Shown here in pieces: positions 1 to 64,000 of a stretch of DNA of 64,000 nt. The position numbers were made by a program, and so were the translations under genes. Source of the stretch: Gillisia marina (GTDB lineage Bacteria; Bacteroidota; Bacteroidia; Flavobacteriales; Flavobacteriaceae); assembly GCF_000258765.1 (NCBI RefSeq), contig NZ_AJLT01000012.1, positions 1 to 64,000 on the forward strand. Direction: 5' to 3'. Position 1 is the first letter of the stretch, and the number at the start of each line of letters is the position of its first letter. Below the pieces are notes generated by a model. The model saw nothing but the letters and a program-made list of their open reading frames with translations. It ran no database searches and was not told the DNA's origin.

Positions 1-1250
1 TTTTTAAATTGGCCGGCAGTTTCTTCAGCTTTCTTTTCTAAAAGTTTTCTCGATGAAATATCTTCTACCTGAGTAATTATTAAATCTTCGATTCCATTTT
101 CACCACGAATAATAGAAGTATTAACGTCACACCAAATAATCTCATTTACCGCATTAAAAAACCGTAGCTGTAGTTTATAACTATTGATCTCACCGCTCAA
201 TAATTTTTCTCGATGAATACTGGCAGTCTCCAGATCATCTTTGTGAGTTAGATCTTTAAATGTTAGTTTCGAAATCCTTTCAGCATCTGCTTCCGTAAAT
301 CCAAAAATATTATAAGATGCCTCGTTGGCCATTAAAATCTTATTCTCAGAGCTAACGAGAACAATTCCTATAGGAGAATTATAAAAAATCTGCTGAAATC
401 TGTCCTTATTCCGCTGAAATTCAATTTCCCTCTTTTTCTTACTATCTATATCTTGAAATGCGCCATAGACACGCACACATTCATTGTCTCTCATCTCGGG
501 CTTTCCAAAAGCTCTCACCCAAATTTCGTTTCCTTTCGCTGTAACAAGTTGCAATTCTGTATCGAAGGAAGCTCCTTTTTCTACAGCAGTTTGAAAAAGC
601 TCATTAATGCGCTCTCTGCTTTCACCTTCTTTATAAAAATTAATACTAGACTCTAAGGTGGGTGTATAATCTGGAGCAACTTCATGAATATCTTTAGTAA
701 CACTTGTCCAAGATAAGGACTGATCTTTTAAATTAATTTCCCATCCACCGGTACGGGTAAGTTTATTTGCTTCTTCAAAAACTTCGTTCAGCTTGTTTAA
801 TGATTCATTTTCTTCTAATAACTGATGAAGATGTTCCTCTCCTTTAGTAACATCCGTATAAATAATTAAAATGCGGGGTGTAGAAACCGAAGGTGCATTT
901 ATAATTTTTGCTTTCCCCTCAAAAAAAAGCACCTTATTCGATTTACTTTTGAATTTAAAAAAGGCCTCGAAGTTTATCTTAGGATTTGCACTTTCTCTTA
1001 AAAGATTAAACTCCGTTAGCCCGTCTGAATCTTCTAAAACATCGCCTAATTGGCTAAAACTGCTTTTTTCTTGATTCGTATAGCCCAGAGATTTCCAAAA
1101 AGAATCACTAACCCATAAATTCTCGGGATCATCTATATGCCCGTACCAAATACCATTTACAGTATTTTCACTTATCCATTGAAAGATCTTGGGGTCGGTT
1201 TTAAATAATTCGTGAAATTCTTCTTTCAAATTGGTATCAGAAATCGGCAT
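1..1250 (-). CDS. PAS-repeat sensor protein, N-terminal part, truncated by window edge
   Basis: Reading on the minus strand from the ATG at 1250 there is no stop down to base 1, so about 416 residues of a longer protein are visible. Three PAS-like blocks follow one another: about residues 10-120 (with IWYGHIDDPENLWVSDSFW), 145-260 (RTGGWEINLKDQSLSW) and 275-390 (NSPIGIVLVSSENKILMAN). The last is followed by DISSRKLLEKK, the short linker that usually leads from a PAS domain to another PAS or to a histidine kinase core. No membrane segment is visible, so it is probably a cytoplasmic sensor. The kinase or output domain would lie outside the window and is inferred. A near-consensus promoter sits about 55 bases upstream. 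Confidence 0.85.
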   Translation of the reverse strand, partial: MPISDTNLKEEFHELFKTDPKIFQWISENTVNGIWYGHIDDPENLWVSDSFWKSLGYTNQEKSSFSQLGDVLEDSDGLTEFNLLRESANPKINFEAFFKFKSKSNKVLFFEGKAKIINAPSVSTPRILIIYTDVTKGEEHLHQLLEENESLNKLNEVFEEANKLTRTGGWEINLKDQSLSWTSVTKDIHEVAPDYTPTLESSINFYKEGESRERINELFQTAVEKGASFDTELQLVTAKGNEIWVRAFGKPEMRDNECVRVYGAFQDIDSKKKREIEFQRNKDRFQQIFYNSPIGIVLVSSENKILMANEASYNIFGFTEADAERISKLTFKDLTHKDDLETASIHREKLLSGEINSYKLQLRFFNAVNEIIWCDVNTSIIRGENGIEDLIITQVEDISSRKLLEKKAEETAGQFK

Positions 1251-1305
1251 AAATGTACTCGTTAGGGGTTTAATGTGGAATTGATTGAGTTTCAATTTAA
1301 CACCC

Positions 1306-1335
1306 CAAAGTAGGCATTAACTTTCAAGTATCAAA
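1306..1335 (-). promoter_or_regulatory. Bacteroidota-type promoter for the PAS sensor
   Basis: On the minus strand TTTG (1335-1332) is followed after 19 bases by TACTTTG (1312-1306). This is one base short of the TAnnTTTG -7 consensus but has correct spacing to the -33 element. It faces the PAS sensor starting at 1250. Sequence match only. Confidence 0.45.
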
Positions 1336-1525
1336 TAAAAAATTTCCACATGGCAATTTTACCGATAAATTGTGAAAAATTGTATCTATTATCGAATTAA
1401 TGAAATGTTGCGTAAATTGATTTAAGAGAACTTCCTATGAATACAAGAATACAATATAAAAGTGTTTCATAGAATTTAAATATCTTTGATCCTTACTAAA
1501 AAATTAAAAATTCCCTAAAATTTTT

Positions 1526-2080
1526 ATGATCAAAATATCTAAAGCTGTTTCATTATTAACTCTAGGGCTTTTACAGCTATTATTCTTGACAGCCATTTTT
1601 TTTTGACCTTCCCAATAACATCGCAAGTGTATCTTTTTATTCTATTACAGGACTTTTAATACCAGTTGGAATCTATACGACTGTGAAATCTATAAATAAT
1701 AGAACTCACAATAATCTGTTGTTAATTTTATTTACAATTTTTGGTTCTATCGTAACATATGTTTTAGTTACTGAACTTAATACAGGAGCTGTAATTGCTT
1801 CAGCGCTTGTAGGCACTTTAGCTTCATTTATACCTACTATTCTTAAATCTAAGAAAGCGTTTACTAAGGAAATTCCCAAGGCAATCTATTGTGTTCATTT
1901 GTGGGTATGACCGCTACCTATATTTCACAAGGATATTTATTTATTTTCTTAGCGGGAATTGCTACCGGAATAATTTACATATTGTCCAAAAATATATTTA
2001 TAGGTGTGGGTGGGAAACTTGGCACGATGGCATTTGGAGGGGTTGTAATTGCTTTTTTCCTGCTAATTTATAGTATCTAA
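1526..2080 (+). pseudogene. small multi-span membrane protein with two frame breaks
   Basis: Starting at the ATG at 1526 the frame reads a hydrophobic N-terminus and stops at once in a run of nine T (1596-1604). Taking one T out continues the frame through the segment that ends at 1910. A second break near 1893, not in a homopolymer, needs one added base to join it to the segment ending at 2080. The repaired product would be about 184 residues with five or six membrane spans. Its second half resembles the next gene in pattern: SFVGM and G-G-K-LGT here match SFVGM and GGALGT there, so the two are tandem paralogues. I do not recognise the family. The second break makes real decay possible; otherwise both are sequence errors. 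Confidence 0.55.
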
Positions 2081-2083
2081 ATA

Positions 2084-2503
2084 ATGGACAATTTATTTAT
2101 AATTTTAACCGGAATCATTGCAGTAATAGCAACATTTTATGTTAGCACAAGACTAAATCAAGGCGCGGTAAGAGCATCTGCTGGCCTATCACTTACAGTT
2201 GCCCTATTCACGCTCATTTTTCCTGACTTATTTTCTAACTATTTACTAGTACATATACCTATTGTATTCTTAGGAGCTTCCTTTGTAGGTATGGTTTCCA
2301 AAGAATTAATTTCAAATTATTGGGTATTAGGCTTGGCCGGGCTTCTATTTTCTATGTTATATTTAAACACAGGAAGTTATTTTGAAGGTTTCGGAGGTGC
2401 TTTAGGAACAACAGCATCAATTTCTGTAGTATTGATTTTAGGATTGAAAACGTTCACAAAACTCACTAGAATTGGCCTTAGTAGCATCCAAAATAAAAAC
2501 TAA
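2084..2503 (+). CDS. small integral membrane protein of unknown function
   Basis: A 139-residue protein that is almost wholly hydrophobic, with about five predicted spans and a short basic tail. It starts three bases after the broken paralogue ends and is followed three bases later by a methyltransferase, so the three are probably cotranscribed. Shared features with the upstream paralogue are a Leu/Ile-rich first helix, LNQGAV against LNTGAV, SFVGM and a glycine-rich GGALGT stretch before the last helix. I cannot name the family and propose no function beyond membrane location. Start choice: the first ATG, placed directly after the upstream stop, which suggests translational coupling. Confidence 0.75.
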   Translation: MDNLFIILTGIIAVIATFYVSTRLNQGAVRASAGLSLTVALFTLIFPDLFSNYLLVHIPIVFLGASFVGMVSKELISNYWVLGLAGLLFSMLYLNTGSYFEGFGGALGTTASISVVLILGLKTFTKLTRIGLSSIQNKN

Positions 2504-2506
2504 AAA

Positions 2507-3127
2507 ATGAGTGTTCAAAAAGCATATAATTCTTGGGCAGAGAGCTACGACGAAATGCTAAATAAGACCAGGGATTTGGAAGAAAAGGTTATTAGAGAAA
2601 CCTTAGATGGATATTATAAATCTGTTGTCGAATTAGGCTGCGGAACCGGTAAAAACACGGCATGGCTGCTTCAAAAATGTGAATCTTTAATTGCAATGGA
2701 TTTTTCTGAAGCAATGTTACTTAAGGCTCAAGAAAAAATTGAATCTAAAAAAGTCAGTTTTAAACAACAGGATCTAAATATAGATTGGGGATTACCTGAA
2801 GATTCTGTAGACCTCGTTAGTTGCAGTTTAGTGCTGGAACATATTAAAGATCTCGATGCAGTTTTCGCAAAAGCTTCTAAAATTTTAAAAACCGACGGAC
2901 AATTCTATATTTCTGAGCTTCATCCTTTTAAACAATATTCGGGTAGTAAGGCCAGATTTGATGATGGTAATGGCATTCAAGAATTGGAAGTATATGTTCA
3001 TCATATCACCGACTACACTGAGGCTGCCGCTAAAAACGGATTTAAATTGGTACAACTAAAAGAGTGGTTTGATGATGATAACAAAGAAAACATTCCAAGG
3101 CTGGTCTCTTTTTTATTTCAGAAGTGA
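2507..3127 (+). CDS. SAM-dependent class I methyltransferase
   Basis: A 206-residue protein with the class I Rossmann methyltransferase layout. Motif I is ELGCGTGKNT at about residues 43-52, the acidic residue after beta-2 lies in AMDFSEAML, motif II/III is in QQDLNIDWGLPEDSVD, and SLVLEHIKDL follows. It is close to the UbiE/BioC-like Methyltransf_11 group. The substrate cannot be told from sequence; the short C-terminal part gives no specific hint. It starts three bases after the small membrane protein and is probably in the same transcript. No catalytic motif is missing. Confidence 0.85.
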   Translation: MSVQKAYNSWAESYDEMLNKTRDLEEKVIRETLDGYYKSVVELGCGTGKNTAWLLQKCESLIAMDFSEAMLLKAQEKIESKKVSFKQQDLNIDWGLPEDSVDLVSCSLVLEHIKDLDAVFAKASKILKTDGQFYISELHPFKQYSGSKARFDDGNGIQELEVYVHHITDYTEAAAKNGFKLVQLKEWFDDDNKENIPRLVSFLFQK

Positions 3128-3178
3128 GCTCATTACTCATTGAATTATAAAACAAGATCTTTATTTTGTTAAAATTGC

Positions 3179-3186
3179 TACATTTG
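3179..3186 (+). promoter_or_regulatory. -7 element TACATTTG before the GT2 gene
   Basis: An exact TAnnTTTG match lies 42 bases upstream of the GT2 start. No clear TTG is seen at the expected -33 distance, so this is a partial promoter match. It could start a transcript for the GT2/LAB_N pair. Confidence 0.4.
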
Positions 3187-3227
3187 CTTTATAGAATTTC
3201 CTAATCAGAATAGCCAATCTGCACTTA

Positions 3228-3941
3228 ATGCCTGAAGCACTTACCGTAATTGTACCTCTTTTCAACGAAGAAGAAAACCTGAATCGAGTAGAAAAAGAAC
3301 TTTCAGAATATATAAAAGTGGCACATGTTGCTACTCAAGTACTTTTTGTGAATGACGGTTCTAGCGATAATAGCCAACAAATAATTGAAGAAATCTGTGC
3401 TTCTAATCCAAATTTCAAATTTATTAGTTTCGAAAAAAACTATGGATTAAGTGCGGCAATTAAAGCAGGGTTCGATCATGTTGTTACTTCCTTAACCGGG
3501 TATATAGATTCCGATCTTCAAACAGATCCTATGGATTTTAACCTTTTGCTAGATCATCTTGAGGGATTCGACCTTGTAACGGGCTATCGAAACAATAGAA
3601 AAGACTCCTTTGTAAAAAACATGTCATCCACTATCGCCAATGGCATTCGTAGAACTTTTACACATGATGGCATGGATGATACTGGGTGTCCTTTAAAAAT
3701 TATTAGAACAGATTATGCCAAGCGTATCCCAATGTTTAGAGGCTTACATCGATTTTTACCTGCTATGATTTTGCTTCAACACGGTAAGATTAAACAAGTG
3801 CCAATAAAACATTTTCCTAGAATGGCCGGCACCGCCCATTTTGGAGTGTGGAATAGGTTATTTGGCCCCTTAATAGATTGCTTCGCCTATGTTTGGATGA
3901 AAAAAAAATATATCAATTATACCGTAGCTAAAAAAGGATGA
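3228..3941 (+). CDS. GT2 glycosyltransferase, polyprenyl-phosphate sugar synthase-like
   Basis: A 237-residue single-domain GT-A enzyme. The N-terminus LTVIVPLFNEEENL, then FVNDGSSDNS (about residues 41-50) and the metal-binding YIDSDLQTDP (about 95-104) are typical of the dolichol-phosphate mannose synthase/DesB-like GT2 branch, which moves a sugar from a nucleotide donor to a polyprenyl phosphate at the inner leaflet. It lacks C-terminal membrane helices, unlike GtrB-type enzymes. Its stop overlaps the start of the next gene by four bases (ATGA), a LAB_N membrane protein, so the pair probably acts together on a lipid-linked or lipid A-related sugar. The specific sugar is not predictable. 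Confidence 0.85.
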   Translation: MPEALTVIVPLFNEEENLNRVEKELSEYIKVAHVATQVLFVNDGSSDNSQQIIEEICASNPNFKFISFEKNYGLSAAIKAGFDHVVTSLTGYIDSDLQTDPMDFNLLLDHLEGFDLVTGYRNNRKDSFVKNMSSTIANGIRRTFTHDGMDDTGCPLKIIRTDYAKRIPMFRGLHRFLPAMILLQHGKIKQVPIKHFPRMAGTAHFGVWNRLFGPLIDCFAYVWMKKKYINYTVAKKG

Positions 3942-4570
3942 ATTCTTGGCTAATTTATAGTGTCGGCTTTTTAGCGCAGTTACTCTTCTCCGGGCGTTCC
4001 GTATTTCAATGGGTGCTATCAGAAAAAAGCAAAAAAGTATTAACCCCTTCCTTGTTTTGGAAAATGAGTTTGGTGGCATCCTTTTTAATGTTCTTGTATG
4101 GATATCTAAGAAGCGATTTTGCTATTATGCTGGGGCAAACACTTATCTATTTCATTTATATTCGGAATCTTCAATTACAAGGAGAGTGGTCTAAAATTCA
4201 TAAAGTCTTACGTGTTTTTTTATGGATATTCCCCTTAATTATTGTGATCCTTGGTTTCAATAATAATATTTACGACGCGGAAAGGTTATTCAGAAATGAT
4301 GCTATTCCAGCATGGCTTTTAATTTTAGGAATTGTCTCTCAAGTGGTTTTTACACTAAGGTTTATCTATCAATGGATTTATTCTGAAAAACAAAAAGAGT
4401 CTTTATTACCTTTAGGATTTTGGCTATTAAGCCTAATAGGTTCTACCTTGATAATTATTTACGGAATATTTAGACTAGATCCCGTTCTCCTAGCAGGGCA
4501 TTTGTTTGGGGTGGTAATGTATGCAAGGAACATGATAATCTTACGGAAGGAGTTAAGAGTTGATAATTAG
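3938..4570 (+). CDS. membrane protein with two LAB_N domains
   Basis: A 210-residue membrane protein made of two similar halves. Each holds the LAB_N pattern (named for the N-terminal part of lipid A disaccharide synthase): GRSVFQWVLSEK near residue 20 and LRFIYQWIYSEK near residue 145, each followed by P-x-x-FW and two hydrophobic helices ending in YIRNL or YARNM. About six spans in all. LAB_N proteins of this size occur beside DPM1-like GT2 enzymes in Bacteroidota, as here with a four-base overlap. Role in lipid-linked sugar handling is an inference from context; no catalytic residues are known to me for this family. Confidence 0.85.
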   Translation: MNSWLIYSVGFLAQLLFSGRSVFQWVLSEKSKKVLTPSLFWKMSLVASFLMFLYGYLRSDFAIMLGQTLIYFIYIRNLQLQGEWSKIHKVLRVFLWIFPLIIVILGFNNNIYDAERLFRNDAIPAWLLILGIVSQVVFTLRFIYQWIYSEKQKESLLPLGFWLLSLIGSTLIIIYGIFRLDPVLLAGHLFGVVMYARNMIILRKELRVDN

Positions 4571-4682
4571 AACCACTTTTTATAGTCATTGCAGAATTCT
4601 AGATTAAGACAAACTCTAATAAATTTAGAAAGTTTGAATTCTCATTTCAACATATAAATAGAGCCACTATAACGAAAAAAAA

Positions 4683-4725
4683 TCTCCATCAAATAACTCT
4701 TCGAGCTATGTAATGGAGACTTTTA
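4683..4725 (+). terminator. possible stem-loop terminator after the LAB_N gene
   Basis: TCTCCAT (4683-4689) pairs with ATGGAGA (4713-4719) around a 23-base loop, followed by CTTTT. The stem is short and the T run weak. It lies between convergent genes. A guess rather than a firm call. Confidence 0.3.
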
Positions 4726-4772
4726 CCCATAATTCCCAAAAAGAAAATTGGGTTATTTATTATTGAAAGAGG

Positions 4773-5648
4773 CTATTCGGCGTTTCTTTCTACATATTTT
4801 ATAATTTGAAGTGCGATATTTTTACCAGTAGCTTTCTCTATTCCTTCTAAACCGGGAGAAGAATTTACCTCAAGAATTAAAGGCCCTCTAGCCGATTGCA
4901 GCATATCTACTCCAGCTACTCCAAGCCCCATTACGCGGGCTGCTTTAAGCGCTGCATTTTCTTCTTCATCTGTTAGTTCAATAATTTCAGCGGAACCACC
5001 TCTATGTAAATTAGATCTAAATTCTCCTTCTTTTCCCTGTCTCTTCATTGCTCCTACGACTACTCCATCTACAACAAACGCTCTTAAATCGGCACCTTTT
5101 GCTTCTTTAATAAATTCCTGAACGATTACTCTTGCTTGTAGGCCATTAAAAGCTTCTAAGATAGATTCAGCAGAATTTCTATTATCTGCTAGCACAACAC
5201 CTAAACCTTGAGTTCCTTCCAGCAATTTAATCACCAAAGGGGCGCCACCAACCTTATCTATCACACTACTCACATCTTTAGAATAATTACTAAATACTGT
5301 TTTAGGCAAACCTAGACTTGCTCTGGAAAGTATTTGTAAACTTCTTAACTTATCACGAGATCTTACCAAAGCCTGAGATTCTGTAGCTGTAAATACTTTC
5401 ATCATCTCAAATTGTCTTACCACTGCCGTTCCAAAAAACGTAACAGAAGCTCCAATTCTAGGAATTACGCCGTCTATATCTGTAAGTTCTTTTCCTTTAT
5501 AAATAACGCTAGGTTTTTTCTTTTCAATCACTAAATCACACTTTGTATGATTTACAACGATCATTTCATGTCCTTTCTTTTCCCCTACCTCAACGAGTCT
5601 TCTTGTGGAATATAAATTTGGGTTTGAAGACAGAATTACTAATTTCAT
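4773..5648 (-). CDS. rimK: RimK, ATP-grasp alpha-L-glutamate ligase
   Basis: 291 residues, about the size of E. coli RimK (300), which adds glutamates to the C-terminus of ribosomal protein S6. The protein has the preATP-grasp start [18 protein letters not shown], the glycine-rich ATP loop [12 protein letters not shown] near residue 145, and the metal/ATP end motif [13 protein letters not shown] near residue 260, all very close to RimK. The frame is open for another 58 codons upstream, but that stretch is low-complexity and lacks homology, so I chose the ATG at 5648. Because Bacteroidota RimK-like enzymes can modify other substrates, S6 as target is established only for the family. Monocistronic by position. 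Confidence 0.92.
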
Positions 5649-5851
5649 GTAATAAATTTTTAATTGGTTTGGTTCGTAGGGAAGGGAATTACATTGAAAT
5701 AAAGCTTCCTGCAGAAAGGATTTTTTTTTAATGACTATAAGGTACAGTGCAAATAAACCAAAACTGAAACTATTAAAGTTAAACTTTCGATAAAAAAAAA
5801 AGAGTTGCTTACAATAAAGCAACTCTAATAATTATCTAAAAAAAATCTTAT

Positions 5852-6274
5852 CTAATTTCTTTTTGCAAAAACTTCGGTATAATTACTACTATATCTAATA
5901 GAGAATTTCTTAAAATTATCTAGAAAAGTAAGGGTTAAATTCTGATCTGCACTACTTCCGTTAGGCGTTAGCTTAAATTGGTTTTCCCCTAAATTTTCCC
6001 ATGTCCCATTTACAATAACCGCAACAGAGCAATTTGTAGATCCCTCTCCCGCAAACGTGGTTTTTGTATAGGTTCTAGCATTTGTAAATGCATATGTTAT
6101 TTGTTCACCACAGGTTACATTCTCTACTAAATCCCCATTTTGTATATAATAATCAAGATCCCAAGTACCAAACAGACTTGTAGTTTCAATTGGCGGCGTA
6201 GAATCATCGTCTCCGGAACAAGAGGTGAAAAACAAAATTGGTAGTACAAGAAGTATTAAAAATGCTTTTTTCAT
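5852..6274 (-). CDS. lipocalin-like surface lipoprotein
   Basis: 140 residues with a lipoprotein signal peptide: MKKAFLILLVLPILFFTSC, lipobox FTSC with Cys19. The cysteine is followed by SGDDDS, an acidic tract like the lipoprotein export signal that sends Bacteroidota lipoproteins to the cell surface. The mature part carries LFGTWDLDYYIQNG, then alternating short beta strands ending in FSIRYSSNYTEVFAKR, the pattern of the small lipocalin-like domains common in Flavobacteriia. Ligand unknown. It stands alone between rimK and a divergent gene. Confidence 0.8.
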   Translation of the reverse strand: MKKAFLILLVLPILFFTSCSGDDDSTPPIETTSLFGTWDLDYYIQNGDLVENVTCGEQITYAFTNARTYTKTTFAGEGSTNCSVAVIVNGTWENLGENQFKLTPNGSSADQNLTLTFLDNFKKFSIRYSSNYTEVFAKRN

Positions 6275-6429
6275 AGTAACTATATTTTTAAGTAGTGAAT
6301 CTTCATAAAATGAAATGGCTAATTTATTCCAATCAAATGAATTAGCAAGACTTATTTTTATAAATTGAAATAATGTTTGCGTGTAATAATAGCTTCTTCA
6401 AAAGTCATTCCCTATTCTAATTTACTTTT

Positions 6430-6457
6430 TTTGGGATAACATTTTTTGATATTTTTG
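6430..6457 (+). promoter_or_regulatory. promoter for the pseudouridine synthase
   Basis: TTTG (6430-6433), 16 bases, then TATTTTTG (6450-6457), an exact TAnnTTTG. The spacing is about one base shorter than usual. The -7 element ends 20 bases before the ATG at 6478, so the leader would be short. Confidence 0.4.
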
Positions 6458-6477
6458 AAATTAATAAAAATTACCAC

Positions 6478-7053
6478 ATGTCCCATCAACATTTCAAGAT
6501 CTATAAACCTTACGGATATCTTAGCCAGTTTGTTTATAATCAGAACACCCGAAAAAACAAAAAATTATTAGGGGAATTGGGAGCGTTTCCGGAGGGCACT
6601 ATGTCTATAGGTCGATTAGATGAAGATTCTGAAGGTTTATTACTTCTTACCACCGATGGAAAAATGAGTGAAACGGTAAGAAGCTCAAAGGTCGAAAAAG
6701 AATATTATGTACAAGTAGATGGTTTAGTAACTCCCGAGGCTATTAAAAGCTTGCAACAAGGTGTCGAAATTGGAATTAATGGTAAAAAATATCTTACGAA
6801 GCCTTGTAAAGTTAAAAGTTTAGATCAAATCCCGCAGTTTCCTGAAAGAGCTAAAAAGATTAGAGATGAACGTCACGGGCCAACCAGTTGGGTCTCTGTT
6901 ACTTTAACCGAAGGTAAATTTAGGCAAGTAAAAAAAATGACCGCTGCCGTAGGATTTCCAACCCTTAGATTAGTACGCTACAGAATTGCTAATGAATTTT
7001 TAGCCGAAATGATTCCCGGAGAAACGCATGAAGTTGAAGGTTTTGAGCTTTAA
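6478..7053 (+). CDS. RsuA/RluE-type rRNA pseudouridine synthase
   Basis: 191 residues. It begins directly with the catalytic domain (FKIYKPYGYLSQF) and has no N-terminal S4 domain, as in E. coli RluE, which modifies 23S rRNA U2457. The catalytic aspartate lies in SIGRLDEDSEGLLLLTTDG near residue 45. The later motifs KEYYVQVDG and GKFRQVKKMTAAVGFPTLRLVR are the family KxxY and R-x-x-x-R-M-like segments. RluE-like is my preferred assignment from domain make-up, but the exact uridine is not provable here. It starts close behind a -7 promoter match and stands alone. Confidence 0.88.
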   Translation: MSHQHFKIYKPYGYLSQFVYNQNTRKNKKLLGELGAFPEGTMSIGRLDEDSEGLLLLTTDGKMSETVRSSKVEKEYYVQVDGLVTPEAIKSLQQGVEIGINGKKYLTKPCKVKSLDQIPQFPERAKKIRDERHGPTSWVSVTLTEGKFRQVKKMTAAVGFPTLRLVRYRIANEFLAEMIPGETHEVEGFEL

Positions 7054-7188
7054 AAGCTATTTGATTTTTTAAAAAAAAAATTTTAATTGTTAACACAAGG
7101 CTAAATCTTAAATCTTGATTAATTAAAATGGTTTTAATTAGTATCTTCCCTCTATCTTATTTTTAAGCCTATTAATTGAATAAAAATC

Positions 7189-9462
7189 ATGAAAAAAACA
7201 TTTTTAAATTATAAAAAATCAATTGGGTTGGTTGCAATTGCAGCCATGGGAATAGCTCCTATGATGCAAATTCAAGCCCAAGAGAATCCAAAAAACAAAA
7301 TGGAAACTAAAGCAGATAAAAAATCAGAAAATATCCTATTATCCAAATGGACCGGGCCCTACAATGGTGTCCCTGCATTCGATAAAATGGAACTTTCCCA
7401 ACTGCAACCGGCCATAGAAATGGGTATGGAAATGCATTTAAAGGAAATTCAAAAAATAGCAAATAATACCGAACCCGCCACTTTTGAGAACACCATAGTT
7501 GCAATGGAAAGATCTGGTAAAGCCTTAGACAGAGCTTTTACTTATTATGGAATTTGGAGCAGTAATGTTTCTTCACCTGAATTTAGAGAAATCCAACAAA
7601 AATTATCTCCAAAAATTTCAGGGTATTCCTCGAAGATTTCGCAGAATAAAAAATTATTCGAGCGCATAAAAACGGTTTATGACAACTCTCAAAAAAATCC
7701 TTTAGATGAAGATCAGCAAAGGGTGGTGCAACTAATCTATGAGAATTTTGCCATGGAAGGTGCTAATTTAGATGAAAAATCTAAAAAACGATATGCAGAA
7801 ATAAATAAGGAGCTATCTAAACTATATACCAATTTCTCTAACAATGTGCTGCACGACGAAGAAAGCTATGTAACCTATTTGGAAAAGAATCAATTAGGAG
7901 GATTACCGGATTCTTTTGTAAAGGCTGCTGCTAAAGCTGCTACAGACAGAGGAAAAGAAGGGAAATATGCCATTACCAACACTCGTTCTTCTATGGATCC
8001 ATTCTTAACCTATTCTGATGAGCGAAAGCTTCGTGAGAAAGTTTGGGAAACGTATTATTCAAGAGGAGATAATAATGATGAATACGATAACAACGAGTTA
8101 ATTTCTCAAATTTTAAAACTTCGAAATGAGCGTGTCCAATTAATGGGTTATAAAAATTTTGCTGAATGGCGTTTGCAGAATAGAATGGCGAAAAATCCTG
8201 AAAATGCGATGCAACTTATGAACGCTGTTTGGCCTGCTGCACTTGCAAGAGTGGAACAAGAAGTGGCAGATATGCAAGCAGTTGCAGAAATGGAAGATCT
8301 GGATATCACTATAAAGCCTTGGGATTATAGATATTATGCTGAGAAAGTTAGAAAGCAGAAATACGATCTAGACTCCGATGAGGTTAAACAATACCTGCAA
8401 TTAGATAATCTTACACAGGCCTTATTTTTTACCGCCGGAGAATTATTCAATTTTAATTTTAAACCGGTGGCAGAAGGTAGTGTTCCGGTTTTCCACGAAG
8501 ATGTGAAGGTTTGGGATGTAACCGATAAAACTTCTGGTGAGCATATTGGACTTTGGTATTTAGATCCCTACGCAAGGCCGGGAAAAAGATCTGGAGCATG
8601 GGCTACTACGTATAGGAGTTACACCACATTCGATGGAAAAGAGACCGTTTTAGCTTCTAACAATTCTAATTTTGTAAAACCAGCACCTGGAGAACCGGCC
8701 CTAATATCTTGGGATGATGCTACCACTTTTTTCCATGAGTTTGGACATGCCTTGCACTTCTTATCGGCTAATGTTAAATATCCAACATTAAATGGTGGAG
8801 TTCGGGATTATACAGAATTTCAATCCCAGCTACTAGAACGCTGGTTATCTACAGATAAAGTAATCGATCAATTTTTACTACATCACGAAACAGGAGAGCC
8901 AATTCCTGCCGAATTGGTGCAAAAAATTAAAAACGCTGCTACTTTTAATCAGGGGTTTGGAACTACAGAATTTTTAGCTTCCGCACTAATGGATATGAAA
9001 TATCATACCATAGATCCTTCCAATATAAATCCGAAGAATTTTGAAAAGAAAGCTTTAAAGGAATTGAATATGCCTGAGGAAATTGTGATGCGTCACCGTT
9101 CTCCACATTTTGGTCATGTTTTTTCCGGGGAAGGTTATGCAACCGGATACTATGGATATTTGTGGGCAGATGTTTTAACAGCAGATGCCGCTGAAGCTTT
9201 TGCAGAATCTCCCGGAGGTTTTTACGATAAGGATATGGCTGCCAAATTGGTAAAATATTTATTTGCCCCTAGAAACGCTATGGATCCTGCGGAAGCTTAT
9301 AGACTATTTAGAGGAAGAGATGCAAAGATAGATGCGCTAATGAGAGACAGAGGTTTTCCTGTACCCGAAACTACTGAAACCAAAGAAGATCTTAACGAAG
9401 ATAAAATGGAAGATGTAAATGAAGAAATGAAAGAAGATCAAGGGGATGGAAATCAGAATTAA
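7189..9462 (+). CDS. dcp: peptidyl-dipeptidase Dcp, M3 metallopeptidase
   Basis: 757 residues with a signal peptide (MKKTFLNYKKSIGLVAIAAM, ending near IQAQ-ENP), so it is periplasmic or outer-membrane associated. M3 peptidases cut dipeptides from peptide C-termini with one zinc. The zinc site FFHEFGHALH has His516, Glu517 and His520, with the third ligand in DYTEFQSQ about 27 residues later. GHVFSGEGYATGYYGYLWADV near residue 650 is the conserved substrate-contact segment. The extreme C-terminus (last 30 residues) is a highly acidic tail of Glu, Asp and Asn that the usual Dcp lacks. A strong terminator follows. The family assignment is firm; nutritional use of peptides is inference. Confidence 0.92.
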   Translation: MKKTFLNYKKSIGLVAIAAMGIAPMMQIQAQENPKNKMETKADKKSENILLSKWTGPYNGVPAFDKMELSQLQPAIEMGMEMHLKEIQKIANNTEPATFENTIVAMERSGKALDRAFTYYGIWSSNVSSPEFREIQQKLSPKISGYSSKISQNKKLFERIKTVYDNSQKNPLDEDQQRVVQLIYENFAMEGANLDEKSKKRYAEINKELSKLYTNFSNNVLHDEESYVTYLEKNQLGGLPDSFVKAAAKAATDRGKEGKYAITNTRSSMDPFLTYSDERKLREKVWETYYSRGDNNDEYDNNELISQILKLRNERVQLMGYKNFAEWRLQNRMAKNPENAMQLMNAVWPAALARVEQEVADMQAVAEMEDLDITIKPWDYRYYAEKVRKQKYDLDSDEVKQYLQLDNLTQALFFTAGELFNFNFKPVAEGSVPVFHEDVKVWDVTDKTSGEHIGLWYLDPYARPGKRSGAWATTYRSYTTFDGKETVLASNNSNFVKPAPGEPALISWDDATTFFHEFGHALHFLSANVKYPTLNGGVRDYTEFQSQLLERWLSTDKVIDQFLLHHETGEPIPAELVQKIKNAATFNQGFGTTEFLASALMDMKYHTIDPSNINPKNFEKKALKELNMPEEIVMRHRSPHFGHVFSGEGYATGYYGYLWADVLTADAAEAFAESPGGFYDKDMAAKLVKYLFAPRNAMDPAEAYRLFRGRDAKIDALMRDRGFPVPETTETKEDLNEDKMEDVNEEMKEDQGDGNQN

Positions 9463-9485
9463 GTAAACTCAATTCTTTAAAAATA

Positions 9486-9518
9486 AAAAAGCCCAAACTC
9501 TTAGAGTTTGGGCTTTTT
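9486..9518. terminator. bidirectional intrinsic terminator
   Basis: A 15-base perfect stem (AAAAAGCCCAAACTC with its complement GAGTTTGGGCTTTTT) and a TTA loop. With A on one flank and T on the other it can end both dcp and the convergent small lipoprotein. Confidence 0.9.
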
Positions 9519-9540
9519 GTATATTACAAAATAGCTATAA

Positions 9541-9762
9541 TTAGTTTACAGCAGTTTCATTCATCGTTTCTTCCACTTCTACAGTTTCTTCGTTCAAAGT
9601 ATCTATAGTTTCCTCCATTGGTGTTTCAATAACTTCTACAGGAGTTTCAACTTCTGTTTCGATTACTTGAACTTCTTCAGTTTTTTCAGCTGAATCTTCT
9701 TTACAAGAGGTAAAACTTAACACTAATGCGATAGCTGCAATAGTAAAAAATGATTTTTTCAT
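9541..9762 (-). CDS. small acidic lipoprotein
   Basis: 73 residues. MKKSFFTIAAIALVLSFTSC is a lipoprotein signal peptide with Cys20 as the acylated residue. The mature 54 residues are nearly all Glu, Thr, Val and Asn with no cysteines or aromatic residues (for example EVETPVEVIETPMEETIDT) and look disordered. A good promoter lies 30 bases upstream. Function unknown; such Glu/Thr-rich lipoproteins are frequent in Flavobacteriia. It is a real gene because it has signal peptide, promoter and terminator. Confidence 0.75.
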   Translation of the reverse strand: MKKSFFTIAAIALVLSFTSCKEDSAEKTEEVQVIETEVETPVEVIETPMEETIDTLNEETVEVEETMNETAVN

Positions 9763-9791
9763 TTTGAAAATTATTAATTGATTTAGTGCGC

Positions 9792-9825
9792 CAAATGTAA
9801 TCGATTTTAGAATACAAAAATCAAA
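9792..9825 (-). promoter_or_regulatory. promoter for the small acidic lipoprotein
   Basis: On the minus strand TTTG (9825-9822), 22 bases, then TACATTTG (9799-9792), an exact -7 consensus. Predicted start of transcription about 25 bases before the ATG at 9762. Confidence 0.6.
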
Positions 9826-9961
9826 ATAATAATTATTTAAAAAATATTTTAGAACCTCTCAACTATATGAAATTCAGAATATTACAATAAAAATTTCCTG
9901 AAACACAACTTTCATAATAAACCTACCAGATCTAAAAGATGTCATTCTACTTTAAAAAACC

Positions 9962-10174
9962 TCAATTCAAAAGATGGGTTTCTTTGTGGTGTGCTAAAAG
10001 TTGCTTCAAGCTTTCTAAATAATCATATAATACTTCAGAATTTATTTTTGGATGTTCTTTAAAAGGTAGTGTTAGGGTGTCTTCATCTAAAAACTTATAG
10101 ATCTCGGGATATTTTGTTTCAATTTCCAAGGTGATTAAAGTAATCTCGTCTAATAATCTGTTGAATCTTTCCAT
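9962..10174 (-). CDS. small hypothetical protein, second gene of the zinc-ribbon operon
   Basis: 70 residues, mostly charged and helical (MERFNRLLDEITLITLEIET at the start, YLESLKQLLAHHKETH at the end), without signal peptide, membrane segment or cysteines. It follows the zinc-ribbon protein after 19 bases and so is probably cotranscribed with it. I do not recognise it. A DNA-binding or regulatory helper role is possible but unsupported. Confidence 0.65.
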   Translation of the reverse strand: MERFNRLLDEITLITLEIETKYPEIYKFLDEDTLTLPFKEHPKINSEVLYDYLESLKQLLAHHKETHLLN

Positions 10175-10193
10175 AACGTTAAGGTTTAAAAAG

Positions 10194-10457
10194 TTACATA
10201 ATGCTCATGTGCCAACGTTTTAAATAAGGTAGTTGTTTAATTACTTCTTGAGCTTCCTCCAACGTGATCTCATTATGCATCTCTGCCATTTCTATAAGTT
10301 TCACTTCCAATTTGTGAAGCGATAAGGAATGATCTGTAAATTCCCCATTATCAAAACAGTGTACACAGTATTCATCATTTTTGGTATTATCTCTATTAAT
10401 TCCCATAAGTTCTTTAGCAAATGGCAATCCGCAACTCTGACAAATTAAAGGCTCCAT
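10194..10457 (-). CDS. small zinc-ribbon protein
   Basis: 87 residues. The N-terminal half has two Cys-x-x-Cys pairs, CQSCG (residues 6-10) and CVHC (31-34), spaced and surrounded as in the putative zinc-ribbon family PF12674, followed by a helical C-terminal half with a KLIEMAEMHNEIT segment. The family often occurs in short stand-alone proteins of unknown role, some near transcriptional regulators. Here it is divergent from a Crp/Fnr-type regulator across a repeat-containing 423-base spacer, so it may be under that regulator's control (inference). Confidence 0.75.
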   Translation of the reverse strand: MEPLICQSCGLPFAKELMGINRDNTKNDEYCVHCFDNGEFTDHSLSLHKLEVKLIEMAEMHNEITLEEAQEVIKQLPYLKRWHMSIM

Positions 10458-10880
10458 AACTTGATTTTTTATGATTAGTCATTAATTAAAATTTACAACC
10501 TTAAAACTCCTTTAATTTAATGAAATCTTACTTCATATAAAATGAAATCGCTTCTAAATATTCTTAAAATTTCATTTAACACCAAAGTTAAACGATACGA
10601 CATAATCATTTAATTATCAATTAATTATCAATTAATTATCAATTAATTAAATTAGTGTAGATCTTTTTATTTCCTACGTGTTTTTTAAATTTTCCATCGT
10701 ATATTTACAACTCAAAACAGAGTTTTTTGCGCATCTTTGAAATTTTAAAAAATTGTCTTCAGGATCTACAAATTTCTTGTTCCAGTGCGATTACTCTTCA
10801 CCCTATTTATATTATAATTTGAATTTTAATTGTAATTAAAATTCCACCCTTCATCCACTTTTTCAAAACTCAGAAAAAAG
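10458..10880. other. divergent intergenic control region
   Basis: No gene is visible between the zinc-ribbon operon and the regulator gene. It holds two direct copies of AATGAAATC (10519 and 10541 areas) with an inverted ATTTCATTT near 10570, the phased 11-base repeats described separately, and an AT-rich stretch before the regulator start. I found no exact TAnnTTTG element. Confidence 0.6.
10610..10649. repeat. three and a half tandem 11-base repeats
   Basis: The unit TTAATTATCAA occurs three times exactly (10610-10642) and is followed by a partial copy, TTAATTA. The period of 11 is about one helical turn, and each unit contains ATCAA, the half-site of an Fnr-type box, so a protein would meet three half-sites on one face of the DNA. 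Located 230 bases upstream of the regulator start. Confidence 0.8.
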
Positions 10881-11897
10881 ATGAAAAACATTCTTGTTAT
10901 AGATACCGATGTGATACTCTCCAAAAGTTTAAAAACTTTTTTGGAAGCACATTCCTATGAAGTATCTGTAGCTCCAAACTTACAGGCAGTAGATAAGCTT
11001 ATTTCACAGAAAAAAGTAGATGTAATGATTTATAATAAGTCCAATCCTAAGTTAAATGGATCCGACTCTTTATCGAATCTTAGGTCAAGCCAGTCCGCCA
11101 ATAATTTTCCTGTCATTTTAATCTCAGATAATGGAAAAAAGAAGGACAATCAATTAAAATATTTTGACCAATTAGAGACACCACTTAATTATCATAGATT
11201 ATTAAGATCTATCGAACAAAGTTTAAAAAAAAAACCACTAAAAAAATCTGAGGGCACTAATGAAATTGATATCTCATGTTTAAGTGAATTAAAAGAACAT
11301 ATTTTTAAAACTGAAGAAAAATCTTTTGTCTCTAAGGGTGAGACAATCTACAAACAACATAAAAATGCCACTTGCATTTATTTGATAGAAGAGGGATTGA
11401 TAAAGACCTTTAGAATGGATGAATATGGAAAAGAATTAATTACTGGACTCTACAAAGATCTAGATCTCTTCGGTTTTTATTCTTTTAAAAACATCTCTAT
11501 GTATCCTGAGACTGCAAAAGCATTGAAAGATTCTACGATTTTTAAATTCCCAATAAAATCGTTTCAAAAGATCCTTGGAAAGAACAATGATATCGCCATG
11601 GAGTTTGCCCAAATACTTTCAGACCATGTTAGCAGCCTAAAAATGCATATGTTAGACTTGGCCTATGCTTCGGTTTTAAAAAAAACAACAAATACCCTCC
11701 TTCATTTTGCTGAAAACGTTCTAAAAAATCCAACAGATAGTATAAATCTCTCAAGAAGTGATCTTGCAAGCGTTGCCGGAATTTCTACTGAAAGTTTAAT
11801 TAGAAGCCTAGCCCAACTTAAGCAGAACAATCTAATTGCTGTAAACGGAAGAAATATTAAAGTTTTAGATCTTAAAAAGTTACACTATATAAAATGA
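10881..11897 (+). CDS. degenerate receiver domain fused to Crp/Fnr-family regulator
   Basis: 338 residues in three parts. Residues 1-118 fold like a response-regulator receiver (KNILVIDTDVILSKSL), but the phosphoacceptor Asp position in DVMIYNKSNP is Asn and the conserved Lys before Pro is replaced (FDQLETPLNY), so phosphorylation is unlikely. Residues about 145-255 are a cyclic-nucleotide-binding-type beta barrel (GETIYKQ, IEEGLIKTF, LFGFYS). Residues about 285-330 are a Crp-type winged helix with recognition helix SLASVAGISTESLIRSL in nearly canonical form. No Cys cluster for an iron-sulphur centre is seen. The next genes are hsp20 and usp, whose upstream regions carry matching dyads, so it is their likely regulator. 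Confidence 0.88.
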   Translation: MKNILVIDTDVILSKSLKTFLEAHSYEVSVAPNLQAVDKLISQKKVDVMIYNKSNPKLNGSDSLSNLRSSQSANNFPVILISDNGKKKDNQLKYFDQLETPLNYHRLLRSIEQSLKKKPLKKSEGTNEIDISCLSELKEHIFKTEEKSFVSKGETIYKQHKNATCIYLIEEGLIKTFRMDEYGKELITGLYKDLDLFGFYSFKNISMYPETAKALKDSTIFKFPIKSFQKILGKNNDIAMEFAQILSDHVSSLKMHMLDLAYASVLKKTTNTLLHFAENVLKNPTDSINLSRSDLASVAGISTESLIRSLAQLKQNNLIAVNGRNIKVLDLKKLHYIK

Positions 11898-12065
11898 AAG
11901 ATTTCAGAGAAAATTCTAATCTAAACTATGCTGAAAATTCTAAAAATGTTAAAGTTGAGAAAGTTGATATTTATCATTTTTTATAGCAACTACATCCTTT
12001 AATTTAGTCTTCAATATTACTAAAGACAATTTAGTAGTAGCTTATTTAAAATTAATTTGGGGTAA

Positions 12066-12089
12066 TTGATTTTATAGCGGTTTAATCAA
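12066..12089. promoter_or_regulatory. inverted repeat TTGATT-N12-AATCAA
   Basis: Perfect six-base arms equal to Fnr half-sites but separated by 12 bases rather than the usual four. It is upstream of the terminator-bounded stretch ending at 12230. It could be two half-sites for the neighbouring regulator or chance in AT-rich DNA. Confidence 0.35.
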
Positions 12090-12193
12090 AGAGAAGATGT
12101 CAAAGGCGATATTAGATTGAATACACATATATTACTTCGGTAAGATCACTGGTATTCTTGAAACGTCTAAATAACGCACTTAATATCTTCTAG

Positions 12194-12230
12194 GAAAGCA
12201 GGAAATTTATTTTCCTGCTTTCGTCTTTTT
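12194..12230 (+). terminator. intrinsic terminator upstream of hsp20
   Basis: GAAAGCAGGAAA (12194-12205) pairs perfectly with TTTCCTGCTTTC (12211-12222) around a five-base loop, followed by GTCTTTTT. Ends the transcript from the regulator gene or from a short RNA, and isolates hsp20. Confidence 0.8.
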
Positions 12231-12274
12231 AAGTCCTAAAGCATTTAAAATTAACATATTATAAATTTTTGATT

Positions 12275-12288
12275 ATGATTTTTATCAT
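12275..12288. promoter_or_regulatory. Crp/Fnr-type operator ATGAT-TTTT-ATCAT before hsp20
   Basis: A perfect 14-base palindrome fitting the Fnr box TTGAT-N4-ATCAA at all but the outermost base of each arm. It lies 73 bases before the hsp20 ATG. The adjacent gene for a Crp/Fnr-family protein makes it a candidate operator. Confidence 0.5.
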
Positions 12289-12360
12289 TTTTTTTGTTGA
12301 AATAAAGCAATAATTTCGGTACAGAAAATTTCAATTATTAATTTTTTAAACTTCAAAATT

Positions 12361-12849
12361 ATGTCATTAATTAAAACAAACAAACGCCGACGATTTCCAA
12401 TGCTTAGCCAATCCCTAATGCCACAGGATCCATTTTTTTCTGAAATGATGAGTCCAAGAAGAAGTCTATTTAATCTTAATAGATTGATAAATGCCGATTT
12501 TGATGATGGTTTTGATTTATTCCCTTCTTTAAATGTGCGAAATTTAGAAAATGAATTTGAAGTAGAATTAGCTGCTCCAGGTCTTTCTAAAGAAGATTTT
12601 AAAGTAACTATTGATAATGGAATCTTAAATATTTCTGCAGAAATTGAAGATAAGCAGGAAGAAAGAGATGAAACTTATATGCGAAAAGAATTTAGTTATC
12701 ACTCTTTTTCTCGTTCCCTTACGCTACCGGAAACAGTAGACGAAAATAAGGATGTAAAAGCGCAGTATAAAGACGGTGTACTAAAACTTAAATTACACAA
12801 AATAGATGAGGCAAAATCCAAACCAGCCAAAACTATAAAAATTGCCTAA
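12361..12849 (+). CDS. Hsp20/alpha-crystallin small heat shock protein
   Basis: 162 residues. A Phe/Met-rich N-terminal arm (about 1-55) is followed by the alpha-crystallin domain (about 57-150): LNVRNLENEFEVELAAPGLS, DNGILNISAE, FSYHSFSRSLTLP and the diagnostic YKDGVLKLKL (A-x-x-x-G-V-L type) near residue 138. The short C-terminal extension KPAKTIKIA holds the I-x-I motif that docks on neighbouring subunits. It is an ATP-independent holdase. It has its own terminator and an Fnr-like dyad upstream, so oxygen- or redox-linked control is possible (inference). Confidence 0.93.
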   Translation: MSLIKTNKRRRFPMLSQSLMPQDPFFSEMMSPRRSLFNLNRLINADFDDGFDLFPSLNVRNLENEFEVELAAPGLSKEDFKVTIDNGILNISAEIEDKQEERDETYMRKEFSYHSFSRSLTLPETVDENKDVKAQYKDGVLKLKLHKIDEAKSKPAKTIKIA

Positions 12850-12872
12850 GACTTGTTTATAGCATCTGTGGC

Positions 12873-12905
12873 AAACGATCCTACAAAAGTAGGATCGTTT
12901 TTTTT
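12873..12905 (+). terminator. intrinsic terminator after hsp20
   Basis: A 12-base perfect stem (arms 12873-12884 and 12889-12900), AAAA loop and a run of T. Ends the hsp20 transcript. Confidence 0.9.
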
Positions 12906-12930
12906 ACTATATCGAATCAAATTTATGTAG

Positions 12931-12944
12931 TTGATTTCGGTCAT
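12931..12944. promoter_or_regulatory. Crp/Fnr-type site TTGAT-TTCG-GTCAT before usp
   Basis: A quasi-palindrome of the TGA-N6-TCA type, same layout as the site before hsp20, placed 50 bases before the Usp start codon. It supports shared control of hsp20 and usp by the nearby Crp/Fnr-family regulator (inference). Confidence 0.45.
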
Positions 12945-12993
12945 AGTTTTCCATTATAAATTCTCATAATTTTAACAATATAAAGCTAAGATC

Positions 12994-13848
12994 ATGAGAA
13001 AAATTCTTGTTCCTACAGATTTTTCCAATAGTGCTTTAAACGCATTAAGATTCGCTTTGTCTCTTTTTAAAGATGATGCAACTACATTTTATTTATTAAA
13101 TGCTTTTCAGCTTTATTATTTTACTACAGAGAGTCTTTTGGTTCCAGAGCCTGGAGAACCTGCCTACGACGAAGCAAAAGATGCCTCAGAAACTGGTCTA
13201 GACCATGTAGTAGATCAAATTGCAATTATTTCAGACAGTCGTTGTCACCAATTTCAAACAATTTCTTCTTACAATAATTTAATTAATGCAATTGATGAAA
13301 CAGTTGAGAATTATAAAATAGAATTAATTGTAATGGGTACAAAAGGGAATAGTGATCCGGCAACAAGTTTATTTGGTAGCAATGCAGTAAGTGTAATAGA
13401 AAACATCAAAAAATGTCCATTGCTCATAATTCCGGAGCAAACTCCATATTTAACAAAGGCTTCAAAGGAAATCGTACTGGCTACCAATTATAAAACACCG
13501 TATAGATTAAAAGAAATTAGTTATCTAAAGGATATAGCCCAAAAATATGAAGCTGCAATTAGAATTCTTTATATCAAAGAGCACAAGCAAGTTAGCGATG
13601 AGCAATTGTCTAATAAGCATATATTGCAGGAATACTTAAAAGATGTGCCACATACCTTTCATACTTTAAATCATATTAAAGTTTTACAAGGAATTCGGTC
13701 TTTTATAGAAAGTAGAGAAAGTACCATGTTGGCTTTAGTAGATAAAAAACACAGTTTTCTTTACAATCTCTTCTCTAAATCTATTTTAAAAGAAATAGGT
13801 TACAAACCAAAAATTCCAATCCTCGTTTTACACGATTCAGAACTTTAA
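12994..13848 (+). CDS. two-domain universal stress protein (UspA family)
   Basis: 284 residues. The first domain (about 1-147) starts with KILVPTDFSNSALNALRFAL and ends with the nucleotide-binding loop VMGTKGNS-x8-FGSNAVSVI, fitting G-x-x-G-N-x9-G-S/T of ATP-binding Usp proteins. The second domain (about 155-284, EIVLATNYKTP to PKIPILVLH) keeps the fold but lacks the loop. Cytoplasmic. In Bacteroidota, tandem Usp proteins are often made under oxygen limitation or stationary phase. The operator-like dyad upstream and the neighbouring Hsp20 and Crp/Fnr genes fit that picture. Confidence 0.9.
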   Translation: MRKILVPTDFSNSALNALRFALSLFKDDATTFYLLNAFQLYYFTTESLLVPEPGEPAYDEAKDASETGLDHVVDQIAIISDSRCHQFQTISSYNNLINAIDETVENYKIELIVMGTKGNSDPATSLFGSNAVSVIENIKKCPLLIIPEQTPYLTKASKEIVLATNYKTPYRLKEISYLKDIAQKYEAAIRILYIKEHKQVSDEQLSNKHILQEYLKDVPHTFHTLNHIKVLQGIRSFIESRESTMLALVDKKHSFLYNLFSKSILKEIGYKPKIPILVLHDSEL

Positions 13849-13860
13849 ACTCAAAAGTAA

Positions 13861-13894
13861 TTTGCTTGCTATTTTTTTTTTAAACTTATCTTTA
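13861..13894 (+). promoter_or_regulatory. possible promoter for the coiled-coil protein
   Basis: TTTG (13861-13864), 22 bases, then TATCTTTA (13887-13894), one mismatch from TAnnTTTG. Located 37 bases before the ATG at 13931. Confidence 0.3.
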
Positions 13895-13930
13895 TGTAAC
13901 ATCTCATGTTGAACTTTTAAATTTTGCAAT

Positions 13931-14354
13931 ATGGCTACCTTAACTAAACAAAGTGGTTCTGCAAACGAAAAAAAATGTAGAGGAGCTTCTTGAGGACACT
14001 CGAGAATGGAATAAAAAACTTCAAATAAGTTCTGAAGAAATCAACTTTTTAAGTCAGTTCCTTTCAGCCGATATTTTTCAAAAAGATCTTCCAAATCTTT
14101 ATGAAAATCTTTTCACTTTTTCTGATAGACTGACAGATTTAAGAACTGAAAAAGTAGAGCTTCGCCAGGCCGTTAGTAATCACAAGAATGACATTAATGG
14201 AATGTTGGAATGCGAAGACATTTCGTGTGAATCTTTTTATTACACACAACATGAAAAATTAGAAAAACGAATTGAAACCTTTCTTTCTAATTTCAATGAG
14301 TTTCAAACAGAGCTGTTTGTATTCTGCACGAATAAATTACGTATGACCAACTAA
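13931..14354 (+). CDS. coiled-coil hypothetical protein (frame broken at an A8 run)
   Basis: From the ATG at 13931 the frame reads MATLTKQSGSANEKK and then ends shortly after a run of eight A (13968-13975). Seven A would join it to KNVEELLEDTREWNKKLQIS and give about 140 residues. The product is helical and charged, with heptad-like Leu/Ile spacing, and one CEDISC pair near residue 94. No signal peptide or known domain. It follows the Usp gene and could be a stress-related accessory protein. Function unknown. The break is the common homopolymer type in this window. Confidence 0.7.
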
Positions 14355-14798
14355 TTACTTTTTAGTAACTGAAATTTCTTCACCTTTATCTGCCAATATT
14401 ACCTTTATTGTCATAATGGCGTAAATCATATTTTATTAAATAATTCTCAGTCCCAAAGTGTTTTGAAGAATTTGTATTGAAGAATTATCACTAAACCCCT
14501 TAATTTATTAAAAATAAAATCGCTTTTAAAATGATGGGACTCAAGCCCTAATCATTCTTATATTCCTGAAAATCAAGTGTTTAATGTTTTATTTGTTTGT
14601 AAAATTTTTCAAATTTCTAAAAGTTACTGATTTACCTACTATTTCATTTGAATTTTCTAAATTCTATAATTCTTAATTTAATAACTTCAATCTATAATAT
14701 TCTTCTTAATTCGAAGCCTAGTATGGTCTTTGCACCCTTCAATACTGAAAATCGCCCGAATTTAATTTTGGTGAAATCATTTAACAAAATACAAGAAA
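14355..14798. other. 444-base spacer without a recognisable gene
   Basis: AT-rich with no convincing coding frame. A minus-strand frame of 24 codons at 14355-14429 (ending ADKGEEISVTKK) could be the last trace of a lost gene. TAATTTTG at 14763-14770 fits the -7 consensus for proC, but no -33 element is seen at the right distance. Confidence 0.5.
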
Positions 14799-15602
14799 AT
14801 GAGAATATTAGTTATTGGAGGAGGAAACATGGGATTAACATATGCTGAGGGTATGTCCACATCCTTTCTTTTGAACAGGCACAAATTGATGATTTACGAT
14901 AAATCTGAAGAATTAATAGCTTCCTTAAGAGAACATTCCAACTTTAATGTATATGATAAAATTGAAGATTGCCTACCACAAGCAGATGTGGTTTTTATAG
15001 CAGTAAAACCTTTTCATTCTGAAGCCTTATTCAGCGAAATAAAACCTCTTATTAATAAAGAGCAAATATTTGTATCTATAATGGCAGGGGTTACTATAGA
15101 AACTATTCAAAATAGTTTGGATGTAAAAAAAGTTATTAGAGCGATGCCTAATTTACCTGCCCAAGTTGGGAAAGGAGTAACTTCTTATACAGAAGCTAAA
15201 GAAGTTTCCAGAATAGAACTTCTTATGGTTAGAAATTTATTAGATACCACCGGAGAATCTATTAGAGTGTCTAGTGAGAATTTTATAGATGCCTCAACAG
15301 GAATTTCGGGAAGTGGACCGGCTTATGTTTTTTATTTCATGCAATCTATGTTGGAAGCAGCATTAAAAATGGGCTTTTCTACCAACGATTCCAAAATCCT
15401 TGTTAGTAAAACTTTTGAAGGAGCAGTAGAGTTGTTTAATCAGTCGGACCTTTCTCCAAATACTTGGATGGAACGAGTGGCCTCTAAAGGTGGAACTACC
15501 AGAGCCGCATTAGATTCTATGGAAGATAACAATGTAAAAGAACTTATTAAAGATGCCGCATATGCAGCTTTCGACAGAGCTGTGGAGTTAGGTAATGAAT
15601 AA
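14799..15602 (+). CDS. proC: pyrroline-5-carboxylate reductase
   Basis: 267 residues. Last step of proline synthesis: NAD(P)H-dependent reduction of pyrroline-5-carboxylate. The N-terminal Rossmann motif is ILVIGGGNMGLTYAEGM, FIAVKPFHSEAL is the conserved VKP segment, AMPNLPAQVGKGVT follows, and the C-terminal signature lies in ISGSGPAYVFYF and ASKGGTTRAAL. Length is typical. First gene of the proC-proB-proA cluster; proB starts 33 bases downstream. Confidence 0.95.
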   Translation: MRILVIGGGNMGLTYAEGMSTSFLLNRHKLMIYDKSEELIASLREHSNFNVYDKIEDCLPQADVVFIAVKPFHSEALFSEIKPLINKEQIFVSIMAGVTIETIQNSLDVKKVIRAMPNLPAQVGKGVTSYTEAKEVSRIELLMVRNLLDTTGESIRVSSENFIDASTGISGSGPAYVFYFMQSMLEAALKMGFSTNDSKILVSKTFEGAVELFNQSDLSPNTWMERVASKGGTTRAALDSMEDNNVKELIKDAAYAAFDRAVELGNE

Positions 15603-15635
15603 AAATAATTGAACACGAATAGAAAGATCAATAAA

Positions 15636-16406
15636 ATGAAGAAGAAAAGAATTGTTGTAAAAGTTGGTACGAATGTAATGACCAATAAAGACAACAGAAT
15701 TTTAGGACCGGTATTGAAAAATCTCGTGGAGCAAATAGCTACCCTTTATGAAGAAGATATTATGGTAGTCTTGGTTTCTTCCGGTTCTGCAATTGCAGGA
15801 AAGGAAATTTTAGGAGAAATAAGTATTAAAGACGAATCTAAAAGAAGACAAGTTTATTCTTCTGTAGGACAACCTAGAATGATGCGTCATTATTACAGTA
15901 TTTTTCACGATTACGGAATGCGTTGTGCACAAGTATTAGCTACAAAAAGGGACTTTAGTCCGGGAATGCATAGAGAGAATATGATTAACTGTTATGAATC
16001 GTTACTTTCTGAAGGTATTATACCAATTGCAAATGAAGACGATGCCGTTTCGGTTACGATGTCTATGTTTTCAGATAATGATGAGTTAGCAAGTTTAGTA
16101 GCTGAATTGATAAATGCCGATACTTTAATCATCCTTAGTGATACCGATGGCTTGTATGATGGGAACCCTCATGATGAAGATACCGTAAAGTTGAACAATG
16201 TACAGGTAGACGAAAATGTCGAGAAATATGTACAGGTATCAGACAAAGGTGAAGGTCAGGGTCGCGGAGGAATGGAATCTAAAATTAAGATTGCGAAAAA
16301 CACCGCAGCCAAAAACATCCCTACTTACATTGCTAATGGGAAAAGAAAAAATGTGATTTTAGATATTGTAGCCGGTAAACAAATAGGAACCAAGTTTACA
16401 GTGTAA
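15636..16406 (+). CDS. proB: glutamate 5-kinase, short form without PUA domain
   Basis: 256 residues. Phosphorylates glutamate to gamma-glutamyl phosphate, the first proline step. The amino-acid kinase fold is clear: IVVKVGTNVMTNK at the start, VLVSSGSAIAGKEIL near residue 48, IPIANEDDAV near 130, LIILSDTDGLYDGNP near 165 and GRGGMESKI near 207. The C-terminal PUA domain of E. coli ProB (367 residues) is absent, as usual in Bacteroidota. The frame is open to a TTG at 15609, but the ATG at 15636 is preferred because homology begins at KRIVVKVG. Feedback control by proline may differ without PUA. Confidence 0.93.
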   Translation: MKKKRIVVKVGTNVMTNKDNRILGPVLKNLVEQIATLYEEDIMVVLVSSGSAIAGKEILGEISIKDESKRRQVYSSVGQPRMMRHYYSIFHDYGMRCAQVLATKRDFSPGMHRENMINCYESLLSEGIIPIANEDDAVSVTMSMFSDNDELASLVAELINADTLIILSDTDGLYDGNPHDEDTVKLNNVQVDENVEKYVQVSDKGEGQGRGGMESKIKIAKNTAAKNIPTYIANGKRKNVILDIVAGKQIGTKFTV

Positions 16407-16456
16407 ATCACTCAAATAGATAGACCAAAAATATAAACGTTTTAAAGAGAGATAAT

Positions 16457-17656
16457 ATGAAGTTGATAAAAACAGATATAAAAAATAATGTACTAAAATC
16501 TATGATCCGAATTTTGGACGCTAAGAGAGTACATATCATAGAAGCAAATAAAAAAGATCTTGAGGCCTTTGGTGAAAAAGAAGGCGCCATGTATGACCGT
16601 CTTATTGTAGATGATAAAAAGGTAGATGGAATGATTCAATCCATCAAAGAAGTGATGGCTCAGGAAGATCCTGTTGGAACTACCATTTCCCACCGAGTAT
16701 TGGAAAGCGGACTGGATATTACCAATAAAACCGCCCCTTTTGGGAACATCCTTATTATCTATGAATCTAGACCAGACGTGACGATAGAAGCTGCAGTGCT
16801 TGCATTCAAAGCCAATAATAAGATTTATTTAAAAGGAGGAAAAGAGGCTATTAATAGTAATAAAATATTGGAAGAATGCTGGCATGAAGCATTAACTGAA
16901 AACGGACTGGAAACTAACTGGATCGAGTTATTACATCTAGATAGAAAGGAAACTCAGGAATTCCTAAAGAATCCACCAGTGCAATTAGACCTTATAGTTC
17001 CGCGTGGAGGGGAACGCCTGATAGGTTTTGTAAAAGAACATGCCACAGGTGCTGTTTTGGTTAGTGGTAGAGGAAATAATTTTTTATATGTTTCTGAAAA
17101 TGCCGATTTTGAAACTGCCAAAAAAGTGATCTTAAATGCGAAGACCGATAAAATTTCCGGTTGTAACGCTTTAGATAAGGTATTGGTAGATCAAAATCTA
17201 CCGGAATATGAATCCAAGTTAAAGGAACTTCAGAAATTATTGAAGGAAAATAATGTAGCGCTTCTTGTTGATAATAAGATTGCAGAAGTATTAAATTCCG
17301 AAGAAAAGCTACCAAATGAAGATACTTGGTATGAAGAATTTTTGGCAATGAAAATTGTTGTTGGAAATGCTGAAGGAATGGACATGGCTATAGAAAAGAT
17401 CAATAAGTACTCGGGAGGACATTCTGCGGTAATTATTACCAAAGATAAAAGTGAAGCTATAGAATTCATGGAACAAGTAGATAGTGCTGCAGTTTACCAT
17501 AATGCATCTACCCGCTTTACAGATGGCGGACAAATGGGTGTTGGAGCAGAACTTGCCATTAGTACAGACAAACTTCACCATAGAGGCCCACTTGGACTAA
17601 AGCAGTTGGTAACTAATAAGTATTATGTGTTAGGTGATGGACATATTAGAGAATAG
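16457..17656 (+). CDS. proA: gamma-glutamyl phosphate reductase
   Basis: 399 residues. NADPH-dependent reduction of gamma-glutamyl phosphate to glutamate semialdehyde. The aldehyde-dehydrogenase fold carries the ProA motifs YESRPDVTIEAAVLAFK, the catalytic cysteine in KISGCNALDKVLV near residue 234, YSGGHSAVI, and the family end signature FTDGGQMGVGAELAIST. It starts 50 bases after proB and ends with a strong terminator, closing the proline operon. All key residues are present. Confidence 0.95.
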   Translation: MKLIKTDIKNNVLKSMIRILDAKRVHIIEANKKDLEAFGEKEGAMYDRLIVDDKKVDGMIQSIKEVMAQEDPVGTTISHRVLESGLDITNKTAPFGNILIIYESRPDVTIEAAVLAFKANNKIYLKGGKEAINSNKILEECWHEALTENGLETNWIELLHLDRKETQEFLKNPPVQLDLIVPRGGERLIGFVKEHATGAVLVSGRGNNFLYVSENADFETAKKVILNAKTDKISGCNALDKVLVDQNLPEYESKLKELQKLLKENNVALLVDNKIAEVLNSEEKLPNEDTWYEEFLAMKIVVGNAEGMDMAIEKINKYSGGHSAVIITKDKSEAIEFMEQVDSAAVYHNASTRFTDGGQMGVGAELAISTDKLHHRGPLGLKQLVTNKYYVLGDGHIRE

Positions 17657-17674
17657 ATTACAAAGTCACTAGTA

Positions 17675-17716
17675 ATAAGACAGGTGTTTAATTTAAAATT
17701 TAAACACCTGTCTTAT
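17675..17716 (+). terminator. intrinsic terminator of the proCBA operon
   Basis: Sixteen-base perfect arms (17675-17690 and 17701-17716) with a ten-base loop, followed by GTTTTTAT. Very stable. Confidence 0.88.
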
Positions 17717-17741
17717 GTTTTTATATAAATTTTCACATTTA

Positions 17742-17761
17742 TTACAACTACAATGTTGTAA
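17742..17761. promoter_or_regulatory. palindrome TTACAAC-N6-GTTGTAA
   Basis: Perfect seven-base arms 46 bases before the ATG of the M61 peptidase. Its size and place suggest a dimeric repressor or activator site rather than a terminator, since no T run follows. Confidence 0.45.
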
Positions 17762-17806
17762 CAAGCCATTAAGTTTACAGTCTAATAAAACGAAAAAACT
17801 TTATAA

Positions 17807-19685
17807 ATGAAAAAAATACTGCTCTCCCTTACCCTATTTGCAGCCCTTGCTAGTTGTAAAACACCGCAAACAATTAATAAAACTTCTATAGATCGAACTG
17901 TTGTAAATCTAGATTTATTAAACATTAAAGATGATAAGGTAAAAGTTACCATAGATCCAGATAAATTTAGCACGCAAGATGTTACATTTCATCTTCCTAA
18001 AACAGTACCTGGCACCTATTCTATTGATAATTACGGAAGATTTATAGAAAATTTTAAAGCAATAGATTATTTAGGAGCAGAATTATTGGTGGTTAAGACT
18101 GATGAAAATTCTTGGAAGATCGAAAATGCAGAAAATCTGGATAAAATCACCTATCTAGTAAATGATACATTTGACATCGATGGTGAAAAAGGGGTTTTCT
18201 CTCCTACGGGAACTAACATCGATGTAAATAAAAATATTCTTTTAAACTTACATGGATTTGTTGGTTATTTTGATGGATTAAAGGAAAAACCATATCAGTT
18301 AATCGTAAATCGTCCTAACACTTTATTTGGTAGTACTTCTCTGAAACTTGCAGAAAGTGTGGATCTGGAAGAAATACCGAATTCAAAAAAGGATGTTTAC
18401 CTAGCTCAGCGTTATTTCGATATCGTAGATAATCCTATTATGTATTCTATTCCAGATACAACTTATGTAAATGTAGAAGGTATCAAGGTATTATTATCTG
18501 TGTACTCTCCTAATAAAATACATACAGCTAAGAGTATAAAGCCACAAATTGAAACTATGATCGCTGCACAAAAGCGATTTCTAGGTAAAATTGATAATAC
18601 CTCAAATTATTCGATACTTCTATATTTAGCAGATATTGAAAAATTGGACGCTAAAGGATTTGGAGCTTTAGAGCACCATACTTCTACTGTTGTGGTACTT
18701 CCAGAAACAATGCCTTTAGAAACTTTAAATGGTGCTATGACAGATGTAGTGTCACATGAATTCTTTCATATTCTTACTCCATTAAATGTGCATTCAGAAG
18801 AGATTCATTATTTCGATTACAGCAATCCAAAAATGTCTCAGCATCTATGGATGTATGAAGGAGTAACAGAATATTTCGCAAACTTATTTCAGGTAAATCA
18901 AGGCCTCATAGATAACCAAGATTTTTACAAGAGAATATCCTCACAAATAGAAGCGTCTAAAAACTACAATGATAGCCTCTCCTTTACTCATATGAGTAAA
19001 AATATTTTGGACGAGGCTTATAAAGATGAATATTATAATGTATACCAAAAAGGGGCATTAATTGGAATGGCCTTAGACATTAGACTTAGAGAACTAAGCA
19101 AAGGTGAAATGGGAATTTTGGACCTCATGAAAAAGTTAAGTGAGAAGTACGGAAAGAATACTCCTTTTAAGGATGAGCAATTAATTCCAACAATAGTATC
19201 ACTCACCTATCCTGAAATAAAAACTTTTTTTTGACACGTATGTTACTGGAAATACCCCAATTCCTTACGATCAATTTTTAGCAAAAGTCGGGGTTACTTT
19301 CTCAATAGAAGAAACTCCAACCTCATTCTTTTTAGATGGAGAAGTGCCATATATCGATGGAAATCCGGAAAATATGGAATTGTTTTTTAGACAAGGAATA
19401 ACTCTGAATTCATTCTTAACTCAATTAGGAGTGAAAAATGGGGATGTTATTAAAGAAGTAAACGGAACTGCATATACGATCCAAAATGTATACGATTTAG
19501 TTATGGGGTCTCAATCATGGAACGAAGGAGATGATATTACGATGCTGATAGAAAGAAATGATGAAGAAATTACACTTTCAGGGAAAATCACAGTACCTAC
19601 TACTATGAGATCCGCAATAAAAGAGATGGATCTTCCTGCAACCGATGCGCGAGTAAAACTTAGAACTGCCTGGTTGAAAAATTAA
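17807..19685 (+). CDS. M61 family glycyl-aminopeptidase lipoprotein (frame broken at a T8 run)
   Basis: About 625 residues when one T is removed from the run 19225-19232; as written it stops after EIKTFF and resumes as FDTYVTGNTPIPYDQFL. The lipoprotein signal peptide ends in LAALASC (Cys18). The zinc motif SHEFFHILTPLNV has His317, Glu318 and His321, preceded by the conserved GALEHHTSTVVVLP. YEGVTEYFA holds the third ligand Glu. Near the end a PDZ domain (GVKNGDVIKEVNG) binds peptides. M61 enzymes remove N-terminal Gly or Ala. It is exported to the periplasm or outer membrane. Tandem position between two terminators makes it a single-gene unit. Confidence 0.88.
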
Positions 19686-19707
19686 AAACTTACTAATAAA
19701 ATTAAAA

Positions 19708-19752
19708 TCGGTTGTTTAATAAGTAACATTATTAATCAACCGAATTTTTTTT
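19708..19752 (+). terminator. intrinsic terminator after the M61 peptidase
   Basis: Fifteen-base arms with one mismatch (19708-19722 and 19729-19743) and a run of eight T. Confidence 0.88.
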
Positions 19753-19925
19753 GGATTTTATTCATCGTTAAATATTTATAAAACAACTTCATTCCTTTCA
19801 ATTTTAGTGTCTTGAAACTTACTCCAATTAAAAAATAAAAGTTTCGCAGACAAAAGGCATGAATTCTATTATTATTGAACTCCTATTTGTAAATTGGTTG
19901 CTAATTAAAATTCAATTTTAGCAGC

Positions 19926-21929
19926 ATGGATATACCAATCCTCAAGGACATTGTAATAATTTTAGGCCTTTCAATTTTTATAATTCTTTTGTTTCAGAAA
20001 ATAAAAGTACCATCGCTACTGGGTTTTCTTCTTGCAGGAATAATAGCGGGGCCTTATGCGTTCAACTTAATAAGCTCCCAACATGAAGTGGAGCTACTTT
20101 CTGAAATTGGTATCATATTTCTGCTTTTTATAATTGGGATTGAGCTCTCCTTAAAAGGACTAGCCGCCATAAAAAAAAACAATCATTATTGGAGGAGGAA
20201 TCCAAGTTGGAGGTACAATTCTATTAACCGCATTTCTGGCAAATATTATAGGGATTCCTTTAAATACTGCGGTTTTCATAGGGTTTCTATTCTCATTAAG
20301 TAGTACCGCCATTGTTTTAAAAATATTACAGGAAAAAGGAGAGATTAGTTCTCCTCATGGAAGAATAACCGTTGCTATTTTGATATTTCAAGATATTATT
20401 GTAGTGCCTATGATGCTCCTTACCCCGTTATTAACCGGGCAGGATGAAAACATTTGGAACACTTTGGGAATTCTTCTTATTAAAATCATTGGAGTACTTA
20501 TAATTATATACTTATTAGCAATTTATATTGTACCTAAAATTTTTCAATTGGTAGTGAGCACCAAAAACCAAGAATTATTTATTTTAACCACTATCGTATT
20601 TTGTTTTTCGGTGGCTTGGCTAACTTCCGCTATTGGACTCTCACTGGCATTGGGAGCTTTTTTCGCAGGTTTAATTATTTCTGAATCAGATTACAGTCAT
20701 CAAGCCACAGCCAATGTATTACCGTTTCGAGAAATTTTCATCAGTTTCTTTTTTTATCTCTGTGGGATCTTTATTAGATCTAAATTTTGTTGCTGATAAT
20801 TTCATCTATGTGATCTTACTTGCTATTGGGGTGATTCTTTTAAAAATGATCATCATTGGTATTACGGCATTAATTTTAAGATATCCTGCTAGAACGATAT
20901 TCCTTACTGTTTTCTCAATATTTCAGGTGGGTGAATTTTCCCTATTATTATCTACAGTAGGTTTAGATAACGGTTTATTACCTACCAATATCTATCAGTA
21001 TTTCTTGGCGATTTCAATAATCACAATGGCGCTTACGCCATTTTTAATGAATTATGCTCCAAATATTGCATATTTCCTATTGAAAATTCCAATCCCTAAG
21101 AATATTAGAAAACGTTTACATAGTTATCATAACCTTCAGCTTCAAGCACATTCTAATATTGAAGAACTTAAAGATCATTTGGTAATTATTGGTTACGGTA
21201 TTAATGGAAAAAACATATCAAAAGCCGCGAAAAGCGCTAGCATTCCACATGTGATCGTAGATCTGGAACAAGAAGCATTTCAGGAGGCGAAAAAAAAATA
21301 ATGAAACTATAGTTTTTGGAGATGCTACCAATCCTGTTATCTTAAAACATCTTCACATCCAAGAAGCGCGAGTGGCTGTAATTGCCATTTCCGATCCCGA
21401 TGCTACCAAAAAGATCATTAAAGAAATTCGCAATTTATCGCAAACTGCATATATTATTGTAAGAACAAGGTATGTGAAGGAAATTGCCGAAAACATTAGA
21501 TTAGGTGCAGACGATGTAATTCCGGAGGAATTTGAAACCTCTATTGAAATTTTCAGCAGGGTTTTAAGAAAATACCTGATTCCGCATAATGAGATCATGG
21601 AGTTTATAAATAATGTTCGATCTTCAGATTATGAAATGCTTACAACGCTTAAAGCAGGACCTCACACGCCTTCATATCAGCATTTAAATATTCCTAATAA
21701 GGAAATAGTTACGGTAAGTGTGCAGCAAGGAGCTAATGCAGTGGTGGAAAAAACTGTGATGGAATCTGGCATTAGCAAGAACTATGGAGTTACCATTTTA
21801 GCTATTAAAAGGAACAACCATTATATCACAGATATTACTCCAGACGCTGTTATTAAACAAGGGGATCTCCTTTATCTTTTTGGGGCTCCATCCAATATTA
21901 ATCATCTCAATAAGGTACTGTCTGCATAA
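19926..21929 (+). CDS. Kef-type CPA2 cation/proton antiporter with TrkA domains (three homopolymer breaks)
   Basis: About 666 residues once single extra bases are removed from A9 at 20171-20179, T7 at 20749-20755 and A9 at 21290-21298; the four segments then join without gaps. The first about 385 residues form a 12-13-span Na/H-exchanger domain (PSLLGFLLAGIIAGP, EIGIIFLLFIIGIELS, SLSSTAIVLKIL, ILIFQDIIVVPMM). Next comes a TrkA-N Rossmann domain (HLVIIGYGINGKNISKAAK), then a TrkA-C domain (about 580-660). It moves K+ or Na+ against protons at the inner membrane, gated by nucleotide. No KefF/G partner is nearby. Three breaks in one gene look like sequence error, although decay cannot be excluded. 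Confidence 0.85.
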
Positions 21930-22065
21930 TTTTCATATTAGTTTCTTTCTTTATTTAATTCGTATCGAATAACTATTAACGTATGTTGAAGAATTATGAG
22001 ATGCTATTGCTAGTAAACTATTAAAAAGATATATTTAAAGCTTCAACAAAACTAAAAAAAGGACT

Positions 22066-23736
22066 ATGTCTGTACTTCCCGAAAACCTTCAGCGTTACCA
22101 GAAATTTATGGTGTTTATGCTGAAATATTGGAATAGTGATCTCTTCACTAAAACCGCATCTACGGCATTAAATGAGGACGATCAAGATGAGGATCCGTCT
22201 GAAGTATATGACCAATCCCCTGAAGAATTGGTGGAAGATCTTAAAAACATGGGTCCTACTTATATCAAGCTGGGGCAGCTTTTATCTACTCGACCAGATC
22301 TTTTACCTGATCCTTATTTACAAGCATTGGCGAGTCTTCAAGACGATGTGCCACCTATTGAATATAGTGTAGTGCAAGAAATTGTGGAAGAGGAAATTGG
22401 AACCAAAATCTCCAAGGCTTTTAGTTCTTTCGATGAAGAGCCTTTGGCCAGCGCATCTATTGGACAAGTTCATAAAGCTACGTTGCGTTCAGGGAAACCC
22501 GTTGCGGTTAAAATTCAGCGGCCGGGAATTAGAAAACAATTCTTGGCAGACTTAGATACGTTGAAAGAAATGGCAGAATTCGCTGTAAAACATACAAAAG
22601 TTGCTAAAAAGTATGCTTTCGATAATGTGTTGGCAGAACTAAGACATATTCTTCTGCAGGAATTGGATTATAACCGGGAAGCTCAAAACCTTATTACACT
22701 TGGTAAAAATTTAAAAGAATTTAAAAGTCTTACTGTACCTCAGCCTATTTTGGATTATTCCAGTTCCAAAGTACTTACAATGGAATATGTTCAAGGAAAG
22801 AAGATTACCTCGATATCTCCCACGAAAAAGTTGGAAAACGACTTGGGGCCATTGGTAGACGAATTGGTGGAAGCATATTTAAAACAAATAATTACCGATG
22901 GATTTGTGCACGCCGATCCTCACCCCGGAAATATCCACATCACCAATCAAAATCAGATTGCATTGATAGATCTTGGGATGGTGGCGAAATTCACACCTAA
23001 TATTCAAGAGAAGTTGCTTCAGCTTTTAATAGCTCTCAGTCAGGAAGACGGAGAAGCAGCTGCAGATGTGCTATTAAACATGAGTGAACTCACAGATCAA
23101 TCTGAAGTAAAAAAATTCCGAAGAGCCATCAACCAGTTAATTATGGACAGTCAAGTGAATACGGCAAAGGATATGGAGACTGGAAGACTACTTATACAAA
23201 TGAACCGAATTGCTGCAGATAATGGCATCTTGATTTGCGTGGAAGTAAATATTTTAGGGAAGATCTTTTTAAATATGGATCAGATAATTGCAGTTTTAGA
23301 TCCGGAATTCGATCTTAAGGAAGCTATTAAAAAGCATGTCCATAAAATGATGCGTTCCAAGATGTACAAGGAATTAAAACCCGAAAACTTATTTTCGGTT
23401 GCCTTGGAAACAAAAAAATTAGCAGAGCATCTCCCGGAACGATTAAATAAAATATCTGAAAATCTTGCCAATAATGAATTCAAAATAAAAGTAGATGCTA
23501 TAGATCAGCAACGCTTTACCGATGGGTTTCAGAAAGTAGCAAACAGAATTACCTTAGGGCTTATAATTGCAGCCATGATCGTAGGTGCGGCAATGTTAAT
23601 GCGAGTACCATCATCATTTACCATTTTTGGATATCCAGGACTTGCTATTATATTTTTTATGATAGCTGCATTGGGTGGTTTATTCTTAAGCTATATAATT
23701 ATTTTTAAGGATGAAGGATTTAAATTCAGAAAATAA
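22066..23736 (+). CDS. UbiB/AarF/ABC1-family atypical kinase
   Basis: 556 residues. The ABC1/UbiB core shows the family KxGQ motif in YIKLGQLLSTRPDLLP (about residue 66), the alanine-rich nucleotide loop ASIGQVHKATLRSGK, VAVKIQRPGI, the catalytic segment FVHADPHPGNIHI (about 285) and LIDLGMVAKF. The last about 60 residues are two membrane helices. UbiB homologues support ubiquinone production; flavobacteria mostly make menaquinone, so here the role may be in quinone handling or lipid homeostasis (inference). No quinone genes adjoin. Apparently monocistronic. Confidence 0.9.
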   Translation: MSVLPENLQRYQKFMVFMLKYWNSDLFTKTASTALNEDDQDEDPSEVYDQSPEELVEDLKNMGPTYIKLGQLLSTRPDLLPDPYLQALASLQDDVPPIEYSVVQEIVEEEIGTKISKAFSSFDEEPLASASIGQVHKATLRSGKPVAVKIQRPGIRKQFLADLDTLKEMAEFAVKHTKVAKKYAFDNVLAELRHILLQELDYNREAQNLITLGKNLKEFKSLTVPQPILDYSSSKVLTMEYVQGKKITSISPTKKLENDLGPLVDELVEAYLKQIITDGFVHADPHPGNIHITNQNQIALIDLGMVAKFTPNIQEKLLQLLIALSQEDGEAAADVLLNMSELTDQSEVKKFRRAINQLIMDSQVNTAKDMETGRLLIQMNRIAADNGILICVEVNILGKIFLNMDQIIAVLDPEFDLKEAIKKHVHKMMRSKMYKELKPENLFSVALETKKLAEHLPERLNKISENLANNEFKIKVDAIDQQRFTDGFQKVANRITLGLIIAAMIVGAAMLMRVPSSFTIFGYPGLAIIFFMIAALGGLFLSYIIIFKDEGFKFRK

Positions 23737-23786
23737 TTATATTCAATCGCTACTAGCGCTAGCACAATTTTAATTAAAACTATTCT

Positions 23787-25280
23787 ATGAGAATTATTAC
23801 CCTTATTAGTCTTTTTACTTTATCACTTTCCGCATTTTCACAACAAGTTAAATTACCTGTAGATACAATGGTTGTTACTAACCATGCAGTAACTATAAAT
23901 GGGAAGAATATCAATTATACCGCTCAAACCGGGACACAACCTGTTTGGAATGAAAAAGGAATTCCTGTAGCGAGTTTGTTTTACACGTATTACAAGCGAT
24001 CTGATATTAAGAACACAGAAAATAGACCTTTGGTGATTTCGTTTAATGGAGGTCCGGGATCTGCTTCTGTTTGGATGCATTTAGCGTACACAGGACCAAG
24101 AGTTTTAAAAATCGATAATGAAGGATTTCCTATTCAACCTTATGGAGTAAAGGAAAATCCACATTCTATTCTAGATGTTGCAGATATCGTTTATGTAAAT
24201 CCGGTAAATACAGGATATTCCAGATTAATTGATGCTGAAGAGAATAAAACAGATAGAAATGATTTCTTCGGAGTTCAAGCAGATATAAAATATCTGGCAG
24301 AATGGTTGAACACTTTTGTTACAAGAAAAAACAGATGGTTATCTCCAAAATACCTAATTGGGGAAAGTTATGGAACCACAAGAGTTTCAGGACTTGCGCT
24401 AGAGCTTCAAAATAGCCATTGGATGTATTTAAATGGTGTAATTTTAGTTTCACCTACAGAAATTGGGATTGAACGTGATGGCCCGGTTGAGATCGCCAAC
24501 AGACTTCCATATTTCGCTGCGGCAGCTTGGTATCATAAAAGGTTACCCACTGCGCTTCAGAATAAAGATTTAGATGAAGTATTGCCGGAAGTAGAAAATT
24601 ATGCGATTAATACACTTTTACCTGTATTAGTAAAGGGCGGATTTATTGAAGAAACGAAGAAGAAGGAAATCGCTGCTAAAATGTCCAGCTATTCCGGAAT
24701 TCCTGAAAAGGTGTTTTTACAAAATAACCTAGCCGTTCCTTTCCGCTATTTCTGGAAAGAGCTTATGAGAGAAGAAGGCGGATTTACGGTTGGTCGTTTA
24801 GATTCCAGATATCTTGGAATGGATAGCAAAGTAGCCGGAGATTCTCCAGATTATAATGCAGAATTAACCTCTTGGCTTCACTCCTTCACTCCTGCAATTA
24901 ATTATTATTTACAACAGGAATTGAATTTTAAAACCGATATCAAATACAATATGTTTGGTCCTGTGCATCCTTGGGATAGAAGTGGCGATAACAGCGGTGA
25001 GAATTTAAGACAAGCGATGGCTCAAAACCCAAATTTAGATGTCCTCTTTCAGTCAGGATATTTTGATGGTGCAACCACCTATTTTAATGCTAAATATTCT
25101 ATGTGGCAATTAGATCCAAGCGGAAAAATGCAAGACAGATTGAGTTTTAAAGGATATAGAAGTGGGCATATGATGTATTTAAGAAGTGAAGATCTTAAAA
25201 ACGCCAATAATGATATTAGAGATTTTATTTTGAAATCTCTTCCTAAAAATGGAGAGCCTGCAAAGTATTTGGTGAAATAA
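23787..25280 (+). CDS. S10 family serine carboxypeptidase, exported
   Basis: 497 residues with a signal peptide (MRIITLISLFTLSLSAFSQ). The oxyanion segment SFNGGPGSASVWMHL, nucleophile Ser in LIGESYGTTR (about residue 194), Asp in LFQSGYFDGATTYF and His in FKGYRSGHMMYLR form the S10 catalytic triad. S10 enzymes release C-terminal amino acids at low pH in eukaryotes; the bacterial branch is exported to the periplasm. Together with Dcp and the M61 enzyme it suggests scavenging of peptides. A palindrome CTAGCGCTAG lies about 30 bases before the start. Followed by a bidirectional terminator. Confidence 0.9.
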   Translation: MRIITLISLFTLSLSAFSQQVKLPVDTMVVTNHAVTINGKNINYTAQTGTQPVWNEKGIPVASLFYTYYKRSDIKNTENRPLVISFNGGPGSASVWMHLAYTGPRVLKIDNEGFPIQPYGVKENPHSILDVADIVYVNPVNTGYSRLIDAEENKTDRNDFFGVQADIKYLAEWLNTFVTRKNRWLSPKYLIGESYGTTRVSGLALELQNSHWMYLNGVILVSPTEIGIERDGPVEIANRLPYFAAAAWYHKRLPTALQNKDLDEVLPEVENYAINTLLPVLVKGGFIEETKKKEIAAKMSSYSGIPEKVFLQNNLAVPFRYFWKELMREEGGFTVGRLDSRYLGMDSKVAGDSPDYNAELTSWLHSFTPAINYYLQQELNFKTDIKYNMFGPVHPWDRSGDNSGENLRQAMAQNPNLDVLFQSGYFDGATTYFNAKYSMWQLDPSGKMQDRLSFKGYRSGHMMYLRSEDLKNANNDIRDFILKSLPKNGEPAKYLVK

Positions 25281-25315
25281 GAAAATTCTTATTCAAAGAA
25301 TTTAAAAAAATCAAT

Positions 25316-25358
25316 AAAAAATGGATTAAGAGCAACCTTTAGTTCTTAATCCATTTTT
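25316..25358. terminator. bidirectional intrinsic terminator
   Basis: AAAAATGGATTAAGA pairs with TCTTAATCCATTTTT around a 12-base loop, between convergent genes. Confidence 0.85.
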
Positions 25359-25373
25359 ATGTTATTAATATAA

Positions 25374-25790
25374 TTATTTCACCGGCTTCACTCCAAGTTG
25401 TTGTAAAATTCCAAGTTCATTTGTAGCTCCCCATCGTTCTACTAATTTTCCATCTTCAAAACGGCCAATTTGCATTCCACGAACGCTAAATTGTTTCCCT
25501 GTGGGTGAGACACCCATAAATTCTCCCTTATGGGTCCCTGATACGGTATATGCGAAGGAAACGTTATTTTCATCTGTTACCATATGATCTACTTCCGCAC
25601 TAAAATCTGGAAATGCAGTTCTCATCATACTAAAAAAGTCAATAAAACCTTGTGCTCCGGGACCCTGAATATCTGCAGGATCGTGATCCTTTACTTTTTC
25701 TGAAACCACATCCCTTATCATTTCTAGTTTTCCGGTATTCACAGCTTCTCCAAATTTTTCCTGTGCTTTTACATTTTTATCTTTACTCAT
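25374..25790 (-). CDS. SnoaL-like ester cyclase/polyketide cyclase-fold protein
   Basis: 138 residues from the chosen ATG at 25790; an upstream ATG in frame at 25820 would add ten residues without homology. The NTF2-like SnoaL pattern is seen in AVNTGKLEMIRDVVSEKVKD, FIDFFSMMRTAFPDFSAEVD, GTHKGEFMGVSPTGKQ and ERWGATNELGILQQLG. Bacterial stand-alone SnoaL proteins are mostly of unknown substrate; none of the neighbours belong to polyketide metabolism. Cytoplasmic, no signal peptide. Confidence 0.85.
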   Translation of the reverse strand: MSKDKNVKAQEKFGEAVNTGKLEMIRDVVSEKVKDHDPADIQGPGAQGFIDFFSMMRTAFPDFSAEVDHMVTDENNVSFAYTVSGTHKGEFMGVSPTGKQFSVRGMQIGRFEDGKLVERWGATNELGILQQLGVKPVK

Positions 25791-25869
25791 AACAGTTTTA
25801 GTTTTATTAATAGAGATCAATTTATAAATCGAGTATTAAAAATTGTCCAAATACAACGTTAAACTTCTC

Positions 25870-27333
25870 TTACAGTCCGCTTATATAACTGCCGTACAAG
25901 TCTTTAAACTGAATCCCTTTAGTAAATCTATATTTATTCAGTTTTTTATACTCTACCAAGCCCCACAAGACAAACTCCTTTAAGAAATAAGAATCCTCCT
26001 TAGAAATACCAGATTGATATTTATCTATTAGCTGATTTAGTGGTGGAATAGAATCCAATCGTTCTTTATAATCTTTTTCTGAAAGATCGTCCAGCAGTTC
26101 AAATTCGCTTTCTGCAAAGAACCATTCAACAAGATCATTGTATGGATTATCCTCATCTACTTTTTCCAGTTTTTCGATCTTTGGAAAATATTTTGGAAAT
26201 AGTGTTTTCACAGCATCACTAATTAATTCTTGGGCAACAATAGCACTTCCCTCCTGCTCTCCTTCATAAACCAACTCTACTTTCCCTGTAATCGCGGGAA
26301 TAACTCCCAAAAAATCGCTAAACCTCAACAAGGTTTTTTCTTCTCCTGTGATTAACGCTCTGCGTTCTGCGGCACTTAATAGATTTTCAAATGCCGAAAT
26401 ACTTAACCTTGCGCTAATTCCACTTCTGGCATCTATAAATTCGTTATCACGCGCTTCAAAACTAATCTGCTCCAAAAGATCTTTAGCTAAATCCGGTACA
26501 TGCACCAAATTGAGTTGTCTTTCATCTAATTTAGCTTCCTGTTGGGTGATTGTCTTGGCCACTTCTATTGTGTGCGGATAATGCGTTAGAATTTGAGACC
26601 CAATTCTATCTTTTAAAGGAGTTACAATGCTTCCCCTATTGGTATAATCTTCAGGATTTGCAGTAAATACAAATTGCATGTCTAGTGGTAATCTTAACTT
26701 AAATCCACGTATTTGAATATCTCCTTCTTGAAGAATATTAAACAGCGCCACCTGAATTCTGGCCTGTAGATCTGGAAGTTCATTAATCACAAAAATACTT
26801 CGGTTTGCACGTGGAATCATCCCAAAATGAATTACACGATCATCTGCATAACTCAACTTTAAATTAGCAGCTTTTATAGGATCTACATCCCCAATAAGAT
26901 CGGCAACAGTAACATCTGGAGTGGCTAATTTTTCGAAGAATCGATCCTCTCGTGCAATCCAACTAATTGGAGTATTATCTCCTTTCTCGTTAATTAATTC
27001 TTTGGCATATCTAGATATTGGATGAAAAGGATCATCATTAATTTCTGATCCTTCAACTATCGGAATCCATTCATCTAAAAGATTAACCATGAGTCTGGCT
27101 AATCGTGTTTTAGCTTGCCCTCTTAAACCTAGAAAATTAATGTTATGCTTTGATAGAATCGCTCTTTCCAACTCCGGTATCACTGTATGTTCATACCCAT
27201 GAATTCCTTCAAAAGAACTTTTCCCACTTTTTATATTGCTTAATAAATTCTGCCTTAATTCTTCTTTAATGCCTTTGGTCGTATACCCTGATTTCTTTAG
27301 TTCGCCAAAAGTTTTTATATTTTCTATTTTCAT
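25870..27333 (-). CDS. AAA+ ATPase of the MoxR/Mg-chelatase ChlI type
   Basis: 487 residues. Walker A is in NFLGLRGQAKTRLARLMVNL near residue 83, Walker B in IFVINELPDLQARIQVALF near 180, followed by sensor 1 in MQFVFTANPEDYTNRG and an Arg-finger region in LKDRIGSQILTHYP. C-terminal lid helices extend from about 250. ATPases of this group unfold or insert cofactors into partners together with a VWA-domain protein, and here the VWA gene lies 73 bases upstream on the same strand. No chlorophyll or cobalamin genes are nearby, so a chaperone-like role is more likely than metal chelation (inference). Confidence 0.88.
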   Translation of the reverse strand: MKIENIKTFGELKKSGYTTKGIKEELRQNLLSNIKSGKSSFEGIHGYEHTVIPELERAILSKHNINFLGLRGQAKTRLARLMVNLLDEWIPIVEGSEINDDPFHPISRYAKELINEKGDNTPISWIAREDRFFEKLATPDVTVADLIGDVDPIKAANLKLSYADDRVIHFGMIPRANRSIFVINELPDLQARIQVALFNILQEGDIQIRGFKLRLPLDMQFVFTANPEDYTNRGSIVTPLKDRIGSQILTHYPHTIEVAKTITQQEAKLDERQLNLVHVPDLAKDLLEQISFEARDNEFIDARSGISARLSISAFENLLSAAERRALITGEEKTLLRFSDFLGVIPAITGKVELVYEGEQEGSAIVAQELISDAVKTLFPKYFPKIEKLEKVDEDNPYNDLVEWFFAESEFELLDDLSEKDYKERLDSIPPLNQLIDKYQSGISKEDSYFLKEFVLWGLVEYKKLNKYRFTKGIQFKDLYGSYISGL

Positions 27334-27406
27334 ATTTCTGATTATTTAGTTCGGATAAATTCTCTGAACTCAACGCATTCTTTAGTTATTCTATTTTGAA
27401 ATTATA

Positions 27407-28537
27407 TTATCCTCTAATTTTCTTCTTCCTATTGTTTTCATAATCCTCAAAGATCATTTCACCCAAACCTTTAAGTCCGGTGAAAAATGCTTTTCCATGA
27501 TTCGCTTGCGTAAACTCTCTAACAAACCGTTCTAGGTAAGGGTCTTTGGCTATCATAAAAGTTGTGATTGGGATATGTAACTTTCTGGCCTGACTGGCAG
27601 CATTGTAACATTTTTCAACTATATAAGGATCAAGACCTACACTATTCTTATAATACGTACCATCACGTTCTCGTATGCAACTCGGTTTCCCATCGGTGAT
27701 CATGAAAATTTGCTTGTTTGTATTCCTTTTACGCCTTAAAAGATCCATTGCCAATTGTAACCCAGCAACTGTATTGGTATGATATGGACCCACATTTAAA
27801 TATGGTAAATCTTTTATAGAAATCGCCCAGGCATCATTCCCGAAAACAAGAATATCTAACGTGTCTTTAGGATATCGAGTAGTAATAAGTTCTGCAAGCG
27901 CCATTGCTACCTTTTTTGCCGGTGTAATCCTATCTTCACCATACAGAATCATACTATGACTTATATCTATCATGAGCACAGTGCTCATTTGTGATTTATG
28001 ATGGGTTTCTTCTACAACAAGATCATCTTCCGTCATTTTAAATTCCCCGGCACCATGATTGATCTGAGCATTTTTTAAACTTTCGGTCATTGAAATCTTA
28101 TCTAAAGAATCGCCATAATGAAATTCCTTAAATTCACCTGTATGCTCATCACCTAAGCCTTGGTATTTTGTAGAATGATTCCCGGAACCGCTTCGCTTAA
28201 TTTTTCCGAAGATCTGATTTAAGGCTTGCTGCCGGATAGCTCTTTCAGTTTTAGCTGTAATCCCCATTCCTCCTTTGCCATCCGGTTTTATCTCCTCGCG
28301 GATATATCCCTTTTTCTTAAGGTCTTCAATAAAGTCGTCTATGGTATATTCACTCGTGGTAAGCTTATATTCTACATCCAATTGTCTAAGCCACTCGATA
28401 GCCTCTTCAAAGTCTCCTGAAGTATGTGTAATTAATTCTTTAAATATTTCGAATAACTTATCGAAAGGACTTTTCTCTTCCTCTTCAAATTTTTTGAAAA
28501 TAAAACCGCTGCGTATGCTTTCAACCTTCTTTTTCAT
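27407..28537 (-). CDS. VWA-domain protein, partner of the MoxR/ChlI-type ATPase
   Basis: 376 residues. The N-terminal half is charged and helical. The VWA domain (about 185-360) has the metal site D-x-S-x-S in VLMIDISHSMILYGEDRI, with the further T and D ligands in GPYHTNTVAGLQ and FMITDGKPSC, so Mg-dependent ligand binding should be intact. No signal peptide or membrane helix. Such VWA proteins bind the AAA+ partner and the client. Gene order VWA then ATPase, 73 bases apart, fits one operon. Client unknown. Confidence 0.85.
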   Translation of the reverse strand: MKKKVESIRSGFIFKKFEEEEKSPFDKLFEIFKELITHTSGDFEEAIEWLRQLDVEYKLTTSEYTIDDFIEDLKKKGYIREEIKPDGKGGMGITAKTERAIRQQALNQIFGKIKRSGSGNHSTKYQGLGDEHTGEFKEFHYGDSLDKISMTESLKNAQINHGAGEFKMTEDDLVVEETHHKSQMSTVLMIDISHSMILYGEDRITPAKKVAMALAELITTRYPKDTLDILVFGNDAWAISIKDLPYLNVGPYHTNTVAGLQLAMDLLRRKRNTNKQIFMITDGKPSCIRERDGTYYKNSVGLDPYIVEKCYNAASQARKLHIPITTFMIAKDPYLERFVREFTQANHGKAFFTGLKGLGEMIFEDYENNRKKKIRG

Positions 28538-28740
28538 ATTTTAAAGTTAACTTATTTTAAGCGTACTATGAAGTTATCCTGATGTGAACAGGAACTAAAC
28601 TTTTGTTAATTCAAAGTAGATTTTAAAATCTCCAACATCCTGATAGTCGGTAAGAACAACTAAAAATTGATTTTTTGATGTTATACTTTTCTTAAACCTT
28701 TCAAAGGTTTGTTCAAGAAATATGAGATTTGAAAAAAATA

Positions 28741-29574
28741 ATGAAAATGATAAAAAATACGTTCCTTCTTATAGTTCTTTGTTTGTTTAGTCTTTCCGGT
28801 TTTTCACAAGAAAAAAAGGAATCTCCCTATGAGACCAATTTTGTAAAAGATGGAATCTGGATAACCTCTGCAGTAGGTTTAAATGTGTTAGGAGTAAAAA
28901 TAATTCAGGATAAAGATGAGCTAAGCTTAAACGATTTAAACAATCTCTCTAAAGATGATATTTGGGGTGTAGATCGTTGGGCTGCGGGATATTATTCTGA
29001 ACAAGCGAATGATGATAGCTATATTCCATTTTATGCATCATTTGTAATGCCATTTGCCCTCTTATTTAATGAAAATGAACGTGGAAATGCAGGTCAGATT
29101 TCCGTGCTTTTTGTAGAAACAATGGCTACTACCGGTGCATTATTTACCATTACTGCCGGTTTAGTTGAAAAAAGTAGGCCTTTAGTATATAATGAGTCTT
29201 TAGAAACAGAGCAAAGAATTGATAGCGATGAACAGCGTTCGTTTTTCGCTGGACATACTGCTGCTACTGCTGCTGCCTCATTTTTCGCAGCAAAAGTATT
29301 TAACGATTTTAATCCGGATTCACCTTTAAAACCTTTGGTTTGGGGAATTGCTGCAGCGGTACCTGCTTCTGTTGGTTATATGCGAATAAAAGCCGGAAAA
29401 CACTTCCTTACAGATAACTTAATTGGATATGGCGTTGGTGCTGCAGCAGGAATTTTAATTCCGGAATTACATAAAAAAGGAAATAAGAATCTTCAAATTT
29501 ATCCAACCACTAGTTTTAACCACGGAGTTTATAATTTTACAACACAAGGATTGGCTTTAAATTATAAGTTTTAA
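28741..29574 (+). CDS. PAP2-superfamily phosphatase, exported
   Basis: 277 residues from the ATG at 28741; a TTG 12 bases earlier and an ATG at 28747 are alternatives. The signal peptide ends near LSGFSQE. The phosphatase signature is complete in three parts: VEKSRPLVYN (K-x6-RP type), FFAGHTAATAAASFFA (PSGH-like, with Ala for Ser) and RIKAGKHFLTDNLIG (R-x5-H-x3-D). It dephosphorylates lipid phosphates such as undecaprenyl pyrophosphate or phosphatidate at the periplasmic face; which one is unknown. The EEP gene follows after 46 bases. Confidence 0.87.
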   Translation: MKMIKNTFLLIVLCLFSLSGFSQEKKESPYETNFVKDGIWITSAVGLNVLGVKIIQDKDELSLNDLNNLSKDDIWGVDRWAAGYYSEQANDDSYIPFYASFVMPFALLFNENERGNAGQISVLFVETMATTGALFTITAGLVEKSRPLVYNESLETEQRIDSDEQRSFFAGHTAATAAASFFAAKVFNDFNPDSPLKPLVWGIAAAVPASVGYMRIKAGKHFLTDNLIGYGVGAAAGILIPELHKKGNKNLQIYPTTSFNHGVYNFTTQGLALNYKF

Positions 29575-29620
29575 AAGAAAGCTTAAATTGCCACTTATTT
29601 AAAGGAAGCCAAGCTTATTT

Positions 29621-30700
29621 ATGGAAGTGCACGAAATTATAGTTGTTGTTTTTGGAATCGTGATGTTGATACCAACATTGGCATCTATAACCAGGTTCGA
29701 TCATTGGTGGGTTCGTGGTTTTGATTTCCCAAGATTACAAATCAGTTTTTTATTGATTGTAGAAATAACAGCCTTTATCTTAGTTTTTACTTTCGATGAT
29801 GTTTGGGAAATAATATTCTTATTCCTATTAGCGTTCAGTCTTTTTTATCAACTGATTAGAATTTATCCTTACACCAAATTAGCGAAAAAAACGGTTGAGT
29901 CTTTTAGTGGTGATGATACCAAAAACCATATTTCTATCTTGGTAAGTAATGTACTTACTACTAACACCAGCTACGATAAATTGATAGATCTTGTAAACAG
30001 CAAGAAGCCAGATATTTTACTCACTCTTGAGACAGATAAAAAGTGGGAAACTGAATTGGAGACCATTGAAGATGAGTATAAATATTCGGTAAAGATCCCT
30101 ATGGATAATTTATATGGGATGCACTTATATTCCAAACTGGAGTTGAAAAACATCAAAGTAAAATATCTTATAGACGATGAAATTCCTTCTATCCATGGAC
30201 ACGCCATTTTGCCCAATGGACATCCTGTAAAAATACATTGCTTACATCCAAAACCACCAAGTCCTACAGAAGATCTTACTTCTACAAATAGAGATGCAGA
30301 ATTATTATTTGTTGGTAGAGATGTAAAAAAAGACAAAGAAACAGTATTGGTATTAGGAGATCTTAATGATGTAGCTTGGTCTCGTACTACCAGATTATTT
30401 CAAAAAATTAGCGGATTAATGGATCCTCGATTGGGAAGAGGTTTTTATAATACCTTTCACACCGGCTATTTCTTTCTTAGATGGCCCCTAGATCATGTTT
30501 TTCATACTTCAGATTTTACCTTAGTAAAGATTGCGCGATTGCAAAGCATTGGCTCCGATCATTTTCCTATGTATATTAAGTTGAATTATGAGCCTAGGGC
30601 TGAAGATTTTCAAGATAAGCCTGAAGAAGCAGATTCTGAAGAAGAAGAGTGGGCTGAAGAAAAAATAAACAATGGAAATCCTACCGAAACAGATGTTTAA
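29621..30700 (+). CDS. membrane-anchored endonuclease/exonuclease/phosphatase family protein
   Basis: 359 residues. Three hydrophobic helices lie in the first 80 residues; the rest (about 100-325) is the EEP fold: HISILVSNVLTTNTSYDKLI, PDILLTLETDKKW (metal-ligand Glu), VLVLGDLNDVAWSRTTRLF (D-x-N) and SIGSDHFPMYIKLNY (S-D-H). The catalytic domain probably faces the periplasm. A strongly acidic C-terminal tail follows. Bacterial members of this set act on nucleic acids or phospholipids; substrate unknown. Its stop codon overlaps that of the convergent response regulator by four bases. Confidence 0.85.
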   Translation: MEVHEIIVVVFGIVMLIPTLASITRFDHWWVRGFDFPRLQISFLLIVEITAFILVFTFDDVWEIIFLFLLAFSLFYQLIRIYPYTKLAKKTVESFSGDDTKNHISILVSNVLTTNTSYDKLIDLVNSKKPDILLTLETDKKWETELETIEDEYKYSVKIPMDNLYGMHLYSKLELKNIKVKYLIDDEIPSIHGHAILPNGHPVKIHCLHPKPPSPTEDLTSTNRDAELLFVGRDVKKDKETVLVLGDLNDVAWSRTTRLFQKISGLMDPRLGRGFYNTFHTGYFFLRWPLDHVFHTSDFTLVKIARLQSIGSDHFPMYIKLNYEPRAEDFQDKPEEADSEEEEWAEEKINNGNPTETDV

Positions 30701-31101
30701 TTAGGATGCGGGAAATAGGGCTTTAAGATAGGTAATTCCTTGAGTTGTGTACAATTTTTAGCGGTTATTGGCTTTTCAATAAAATTTATAACCCTCGGAT
30801 ATTTTTTCGCTTTCTCTTTGTCGTTATAGTCTATAGAAGAGGTTACCATAAAAACAGAAATATTATTCTTAACACTCATTTTCTCGATCTCCTCAAGAAA
30901 TTGCCATCCATTCATCATTGGCATATTAATGTCTAATAACAATAAATAATGATGCTCTCCGGACGCTGAATTTAAATATTCCACAGCTTCAGATGCCCTC
31001 TTAAATTTTAAAGGTTCCTTAGTTACACTACAGTTCTGAAGTAATTTCCCTTGAACTAATGTAACAATATCATCATCATCTATTATAAGTACTTTCAGCA
31101 T
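30697..31101 (-). CDS. single-domain response regulator (fourth gene of the signalling operon)
   Basis: 134 residues, receiver domain only. DDD acidic pocket in LIIDDDDIVTLVQ, phosphoacceptor Asp in LLLLDINMPMMNGWQFL (about residue 59), Thr/Ser in FMVTSSID and Lys in FIEKPITAK are all present. No output domain, so it works by protein contact or as a phosphate sink. Its ATG overlaps the stop of the upstream sensor by one base (TAATG), so translation is probably coupled. Confidence 0.9.
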   Translation of the reverse strand: MLKVLIIDDDDIVTLVQGKLLQNCSVTKEPLKFKRASEAVEYLNSASGEHHYLLLLDINMPMMNGWQFLEEIEKMSVKNNISVFMVTSSIDYNDKEKAKKYPRVINFIEKPITAKNCTQLKELPILKPYFPHPN

Positions 31102-32868
31102 TAGCGGGGGTTTAGAGTAACATCTTCGGTTTTACTTGTAATATTTCGGATGATACTATCCAATTCTTTGGCAGAAGAATTAATATGCTCTAATAATTCA
31201 GATTGCTCATCTATATTAGGGTAATTTTGAATAAGGTCTACTAATCCCATAATCCTTGCCAAAGGAGCCCGAACCACATGAGACTGTGTCCAAGCAATAT
31301 CTTTTAATCTGCTGTTATGGTCTTCTATGGTTTGAATGTAGTTTTGAATCTCTGTAATATCTTGCATAGCACCAATTATACGAATGGTGCTACCGTTTTC
31401 ATCTGTAATTAGATAACTTCTATCTAAAATATACTTATAGCTCCCATCTGCACATTTAAATCTATATTCAATTTGAATATGTCCAGACCTAAGTTTTTGT
31501 ACTTGTTTCGAATATCTTCGAACCCGTTCCATATCCTCCGGGTGCAGTTTACTGTTCCACCAATTACCGGTATTAACTATGTCACTTTTAGAATAGCCAA
31601 AAACAGTTTCTATCCCTTCATTATAATACATTTTGTCATTTAAAACATCGTAGTCTGTAATGGTATCACTAGTTGCCTTTGCAACAATATCATAGCGCTT
31701 TAAGCTATGAATTAATTTTTTCTCTTGCTTGATGAATTCTGTTATATCCCTTGAATTAGCAACCAAGCCATTTACAGACATGTCGTCATTTAAGTTGGTA
31801 ATTATAGTCTCTATATAACGCCACTTATTAGTTGAAGTCTTAATTCTATAAGAAGGAATCTGAACTCTCCTATTATCTTTTAATTTTAACAAATGTTCCT
31901 TTACACTTTCAACATCATTTTCATGGATATAATGGAAAAAATTATTCTGAATCATATCCAGATCGGAGATCCCTGTCATTTGCAAAGAGGAAGGACTTAC
32001 ATATGATAATTCACCATCAAAATTCATAATCATTATTAAATCTGAAGCATCCTGCACTAACGCCCTAAAGCGTTTCTCACTACATTTTAAAGCTTGCTCT
32101 GCATCTAACTGAGCAGTGATATCCTTGGCTTGTGTAACGCGTGCTTCCCTACCATCAAATTCTATAGGATTGCTTTTAATTTCCATGTGCACAATTTCAC
32201 CATTTTTTTTTATGGTGTTTCACAGTTACCCCAAATTTATCATGATAGTTGTTTTGCCATGCGGTTTCAACTTCCTCATATATATCCTTTGTCCAAAGAT
32301 CACGAACATTCATTGTTAGAAATTCATCTTTAGAATATCCATATAAAGCTACAGCAGCATCGTTTACATTTAAAAACTCTAATGTGTGTTTGTCCAACAC
32401 CCACATTGGTAATGGGCTAAAATCAAATAGTGCTTTATATTTTCTCTCAGATTCATTTAATTTAAAATCGATGCTTTTACGCTCTATACTATAAAAGATA
32501 CTTTTTGCTAATTGAGAGGAACTTAAATCATCCTTTAATAAATAATCTGAAATTCCCAAAGACAAAGTTTTTACTCCAAATTGTTTATTAGCAAAACCTG
32601 TGAGAACAATTATGGGTGTATTGGGAGCAAGACCTACCATATTTGTAACCAAGGCTTCACTATCCTGCACATCTGGCAGAGATAGATCTAGCAATACAAC
32701 CTTAAAGTTATGATCTCGGCTTAGATTACCTTTAGCTTCTTTAAAAGTTGATGCTCGAGTTAAGTTAATTTGTAAATGTTCTTCGCTTAAATATTCTTCG
32801 ATTAAGATATAGTCCCCTATATGATCTTCTACTACAAGTATATCTAGAACTCCTGTATTATAAGTCAT
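31101..32868 (-). CDS. REC-PAS-PAS-PAS protein with orphan H-box, no ATPase domain (frame broken at an A9 run)
   Basis: About 588 residues after removing one base from the run 32203-32211; as written it stops after KHHKKKW and resumes as KKNGEIVHMEIK. The order is: receiver domain (about 5-120; LLDLSLPDVQDSE has the Asp), PAS (about 140-255), PAS (about 270-390) and PAS with PAC (about 395-515). The C-terminal two-helix DHp-like segment (about 520-585) has H-box AWTQSHVVRAPLARIMGLVD. It ends 60 residues later, without any N, G1 or G2 ATP-binding box. So it can accept or relay phosphate but not make it itself, if the histidine is active. Same operon as the large kinase. Confidence 0.83.
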
Positions 32869-32875
32869 ATAAGCT

Positions 32876-33307
32876 TTATTTGAAAACAGGAAGTTGTACT
32901 GTAGATAACCAAAACTTCTCTATTGAAGAAATAACCTTGGCAAAATCATCGGCATCCACAGGTTTAACAATATAACAGTTAGCTTGATTTTTGTAACATT
33001 CGCTTATATCATTTTTTGAAGAAGAGGTGCTAAGCATTATTACTGGTATGTGTTTAATGTTAGAACTCTGTTTTATTTTCTTTAAAACCTCATGCCCATT
33101 CATTTTAGGCAAATTAATATCTAACAAAATGAGATCTGGAGTAATCGCCGAATTGTATTTTTCTTTCTTTTCTAAGAATAACAAGGCCTCCCAACCATCT
33201 TTTACAACATGAAGTTCTTTTAATATGTGCCCTTCTAGTAAGGCTTCTGTAGTTAAAAGAATGTCGCCTTCATTATCTTCAATAAGTAGAATATTAATAG
33301 GGTTCAT
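32876..33307 (-). CDS. RcpA-type single-domain response regulator
   Basis: 143 residues. Receiver domain with EDNEGD acidic pocket, Asp in LILLDINLPKMNGHEVL, Thr/Ser in VIMLSTSSSKND and Lys in CYIVKPVDADDF. The IEDNEGD start and the long alpha-4 region are typical of the RcpA/Rcp1 group that takes phosphate from phytochrome-like kinases with HDLQEPLR boxes, and such a kinase is the next gene upstream, 33 bases away. Output is by interaction. Confidence 0.9.
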   Translation of the reverse strand: MNPINILLIEDNEGDILLTTEALLEGHILKELHVVKDGWEALLFLEKKEKYNSAITPDLILLDINLPKMNGHEVLKKIKQSSNIKHIPVIMLSTSSSKNDISECYKNQANCYIVKPVDADDFAKVISSIEKFWLSTVQLPVFK

Positions 33308-33340
33308 ATGGTAATTTTTAATGGGGCTGTCTCAAATATA

Positions 33341-36300
33341 CTAATTTTGTTTTTTAATTGTGATATGGAAGGTACTTCCTTTATTTATTTTCGAACTCAC
33401 CCAAATTTTTCCACCATGATTTTCAATAATCTTTCTGCAAATTGCCAAACCAATACCAGTACCAGAATATTGGTCTTTGCTATGTAACCTTTGAAAAACT
33501 ACAAATATCTTTTCGAAAAATTGCTCTTCAATACCAATACCATTATCTGCAATATCTATTTGCCAATACTCTAAAAATTCTATTATTTCTATTTTAATTT
33601 CAGCTTTATTCTCGGAATTCTGATATTTTAAAGCATTCGTTATTAAATTGGATAATACCCGTTGCAAAGGAATTGGAGCGGCATAAATTTTAGGAAGCTT
33701 ATCAAATATTATTTCTCCCTGCGCCTCTATGAAAAGATCTCTATGTAAACTTTTTATCTCATTAATCATTACATTTAAATCTATTTCCTCGAGCTGATAA
33801 TCCATTCTTCCAACACGTGAATATTCCAAAAGATCTAAAAGAATCTGTCGCATTCTAACAGCGCCATCTGTAGCGTAAAAAATATATTGTTGGGCTTTTG
33901 GATCTAATTGATCTTTATACTTTTTATTTAACTGAGTTAGAAAACTAGTAACCATCCTTAATGGCTCCTGAAGATCATGAGAAGCTATATAAGCAAATTG
34001 TTCTAATTCGGCATTCGAGGTTGCCAATTCATTCGCTCGATGCTTCAATTTAGAATTCAATTGTTCTAGGGCAATCGCATTCTGTTTTAATTGACTAATA
34101 TCTTGAAGAGATCCTATCATTCTTATAGGAATACCCTCTTCATTTCTTGTAATTAATCCCCGATCTATTACTATAGAAATTTCTTTATCTGCTTTTATCA
34201 ATCTATATTCATATTCCCATATATCTACGGAATTATCTTCCATGGCACTCTCGAGGCTCGCAACTACTTGCTCTTTGTCATCGGGGTGCAATTGATTCTC
34301 CCAATGCTCTAAGCCTTTATCCAAAGGAGGGATTGCATATCCAAAAGAACTAAAATAGGCCTCGCTCCACTCCAAAGTGTCTTGCGGGATATCCCAATCG
34401 TATATAGCTTCATGGGTAACTTTTGTAATAAGATCGTAACGTTCTTTGGCTATTCTAATCTCCTCACCTGCCCTCTTTTTCGTTGTAATATCTTTAAAAT
34501 AAACTGACAGACCCGAAGCACTAGGATATGCATTCACCTCGAACCAAGTATCATAGGGTGCAAAATAATCTTCAAAAGAGACTTTTTTTCTTGTTTTAAA
34601 TGCTTTTGAATAATTTTTATATGAAATGGATTCTTTAGCCTCTGGAAAGAAGTCCCATAGGTTTTTATTTAAAATAACATCTTTGGGAATCCTAAACAAT
34701 TTTTCAGCCTCACTATTAAAATAGGTAATTACCCAATCTTTCGTCATGGAGAAAAAACCATCTGTAATGCTTTCCAGAATATTATTAACCTGATCGTTAT
34801 ATTGCTTTAACTCTTTCTCATAATTTTTACGGTGAGAGATATCTGTATGAATTCCATATACAGCAATTAATTCGTTATTTTGATTAAGAATTGGTCCGCC
34901 GCTAAATTGATAATCTAAAACTTCTTTAGATTTATTTATCAGCTGAATATCTCCATTCCAAGGCTTTCCGCTTAGAAGTTGATTATAAATTTGCTTTCCT
35001 TGGGCTAGATTTTTAAACGTAGATTTAATTTTGGTGATATAACCCATTTCATTTTCACCGTAACCCAATGCTTTCTTAAATGAATCATTAAAGTAAACAT
35101 CATCTGTTTTTAAGTCCAGTATGCTTACTCCTTCTGAAAAGTTCTCAATTATATTTTTAAATTTCAGCATTTCTAAATTCGCGGTCTTTAATGGAGTTAC
35201 GTCTAACCCAAAAAGATTAATGACTTCATTATCTGAAATAATCTCCGAAGGGGTCCAAGAAATCCATTTCCAATCTCCGCATTTAGTTCTACATCTGCCT
35301 TCAAAAGATCGTGGCTTATAGCCTTGCGTAACTTCATTCAATCTTTCAAAAGAAACTGCTACCTCGTCTGAATGCAGAAATTCATGATAAGGAGTATTTA
35401 ATAATTCTTCTTCAGAAAAACCAAAGATTTTAGTAAAGGAGGGGCTTACTTTTTTTAGATACCCGTCCATGCCAATAACCGCAATTAAATTTGGAGAATC
35501 TTTGAAAAGATTATTAAGTTGAGATTCTGCATTTTTTCGTTGGATATCACTCGAAATCTGTAAGCTTAATCTATTTAAAATTTCCTTGATAATGCCAAGT
35601 TCCCTATCCATTTTTCCATAAAAAGTAAGTACCTGAATTACTTTTTTATCAAAAATGATAGGCACTCCAACTAAAACACTATTAGATTCTTTATTTAAAA
35701 AGATTTCGGTTTTATGAGATTCTAATACATCCCCAACTAGATTTTGAGGCGAACTTAGATTTCTAATTTCTAAACCAATGCCACTATCTTCTTTCTTTTT
35801 ATAATTTGCCGTTTCCTTTACATTAGGATTGGTATGACTCACTTCCCAAGCCTGAGCAACGTCAAAATTAAAATACTCAGAGATTGCAGATATCGTTTCA
35901 AATAAACCTTGTTGTAAGTTTTCTGACATTCGTAAAGAATCGATTAGCTTTGAAACTAATTTCTGCTCTTGTTCCAACTCGTAGCTTTCAGTAATATTAC
36001 GAGCTATCCCAACCAATCCTATCACTTCGCCTTCCCCAGTTTTAAATGGCACTTTGGTTAATAGTATCACCTCCTTTTTACCATTGTGATCATAGACAAT
36101 ATCCTTTCTATTGATAACGGGTTTGTCATTTTCCATAACTAACCGATTATCTTTCATTATTTCCAAACCTTCCTCTACCGGTAAATATTCTGTAGGTAGT
36201 TGATTTAAAATGTCCTTCTCGCTATCCCTCCCTAGATATTCTGAATAGAACCTCTTATTAGCAAGCATAACTTCATCTTTCTTATTTTTTACAAAAATAT

Positions 36301-37537
36301 AATCCGGGATATTATCTATAATTGCCCTTAAAATATTTCGTTCTTCTTCCAGTTTAGATTTAACAGCATTCATCTCTGATGCATTCTTGGCTATGCAAAA
36401 ATTTAATTGCTCTTCTTCTACCCATTTAGCAGACCATACCATTGGAACAATAGACCCATCCTTCTTTTTATACCTATTAGAAAAATTAGTCTTATTATTT
36501 CCTTCCATAATTTCGGTAGCAACGAGTTCTGTTTTATCCCAATCTTCCTTAATAACAAGATCCATATATTTAGTGCCACTTAATTCCTCAGGGGTATAAC
36601 CCCACATTTTAATACAGGCTTCGTTTACTTCTACAAAATTCCCATGTTTATCTATCGTACAAATAACATCTAAAGATTGATCCAGAATAGTTTTATAACG
36701 ATGTTCCAGATCTTTTGTGTGTTTTTTATTCAGTTCAACCTCTGTAATATCTTTAGCAATCCCAAATACGCCGGTTATTTTTCCATCTATTATAATTGGA
36801 AAATTCGTGATGTTTATAATTATTTCAGTCCCCTTAAAGCTCCGCATATTCGTATTATAATTCTGAAATTCACCTTTTACAGCATTGAAAAAATGGTTGA
36901 GAACCATTGCTTGGTCTTTCTCGGGAATAAGTGGCAGAAAACTATGCTTTAATATTTCTGAAATTGAAATTTCAGCCATTTTACATGCGCTCTCATTTGC
37001 ACTTATAAAGTTACCTTGCAAATCGAAAGAATACACAGCGTCTGGGTGGTTATTGAATAGTGACGCAAAGACTTGGGAAGTCTTATTTAAAATTTCAACT
37101 TTTTTAGATGATTCATTTATATTTGAATTGGTTTCTTCATTATAAAATGAATCTACTGCTAAAATATGAATCTCTATGAATTCAATCTTATCTTTTTGAA
37201 CAGGAATTAATCTAAAGCGAAAATTCTTATTTACCTCAATACTTTTTATGATTGTACTGGCTTGATAACCCAATAGAGCCTCTTTAAATAGATTTAAAAA
37301 TTCTTCTAAGTATTCGGTTGAAATTATACCAAATAAACTTTCATTTACTTTTAGAGAACTCTTATAATTAGCTGTAATAAAATCAATTGTTGCAGAATCT
37401 ATACTTTGTACTTTTCCGTTAAGATCTACTTTAATAATATAGTCAGAATTATTCTTTGTAGATTGAACAATCTGATTATTTAATATTTCAGAGATTAGGG
37501 ATTCCCTCTTTAATTTTACAGAATTTTGGCTAGACAT
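33341..37537 (-). CDS. multi-PAS/GAF sensor histidine kinase
   Basis: 1398 residues, no membrane segments. My reading of the order: PAS at about 25-120, 155-270, 283-395 and 405-520; GAF at about 535-675; PAS at about 680-795, 800-915, 920-1030 and 1035-1150; HisKA at about 1180-1245 with His1187 in ASHDLQEPLRMV; HATPase_c at about 1290-1395 with N-box LITNALKYQ, G1 ADNGIGIEEQFF and G2 GTGIGLAICRKII. The HDLQEPLR box is the type seen in bacteriophytochromes, though no bilin-binding PHY domain is present. First gene of the four-gene signalling operon. Ligands are unknown. Confidence 0.92.
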   Translation of the reverse strand: MSSQNSVKLKRESLISEILNNQIVQSTKNNSDYIIKVDLNGKVQSIDSATIDFITANYKSSLKVNESLFGIISTEYLEEFLNLFKEALLGYQASTIIKSIEVNKNFRFRLIPVQKDKIEFIEIHILAVDSFYNEETNSNINESSKKVEILNKTSQVFASLFNNHPDAVYSFDLQGNFISANESACKMAEISISEILKHSFLPLIPEKDQAMVLNHFFNAVKGEFQNYNTNMRSFKGTEIIINITNFPIIIDGKITGVFGIAKDITEVELNKKHTKDLEHRYKTILDQSLDVICTIDKHGNFVEVNEACIKMWGYTPEELSGTKYMDLVIKEDWDKTELVATEIMEGNNKTNFSNRYKKKDGSIVPMVWSAKWVEEEQLNFCIAKNASEMNAVKSKLEEERNILRAIIDNIPDYIFVKNKKDEVMLANKRFYSEYLGRDSEKDILNQLPTEYLPVEEGLEIMKDNRLVMENDKPVINRKDIVYDHNGKKEVILLTKVPFKTGEGEVIGLVGIARNITESYELEQEQKLVSKLIDSLRMSENLQQGLFETISAISEYFNFDVAQAWEVSHTNPNVKETANYKKKEDSGIGLEIRNLSSPQNLVGDVLESHKTEIFLNKESNSVLVGVPIIFDKKVIQVLTFYGKMDRELGIIKEILNRLSLQISSDIQRKNAESQLNNLFKDSPNLIAVIGMDGYLKKVSPSFTKIFGFSEEELLNTPYHEFLHSDEVAVSFERLNEVTQGYKPRSFEGRCRTKCGDWKWISWTPSEIISDNEVINLFGLDVTPLKTANLEMLKFKNIIENFSEGVSILDLKTDDVYFNDSFKKALGYGENEMGYITKIKSTFKNLAQGKQIYNQLLSGKPWNGDIQLINKSKEVLDYQFSGGPILNQNNELIAVYGIHTDISHRKNYEKELKQYNDQVNNILESITDGFFSMTKDWVITYFNSEAEKLFRIPKDVILNKNLWDFFPEAKESISYKNYSKAFKTRKKVSFEDYFAPYDTWFEVNAYPSASGLSVYFKDITTKKRAGEEIRIAKERYDLITKVTHEAIYDWDIPQDTLEWSEAYFSSFGYAIPPLDKGLEHWENQLHPDDKEQVVASLESAMEDNSVDIWEYEYRLIKADKEISIVIDRGLITRNEEGIPIRMIGSLQDISQLKQNAIALEQLNSKLKHRANELATSNAELEQFAYIASHDLQEPLRMVTSFLTQLNKKYKDQLDPKAQQYIFYATDGAVRMRQILLDLLEYSRVGRMDYQLEEIDLNVMINEIKSLHRDLFIEAQGEIIFDKLPKIYAAPIPLQRVLSNLITNALKYQNSENKAEIKIEIIEFLEYWQIDIADNGIGIEEQFFEKIFVVFQRLHSKDQYSGTGIGLAICRKIIENHGGKIWVSSKINKGSTFHITIKKQN

Positions 37538-37691
37538 AAGAATTGGTTAGGGTAAAGTGGGCTTTCAATCCTAAAAGGTAGAAAAGTTTACTTTATAAAG
37601 CAAAGAACCTAGAATAAACCAAAAAAGTTATAGATTAAAATCTACAATGTTAATTGAGAGAGCTTCAAAAAAAAATTATTCAGCTCTAGAT

Positions 37692-39029
37692 TTAAAATAA
37701 TTTTTTGCTTAGTTGAACTCCCGCTCCCAAATTTGGGGATTGGCTATCATTAAAATCTGTACCAACTTGAAGGTTGACATCAAAAGTATCTTGCCACACT
37801 CTAAGATCCAAGTAAGTAGATAGTACTGTATTCTTTTTAAAATTACGCGCTCCTTTCGCCCCATAATTTTTTCTATAACTTGTTAAGAATTTATAAGGCA
37901 TATTTCCTATCACTCCAGAAATTCCAGCATGATGCACAATTATCTTATTATTACTTATCCTAAATCTTTCATCATCCAATGTTATAAATGGCACGCCTAA
38001 AATCCTTCTTTCATAGGTCCAACCCGATCTATATAAATTATTATTAAAATAATTATCATTACCATCGGTAGTAATGTCTTCATCACTTTGGTCTCTCGTA
38101 TAGTAAAACTCGTACATAAAAGAATTAATTAAATTATCTGATTCCGGGCTTTCTACAAAGATTCCATATCTCCCATCGGGAGTATTTCTTAATACTCTAC
38201 CAGAACCGTCTTCAAATAGGTGATTATATAAAATTTCAACTTTATAGTCATTAACCGAAGTATTTATATAGACCTCGTAGCTTCCAAGATGATTTCCAAG
38301 GGCATTTGCTTCCTGTCCACCTACATTGTTATTTCCTTCTTTTCCGATAAAAACATTTGTATAATCTCCAAAACTTCCTGGCAATTTTCCGAAATCGGGT
38401 GCATCTCCTGCCCATTGAACAAAATGTTGAAGTCCAACTTTGATTTTGAAATTATTTATTTTATCAAAAATTATATGAAAACTTTTATGATGAATTCTTG
38501 TATTTTCAACATGCCTTTCATCATCCGTTATAAATTCTTCTAGAGTACCGTCTATACTTAAACCAGACTTTTTAGATATGGTTATTGGATTTTTAAGCGA
38601 AAAACTAATTCCAGGTAAAGGTCTTGCATTTAAAGACCAAAGAATATTCTGATTACTTGCACTTAAGCCATCATATAATTCATCTTTCTGCTTTCTTCCT
38701 GCATGAACCTTTAACCAATAATTCTCAAGCATTATATAGGATTCATCTAGTTGTAATTTTTCTGTATAGCCATCATGAAACAATCCTCCAACTCCTACTT
38801 CCAATCTCGCGTGTCTTGTAAATTGGTAAGTAGCCTTGCCACTAAAAAATGCTGAGATATTACTTGATTCATCTATCCGCCCCCGCTGATTACTATGAAT
38901 CCAAAATGGCGATTCTTCTTGGGAATATACAATCCCTGTTAAGGCCCCAAAACCTTCGTACTTTACCTGTTGAGCATTTAATAAGAGAGAACCACTTAAA
39001 ATAAGCAGAAAGGTTAATGAAAGTTTCAT
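37692..39029 (-). CDS. Wzi-like outer-membrane capsule assembly protein
   Basis: 445 residues with a signal peptide (MKLSLTFLLILSGSLLLNAQ). The mature part is a beta-barrel-like series of amphipathic strands with Gly/Tyr/Phe alternation, including PFWIHSNQRGRID, LHAGRKQKDELYDGLSA-like motif (VHAGRKQKDELYDGLSAS) and a C-terminal aromatic residue (LSKKLF), as in outer membrane barrels. The Wzi family anchors capsule polysaccharide at the cell surface. It is divergent from the phosphatase gene cpsB and next to wzc and wza, which supports the assignment. Confidence 0.83.
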   Translation of the reverse strand: MKLSLTFLLILSGSLLLNAQQVKYEGFGALTGIVYSQEESPFWIHSNQRGRIDESSNISAFFSGKATYQFTRHARLEVGVGGLFHDGYTEKLQLDESYIMLENYWLKVHAGRKQKDELYDGLSASNQNILWSLNARPLPGISFSLKNPITISKKSGLSIDGTLEEFITDDERHVENTRIHHKSFHIIFDKINNFKIKVGLQHFVQWAGDAPDFGKLPGSFGDYTNVFIGKEGNNNVGGQEANALGNHLGSYEVYINTSVNDYKVEILYNHLFEDGSGRVLRNTPDGRYGIFVESPESDNLINSFMYEFYYTRDQSDEDITTDGNDNYFNNNLYRSGWTYERRILGVPFITLDDERFRISNNKIIVHHAGISGVIGNMPYKFLTSYRKNYGAKGARNFKKNTVLSTYLDLRVWQDTFDVNLQVGTDFNDSQSPNLGAGVQLSKKLF

Positions 39030-39049
39030 ATAAAAATTAAATAAGTGTA

Positions 39050-39066
39050 AAGATGCTCAGCATCTT
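39050..39066. promoter_or_regulatory. 17-base palindrome in the wzi/cpsB divergent spacer
   Basis: AAGATGCT-C-AGCATCTT, perfect eight-base arms and one central base. It lies in the 84-base gap between two divergent starts, so a bound protein could act on both. No T run, so not a simple terminator. Confidence 0.45.
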
Positions 39067-39113
39067 ATTTTAGTGATAAAAATATGTAATTTTATGCGAT
39101 ATAATTAAACTTT

Positions 39114-39857
39114 ATGATTTCCATTTTCAGAAAAAAAGAATTCCTAGTAGACCATTTGCAAGGAATTACAGATATACACAACCATATTTTACCTGGGATT
39201 GATGATGGGGCACAAAATATAGAAGACTCTATTAGTTTACTTGAGAAATTTAGTGATATAGGAATTAGTAAATTTATTGCGACACCACATATAATGAACG
39301 ACTATTATCCTAACACTCCAAAAACAATAAATAATGCTCTAGCGCTTTTAAATAAGGGAATTAGCGAAAATGAAAAATTAAAAAATACTGAAATACATTT
39401 TGCTGCAGAATATATGATGGATCAAAATTTTTTAGATCTAATGAAAACCGAGAAGCTTTTACCATTGAAAGATAATATGGTTCTTGTTGAAATGTCCTAT
39501 TTCCAGGCCCCTATTAATTTGAATGAGATTTTATTTAAGCTTCAAACCAACGGATATAAACCAGTTTTAGCCCATCCTGAGAGATATGCATTTTATCATG
39601 CTAAAGATTTATCTAAATATGAAGATTTGAAAAATAGAGGTTGTTTATTCCAATTAAATACGTTATCACTCACTCCCCATTATGGAAGCAATATGCAAAA
39701 ATTCGCATATAGACTATTGGAAAACGGTATGATCGACTTTATTGGCAGCGATGCGCATAGAATTCAACATATAGAAAAATTACAAGCCATAAAGTTGGAA
39801 AAAAAACATCTAAATAAAATAGATAAAGTACTTACTAAAACGAGAGATGAGTTTTAG
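39114..39857 (+). CDS. CpsB/CapC-type (YwqE-like) protein-tyrosine phosphatase
   Basis: 247 residues. PHP-domain metallophosphatase of the CpsB/YwqE family, which dephosphorylates the tyrosine cluster of capsule co-polymerase kinases. Motifs: DIHNHILPGIDDGAQNIEDS (metal ligands His), FIATPHIMNDYYPN, FAAEYMMD, VLAHPERYAFY and FIGSDAHR. It ends six bases from the end of the convergent wzc kinase gene, its expected substrate. Cytoplasmic. All motif residues seem intact. Confidence 0.92.
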   Translation: MISIFRKKEFLVDHLQGITDIHNHILPGIDDGAQNIEDSISLLEKFSDIGISKFIATPHIMNDYYPNTPKTINNALALLNKGISENEKLKNTEIHFAAEYMMDQNFLDLMKTEKLLPLKDNMVLVEMSYFQAPINLNEILFKLQTNGYKPVLAHPERYAFYHAKDLSKYEDLKNRGCLFQLNTLSLTPHYGSNMQKFAYRLLENGMIDFIGSDAHRIQHIEKLQAIKLEKKHLNKIDKVLTKTRDEF

Positions 39858-39863
39858 CAGTAA

Positions 39864-42263
39864 TTATTTATTTAAAACTTTTTTCTTAATTCTTTTCCAT
39901 CTAGTCTCCTCATCTGTACCATATCCATATCCATACCCATAATTGTAACCATATTTGGAACCGTAAGAAAATTTTGAATAGTCAACATCATTTAAAATGA
40001 TTGCTAATCCTTTAAGCTTTCCTTGCTGCTTCAATTCTTTAGGAAATTCTAACAATTTCTTTTCAGTATAACCAGCTCTAGTTATATAAAGTGTCGTATC
40101 TGCTAAAGGACTAATAAGTAGCGTATCTGTAACAATCATAGTAGGAGCAGTATCTACGATTACGAAATCATAAATTCTTGACAAATCTTCCAGTAGAATT
40201 CCCATACGATCACTCATAAATAATTCAGCAGGGTTTGGAGGAATTGAACCGGATAAGATTAAATCGACTTTAACCTTCTTATCTAAGGAGTCATTAATTA
40301 TATTATTTGTTACTAAATCGTAATTATATAGGAAATCAGATAGACCTTTGCTCTCCATAGGTAAATCGATATATCTGTGCAATTTGGGATTTCTAATATC
40401 TGCCCCTATAATAACCACTTTCTTATTACTAGTAGATAATGTACGAGCTAAATTATAAGAAATAAACGTTTTACCCTCTCCCTTAATAGTTGATGTTACA
40501 TAAATTATTTCACCTCTATTATCAGCTTTAGGTTTTAACAAGTACGCCAAGTTGGTTCTTAAAATCCTAAAAGATTCTGCAAGAGGCGATCTGTCATTTA
40601 ATTGTATAATCTCCTCTTGATTCTCGCCGATTTTTGGGATTTCTCCCAGAAAGGGAATGTTCTTAGTTAGTGGTGCAAGATCACCTTTATGATGAACCTT
40701 GGTATCTAAAATAAATTTAATTAAAAGGATAATTATCGGTAAAATAAGTCCCACTAAAAAACCTCCAACCAGAATCAATCCTGGAGCTGGGTCTACAGGA
40801 TCTGATATTGTATACGCAGGATCTATAACTTTTGCAACAGGAGAGGTCACAGCAAATGCTATGGCAGCTTCTTCTCTTCGCTGCAAAAGAAATAAATAAA
40901 GTTGTTCTTTAATTTGTTGTTGTCTTTCAATGCCTCGCATTCCTTTTTCCATTCCTGGAAAAGAATTAAACTTACTGTCCGATTGTCTACCTAAAGATTC
41001 CAATTCACTTTTCTGAATTTTCAAAGAATTTTGATAGCTACTTATATTTTCAAAAAGACTGGTTCTCAAACCATCAATCTGATCTGTCAAATTTTTAACC
41101 ACAGGATTTTCTGGAGTAGAAGAAACCAATAATTTATTTCGTTCAAGAATCAGTGTATTAAAAGTGGAAATCAAACCTGAAATCCCACCGTCTTGAATAC
41201 CCAAATTAATAGGTAATAGCTCATAGTTACTCGTAGAATTAAGCTTGTCCTTTATGGAATTAACAATAAGAAGTTGTGTTTCTATACTAAAAATCTCCTG
41301 ATCTGCCTGGCTGGATTTCGAAATATATTCCTGAGCACCGGAATATACATCCATAATCTGATTATCACGTTTAAAACTGGCCATTCCTCCTTCTACAGAA
41401 TCCAATTCACTTGTAATTAATTCTAATCTATTCTGGATAAACTCAGTAGTACTTCCTGCGACTCGACTCTTATCTGCAACCCCATCCCTATTAAATTGAA
41501 ACATTAGATTATTCAAAAAATCTCTTGATCGGTTGCTTTCTTCTTGGATAACCGATAAAGATAATATGTCTACAGCATTTCCTTTTGGTCCAATCGACAG
41601 ACTTTGTATATATTTTTCAGCAACATTAACAACTGGTCTAATCTGTATATGAATATTCTTAGTATTTTTAAATTTTATACCACCATAAGAATCTCTGGGA
41701 AGAATTGAAAATTTTAAATTTTTATATTCTATTATCTCTCCTAGCGTATACTCTTTAGAAAATAAATCATTGTTAGTTAAAAGTTGAAACTTAGAATCTG
41801 ATATTGGATTTACGTAAAAATCCTCAGATAGATTATTAATAATAGAATCAGGCGTGACAAATTTTATTACTACAGCACTAGATTTATATGCTTCAGTTGT
41901 AATGACATTTCCTTCCACAAAATAAAGAATATTATGGTCCAGTTCATCCACAACTTTCTCTACTAATCTTTTAGATTTAAGAGTTACAATTTGATTATCT
42001 AAGGTATTTTGGCCAAAGGTTAAAATCGAACCACCGCCAGAAGGAATGGCACTCGCCATACTATTATCGCTTTCCTTTAGAATCATCATGGAAGCGTCTG
42101 AGCGATACTGAGGGATAGTATATCGATTATATAAGTATGCAATTAAGCCGCCTATTAAAAATCCAAACAATAACCATTTCCAATAGCCCAGGTATTTAAA
42201 TAGCTCAGCTTTTAAATCAAAATTGGATTCTTTGTCTTCGGATAAATATTCTAATTCTTCCAT
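39864..42263 (-). CDS. wzc: Wzc-like polysaccharide co-polymerase tyrosine kinase
   Basis: 799 residues. An N-terminal Wzz domain (helix at about 28-48, then periplasmic part with RSDASMMILKES), a GNVR segment with coiled coils, a second helix at about 500-520 (ILVGGFLVGLILPIIILLI), and a cytosolic BY-kinase domain. Walker A is in VTSTIKGEGKTFISYNLA, A' in VVIIGADIRNPKLH and B in FVIVDTAPTM. The C-terminus has a Tyr/Gly cluster (YGYNYGYGYGYG) for autophosphorylation, with ten tyrosines in about 25 residues. It drives chain length and export with Wza, whose gene lies five bases upstream. Opposed by the convergent CpsB phosphatase. Confidence 0.93.
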   Translation of the reverse strand: MEELEYLSEDKESNFDLKAELFKYLGYWKWLLFGFLIGGLIAYLYNRYTIPQYRSDASMMILKESDNSMASAIPSGGGSILTFGQNTLDNQIVTLKSKRLVEKVVDELDHNILYFVEGNVITTEAYKSSAVVIKFVTPDSIINNLSEDFYVNPISDSKFQLLTNNDLFSKEYTLGEIIEYKNLKFSILPRDSYGGIKFKNTKNIHIQIRPVVNVAEKYIQSLSIGPKGNAVDILSLSVIQEESNRSRDFLNNLMFQFNRDGVADKSRVAGSTTEFIQNRLELITSELDSVEGGMASFKRDNQIMDVYSGAQEYISKSSQADQEIFSIETQLLIVNSIKDKLNSTSNYELLPINLGIQDGGISGLISTFNTLILERNKLLVSSTPENPVVKNLTDQIDGLRTSLFENISSYQNSLKIQKSELESLGRQSDSKFNSFPGMEKGMRGIERQQQIKEQLYLFLLQRREEAAIAFAVTSPVAKVIDPAYTISDPVDPAPGLILVGGFLVGLILPIIILLIKFILDTKVHHKGDLAPLTKNIPFLGEIPKIGENQEEIIQLNDRSPLAESFRILRTNLAYLLKPKADNRGEIIYVTSTIKGEGKTFISYNLARTLSTSNKKVVIIGADIRNPKLHRYIDLPMESKGLSDFLYNYDLVTNNIINDSLDKKVKVDLILSGSIPPNPAELFMSDRMGILLEDLSRIYDFVIVDTAPTMIVTDTLLISPLADTTLYITRAGYTEKKLLEFPKELKQQGKLKGLAIILNDVDYSKFSYGSKYGYNYGYGYGYGTDEETRWKRIKKKVLNK

Positions 42264-42268
42264 TTGTT

Positions 42269-43030
42269 CTATCTAGTAAAAAGAATAACTAAGCTAACGG
42301 CTGTTGTAAATAAAGAAATTAGGCCTGTGTAACTCGTTATGAATCCGGCTGTTTTAATTTGTCTATAAGTTGGTTCCACATAAACAATATCATTTTGCTT
42401 TAAATAGTAAAAAGGGTTTTTAAAAACTTCAGAACTTGTAATATCCACTCTACCAACTGATATTACACCATCAATTTCTCTAATTACCACTATATTTTCT
42501 CTTTTCCCGGTATATTTAATATCACCCACAGTTGCTATTAGTTCAGGAAAACTAATTTGTTCATTCGCAACTTGCACTACTCCAGGGCTTCCCACTTCTC
42601 CAAGTACGGTAATTCTAAAGTTTAAGAGTCTAACAGAAACAACAGCATCTTTAACATATACTTTTATTTTTTTTGTAAGAAAAGATTCTAATTCAGATCT
42701 GGATTTATTGATAACGTTAATTTGGCCTAATACCGGAAATTGAATATCTCCATTAACATCCACAAGATAACCTCTTAGAGCTGCATTCTGTTGACCACCA
42801 ACACTACCTTGCTGATTACTTTGCACTTTGTTAAAAGGAGCTGCTACTAATTCATCTAAGGACGTTACATCGATTTGTAAGATATCATTTACCTCTATCA
42901 CAGGCTCAAATTTCATAAGGCTTTGGAGATTTTCTATATCTTCAGGTTCCTGAAAATAAACAATTTCTTTTTTGGTGGAGCAGCTTGCAAGCACAAACAA
43001 GGATACTAAAATTAAAAACTTATTTTTCAT
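42269..43030 (-). CDS. wza: Wza-like polysaccharide export lipoprotein
   Basis: 253 residues from the ATG at 43030; a start seven codons upstream exists but MKNKFLILVSLFVLASC is the proper lipoprotein signal peptide. The Poly_export domain begins near EVNDILQIDVTSLDELVAAP, followed by SLBB-type beta-grasp segments (RGYLVDVNGDIQFPVLGQIN, FRITVLGEVGSPGVVQV) and a C-terminal helix (about 232-252) that crosses the outer membrane. It forms the outer membrane channel with Wzc below. Located five bases before wzc. Confidence 0.92.
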   Translation of the reverse strand: MKNKFLILVSLFVLASCSTKKEIVYFQEPEDIENLQSLMKFEPVIEVNDILQIDVTSLDELVAAPFNKVQSNQQGSVGGQQNAALRGYLVDVNGDIQFPVLGQINVINKSRSELESFLTKKIKVYVKDAVVSVRLLNFRITVLGEVGSPGVVQVANEQISFPELIATVGDIKYTGKRENIVVIREIDGVISVGRVDITSSEVFKNPFYYLKQNDIVYVEPTYRQIKTAGFITSYTGLISLFTTAVSLVILFTR

Positions 43031-43048
43031 TAAAATTGGGTCAGGATG

Positions 43049-43056
43049 CAAATATA
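43049..43056 (-). promoter_or_regulatory. -7 element TATATTTG before wza
   Basis: An exact TAnnTTTG lies 19 bases upstream of the wza start, but the nearest TTTG is 32 bases away, too far. A weak candidate that would give a separate wza-wzc transcript. Confidence 0.3.
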
Positions 43057-43093
43057 AAAGGTTAAGCTTAAAAAATGAGAAGAACTATCAAAA

Positions 43094-45096
43094 TTAAGTT
43101 GTTTTATTGATTAACTCTGCACTCTTCTTTTCTATAGACAACTTATCGAGGCTTTGGTATGAGGAATTATTACTTATAAATTCTGGAATTAATTCTTTCA
43201 ATTTTGCAACAACTTTGTCGTTTTTCAGCTTGGCCGCAGATTTTATAATTTTTTTCTACCTTGTCATTGATAGATACATAATCTTGAACTTTATCTATTC
43301 CTATCATTATTTTTTTTATGATGGGTTGGCAGCGTCTTACATTCATCATTTAATAGTTCTTCATAAAGCTTTTCACCAGGACGAAGTCCGGTAATTTTCA
43401 CCTTAATATTTTTATTCGGGGTATACCCAGCTAGTTTAATCATTTTAATAGCGAGATCCATAATTTTTACAGGTTCGCCCATATCAAAAATAAAAATCTC
43501 TCCACCTTTCCCCATCGTTCCAGCTTCCAATACCAATTGGCAAGCTTCAGGAATTGTCATGAAATAGCGGATAATATCTGGATGGGTAATTGTTACAGGT
43601 CCACCTTTTTCTATCTGTTTTCTAAATAACGGAACCACAGAACCATTAGAACCTAAAACATTCCCAAATCTGGTAGTTATAAACTTAGTTTCCTTTTTAT
43701 CAAATTTAGCCTGATTATGATAAAGCGATTGGACATACATTTCTGCCGCCCTTTTTGAAGCTCCCATCACATTACTTGGATTCACAGCTTTGTCTGTAGA
43801 AACCATTACAAAATGGCCCACGTCATATTTGACTGCTAAGTCTGCTAGATTTTTTGTTCCGCGAATATTTACTGAAATGGCCTCATGAGGATTTGCCTCC
43901 ATCAAAGGAACATGCTTATAGGCTGCAGCATGATAAACCACATCTATACTATGGTTTTGAAACATCAACTCTAATCTTTTTTGATTTCCTACATCACAAA
44001 TTATAAATCTACATTTTAATTCAGGATATTTAGCTTCTACTTCTAATTGAAGATTATGTAAAGGTGTTTCTGCCTGATCTAAAATAATTAACTTCTTAGG
44101 ACTATATTGTGCAACTTGTCTTACAATTTCACTTCCTATAGACCCGGCACCACCAGTTACTAATATTGTTTTTCCGGTGAGCTGTGCAGTTTTGTTTTCT
44201 CTATCTAATACGATTGGTTCTCTATCTAACAGGTCCTCGATTTGCAAAGTCTTAACTTTCTGAGATATCGGTTTATCATCATCTTCCCAACTAGAAACGA
44301 GAGGTGCATTAAAAACTTGAATGTCATTCTCCAAACAATCCTCTACAATTGCAAATTTTTCTTCAGATGTGAAATTTTGCTCAGTAAGAATAACAGCCGA
44401 TGCATTTAAATTTTTAAGTTGATTATGAATAGTTGTTCTATATTTTACAACAGGTTTATCAAGAATTCTAATACTATTATTATGTTTAGTTTTTGTAAGA
44501 AAACCAACGATTTTAAATCTCCTTGGATGCTCAATATTTAAAGCTCCTGCAATAGAAATTGCATTTTCATCTGCCCCCAAAATAACTGCCCTTTTTATGG
44601 TATCTCCTCTAAGAACAATCTTATAAAACTCATAAACTTGTTTAACACCTAAACGAAATAAAAAGAGTAAAGAAAATGAGATCCATAAATTGATCAATAA
44701 CCCACCTATTAAAAAAATCTTTTCTCCAATTACAAAAAATGTAATGTAATTAATTACCATTAAGGTCAAAAAGGAGGAAGCTGTTGCCAATATTAGCTTT
44801 AAGGCATCGATATTAGAAGAATACCTAATAATCCCAGCATACGTTTTGAAAACAAAGAAGAAAAAGATATTTGTTAGGACAACAATTATCGCTTTTAGAG
44901 GGAAATCTAAAAGCGTATAGTAGTTTGGTGTAAGATCTACAATTATTAAAATTGTAAGCAATGATGATATTGAAACTAGAAATATATCAATAAGAAATAC
45001 TGCCCATCTAGGGAGATACTTTAAGTTTCTTAAATTTAAAGCACTATCTGTAGAGGCTAAACTTAATTTTAATGCTGAAAGTAACCGTTCACCCAT
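43094..45096 (-). CDS. membrane-bound UDP-GlcNAc 4,6-dehydratase, PglF/CapD type (two homopolymer breaks)
   Basis: About 666 residues after removing one base from T8 43310-43317 and one from T7 43249-43255. As written the protein ends early in KTLPTHHKKNNDRNR; corrected it runs KKIMIGIDKVQDYVSI and ends at the stop at 43094. Four membrane helices lie in the first about 130 residues, then a Rossmann CoA-binding-like part and the SDR domain with TGGAGSIGSEIVRQV. The active site is MVSTDKAVNPSNVMGASKR, with Met-x3-Lys in place of Tyr-x3-Lys as in PglF. It makes UDP-4-keto-6-deoxy-GlcNAc. The next genes supply the aminotransferase, acetyltransferase and phosphoglycosyltransferase. Confidence 0.88.
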
Positions 45097-45113
45097 TTAT
45101 AAAATATTTTAAT

Positions 45114-46271
45114 CTATGCTTTAAAAAATTCGTTTATACCAAGCTCTAATCTCTTTCTGTCCTCTTCGGTTAAATTAGATCCTGAAGGTAAACACAAACC
45201 AGTTTCAAATAATTCTTCTGCTATTCCATTTCCATAATAAGGCATTTTTTCAAAAACTGGTTGTAAATGCATTGGTTTCCAAAGTGGTCTACACTCTATA
45301 TTAAGACCCTCCATAAATAATCTAAAGTCTTCTCTGTTTTTACCTGTAATTTTTTCATTTACAGATATTATTGTTAACCAATTATTACAAAAGTAGTCAC
45401 TATTTGGTTCCGAAAAGACAGTCACTCCATCTATTGTTGAAAATGTATCCTGATAAAACTCATTCATTTTTCGTCTTAATCCAACATGCTCATCTAAAAC
45501 TTGCATTTGGCCTCTCCCTATACCTGCTGAAATATTACTTAATCTATAATTATATCCAATTTCAGTATGCTGATAATGTGGCGCATCATCTCTTGCTTGA
45601 GTTGCTAAAAATATAGCTTTTTGTTTAATTGACTTCTTATTAGCAATTAATGCACCTCCACCTGAGGTAGTTATAATCTTATTTCCATTAAAAGAGAGTA
45701 TCCCAATTTCCCCAAAAGTACCACATTTTTTTCCTTTGTAGGAACTTCCCAATGCCTCTGCACTATCTTCTATGATTGGAATTTCAAATTTATCGGCAAC
45801 TTGTTTTACTTCATCAATCTTATAAGGCATCCCGTACAAATGGACAGCAATTATAGCTTTCGGCTTTTTACCATTAGCCATTCTATCTACAATTGCATTT
45901 TCCAACTGAACCGGACATAAATTCAGAGTATCTCTTTCACTATCAATAAATACCGGGGTAGCGCCCAAGTACATGATAGGGTTTGCCGAAGCAGCGAATG
46001 TCATACTTTGACATATAACTTCATCGCCCTGCTCTACACCCAACAAAATCAAAGCTAAATGTAGTGCTGCCGTACCTGAACTTAATGCCGCAACATGAAT
46101 TGAGGATTCTTCATCTTTTCCATTGGTTAAATAACTTTCTATATCCAACTCAAATCCTGTAACGTTGGGACCTAATGGTGCTATCCAATTAGCTTCAAAG
46201 GCTTCATTCACAAATTTTTGTTCAGTCCCACCCATATGTGGTGAGGAGAGCCATATTTTGCCCTGTTCCAT
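45114..46271 (-). CDS. DegT/DnrJ/EryC1 aminotransferase, PglE-like
   Basis: 385 residues. PLP-dependent sugar aminotransferase: IWLSSPHMGGTEQKFVNEAF, PLP-phosphate contacts in LSSGTAALHLAL, EDSAEALGSSYKGKKCGTFG, and the Schiff-base lysine in SFNGNKIITTSGGGALI (about residue 187). In this place between the 4,6-dehydratase and the acetyltransferase it should convert the 4-keto sugar to UDP-4-amino-4,6-dideoxy-GlcNAc, as PglE does in Campylobacter. Pathway known for the family; substrate here inferred. Confidence 0.9.
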   Translation of the reverse strand: MEQGKIWLSSPHMGGTEQKFVNEAFEANWIAPLGPNVTGFELDIESYLTNGKDEESSIHVAALSSGTAALHLALILLGVEQGDEVICQSMTFAASANPIMYLGATPVFIDSERDTLNLCPVQLENAIVDRMANGKKPKAIIAVHLYGMPYKIDEVKQVADKFEIPIIEDSAEALGSSYKGKKCGTFGEIGILSFNGNKIITTSGGGALIANKKSIKQKAIFLATQARDDAPHYQHTEIGYNYRLSNISAGIGRGQMQVLDEHVGLRRKMNEFYQDTFSTIDGVTVFSEPNSDYFCNNWLTIISVNEKITGKNREDFRLFMEGLNIECRPLWKPMHLQPVFEKMPYYGNGIAEELFETGLCLPSGSNLTEEDRKRLELGINEFFKA

Positions 46272-46276
46272 ATATT

Positions 46277-46876
46277 TTAATTTAAATACTTTATTATTTT
46301 CCCTGGATTTCCTACTACTACCGCAAAATCTGGAATATCACGTATTATTACAGCCCCAGCTCCAACCGTTACCCATTTACCAATTTTTATACCAGGAATA
46401 ATCACTGCTCCAATTCCAATGTGAGTTCCTTCATTAATTTTTACATTTCCTGCAATAGCTGCATTTGGAGAGATATGAACATAATTCCCTAGTATACAGT
46501 CATGATCTATTGTAGAAGCAGTATTAATTATACAATGCTCACCTATTTCGGCAGAAGCATTCACACAGGCATTAGGCATGACACAGTGCCTTTTTTTTAT
46601 TGTCGCATTTGGTGATATTATAGCCGACTTGTGGATTATTGCATTCGAGATATTACCCGTAAATGACTCCGCAACTTTCTTTCGAATCTTATTATTTCCA
46701 ATAGCAATAATAGTGTCAGAATCTAATAAGCAGCTATTTAATGTATGAACTACAGACCTATCATTTAATGATTCAATATTTTTATTATCATCAAAAATTT
46801 GATCAATTGAAATATTTATTGATTCAGCAATATCAATAATAACTTTTCCATGACCACTGGCTCCGTAAATATTCAT
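46277..46876 (-). CDS. NeuD/PglD-like sugar O/N-acetyltransferase
   Basis: 199 residues. An N-terminal Rossmann-like UDP-sugar-binding part (MNIYGASGHGKVIIDIAES) and a C-terminal left-handed beta helix with hexapeptide repeats (INTASTIDHDCILGNYVHIS, GTHIGIGAVIIPGIKIG). The catalytic His is expected in DHDC near residue 125. PglD acetylates the 4-amino group to give UDP-diNAcBac. It starts two bases after the end of the upstream phosphoglycosyltransferase and ends five bases before pglE. The NeuD alternative (O-acetylation of sialic acid) is less likely given the PglC/E/F neighbours. Confidence 0.88.
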   Translation of the reverse strand: MNIYGASGHGKVIIDIAESINISIDQIFDDNKNIESLNDRSVVHTLNSCLLDSDTIIAIGNNKIRKKVAESFTGNISNAIIHKSAIISPNATIKKRHCVMPNACVNASAEIGEHCIINTASTIDHDCILGNYVHISPNAAIAGNVKINEGTHIGIGAVIIPGIKIGKWVTVGAGAVIIRDIPDFAVVVGNPGKIIKYLN

Positions 46877-46878
46877 AA

Positions 46879-47490
46879 TTAATTATGTCCGTTAAAGGGT
46901 TCTGTAGTAGCCATATTTTCTGCGTTAATTCCTTCAGAAACTAAAACCTTTTGAACCGTCTTAAAAAGAATTTCCATATCTAATAAAAAGGATACGTTTT
47001 GAACGTACCAAACATCATATTCAAATTTCTGAGTCCAACTAATAGCATTTCTACCATTTACTTGCGCCCAACCCGTTATGCCGGGTTTTAATTCATGCCT
47101 TTTATATTGATGTGGTGTATATATAGGCAAATATTGTGGCAAAAGAGGTCTGGGGCCAATAATGCTCATATCGCCAATTAGAACATTCCATAATTGCGGA
47201 ATCTCATCTAAAGATGTTTTTCTAATAAATTTGCCGATGCTTGTCAATCTTTGTGAATCTGGAAGTAAATTACCAATAGAATCCTTTTCATCTGTCATCG
47301 TTTTAAATTTCACGATATTGAAAATTTTACCCTTTTTACCAGGTCTTTTCTGAACAAAAAAAGGATTTCCTTTATTCGCCAAAAGTAAGAGAATCGAAGC
47401 TATTAATAATAACGGACTTAAAATTAGAAGTGCCACTAATGAAATAATAAAATCAAAAAAAGGCTTGATAAATACTATATAAATCTTCAA
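46879..47490 (-). CDS. initiating phosphoglycosyltransferase, PglC-like
   Basis: 203 residues. Monotopic phosphoglycosyltransferase: re-entrant helix at about 10-35 with SLVALLILSPLLLIASILLL, KRPGKKGKIFNIVKFKTM, catalytic pair in RKTSLDEIPQLWNVL (Asp-Glu), GDMSIIGPRPLLPQY and KPGITGWAQVNGRNA. The small size equals PglC, which moves diNAcBac-1-phosphate to undecaprenyl phosphate and starts the repeat unit. The adjacent PglD/E/F homologues support that donor. A -7 element and a hairpin lie just upstream. Confidence 0.93.
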   Translation of the reverse strand: MKIYIVFIKPFFDFIISLVALLILSPLLLIASILLLLANKGNPFFVQKRPGKKGKIFNIVKFKTMTDEKDSIGNLLPDSQRLTSIGKFIRKTSLDEIPQLWNVLIGDMSIIGPRPLLPQYLPIYTPHQYKRHELKPGITGWAQVNGRNAISWTQKFEYDVWYVQNVSFLLDMEILFKTVQKVLVSEGINAENMATTEPFNGHN

Positions 47491-47556
47491 TAAGTCTGTT
47501 TTAAATTATAAGTTTATGCACCTTATGCTTTCAAAATTTCAGGTGATAATTACGGG

Positions 47557-47583
47557 CAAAAGTACAAAATTCTTTAAAGCAAA
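47557..47583 (-). promoter_or_regulatory. possible internal promoter before the PglC gene
   Basis: On the minus strand TTTG (47583-47580), 15 bases, then TACTTTTG (47564-47557), an exact -7 consensus with two bases less spacing than usual. It would allow separate expression of pglC-D-E-F. Confidence 0.4.
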
Positions 47584-47605
47584 AATTTTATTTTTATTTG
47601 CTTTA
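47575..47605. other. inverted repeat between GT4 and PglC genes
   Basis: TAAAGCAAA and TTTGCTTTA arms of nine bases around 13 AT bases, overlapping the GT4 stop codon and the -33 part of the promoter above. It could be a weak terminator or an mRNA 3'-end stabiliser; no long T run follows. Confidence 0.4.
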
Positions 47606-48760
47606 TGTATGCAAGTTCTCCAGATTTTTATATTCAGCTAAAAGGAGATTCCAAAAATGCTCTCTTTCATAACTAGCAGCAATTTGGTATCTCGCATTAC
47701 TTTTTAGCTCCTCTAAAAAGATACGATCTTTATAAAATAGGCTCATCGCATTATACAAACTTACACTATCCTTCACCGGGATAATAATACCATTTTCCTT
47801 ATGCTTAATTATTTCGTTACAACCATTAATATTAGTTACTATTGAAGGTAAATTCATTGCGCCAGCCTGCATTACTACATTAGGAAAACCTTCTCTATAA
47901 CTAGGAAATGTAAGCACATCTGAAATTGCCAAATATGGACGTACATCTTCTTGGTATCCAACTGATATGATATTGTTGTGCGATTTTATAATCTCCAAAT
48001 TTGAATCGTCTATTGGATCCAGATCATTTTCAAACGGACCAACTAGCAATAATTTCACATCGGAATTAACTTCATGTAACTTTTTAAATGCTGTAATTAA
48101 TTCATTAATTCCTTTTTCTGAAACAATCCTTCCAATAAAAATAAAAACAAGGTCATTCTTATTTATATTAAGTTTTTTTCTAAGTAAGTCTTTATCAGTT
48201 TCCAAATACAACTTAGGATCGAAATAATTAGTATCAATTCCATTTGAGCTTCCTTTTCCCAAAATCCTAAGCCTTTTATCTTTTGCGAATTTTTGATCAA
48301 GAATGATCTTTTTTAATTCAAAAGAATTAGGGTAGATCTTCGTAGCTAAGCTATAAGTCATCTTTTCCACAAAATTTAAAATTTTCCTTTTAAATCCTGA
48401 AGTTTCAAGCAGAGGCAATCCAGCAACGGTATGAAGCCTAATAGGAATACCTGCAAGTTTTGCCGCAAACATACCCACAATTCCTGCTTTGGGCGTGTGG
48501 GTGTGGACAATTAGAGGTTTTTCATTTTTAAAATACTTATAAAGTTTATATACCGCTTTTAAATCTTCAACGGGCGTAATTTTTCGCGTCATCTCAACCC
48601 AAAAGGTTTTTACATTATTTTCTCTTCCATATTTATCAAGACGCTCCTTTTCAGCAGCGATTGCAGTTACTTCGTAATGAGAGTTCATAAAAGAAAGTTG
48701 CCCTTCTAGAAGTTTTTCTAATGAAAGAGGAATCGTTGTAATGCGTATGAGTTTTTTCAA
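47603..48760 (-). CDS. GT4 family glycosyltransferase (capsule/PglA-like)
   Basis: 385 residues, GT-B fold. The N-domain has IVHTHTPKAGIVGMFAAKLA and LHTVAGLPLLETSG, as in the EpsD/PglA/WbpU branch; the C-domain has VFIFIGRIVSEKGINELITA and the donor-binding E-x7-E in PSYREGFPNVVMQAGAM. It may add the second sugar to the PglC product. A well-spaced promoter lies 40 bases upstream, which would start a new transcript within the polysaccharide locus. Confidence 0.9.
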   Translation of the reverse strand: MKKLIRITTIPLSLEKLLEGQLSFMNSHYEVTAIAAEKERLDKYGRENNVKTFWVEMTRKITPVEDLKAVYKLYKYFKNEKPLIVHTHTPKAGIVGMFAAKLAGIPIRLHTVAGLPLLETSGFKRKILNFVEKMTYSLATKIYPNSFELKKIILDQKFAKDKRLRILGKGSSNGIDTNYFDPKLYLETDKDLLRKKLNINKNDLVFIFIGRIVSEKGINELITAFKKLHEVNSDVKLLLVGPFENDLDPIDDSNLEIIKSHNNIISVGYQEDVRPYLAISDVLTFPSYREGFPNVVMQAGAMNLPSIVTNINGCNEIIKHKENGIIIPVKDSVSLYNAMSLFYKDRIFLEELKSNARYQIAASYEREHFWNLLLAEYKNLENLHT

Positions 48761-48799
48761 ATGAAATGAGATTAATTATAAAAATTAACAGCGAGATGA

Positions 48800-48827
48800 C
48801 AAATATATATTAACCACTTAAAATCAA
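48800..48827 (-). promoter_or_regulatory. promoter for the GT4-pgl part of the locus
   Basis: TTG (48827-48825), 17 bases, TATATTTG (48807-48800). Both elements and the spacing fit the Bacteroidota consensus; the -7 element ends 39 bases before the ATG. Confidence 0.6.
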
Positions 48828-48980
48828 TTCGATTATTAACATTAAATATGCATGCTTCGATTGCTTTAAGATTCTTATAAGTTAATTGAAATTCCTTTTA
48901 ATAATTACTGCTATCTCTAAGCTACATTCAGTAATTTCTTAGAATCCATACCGATTATCTTACCAGATTTTAATTGCTTT

Positions 48981-50144
48981 TCATGAGCTAGATAATAATA
49001 GATTACAAAAAAAAATAAAATACATAATCATTGATTTCTGGCGAATAATAATCCCAAGATTAGACATTACAAAAGTCATTGCGAAAGAAGTAATCAGAAA
49101 TAAAGCTAAACTCATTTTCACGTTCATTGGAGCAAGTTTGATGAATTTAAAAAAGTCCAATTTCACGATTTTAAGAAATAATAGTATGTAAATTAGATTT
49201 TCCATAGAAACTATAACGCCTAAGATTCCGGGAGCATCAAAGAATAATGGTCTAAACCAGAAACTAAAGATTTTTTCTGGTAAAGAATAACCTGCCATAT
49301 TCAATCCTGAGCCAGATTCACTAAGAGCATCTGCCCTATTTGAGGTAAACTTAAGAAAATCAAAGATTAGATCATTAGAATTTTCTAAATTCACTACAGA
49401 AAGTATTGAGTTTTGAAGTAAAAACAAGCTTAATAGAAATATCCCTAATGCAATACCTTTATGTTTCCATGTAAACCTCCCTAAACCGGTCAAGAAGCCC
49501 AGGAGAAATCCTATTGATAAAATTAGAAAAATATGAGGACGAATATAAAAAACCAAGAGTGAACCAACTAATAAGGTAATAACTCTCTCTTTGGGTTTTG
49601 AAATTGCATAACCAAATAGCATTAATCCCAAGAAAATTAGCGCCCCTTTTCCCAAAGAAGCAGTCCAGAAATGCATATTAGGAAGAAAGAGAATAAGTGT
49701 GAGTAAATCCACTTTTTTAAAAACCTTTACATCCAAGGGAATGTTTTCCTTAAAAAATAAGTAGGCATAAACAAAACCCATAAATCCTACCCAGGTATAG
49801 AGAAGCATCATCATCTCGTAACTAAAACCAAAATAATTAATAAAAGGATAAGATACGAAATCTATAAAAGTGGTTTCGGTCCCTAAATAGTCGAGCCAGC
49901 CTTTGTTTCTATTTTGAGGAACACTATAATATCTTATCGAATCTGATGGATTAAAAAGTGCATAAATATAATAGATCACACCAAAGACCAAATGATAAAG
50001 TGATAGTAGATTCATTAATTTTTTCTTAAAGAAAAAATGTCTTAATTGTAATTTGGAAAAGATGTGCTGATTAACAAAAAACAAAATCAACAGGAGTAAG
50101 ATAACCTTTGATATATTGATAAAATGCAACGTAAGTACTTCCAT
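48981..50144 (-). CDS. Wzy/EpsG-like polymerase, copy 1
   Basis: 387 residues from the ATG at 50144 (an ATG ten codons earlier is possible). About ten membrane helices with a long loop after helix 2 (NPSDSIRYYSVPQNRNKGWL). Short loops carry F-W-T-x-S-L-G-K-G, IRPHIF and FWFRPLFFDAPG, repeated closely in the second copy. The size and topology fit the polysaccharide polymerases (Wzy/EpsG). DNA identity with copy 2 is very visible at the 3' end, so they are duplicates. Separated from copy 2 by the deacetylase gene. Confidence 0.75.
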   Translation of the reverse strand: MEVLTLHFINISKVILLLLILFFVNQHIFSKLQLRHFFFKKKLMNLLSLYHLVFGVIYYIYALFNPSDSIRYYSVPQNRNKGWLDYLGTETTFIDFVSYPFINYFGFSYEMMMLLYTWVGFMGFVYAYLFFKENIPLDVKVFKKVDLLTLILFLPNMHFWTASLGKGALIFLGLMLFGYAISKPKERVITLLVGSLLVFYIRPHIFLILSIGFLLGFLTGLGRFTWKHKGIALGIFLLSLFLLQNSILSVVNLENSNDLIFDFLKFTSNRADALSESGSGLNMAGYSLPEKIFSFWFRPLFFDAPGILGVIVSMENLIYILLFLKIVKLDFFKFIKLAPMNVKMSLALFLITSFAMTFVMSNLGIIIRQKSMIMYFIFFCNLLLSSS

Positions 50145-50363
50145 GCTTATGATATTGTATAAGCATCTCACCATACAATTATAAGACCGATTGGATATAA
50201 ATTTCTACAACACTTAAGGAATGCTGATAACAAACTATTCACCAGCATCTTGGGTTGTTTTCTATTTAAAATTACTTAACACACCTCATGGAACTTGATT
50301 AAAAAACCACAAAAAAAGTGTAGAAATATTACATAATAAGCAGCTAAGGATTGCTGCAATATT

Positions 50364-51425
50364 TTAAACTAAAGAGTTAAGTTCACTCATGGTTAAAGAG
50401 CCAAAATCATATTTATTTTGGCATTTTTTATAATGCTCAAGTAATTTCCTTAAATCGGATATATTTTCTTCAGGATTATTTCCAAAATTATGTGGATGCC
50501 ACCATAAATGATAAATTTCATTATTTTTAGCGGCATGTGTCATTTCAGATATAATCCTATTTAATTTTAAATTATTAAGAATCTTATGCTTGGAATAAGG
50601 TCGCAACAACCTACTTGCTTTTTGAGACAGCGGTATTCCATCTATTTTATTTAATTCCTTAACCCTATAAGATTTGTTGTTGGAGCCAAAGTATGCATCA
50701 CCAGTACGAAAAAGTCTATTCTTAAGCGAAGTGCTTTGCGTATCCTTCCAATACCAGTCTGTCGGATTGGAGCGTACATTCTTTATACCAAATTCATAAC
50801 AAACTTTTAAATAAGATTCATTGAATTGGTTTCTGGGAAAAACAAGGGATTTAAGTTCAATACCCATAGCTTTTGCCATTGATATTGATTTCTCCAAGTC
50901 AGCTTTAAATGATGCCAGAGTTTGTCCGTCCTCTAAGCAATAATAATGTGAATACGTATGAGTACCTATTTCTTGGTTGGCAGTATTATTAATTTGCGAA
51001 ATAAGATCTTTTGCAAAACATGATTGAGCGGACAACTCAGGTTTTAATGAATCCCCGTATTTATATGCTGAAAGAGAAGAATTAACATAGTCGGGAACTC
51101 GACTAGGCTTATTTGCTTCCCATTCCTCAAAGTCCCTATTAAACAACATCCCTACAGTTGCCCATGTACAATGGATATTGTATTCAAGAAATAGCTTTAA
51201 AATTTCAGGAATTATCTTTCTTGTATTTTCAAAATAAGTTTTCTTATCGTTATGATCAACCTTATCAAACACACCCCAAATCAATTCAAAATCCAATGAT
51301 ATTACTAAAAAACCATTATTGTTTATTTGTTGATTTGCTGTTTTGTTCATGGTTTGATTCGATAATTCAAGATTCATTGATTTGTTAACTTGTTGACTTG
51401 CTAATTCGAGATTTTCACTCTTCAC
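50364..51425 (-). CDS. polysaccharide deacetylase family protein (NodB-like)
   Basis: 353 residues. CE4-like domain from about residue 37: LVISLDFELIWGVFDKVDHN, CTWATVGMLFNRDFE, the metal-binding EIGTHTYSHYYC (H-x3-H) and LVFPRNQFNESYL, with YHLWWHPHNFG near the end. No signal peptide, so it may work in the cytosol or be exported another way. Residues 1-35 are a repetitive Asn/Gln/Leu tract (LELASQQVNK, LELSNQTMNK) without homology; the true start may be the ATG at 51350. It lies between the two polymerase copies. De-N-acetylation of the repeat unit is inferred. Confidence 0.82.
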   Translation of the reverse strand: MKSENLELASQQVNKSMNLELSNQTMNKTANQQINNNGFLVISLDFELIWGVFDKVDHNDKKTYFENTRKIIPEILKLFLEYNIHCTWATVGMLFNRDFEEWEANKPSRVPDYVNSSLSAYKYGDSLKPELSAQSCFAKDLISQINNTANQEIGTHTYSHYYCLEDGQTLASFKADLEKSISMAKAMGIELKSLVFPRNQFNESYLKVCYEFGIKNVRSNPTDWYWKDTQSTSLKNRLFRTGDAYFGSNNKSYRVKELNKIDGIPLSQKASRLLRPYSKHKILNNLKLNRIISEMTHAAKNNEIYHLWWHPHNFGNNPEENISDLRKLLEHYKKCQNKYDFGSLTMSELNSLV

Positions 51426-51526
51426 ACTTACCTTTTAATTTTTCCCTGCTTCAAATCGCCACAACATTTTCTTTCATCAATTCAATTTCCCCTGTGCGTT
51501 TCAACTTCCTAAATCTCATAATCTTA

Positions 51527-52673
51527 TCATATTTTTTCTGAGCTAGATAATAATAGATCACAAAAAAACGCAAAATACATCACCATTGATTTTTGCCTCA
51601 TAATGATTCCAAGGTTGGACATAATAAAAGTCATCGCAAAGGAAGACAGCAGAAAAACTACCAGACTCATTTTAACAACTACTTCACTTTTAAATAAAAA
51701 TTTTATGAAATTTATATTTAAAATTTTAAAAAACAGAAAAAGGTATAATAAATTTTCAAACGATATAATTAAACTCAAAAATCCGCCAGAATCAAAAAAT
51801 AAGGGCCTAAACCAGAAGGTAAAAAGTTTTAACGGAAGGGGATAAGATGAAATGTCTACCCCGGAACCTGATTCGCTTAACCCCTCAGCACGCGTTTCGC
51901 TAAAATTTTCGAAATCGCCAATAACATTATCTGAATCCTCTAGGCCTACTACATTTAAGATTTGATCTTGTGCAATCAACAATCCACCGACGAGAATTAT
52001 ATAAACCATTAATTTTTTCCAAAAAGCAATTTTTTCCTTTCCGCTCATATATCCTAATACAATTCCTACAGCAACAAATAAAAAGACATGAGGCCGCACA
52101 AAATATATTATCAATAGTGCAAAGATTAATTTATACATTCTTTCTTTAGGCTTATTAATCGCATAAGCAAATAACATCAATCCAAAGAAGATAATAGATC
52201 CTTTACCTAAGGATGCAGTCCAAAAATGCATATTTGGTAAAAATAGAATTAAATACAAAAAATCAAAAAACTTAAAAACTTTTATTTTAACAGTGATATT
52301 CTCCCTAAAAAAAAGATAGGCATAAATGAATCCCAAAAATCCAAACCAGCCAAACAAAACCATCATCATTTCATAGTTAAAACCTAGAAACCTGACAAAG
52401 GGATATGTAATAAACTCTATAAAAGTTGTACCGGCGCCAAAAGATTCAGACCAAACAAAATCACTTTTTAAGGGTCTAAAATAATAACCTTTTGAATCGG
52501 AAGGGTTAAAAGATATATATATATAGTATATGATACCAAAAACTACATGGTAAAAAAATAAAATATTAATTATTTTAATATCAAAGAAATTATGTTGCTT
52601 TTTAAGTTTACGACAAATTATTTGTGTTACGCCGAAAAGAAATAATAATAAAAAAAAGTAATTCTATTATCAT
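51527..52673 (-). CDS. Wzy/EpsG-like polymerase, copy 2 (frame broken at an A8 run)
   Basis: About 381 residues after removing one base from A8 52650-52657. The corrected N-terminus reads MIIELLFLLLFLFGVTQII and continues through SFNPSDSKGYYFRPL to FLGFNYEMMMVLFGWF; as written the first 100 residues fall out of frame. Helices and loops match copy 1, with FWTASLGKGSIIF, VRPHVFLFV and FWFRPLFFDSGG. It starts one base after the GNAT gene stop, so the unit is tightly packed. Two polymerases in one locus may serve two linkages or be a recent duplication. Confidence 0.75.
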
Positions 52674-52674
52674 T

Positions 52675-53607
52675 TTAAAATAATTCTAAATCACCTAAAT
52701 GATAATTCCATTGATTTAAATTTTTGGGATTCAAACCTTCCATTTTTTCAATCAATGTCTTAATTACCAAAATTGGTCCAAGTTTTAAACTAAACTTGAA
52801 TTTGAAAATATCTAATCTTGGGCTAAAAGTAATAATATTGGCTCCTTTGCTCTTGGCGAATGATATAATAATTTCTTCTATCTCCCTACGCGCATTCCGT
52901 TCAAAAAAGATGCATTCTGAAATTCTTAATTCATTGAAATTAGAATGTTTTTTTTCATAAAAAGCGATAAAATAATCCTCAGAAAAATAGCATTGATAAT
53001 CCTGAAGTGGATTTTGAATATATCTCCACAGTAAATATTCAGGGGATTTAGGAATGAAAATTCTATTTCTTCTACTATTAATTTTGTTGCTTTCGTTCGT
53101 TAAGTTACTTACAATACTTAAATCTTTAGCTTTTGGTAAATTAAAATGTGGTTTCCTTTTAAACTGTGGTATTAATGGCTTGAAGCTAACATTTATGTTA
53201 TCAACTTTTTTCCATCCTAATTTTAGGTTGCCAGGCAAACTTTTTTCATTAGGAGTATTAAAAATAAAAAAAAAACCTCTTTCGCTTGCATTATCTACTG
53301 CCATTTTATTCATCTTATTGAATACTCCTACACCCTGATAATCAGGTAGAACCCCAGTATCTACAGCTCTAAAAGTTTTGAATTCCTTAGAATGATTTAA
53401 TCTCCAATCAAATCGCATTAACGCACGAACTCCAATAATTTTACCTTCTTCTTTAGCTACGATAATTAGAGATTCTCCAAAAGGATTTAAAAAGTGCTTA
53501 TATTTCCAAATTTCGGCAGACTTAGGTAGTTTGCCCGCTCCTAAACTTTTTTTAAGAACCGTAACTATTTCCTCTGTATCTTCTAATTTTCCTATAAGAA
53601 ATTCCAT
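52675..53607 (-). CDS. GNAT-type acyltransferase
   Basis: 310 residues. GNAT motif A region in VDTGVLPDYQGVGVFNKMNK (R/Q-x-x-G-x-G/A type, here Q-G-V-G-V) near residue 85, with FFIFNTPNEKSLPGNLKLGW at the substrate side, like the longer GNAT proteins found in exopolysaccharide loci. The C-terminal half is a second, more divergent domain with WRYIQNPLQDYQCYF. It may acylate an amino sugar. It lies between a GT4 and a polymerase gene, four bases from the former and one from the latter. Confidence 0.78.
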   Translation of the reverse strand: MEFLIGKLEDTEEIVTVLKKSLGAGKLPKSAEIWKYKHFLNPFGESLIIVAKEEGKIIGVRALMRFDWRLNHSKEFKTFRAVDTGVLPDYQGVGVFNKMNKMAVDNASERGFFFIFNTPNEKSLPGNLKLGWKKVDNINVSFKPLIPQFKRKPHFNLPKAKDLSIVSNLTNESNKINSRRNRIFIPKSPEYLLWRYIQNPLQDYQCYFSEDYFIAFYEKKHSNFNELRISECIFFERNARREIEEIIISFAKSKGANIITFSPRLDIFKFKFSLKLGPILVIKTLIEKMEGLNPKNLNQWNYHLGDLELF

Positions 53608-53611
53608 ATAT

Positions 53612-54727
53612 TTAAAGCTGAACTATATCCGTATACAGTAATTCTAATTCAGAAACCATTCTGGTCATACTAAACTTATCCAAAACTCGATTTCTTGAGT
53701 TAGCTTTTAAAATATTTAATTTTGACTTATTTTTTAACAATGTTCCTACCATATCTGGTAATTCCTGCCAATTATCTACATCACAAATTAAACCATCTTG
53801 ATGGTTTCGAATCACCTCCTTAATTCCACCCGCGTTTGTAGCAACAACTGCACACTCCATACTCATTGCTTCTAACATAGCGACAGGAAGCCCTTCAAAA
53901 GAAGACGTCATCATAAAAACATCCATTGCAGATAAGTAAGGCTTTACATCTATTTGTAATCCAGGAAGAAAGATCTTATTTTCAAGATTTAAATCAATGA
54001 GCTTTTCTTTTATTTCTTTTTCTAGCGGTCCGAAGCCTACCAAAATACCATATACATTATCAGAATTCGAAATAATTTCGCTCATACATATAAGCCACTC
54101 AGATAGTCTTTTTTGAAATCTAAAAACAGCTATATTTCCTATTATAATGCTATCTTCAGGGATTCCTAGGCTTTGTTTCAATCCTAAACCAAGATCCGCG
54201 TTTCTTTTAAAGTACTGAGTATTAACACCATTTGGAATTGTAACAACTTCAATTTTTGGATTAATATTTATCTTAATTGATTGAGTAACATCATCTGAAA
54301 CCCCAATAGCCTTTGACTGCCAGTTATAGGTATATTGGTTAAGATATTTCGTTATAGAGTGATACCTTTCTTGAAGATTATGTTCTGTATAAATTACAGG
54401 AACATTTGTGAATTTATGAATTATTCGTCCTGCAAATCCAGCCCAAGGAAGATGACAATGAATCAATTTGATGTTATTGTTTTTTACATAATTGATGAGC
54501 TCCGGAATTTTCCTTATAATATGAATATTATTAGTAGCTTCGACACAACTAATAATCCCACCATTTTTTTCTATAGCGGTGACCATTTGATCTTTCCATG
54601 GTAAAAAATAAATATAGTGGAAAGAAAATTTCTCCTTATTATGAATTTTTAAAGTTTCAGGCAACAGCATTTCTGCTCCACCTCTACCCAATGATTTGAT
54701 TAAGTGTAAAATTTTAATTTTCTCCAA
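53612..54727 (-). CDS. GT4 family glycosyltransferase
   Basis: 371 residues. IKILHLIKSLGRGGAEMLLP is the typical GT4 N-terminus, IHCHLPWAGFAGRIIH follows, and YTEHNLQERYH. The C-domain has IGNIAVFRFQKRLSEWL and MTSSFEGLPVAMLEAMSMEC (E-x7-E). Intact. Six bases after the end of the previous GT4. Linkage not predictable. Confidence 0.9.
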   Translation of the reverse strand: MEKIKILHLIKSLGRGGAEMLLPETLKIHNKEKFSFHYIYFLPWKDQMVTAIEKNGGIISCVEATNNIHIIRKIPELINYVKNNNIKLIHCHLPWAGFAGRIIHKFTNVPVIYTEHNLQERYHSITKYLNQYTYNWQSKAIGVSDDVTQSIKININPKIEVVTIPNGVNTQYFKRNADLGLGLKQSLGIPEDSIIIGNIAVFRFQKRLSEWLICMSEIISNSDNVYGILVGFGPLEKEIKEKLIDLNLENKIFLPGLQIDVKPYLSAMDVFMMTSSFEGLPVAMLEAMSMECAVVATNAGGIKEVIRNHQDGLICDVDNWQELPDMVGTLLKNKSKLNILKANSRNRVLDKFSMTRMVSELELLYTDIVQL

Positions 54728-54733
54728 TTCCTA

Positions 54734-55826
54734 TTATTCTAAACATTTAAAATATATTTCCTCGAATCTCTTTGCGATTTTTATATTTAAAAAGCGACTC
54801 GAAACCATTTCCTTGGCATTTTTTTTAAATAGATTTACTTTTTCTGGCTTTTCAATTGATTCAAAAATGCATCGTAAAAATTCTTTCTCATTATTTTTAG
54901 TTACCAACCAACCTGTTTCGTTGTTAATTACTACCTCCTCAACACCACCTACTCTATAGGCCACCACCGGGACTTCTGCATACATAGCTTCTAAAATAAC
55001 GGCAGGTAAACCTTCAATTAGACTAGGTAGTAAAAAGCCATCACAATTATACAAAATTTCTAAAACATCAGTTCTATACTCTAAAAAATGAACATTATTG
55101 TTTATTTTTTTTTCTTTCACCAAATGCTTTATCTCTTGCATTAAATATCCCTTACCAATTAAAAGTAATTGAGTTTTCGGATACTTTTCAAGAACTTTTT
55201 CAAAAACACGAATTAATCCTGAATGATTTTTCTCCGGCACAAAACTTCCTATGTGGCAGAACACATTGCTATTTTTATCTATAGCATCAAAAAGTAAAGG
55301 AGTTTTCTTAATTATCTGATCTTCGACACCTATCTCAACGGTGGTAATTTTATTTTCGGGATACCTAAAAATTTGCACAAAATCCTTTTCACACTCTTTA
55401 CTTACAGAGATTACAAAATCCAGTTTAGATATATAAAAATAGTTTAATGTTTTTATATATCTCGATTTTATAAAATCACCCATTTTATTTGCATTTCGAT
55501 AAATCAATGGAACTTTAATGTTGAACATAAGTTTTGTGCTTACCACAAATTTCAAAGTATCTGCTGCGTTTGCCTGAATGACTGAAGGCTGAAATTCAGT
55601 TATTATCTTATAAAAAAAATTTCCACGCAACTACATCATAAAATCTATTCGAAATATCTCTGTTCAATTTTATAATCTCTCCATTAAAAGGTAGTTCTGC
55701 ATCTCCAGAGAAAATACTGATAATAATCACCTCATGTCCCAAGTCCATTAAGTGATTTGATAATTGACAGGCAAATATTTCAGCTCCTCTTAATTGAGGT
55801 TTTTGTACAACTTGAATAATTTTCAA
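54734..55826 (-). CDS. GT4 family glycosyltransferase (frame broken at an A8 run)
   Basis: About 363 residues after removing one base from the run 55612-55619; as written it stops after VVAWKFFL and resumes as KFFYKIITEFQPSVIQ. The N-terminus is IIQVVQKPQLRGAEIFACQL, NAADTLKFVV follows, and the C-domain holds HIGSFVPEKNHSGLIRVFE and LPSLIEGLPAVILEAMYAEV (E-x7-E). Both halves are needed for a complete GT-B fold, so one gene is the best reading. Ten bases from the next GT4. Confidence 0.85.
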
Positions 55827-55835
55827 AATAATTTT

Positions 55836-57068
55836 TTATTTTTCTATTCCTAGAATTTCACATACCCTATTTAATTCATGAACCCAAGATCCCTCAGCAT
55901 GAAACCAATGAAGGGCATTGTGCTCAAGTGTTTGTTTTAATAATTCGTTAGAAATTAAGAGTAACATCTTATTGGCTAAATCATTAACTTCACCTGGTTT
56001 ATACATTAACACATCTTTTCCATCACCGAAATTAGATGATAAATCTCCTGCATTTGGTACAATTACGGCCTTTCCTAAGGCTAAGTACTCTCTTAATTTT
56101 AGCGGTGAATAGTGAAATCCTTCAGCAGATTTAGCACTTACTAGACATATATCAAAATTTGAGACGTAGTCTGGCACCTTCACAAACTTTTTCCTACCAA
56201 CAAAAATGACATTTTCTTCCAAATTTAATTCCGTTACAAGATGTTTAATTTTATCAAATTCTTGACCATCTCCTACCAAAATTAGAATAGCGTTTGGAGT
56301 TTTATCTTTTACTAATTTAAATGCTTTTACCACGCTATCTAAGCCATGAAAATTTCGGAAACTTCCTGTCCAACCGAACACAATCTTCCCTTTTAAGTTG
56401 TATTTTTCAGAAATTCTACTATTTTTTACTTCAGGATTAAATAATAAAGAGTCAACTCTATTGGGCGTTACTAGAACTTTATCTTCATTAATACCCATTG
56501 AAATTACTTTATATTTTATTTCCTGGCTAACGCAGCATATTAAATCAGCATTTTCTAAGGATTTAGCTTCAATATTTTTTTCTAACCAATTACCCCATAG
56601 AGGGCGTTTTACTCCCCACTTCTTAGCTTCCCAAACAGCTAGTGCCTCTACAGAAATAATAAAGGGAACATTTAATTTTTCAGCAATTTTATGACCAGGA
56701 CCAGGGAATAAATCATGCCTTTCCCAGACAAATTTTACATTTTTGTTCTTAAGAAATTTGTTCTCTTCAACCGGCCATACTCTAGGTTTAGAATTTTTTA
56801 ATTTAAAATCCTTGTAAGCTGTTATTAAAAATTCTGGGATAAATTTTCTTATTTTTTTTGGTTTTTTTGAAGTTGTAGCATCTTTGTTTCCTTTTGGGAA
56901 TTCAATTGATTCTTTTGGACTAAATATCCCGTCTGTGGTTGCCACATAACTAGTTCCGAAAATTTCTCCTGCTGCACCTGCCCATCCGGAAGCAGTGATC
57001 CATCCTGCTTCATTCCCTTTCCATTCATCACTACCTCTTGGCACAATAAATAAAGCTGTATTTTCCAT
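55836..57068 (-). CDS. GT4 family glycosyltransferase
   Basis: 410 residues. The N-terminal domain starts MENTALFIVPRGSDEWKG and has VWERHDLFPGPGHKIAEKL; the C-domain has FGWTGSFRNFHGLDSVVKAF and YSPLKLREYLALGKAVIVP (E-x7-x like) near residue 325. Intact and full-length. A 66-base gap follows the upstream GT29 gene. Donor and acceptor unknown. Confidence 0.87.
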   Translation of the reverse strand: MENTALFIVPRGSDEWKGNEAGWITASGWAGAAGEIFGTSYVATTDGIFSPKESIEFPKGNKDATTSKKPKKIRKFIPEFLITAYKDFKLKNSKPRVWPVEENKFLKNKNVKFVWERHDLFPGPGHKIAEKLNVPFIISVEALAVWEAKKWGVKRPLWGNWLEKNIEAKSLENADLICCVSQEIKYKVISMGINEDKVLVTPNRVDSLLFNPEVKNSRISEKYNLKGKIVFGWTGSFRNFHGLDSVVKAFKLVKDKTPNAILILVGDGQEFDKIKHLVTELNLEENVIFVGRKKFVKVPDYVSNFDICLVSAKSAEGFHYSPLKLREYLALGKAVIVPNAGDLSSNFGDGKDVLMYKPGEVNDLANKMLLLISNELLKQTLEHNALHWFHAEGSWVHELNRVCEILGIEK

Positions 57069-57134
57069 ACTAAATATTGATTGGTAAATATCTCATAAAC
57101 AAAAAATAAATTAAAATAAATTAAAAATCATTTA

Positions 57135-57875
57135 TCAAAAATTTCCATAGCGCTTGACGATATCCTCTAAATCTGGATCCATCTCTATAGGAATACGATT
57201 CTTGTTCTTATTGAATTGTCTTAAAAATTCTGCAAGTTCCAGATCAGGATTATGCAAACCTTGTTTTTCTATAAACTTGAAATTTTTTTCTACATCTTTC
57301 AAATTATCCCTGTAATCATCCGCATATGGAGTTTTGAAGAAAGTAAAACCACTAATATAAAGTTTCGAACAATTAGAATTAAGAACTGTGTACAACGCTG
57401 AAAAACCAACGGTTGGAATGAACGAATTTAAATTCTTTGTAATAGACTTATATAATATATAAGGTAAATAATAGGTGACTATTTCAGTTAAATTTCTCTT
57501 GTAATAGTTCCATTGAATTCTAAGACCTCTTATATTCGAGTTAGGGTTAACTAAAAATTTGTTATTTTGAGCTTGAAGAATTTCCAAATCTATTGGTCCC
57601 CCACCACTTTCCGAAAATTCAAAAAATGAATGAAATAAGATATCTGTTCTAGTCCCCACAAAACGTTTTTTATTTTCATCCAACTTTATGGCACCACGAT
57701 TTACACGTATAATATAATCAAAACTGTCTATATAACTTCCTAACTCCTTTTTAAACGCCGAATCAGCAGCACCAATAACTGCAACAGATTTGTTTTTTAC
57801 AATTTTATCAAGATGAAATACTTTGGTATTTGAAAGAAAAAGTTTTAATCCCTTTAGGCTATTTAATAAATTCAT
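57135..57875 (-). CDS. GT29-family sialyltransferase-like enzyme
   Basis: 246 residues from the ATG at 57875; the frame is open ten codons further up, but that would overlap deeper into the HAD gene. Sialylmotif-L-like: KSVAVIGAADSAFKKELGSY with IDSFDYIIRVNRGAI and FVGTRTDILF (CMP-binding in animal enzymes). Sialylmotif-S-like: IPTVGFSALYTVLNSNCSKL with YISGFTFFKT. GT29 enzymes use CMP-sialic acid, and a CMP-sugar synthetase gene lies 1.3 kb upstream in the same operon. It lacks the N-terminal membrane anchor of eukaryotic GT29. The donor here is probably the CMP-sugar made by this locus (inference). Confidence 0.8.
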   Translation of the reverse strand: MNLLNSLKGLKLFLSNTKVFHLDKIVKNKSVAVIGAADSAFKKELGSYIDSFDYIIRVNRGAIKLDENKKRFVGTRTDILFHSFFEFSESGGGPIDLEILQAQNNKFLVNPNSNIRGLRIQWNYYKRNLTEIVTYYLPYILYKSITKNLNSFIPTVGFSALYTVLNSNCSKLYISGFTFFKTPYADDYRDNLKDVEKNFKFIEKQGLHNPDLELAEFLRQFNKNKNRIPIEMDPDLEDIVKRYGNF

Positions 57876-58492
57876 GAGTGATTGAGTTAAAATAAAAATT
57901 ACCAACTTTTAGTAAATCTAAATTATTGTAGCCAGCGAAGGAAATATTATTTCGATCTGCAGCCTCGAAATCATTTATTGAATCTCCAATCAACAGTGTT
58001 TCTTTAGGAATATAATTGTGTTGTTTTAAAATAGTATCTACAAGTTGAATTTTTGGTGTGGGTGAACCATGAATGGATTTAAAAAAAAAACTGAATATCT
58101 AATTTTTCACACAGAAACCTCAATTCATTCTGATCTGAACCCGAAACTATATGCATGTCATAATTCAAGTAGTTTTCTTTTAAAAATTTTACAGAATCTT
58201 CAATTAATAAATTCTTATCAATTAAACGACTCTTCATATATTCTGAAAATTTAGTGGCGAAGATTTTGATTTTTTCTTCTGAAACTTCTTCTCTTCTAAC
58301 TACTTCAAAAAAATATCTAAATTTAACATACCGAGATAAACCACCATTCTCGTGATGGAATTTCATTAAAACATTTACTTCTTCATTTGGAAATTCCTGA
58401 AGACAGTGAACAAAACCTGCGTCTCTTATATCTGAGGAGTTCAAAATCACGCCATCAAAATCCCATAGTATATTTTTAAATGATCTATTCAA
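57859..58492 (-). CDS. HAD-superfamily phosphatase (frame broken at an A10 run)
   Basis: About 210 residues after removing one base from A10 58081-58090; as written it ends in EKLDIQFFF. Motif I is ILWDFDGVILNSSDIRDAG, motif II HIVSGSDQNEL, and motif III appears only in the corrected frame as LLIGDSINDFEAADR, which shows that the downstream part belongs to it. Catalytic Asp and the C1 cap (about 15-85) are typical of beta-phosphoglucomutase-like HAD enzymes. By position (between the CMP-sugar synthetase and GT29) it may dephosphorylate an ulosonate 8/9-phosphate, as KdsC does. It overlaps the next gene by 17 bases. Confidence 0.85.
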
Positions 58493-59150
58493 AACTATTC
58501 TCCTTTAAAATTTTATTCATTAAAAATTCCGCAAACTCAAAATCAAGCTCTGTATCTATATCAACAGCCTCCCTTTGCGATATTTTATAGAAGAGAGGTT
58601 TCTTCCCAATATAACTGCGACATTTTAGCATGGTTGATTTTTTTACCAGAACTAATCCAAAAGTTGGCACAAGATACTCAGGTAAATCCTGTGAATTTGG
58701 CATCTTTTCGATAGAGTAATTTAAGGGCTTATTATCATACCAAATAAAATCCTTCAATACTTTTACCGACATAAGACTATCACAATCGGTTTCATAAAAT
58801 TGCTCAATAGCCTCTGTATAACTAGCCACAGAAATTAATGGAGCCGTTACTTGAGCAACTAAAATATTTTCTGCATCAGTGGTTTTGGCAATATAGTGGT
58901 GAAACTCGCTATTAGAACACTCAGAGCTTGCGTAGTAAGGCTCTCTTTTGTGCACTGATACACCAGCTTTCTTAGCTATTTCTATTGCTTTTTCACTGTC
59001 AGTGTTTATAATTATATCATTAACGGGTAATTTTTTGATAGTTTCAATCTTATGCTCAAGTAATGATTTTCCCGCAAAAGATTTTATATTTTTATTCCTC
59101 ACTCTTTGAGATCCCGCTCGAACCGGAATGACTGCAACTAATTTCTTCAT
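58485..59150 (-). CDS. NeuA/KdsB-type CMP-sugar synthetase (acylneuraminate cytidylyltransferase family)
   Basis: 221 residues, standard size. CTP-binding loop VIPVRAGSQRVRNKNIKSFA, IIINTDSEKAIEIA, LVAQVTAPLISVASYTEAIE, and the metal-binding end motif EAVDIDTELDFEFAEFL. It joins CMP to the anomeric carbon of a 2-keto-3-deoxy sugar acid (sialic, legionaminic, pseudaminic or Kdo-like). No NeuB-like synthase is seen in the window. It overlaps the epimerase stop by 59 bases and the HAD gene by eight, so it is clearly one operon. The exact sugar is unknown. Confidence 0.92.
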   Translation of the reverse strand: MKKLVAVIPVRAGSQRVRNKNIKSFAGKSLLEHKIETIKKLPVNDIIINTDSEKAIEIAKKAGVSVHKREPYYASSECSNSEFHHYIAKTTDAENILVAQVTAPLISVASYTEAIEQFYETDCDSLMSVKVLKDFIWYDNKPLNYSIEKMPNSQDLPEYLVPTFGLVLVKKSTMLKCRSYIGKKPLFYKISQREAVDIDTELDFEFAEFLMNKILKENSFE

Positions 59151-60033
59151 CTATATTATTTATAAATTCCTCTAATCCTTCTTTAAGTCCAAACCTAGGT
59201 GACCATCCCGTGGCTTTTAACTTAGATATATCACTAGTTATTAAAGTTTGGTCACCTAGATAACCATCTAATTCATTAATCTTCAATTTTTTATTTAGGC
59301 GCTCACTCAATACATTAATAATTAACTCGGGAGTCAAAATCTCTTTAAAGGAAACATTATAGGTTTCATTTCTCATTCCAGGAGTTTTTAAAGGCATTAT
59401 CAAAGCATTTACAACATCATTCACATGAACTAATTCACGAATACGATTTTTACGTCCAGTTATAGATATAACATCTCTATTTAGTGCTTGATCTAAATAA
59501 ATACTCAATATTCCTTGGCGTTTGTTAGACAAATCCTGTCCAGAACCATAGGTTGCAAAAAGTCTGAAAATTGTAAATGGTATCTTACTATGGACCGGTA
59601 AAAGTCTACAATAATTTTCCCCGGCAAGTTTACTTGCGCCATAAAACGATATCGGAAATGTTGGAGATGTTTCCTTAGCATTTTCCATATCCCCATAAAC
59701 TGCCATACTACTGGTATATATAAAATTCTTGACCTTTAATTTTTTTGCTAAGCGAATAACATTTAATGTGCCTAAACAATTCCATTCGCAATCCCCCACT
59801 GGATCAATTAGGCTATAATATCCTCCAGATTGAGCAGCGAGATGATAGATTACGTCTATATCCCCAATATCCAAATCGACCAAAGTACTTTTGCTAATAT
59901 CAAATTGTATAAAAAGAACATCTGCTTCCGGTTTATTTTTATCTAAACAAGTTACATTATGCCCAATTGAAAGAAGTTTTGTTATAAGTTTATTTCCTAT
60001 AAATCCAGCTCCCCCAGTTACTAGAATGTTCAT
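59092..60033 (-). CDS. NAD-dependent epimerase/dehydratase (extended SDR)
   Basis: 313 residues. Rossmann motif NILVTGGAGFIGNKLITKLL, VIYHLAAQSGGYYS, catalytic ISFYGASKLAGENYCRLL (Y-x3-K near residue 138) and FRLFATYGSGQDLSNKRQG; SFKEILTPELI marks the C-terminal substrate part. Fits the UDP-glucose 4-epimerase/GDP-mannose dehydratase group. The last about 20 residues run into the start of the cytidylyltransferase gene (59-base overlap). Its ATG overlaps the stop of the aldolase gene by four bases. It probably changes the precursor aldose. Confidence 0.88.
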   Translation of the reverse strand: MNILVTGGAGFIGNKLITKLLSIGHNVTCLDKNKPEADVLFIQFDISKSTLVDLDIGDIDVIYHLAAQSGGYYSLIDPVGDCEWNCLGTLNVIRLAKKLKVKNFIYTSSMAVYGDMENAKETSPTFPISFYGASKLAGENYCRLLPVHSKIPFTIFRLFATYGSGQDLSNKRQGILSIYLDQALNRDVISITGRKNRIRELVHVNDVVNALIMPLKTPGMRNETYNVSFKEILTPELIINVLSERLNKKLKINELDGYLGDQTLITSDISKLKATGWSPRFGLKEGLEEFINNIDEEISCSHSGSSGISKSEE

Positions 60034-60759
60034 ATATAATTTAAAATTTTAGATTTTATATCTTTACAGGAATTAAATAAAATATTAACATCTACCGAAT
60101 AGGCTAAATACTCAAAACCGTATTCCATCAATTTTTTAGCCATTGGAATGGAGTCTGAAAAAGTACCTAGTCTAACATCATTTTCCTTTGCTAATTTTGA
60201 AATATCATGCATTAACTTGGTCATTTTAGGGTGGTCTACTTCGCCAGGTATTCCTAATGATTGAGATAGATCATAAGGACCAATGAATATTATATCAATA
60301 TTCTTGACACTAAAAATTTTTTCTAAATTATTAATACCTTTTTCTCCTTCAACTTGCAATATTAATTTTTTTTGCATTAGCATTCTTAAAATAATCCTTT
60401 TTATCTGTAGAACCGTGATTAGCGTCTTTCACGAACCTGCATACACCTCTATTCCCTATAGGGAAAAATTTAGCATATTCAACTGCTAGTTCAGCTTCTT
60501 TAACACTTGCAATATTTGGCACTTGTATTCCGTCTACCCCACAATCAAGAGCCGACCCTATCAAATTAGAATTTAATTCACCTACTCTTGCAATTGAAAG
60601 TATATTCGAAACTTTACAAGCTCGAACATGATTAAATAAATTTTCTCTGGAAGAAGGGCCATGTTCTTGATCTAAAATAACGAAATCCATCCCTGAGAAG
60701 CCAATCGCTTCAATAAAATTGCTGTCAACAGTTTTTGAAAATACTCCTACCATTCCCAT
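60030..60759 (-). CDS. HpcH/HpaI-family class II aldolase (frame broken at a T8 run)
   Basis: About 242 residues after removing one base from T8 60366-60373; as written it stops after NANAKKINIAS and resumes as KKLILQVEGEKGINNLEKI. Typical HpaI features: VILDQEHGPSSRENLF (catalytic His), IARVGELNSNLIGSALDCGV, GIQVPNI, then Glu-metal LILQVEGEKG and IIFIGPYDLSQSLGIPGEVD. HpaI aldolases use a divalent metal to join or cleave pyruvate (or oxaloacetate) and an aldehyde. Here, beside a CMP-sugar synthetase, it could build a 2-keto-3-deoxy sugar acid. The ATG overlaps the HMGL gene stop by one base. Confidence 0.88.
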
Positions 60760-62315
60760 TAAATATCAATTTTACTATAAACAGATTCTTTTTCAGGAAT
60801 TCCATAATAGGTTGCTGTAAGGCTCACTAATTTTATATCTTTCGCTTTAACAATTTTTTCAAATAAATATTCATTTTCTAGAAAGAGTTCCTGTTCATTC
60901 TTTTGAATGATTTCCGTGGTATATCCATCGTATCCGGCCAAATATATGGTTTTCGCGCCAAGTTCGCAAGCGGTTTGCAATGCAATTGCTGTATGGGAAT
61001 CCTTAAATTTTTCGGTAAACATCTCATCTTGCAATTCATATGAACAATTACTTAAAGCCTCTGGAATATAAGTGCCCATTTTTCTGGGAAAAGGCGGTAG
61101 AATACATTTTCCTTGAATTTCTAAGTGATTATTAAAAACCTTTTCAAGTCTATAACCCTCATTTCCTACAAGGCAGTAATATTGATCGTTTTCAATATTG
61201 TCATAACTCCTAGCGTTTTTAGAGCTTGCATGTATAACTATAATATCAGGATGCAAATTCAAAAAAGTTTTTAAGGCTTCATTATGATTTACGGCACTAG
61301 GACCCCCGCCTATTAATAAAACTGTATCACTATTTCCTATCCCTTTAAAATCTAATTTTGATAGCTCTGTATTATCTTTAAGACCTTTGGATTGATTAGA
61401 AAGAGCTCTGGCGATACTATTTAATGAATAATATCTTTTAGTAACCCATTCCATCACTTCTTTTTGGGGTAATGAATGCGCACCAGAGACCATATAAGGT
61501 AAATTAGTACCCCACCCAAAATCTTTTTGCATCTCTGAAAATGGATCAACTACCATACTTAATGCATTAAAATTTAGTTCAATTTTATTTTGTGAATTTA
61601 ATGTTGTTAAAAGTAGTTCAGTGCTAAGATTACCAGCACCTCTTCCCATTCCAGTAACGGTTGCATCTACAATTACTGCACCACAATCAATCGCAGTTAA
61701 TGTATTAATTAAACCTAATTCCAGATTATTGTGACCGTGAAATCCAATTTTAACATCCAACTTATTTCGAACAATATCGTAGGCTTTTTTAACGTCATTA
61801 GGAAAAACACCTCCATAAGAATCCACCATGTAGAAATAATCTATAACTCCGTCTACATTACCTATTTGAGCTAAGAACTGCTTTTCTGATTCCCATTTAG
61901 ACATATACATGACATTAAAACAAATCTCAAATCCCAATTTTGCAACCTCCTCTGCCAAACCAATGGCCCGACCGAAGTTTTGGGGATCTACTGCAATTCT
62001 AACCATATTTATCAATCCAACACAAGGATTTAAAAGGTCATTGACATGTTCCTTACGAACATTCTTTTCGTCGAGGATAATAGCAAGCTTTTTATTAGAA
62101 AGTTCTTTACAACGTTCTAGAACTATGCGAGGACAATAAAAGTATTTTCCTAGATAAGTATTCATTGGATTTGATCTATATCCAATTTCCAAATAATCTA
62201 CCGGAAGATCATTAAAAGATTCAAAATATATTTCTGTTAATTTATCTTCAAAATCCCAACCTGTATAATATCCCCCATCTCTCAGGGTACAATCCAAAAT
62301 TTTCAAATTTTCCAT
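60759..62315 (-). CDS. HMGL-type (DRE-TIM) aldolase fused to a Rossmann-like domain
   Basis: 518 residues in two parts. Residues 1-310: DRE-TIM metallolyase barrel with the catalytic start KILDCTLRDGGYYTGWDF, IGFHGHNNLELGLINTL (metal His-x-His-Asn), DATVTGMGRGAGN and VDSYGGVFPNDV; nearest to the 4-hydroxy-2-oxovalerate aldolase-like branch. Residues about 325-518: SDTVLLIGGGPSAVNHNEAL, CLVGNEGYRL, and SHTAIALQTACELGAKTIYL with AGYDGY, a nucleotide-binding-type fold similar in pattern to DUF115/MptE-like or GT29-like proteins. Catalytic residues seem intact. No signal peptide. It should make or split a C-C bond next to pyruvate; the second domain's job is unknown. Confidence 0.82.
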   Translation of the reverse strand: MENLKILDCTLRDGGYYTGWDFEDKLTEIYFESFNDLPVDYLEIGYRSNPMNTYLGKYFYCPRIVLERCKELSNKKLAIILDEKNVRKEHVNDLLNPCVGLINMVRIAVDPQNFGRAIGLAEEVAKLGFEICFNVMYMSKWESEKQFLAQIGNVDGVIDYFYMVDSYGGVFPNDVKKAYDIVRNKLDVKIGFHGHNNLELGLINTLTAIDCGAVIVDATVTGMGRGAGNLSTELLLTTLNSQNKIELNFNALSMVVDPFSEMQKDFGWGTNLPYMVSGAHSLPQKEVMEWVTKRYYSLNSIARALSNQSKGLKDNTELSKLDFKGIGNSDTVLLIGGGPSAVNHNEALKTFLNLHPDIIVIHASSKNARSYDNIENDQYYCLVGNEGYRLEKVFNNHLEIQGKCILPPFPRKMGTYIPEALSNCSYELQDEMFTEKFKDSHTAIALQTACELGAKTIYLAGYDGYTTEIIQKNEQELFLENEYLFEKIVKAKDIKLVSLTATYYGIPEKESVYSKIDI

Positions 62316-62335
62316 ATTTTTTTAACTGTAATTTT

Positions 62336-63656
62336 TTATAAATAATCATTTATTTTTTCTGCTGTAAACCTTGTAGAGTTCGTTCCAATTTTATAATATA
62401 ATTTCTCTCGCAAAGCTGTTTGCTGTTTAAAAGCCAAGTCCTCCCGGCTATTTACATCAATTAATTTCATTAAAAAAGAATATAACGAAGGTACTGTATT
62501 AAAAGCCGGCATCAATAACTCATTTTTCATCATTTCTATATTTGAATGTATCCCCATCCCATCATCTAAATCTAATAGCAAAACGGGTTTATTATTAATT
62601 GGGGCTTCATAACTCATAGTTGATCCTTTAGTAATTATAATATCACAATTTTCAAGAAAAAATTTATTTTCTAAATTTGCAGAGAAAATTTCGAAATTAT
62701 CAAACTGCAAAGCCTTCTCATCAAACTCTGCATTCAGACTCATTGGATGTTTTTTAAAGACAAAATTAATAGAAAGCATTCCATACTCTGCCATAAAAGA
62801 GTTTAAAAACTTAATAACATTATCATTATGTCTATCCAAAACTACACCAATATCAATTTTCGAAGTTTTTTTTACGTGAGGTCACTTTTTCTACTTGAAC
62901 TATAGGATTTCCTACCAATGAGATTTGGTATTCTTCAACTCCCATAGATTTTAATTGGTTTCTCTGAATTTCTCCCCAACACCATACATTTTCTGCGAGA
63001 AATGGGTGGTATCCGTAGGAAGTATTTATTGTAGAATGAATTAAGGTTACAGTTTTTAAACCCTTAGACCTAGCAGCCAACACAATTGCACTCATTGTAA
63101 AGCTACGGTCATAATCAACAACAATGAGTTCAGTGTTTTCAATAGCAGGCAATATAGATTCTACTTTTAATAATTGAACGTAAAGATGATTAAAACAATT
63201 GGTTTTTGAAATTGGTAGATTAAAACTTTTAATGATTTTAAAAACTTTTTTTGAAATTTTTCGTGTTTCAGTATAAATTTTCAGGCATTTGACAATACCT
63301 ACATTAGGAAATTCGTTAAATTTTATAAAGTCAAAATTCTCGTGGCTCTCGGGACTATAAAATGTGGAACTAGGTTCGATATATTCTGAAAGAGGATATA
63401 TAAGCTTTTTAAAATTAGGTCTAGTAGTATTATAACCTAAAACAACTTTATTGAATTCCTTTTTATTCTTAAAATAATTATTTATTGATTTAACTATGAT
63501 TTTCGGGACTATGATTTTGCTATTAAACCCCTCAAGCCTTGGATCTTCTCGGTGGGTAACAAAGAATAGCTTAGAAAATAAACCACCAACGGGAATTCCT
63601 TTGTAACAAATTTGATCAATCGCAATTTCAGCCTTTATAAAATTCTCCGAATTCAT
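62336..63656 (-). CDS. GT-B-like capsule glycosyltransferase/surface carbohydrate protein (frame broken at a T8 run)
   Basis: About 439 residues after removing one base from T8 62866-62873; as written it stops after SRKKNFEN and resumes through KIDIGVVLDRHNDNVIKF. The N-domain has VVLGYNTTRPNFKK, LIVVDYDRSFTMSAIVLAAR and TLIHSTINTSYGYHPFLAE, with the CWGEIQRNQLKSMGV segment typical of capsule GT-B and CDP-glycerol-type transferases. The C-domain holds FVFKKHPMSLNAEF and IIITKGSTMSYEAPINNKPV (S-T-x-S-Y-E-A type donor site). It may move Kdo-like or glycerol-phosphate-like groups. A 20-base gap separates it from the aldolase gene. Confidence 0.75.
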
Positions 63657-63661
63657 CTAAT

Positions 63662-64000
63662 TTACATTTTTTGCAATTTGATCATTTCTTGAAAGGTTGT
63701 TGATGTATCCAAAAGATCCTCATATTTACCCTCTGAATCTATTTTTCCATTTTTCAAAACAATTATTCTATCGGCGTTTCTTATAGTAGATAATCTATGA
63801 GCTATTATGAAAATGGTATATTTACCTTGCAGTTGGTCTATGTTTTTTTGTATTGCTTTTTCCGTTTCACCATCTAAAGCAGAAGTTGCTTCATCCATAA
63901 ATAAAAAATCCACATCTTTATAAAGTTCCCGAGCAATTGAAAGTCTTTGCTTTTGTCCTCCACTAATATTAATTCCGTTATTCCCTAAATATTCGTCTTC
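63662..64000 (-). CDS. ABC transporter ATP-binding domain, C-terminal part (runs off right edge)
   Basis: About 112 residues visible without start. The signature motif INISGGQKQRLSIAREL, Walker B with DFLFMDEATSALD, and the switch His in IFIIAHRLSTI are all there, followed by the D-loop and IIVLKNGKIDSEG. The order and the ISGGQKQRLSIA form fit the MsbA/PglK exporter type (transmembrane domain fused before the ATPase), so the part outside is probably six helices and Walker A. A flippase for the lipid-linked sugar of this locus is likely, five bases from the next gene. Substrate inferred. Confidence 0.9.
   Translation of the reverse strand, partial: EDEYLGNNGINISGGQKQRLSIARELYKDVDFLFMDEATSALDGETEKAIQKNIDQLQGKYTIFIIAHRLSTIRNADRIIVLKNGKIDSEGKYEDLLDTSTTFQEMIKLQKM

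Follow-up and report, generated by a model that had tools for sequence, protein, structure and literature searches.

CMP synthetases of the NeuA and KdsB families act on 2-keto-3-deoxy acids, and to our knowledge bacteria make CMP-activated ulosonic acids (sialic acids, Pse, Leg and Kdo) only via PEP-dependent synthases. In Gillisia marina, a block of six genes combines a NeuA-type CMP synthetase with two aldolases of pyruvate type, and a Pfam search found neither NeuB nor KdsA among the six. This raises the question of how the sugar acid of such a cluster could be formed. Based on sequence comparisons, we consider it fairly likely that this cluster exemplifies a widespread module which would produce a CMP-activated 2-keto-3-deoxy sugar acid and have no need of a PEP-dependent synthase.

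Gene content of the locus

The block lies at 57135-62315 on the minus strand of the 64,000-nucleotide stretch analyzed here (the window). All six gene families named in the earlier note scored above their Pfam gathering thresholds on that strand (Table 1). The families, their common strand and the absence of NeuB and KdsA inside the window were thus borne out, while the picture of six intact genes was not. The HpaI gene is frameshifted: its two ORFs (60349-60759 and 60030-60383) are in different frames and join at an 8-base run (60366). The HAD ORF (58079-58492) ends at a run of ten (58081), and the homologous C-terminal part resumes in another frame at about 57862-58095. Because both genes are broken at homopolymer runs, the window copy of the module may be inactive, unless the frameshifts are assembly errors. 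The 59-base overlap between the epimerase and synthetase genes, also listed in the earlier note, is probably due to the epimerase ORF (313 amino acids) continuing beyond its homologous region, which ends near residue 292; of the best nine homologues listed, eight have alignments reaching residues 287-297, and the other reaches residue 217.

Table 1. Features of the six-gene block in the window
Feature	Position	Strand	Pfam match
HMGL/DRE-TIM aldolase fusion, 518 aa	60759..62315	-	HMGL-like PF00682, 67.7 bits (gathering 29)
HpcH/HpaI pyruvate aldolase, two ORFs split at homopolymer; optional part	60030..60759	-	both ORFs PF03328, 38.4 and 56.1 bits (gathering 25)
NAD-dependent epimerase/dehydratase; optional	59092..60033	-	PF01370, 152.2 bits
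CMP-sugar-acid synthetase, NeuA-type, aldolase-associated clade	58485..59150	-	PF02348, 62.1 bits (cut-off 22.6)
HAD phosphatase, ORF and out-of-frame continuation	57862..58492	-	HAD_2, 31.9 bits (first ORF), two HMM pieces
GT29-like (sialyltransferase family) glycosyltransferase, probable transferase; optional	57135..57905	-	PF00777, 43.3 bits (gathering 23)

Conservation of the gene set

For a census of gene neighborhoods we used 77 loci picked only by their HMGL protein, including the locus in the window, after dropping ten of 87 that had less than 2.5 kb downstream. A CMP synthetase is encoded downstream on the same strand in 74 of them (37 NeuA-type and 37 KdsB-type); none was found downstream in the other three (L059, L076, L080). 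The HAD phosphatase is present in 53 loci and was not found in 24, of which 21 do have a synthetase. In 55 of the 77 loci, the start of the synthetase gene is no more than 100 bp downstream of the HMGL gene. The baseline is 23 among the 890 remaining ORFs of the named loci, a set in which module genes such as HpaI are themselves counted. Given this difference, the clustering is not due to chance. As a control, we took five plasmid relatives that lack the C-terminal domain of the HMGL protein (L105-L109): none had a CMP synthetase within 8 kb, while the one full-length Leisingera copy examined, out of three, has one, all of this in a small sample. The module is carried by Bacteroidota, Pseudomonadota, Cyanobacteriota, Bacillota and others, with some of the carriers being MAGs or single cells. 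A single-sequence query, sensitive to close relatives only, detected none on viral contigs, and phage records gave two partial, distant matches.

The core of the module consists of the HMGL fusion, the CMP synthetase and usually the HAD phosphatase, whereas HpaI, the epimerase and the GT29-like enzyme are optional. We rejected HpaI as a core gene: the census counts it in seven of 77 loci, excluding L100 for length, yet HpaI is present there too. Its homologues form a single open frame in L028, L029, L096, L100, G007, L147, L150 and L151. Since the synthetases of HpaI-bearing loci tend to fall on separate or basal branches, HpaI probably alters the product. The epimerase and the synthetase from the window are 62% and 65% identical, respectively, to their counterparts in L147. 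GT29-like homologues immediately follow the HAD gene in L024, L026, L030, L032, L048, L051 and L064. Downstream in L034/L035 there is a KDG/KDGal-kinase-like gene, which speaks for aldolase chemistry.

PEP-dependent synthases in genomes with the module

The earlier note had restricted the absence of NeuB and KdsA to the window and allowed that a synthase could lie past its right edge. A PseI gene is indeed located 2.9 kb past that edge, at 66934-68013 on the same contig and strand (515 bits, cut-off 340), and so the very observation that the note had named as speaking against its proposal, a NeuB/KdsA homologue in the same run just beyond position 64000, was literally made. PseF, PseC and PseB score above their cut-offs on the same contig and strand, which also carry a PseH-like gene scoring below its own cut-off. 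Another contig (C54) has NeuC over its cut-off, a NeuA-like gene, and NeuB at 399.1 bits, just under the cut-off of 399.65, while canonical KdsA and KdsB are present elsewhere in the genome.

We further searched for NeuB in 55 module genomes, namely those of 50 of the 80 named loci, a non-random choice (60 loci already showing the module, minus ten mostly on short contigs), and five of six further genomes of the order. A PF03102 match was found in 35 of them; two matches are DAHP synthases, leaving 33 genomes with a true NeuB. The suggestion that NeuB might be consistently missing beside this gene set is thus rejected. However, no PF03102 match was found in 20 of the 55 genomes and no true NeuB in 22, so that NeuB, judged by genome content, is dispensable for the module. 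KdsA scores over its cut-off in 46 of 56 genomes, and a true KdsA was also not found in six of these 22; four of the six are MAGs and one is 58% complete. One of the six is Rossellomorea (G432), a Gram-positive isolate of Bacillota that has the module and in which neither NeuB nor KdsA was found. In a second draw of genomes, NeuB was not found in G544, a single contig with two modules, or in G493, where five genes stand in the same order as in the window (HMGL-HpaI-epimerase-CMP-HAD).

One could regard the block as the tail of a pseudaminic acid locus, in which PseI makes the acid while the aldolases, the epimerase and the second synthetase only modify or re-activate it. The Pse genes are indeed upstream and share the strand. 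Of the 63 loci with at least 9 kb of sequence on either side, 15 show a NeuB/PseI-type gene within about 10 kb, and enzymes converting Pse into its 8-epimer are known (PMC12053666). Yet PseI comes with a PseF of its own, which branches separately from the second synthetase in the window, and the module exists in genomes without any NeuB/PseI match, one of which contains the closest five-gene match to the window (L147). These two facts suggest that no PEP-dependent synthase feeds the CMP synthetase of the module, and they make the tail of a Pse locus an improbable description of it.

The CMP synthetases

In an alignment of 49 synthetases, R11 and K20 are invariant, and D199 and D203 are conserved in 90% or more. 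The window synthetase scores 78.6 bits with the PseF model TIGR03584, below the cut-off of 205.7. Together with 33 other module synthetases it belongs to a clade (SH-aLRT 100, also including L098) that comprises 34 of the 39 module NeuA-types and no NeuB-linked NeuA or PseF. Likewise, 34 of the 39 module KdsB-types group in a single clade (SH-aLRT 96), joined by two further KdsB-types from the loci and separate from 15 canonical KdsB proteins. Five of 39 of either type fall outside these main clades. The synthetase type switches 17 times on the HMGL tree, at least 11 of these switches being forced by supported branches. All three family trees (HMGL, KdsB-type and NeuA-type) are quick IQ-TREE runs, and type labels came from purpose-built HMMs (in the 49-row alignment, KdsB-types number 21 by motif and 23 by NCBIfam).

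The KdsB-type partners, accounting for half of the synthetases, bring up the possibility that the module makes or re-activates ordinary Kdo, with a KdsB-type paralogue serving capsule Kdo (like KpsU) and the aldolase acting as a source or cleaver of Kdo. The HAD enzyme would then correspond to KdsC, and most of the genomes have KdsA. This explanation appears unlikely in view of the separate clade of most module KdsB-types, their repeated substitution by NeuA-types, and the presence of the module in the KdsA-lacking Rossellomorea; moreover, in a set of 21 genomes, chosen mainly for having no NeuB, 15 contain a separate canonical KdsB that scores over the cut-off.

The HMGL aldolase fusion protein

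The first gene of the block encodes a member of a large protein family that bears the annotation ‘aldolase catalytic domain-containing protein’, for which we know of no member with an established activity. The protein is a fusion of an N-terminal HMGL/DRE-TIM domain (residues 1 to about 312) and a C-terminal Maf/CstII/MptE-like domain (about 316-518); structure models were predicted with pLDDT of 94.7 and 94.5. The Pfam score places the N-terminal domain at the superfamily level, while the match to 4-hydroxy-2-oxovalerate aldolase (TIGR03217, 82.9 bits) is far below the equivalog cut-off of 286. Its best curated matches are 4-hydroxy-2-oxovalerate aldolases (95.0 bits, vs 61.5 for 2-isopropylmalate synthase), and PDB 3dxi matches with an E-value of 2.4e-116.

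DmpG-type aldolases have an HxH motif at the metal site and an Arg-Asp motif. The aligned residues R12, D13, H193 and H195 are invariant in all 61 aligned family members, so that the fusion has the conserved Arg-Asp of TLRDG and the HxH site of a DRE-TIM pyruvate aldolase. Another position, His in DmpG, is occupied by Tyr16, also invariant in 61 of 61, and because of this replacement the chemistry may differ from that of DmpG.

The replaced His, the common superfamily and the weaker matches to 2-isopropylmalate, homocitrate and citramalate synthases would all be compatible with a Claisen-type condensation of acyl-CoA with a keto acid, the compound activated with CMP being a branched or other acid. 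We regard this as very unlikely: aldolases are the top scorers, the metal-site motif HGHNN ends in N like those of aligned aldolases (HAHHN, HGHQN) and not in D as in the aligned citramalate synthase (HGHND), and NeuA/KdsB-type partners expect a 2-keto acid.

For the C-terminal domain, the nearest fold is Maf (5mu5, Z 15.5 over 191 residues, rmsd 3.6), followed by CstI/CstII (Z 10.2-11.0), with a resemblance to SteA and thiamine pyrophosphokinase folds as well. The score with MptE-like PF01973 (21.4 bits) is under the gathering threshold of 34.6, and no PDB sequence matched at E 0.01 (best 0.078). By its predicted structure, the domain has a Maf/CstII/MptE-like fold and is a candidate for the main transferase.

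Proposed pathway and significance

The sequences themselves show which parts make up the module, that these are conserved, that one synthetase type is exchanged for the other, and that some genomes have the module but no NeuB (six also no true KdsA). From these we infer the starting aldehyde, every reaction and their order. The HMGL/DRE-TIM domain, as a metal-dependent aldolase of the 4-hydroxy-2-oxovalerate kind, would condense pyruvate with a probably phosphorylated aldehyde to give a 4-hydroxy-2-oxo acid, that is, a 3-deoxy-2-ulosonic acid. The HAD enzyme would remove the phosphate, as KdsC does with Kdo-8-P, and a NeuA-type or KdsB-type enzyme would form the CMP-sugar. A transferase, here the GT29-like enzyme, would then attach the sugar to a polysaccharide of the cell surface. 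Where HpaI and the epimerase are present, they probably modify the sugar. The aldolase route to a CMP-ulosonic acid suggested in the earlier note has gained comparative evidence in the separate synthetase clade and the NeuB-less genomes. In the revised form, three of the six genes (HpaI, epimerase and GT29) are no longer required parts, and a second, Maf/sialyltransferase-like domain is recognized in the HMGL protein. In a broader reading, whose chances we judge to be about even, the aldolase-Maf/sialyltransferase-like fusion is dedicated to a second, PEP-independent route to CMP-ulosonic acids in at least six phyla. Its sugars would belong to no pathway assigned so far and would possibly be short (C5 to C8, e.g. 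3-deoxy-pentulosonic or -hexulosonic acids), with the HpaI versions making a further variant.

The route of the Pseudomonas flagellin genes PA1088-PA1090 presumably has no aldolase. These genes, which are named in work dealing with b-type flagellin and with type A phospho-glycans, were dropped as a known trio version of the module, having been compared by description only. In the open-licence literature searched, including the available parts of PMC10433991, PMC4869667, PMC5109656 and PMC12409901, we found no description of the module. It is apparently an undescribed bacterial recipe for sialic-acid-like surface sugars. Genome surveys rely on NeuB or KdsA to predict producers of ulosonic acids; if the proposal is true, they miss a class of acidic surface sugars, and the HMGL fusion family, with a domain structure (3dxi) solved since 2008, obtains a function.

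Comparison with known systems

A close analogy is the KdsA-KdsC-KdsB pathway to CMP-Kdo, in which a 2-keto-3-deoxy acid phosphate likewise passes through a HAD phosphatase to a CMP synthetase. In the module, however, the C-C bond is proposed to be formed by a DRE-TIM pyruvate aldolase rather than by PEP-dependent KdsA, and most KdsB-types have their own clade. With the NeuB/PseI-NeuA/PseF pathways the module has the NeuA-type synthetase in common, and the window also a GT29 enzyme, but the module contains no NeuB and most of its NeuA-types are phylogenetically separate.

DmpG/BphI/MhpE (PDB 1nvm, 4lrs) share the fold, the HxH metal-site motif and the Arg-Asp motif with the fusion, which differs in having Tyr for the His of DGSH, Arg at the GMGRGAGN position, and a Maf/CstII-like C-terminal part. 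In DmpG this part is a dehydrogenase-contact domain. The Maf flagellin glycosyltransferase and the CstI-CstII sialyltransferases have the fold of this C-terminal part at 11-17% identity, whereas in the fusion it is joined to an aldolase. The solved structure 3dxi is the N-terminal domain of BVU_2661 from Bacteroides vulgatus, a fellow family member (54% identical when aligned with Foldseek) that is named just ‘putative aldolase’ and was crystallized without the C-terminal domain.

The gene block and its neighborhood

All six genes of the block lie on the minus strand, and Pfam matches above the gathering scores (HMGL-like, HpcH/HpaI, Epimerase, CTP_transf_3, HAD_2 and Glyco_transf_29) bear out the families assigned to them in the earlier note. 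The HpaI gene, the HAD gene and the pair of ORFs upstream of the block each break at an A/T run 8 to 10 bases long. These three breaks take up three of the four runs of at least 8 bases within positions 56001-64000, and assembly indels are their likely source. The 59-base overlap between the epimerase and CMP synthetase genes is probably due to an epimerase ORF extending beyond its homology. The two upstream ORFs, which meet at an 8-base run, are probably one broken gene; BLAST against the module loci gave no match for either, and a weak Capsule_synth hit was their sole Pfam match. Elsewhere in the window, visual comparison shows extended similarity between two membrane proteins, which appear to be paralogous polysaccharide polymerases; the ORF between them resembles, again by eye, a polysaccharide deacetylase.

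Features of the block, its surroundings and selected module loci
Feature	Position	Strand	Remarks
Six-gene block	57135-62315	-	
HMGL fusion	60759-62315	-	
HpaI	60349-60759 and 60030-60383	-	One gene split into two ORFs in different frames
CMP synthetase	58485-59150	-	
HAD ORF	58079-58492	-	Ends early; homology resumes in a different frame
Upstream ORFs	62336-62839 and 62853-63656		
Membrane proteins	48981-50174 and 51527-52369		
PseI	66934-68013	As block	TIGR03586, 515 bits (cut-off 340)
PseH-like	Beyond right edge	As block	Score below cut-off
PseF	Beyond right edge	As block	293 bits (cut-off 206)
Fusion, 602 aa	C12 70820-72628 (= L004:13820-15628)	As block	Divergent NeuB/SpsE-like and KdsB/SpsF-like domains; adjoins PseC
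PfkB genes	L034:12252-13280; L035:12292-13320		KDG/KDGal-kinase-like
Distinct CMP synthetases	L096 12391-13095; G007 C18 221721-222440		

The contig extends to 95095 bp. Past position 64000 the strand of the block carries, in order, the rest of an ABC transporter, PseI, a formyltransferase, a PseH-like gene, PseF, a YhcH-like gene, the NeuB/SpsE-SpsF-like fusion, PseC and PseB. The formyltransferase gene adjoins PseI, a possible hint that Pse occurs here as an N-formyl variant; the genes named in this stretch include no PseG. The earlier note had proposed a pyruvate-aldolase route to a CMP-activated ulosonic acid without NeuB or KdsA, and had named a homologue of either in the same operon just past the edge as a finding that would refute it. 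PseI is such a homologue on the same strand, so taken literally the refuting finding is there; the deciding point is whether the synthetase of the block is the partner of PseI. The genome also carries NeuC, a NeuA-like gene and a NeuB that falls slightly short of its cut-off on contig C54, as well as canonical KdsA on C23 and KdsB on C22.

Association of the aldolase with CMP synthetases

The HMGL protein alone served as bait. Among 395 genomes of the order, 7 have it (E 1e-20), as do 10 of 395 drawn from the phylum (E 1e-60), the window genome included in both, and a scan of species genomes gave at least 465 relatives, the best 80 of which were kept. With six loci from the order search and the window, this made 87 loci, and in 77 of them the sequence reaches 2.5 kb or more past the HMGL gene. 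Of these 77 (from the best 80 of at least 465 plus seven others), 74 carry a CMP-sugar-acid synthetase gene downstream, on the strand of the HMGL gene and no more than 4 kb away; HAD, GT29 and HpaI genes occur in 53, 8 and 7, respectively. HpaI and the epimerase are optional parts of the module. In 55 of the 77 loci the start of the synthetase gene is no more than 100 bp from the HMGL gene, a distance seen for 23 of the 890 other ORFs in the named loci (best 80 of at least 465).

A draw from the phylum, without the window, G138 and G143, supplied seven new loci that had no 200-base-probe match in the 80. Both synthetase and HAD were present in six (L143 and L144 directly; L136, L137, L141 and L146 within the longer stretches L150, L147, L148 and L151), the L151 synthetase scoring just 87 bits. 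The remaining locus (L145/L149) is a divergent copy that shows neither, its contig ending about 1 kb downstream. No CMP synthetase was located near any of five HMGL relatives that lack the C-terminal domain. Such relatives on plasmids of Mesorhizobium (L105) and Paraburkholderia (L108) have SDR, HAD-IA hydrolase and aminotransferase genes in their vicinity, and perhaps serve a different small-molecule pathway carried by plasmids of nodule bacteria.

The partner synthetase is NeuA-type in 37 loci and KdsB-type in 37 (n = 74, from the same best 80 of at least 465 plus seven). A quick tree of the HMGL proteins, with labels for 78 of its 87 rows, shows 17 changes of type, at least 11 of them forced by supported branches, and closely related Halomonas differ (L083 versus L086 and L100). 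Both families are known to activate 2-keto-3-deoxy acids, so the repeated change is simply explained by a common substrate class.

Tree placement indicates that the module synthetases are mostly dedicated to the module. Among NeuA-types, 34 of 39 module enzymes, including that of the window, form together with L098 one clade (SH-aLRT 100) that contains no NeuB-linked NeuA or PseF. Outside it stand the PseF and the NeuA-like gene of the window genome, together with five module enzymes (L071, L077, L081, L096, G007). The L096 and G007 enzymes, both from HpaI-bearing modules, constitute a distinct type on a long branch (SH-aLRT 99). Likewise, 34 of 39 module KdsB-types form a clade (SH-aLRT 96) separate from 15 canonical KdsB, with five on another branch (L031, L072, L079, L095, L101). 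A separate canonical KdsB exceeded the cut-off in 15 of 21 module genomes checked.

Module genomes without NeuB or KdsA

Of the 55 module genomes searched with PF03102 (NeuB), 20 gave no match, G138 (one contig, 100% complete) among them, and two more matched through DAHP synthases only; NeuB is present in the other 33. Among 63 well-covered loci (from the best 80 of at least 465 plus seven), 15 have it no further than about 10 kb from the module. KdsA was above the cut-off in 46 of 56 genomes. Neither NeuB nor true KdsA was found in six (55 tested for NeuB, 56 for KdsA): four MAGs (G404, G416, G419, G421), the 58% complete G274, and the isolate Rossellomorea aquimaris (G432). DAHP synthase models are the best match for the KdsA-like ORFs of these six, and those of G432 and G421 alone exceed a curated cut-off. 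NeuB was likewise not found in G544 (one contig, 99% complete), which has two different module copies about 21 kb apart (L150 and L151, contig C1 3145000-3182000), or in G493 (20 contigs, 99%), which shares the HMGL-HpaI-epimerase-CMP-HAD order of the window with 65% identity for the CMP synthetase and 62% for the epimerase.

The aldolase fusion and the proposed route

Residues 3-312 of the HMGL protein align with a Bacteroides vulgatus domain described as a putative aldolase (PDB 3dxi; 54% identity, Foldseek), and then with 4-hydroxy-2-oxovalerate aldolases. R12, D13, H193 and H195 are invariant in 61 of 61 HMGL proteins, and an invariant Arg in GMGRGAGN is a feature of the fusion family. At the place where DmpG has the His of DGSH, the HMGL protein has Tyr16. 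For the C-terminal domain (model pLDDT 94.5), Maf is the nearest structure (5mu5; Z 15.5, 191 aligned, rmsd 3.6), followed by SteA, archaeal HPPK and CstI/CstII.

We infer a route in which the aldolase would condense pyruvate with a (phospho)aldehyde to a 2-keto-3-deoxy acid, HAD would remove phosphate from this product, the CMP synthetase would activate the acid, and GT29 or another transferase would transfer the sugar. In L034 and L035 a PfkB gene directly follows the CMP synthetase, in the position of HAD in most other loci, a weak hint at short acids as product. HpaI-bearing loci tend toward divergent synthetases, which suggests a different final sugar.

We found no description of the module in the open-licence literature searched. 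To our knowledge PEP-dependent synthases are otherwise the rule for such sugar acids.
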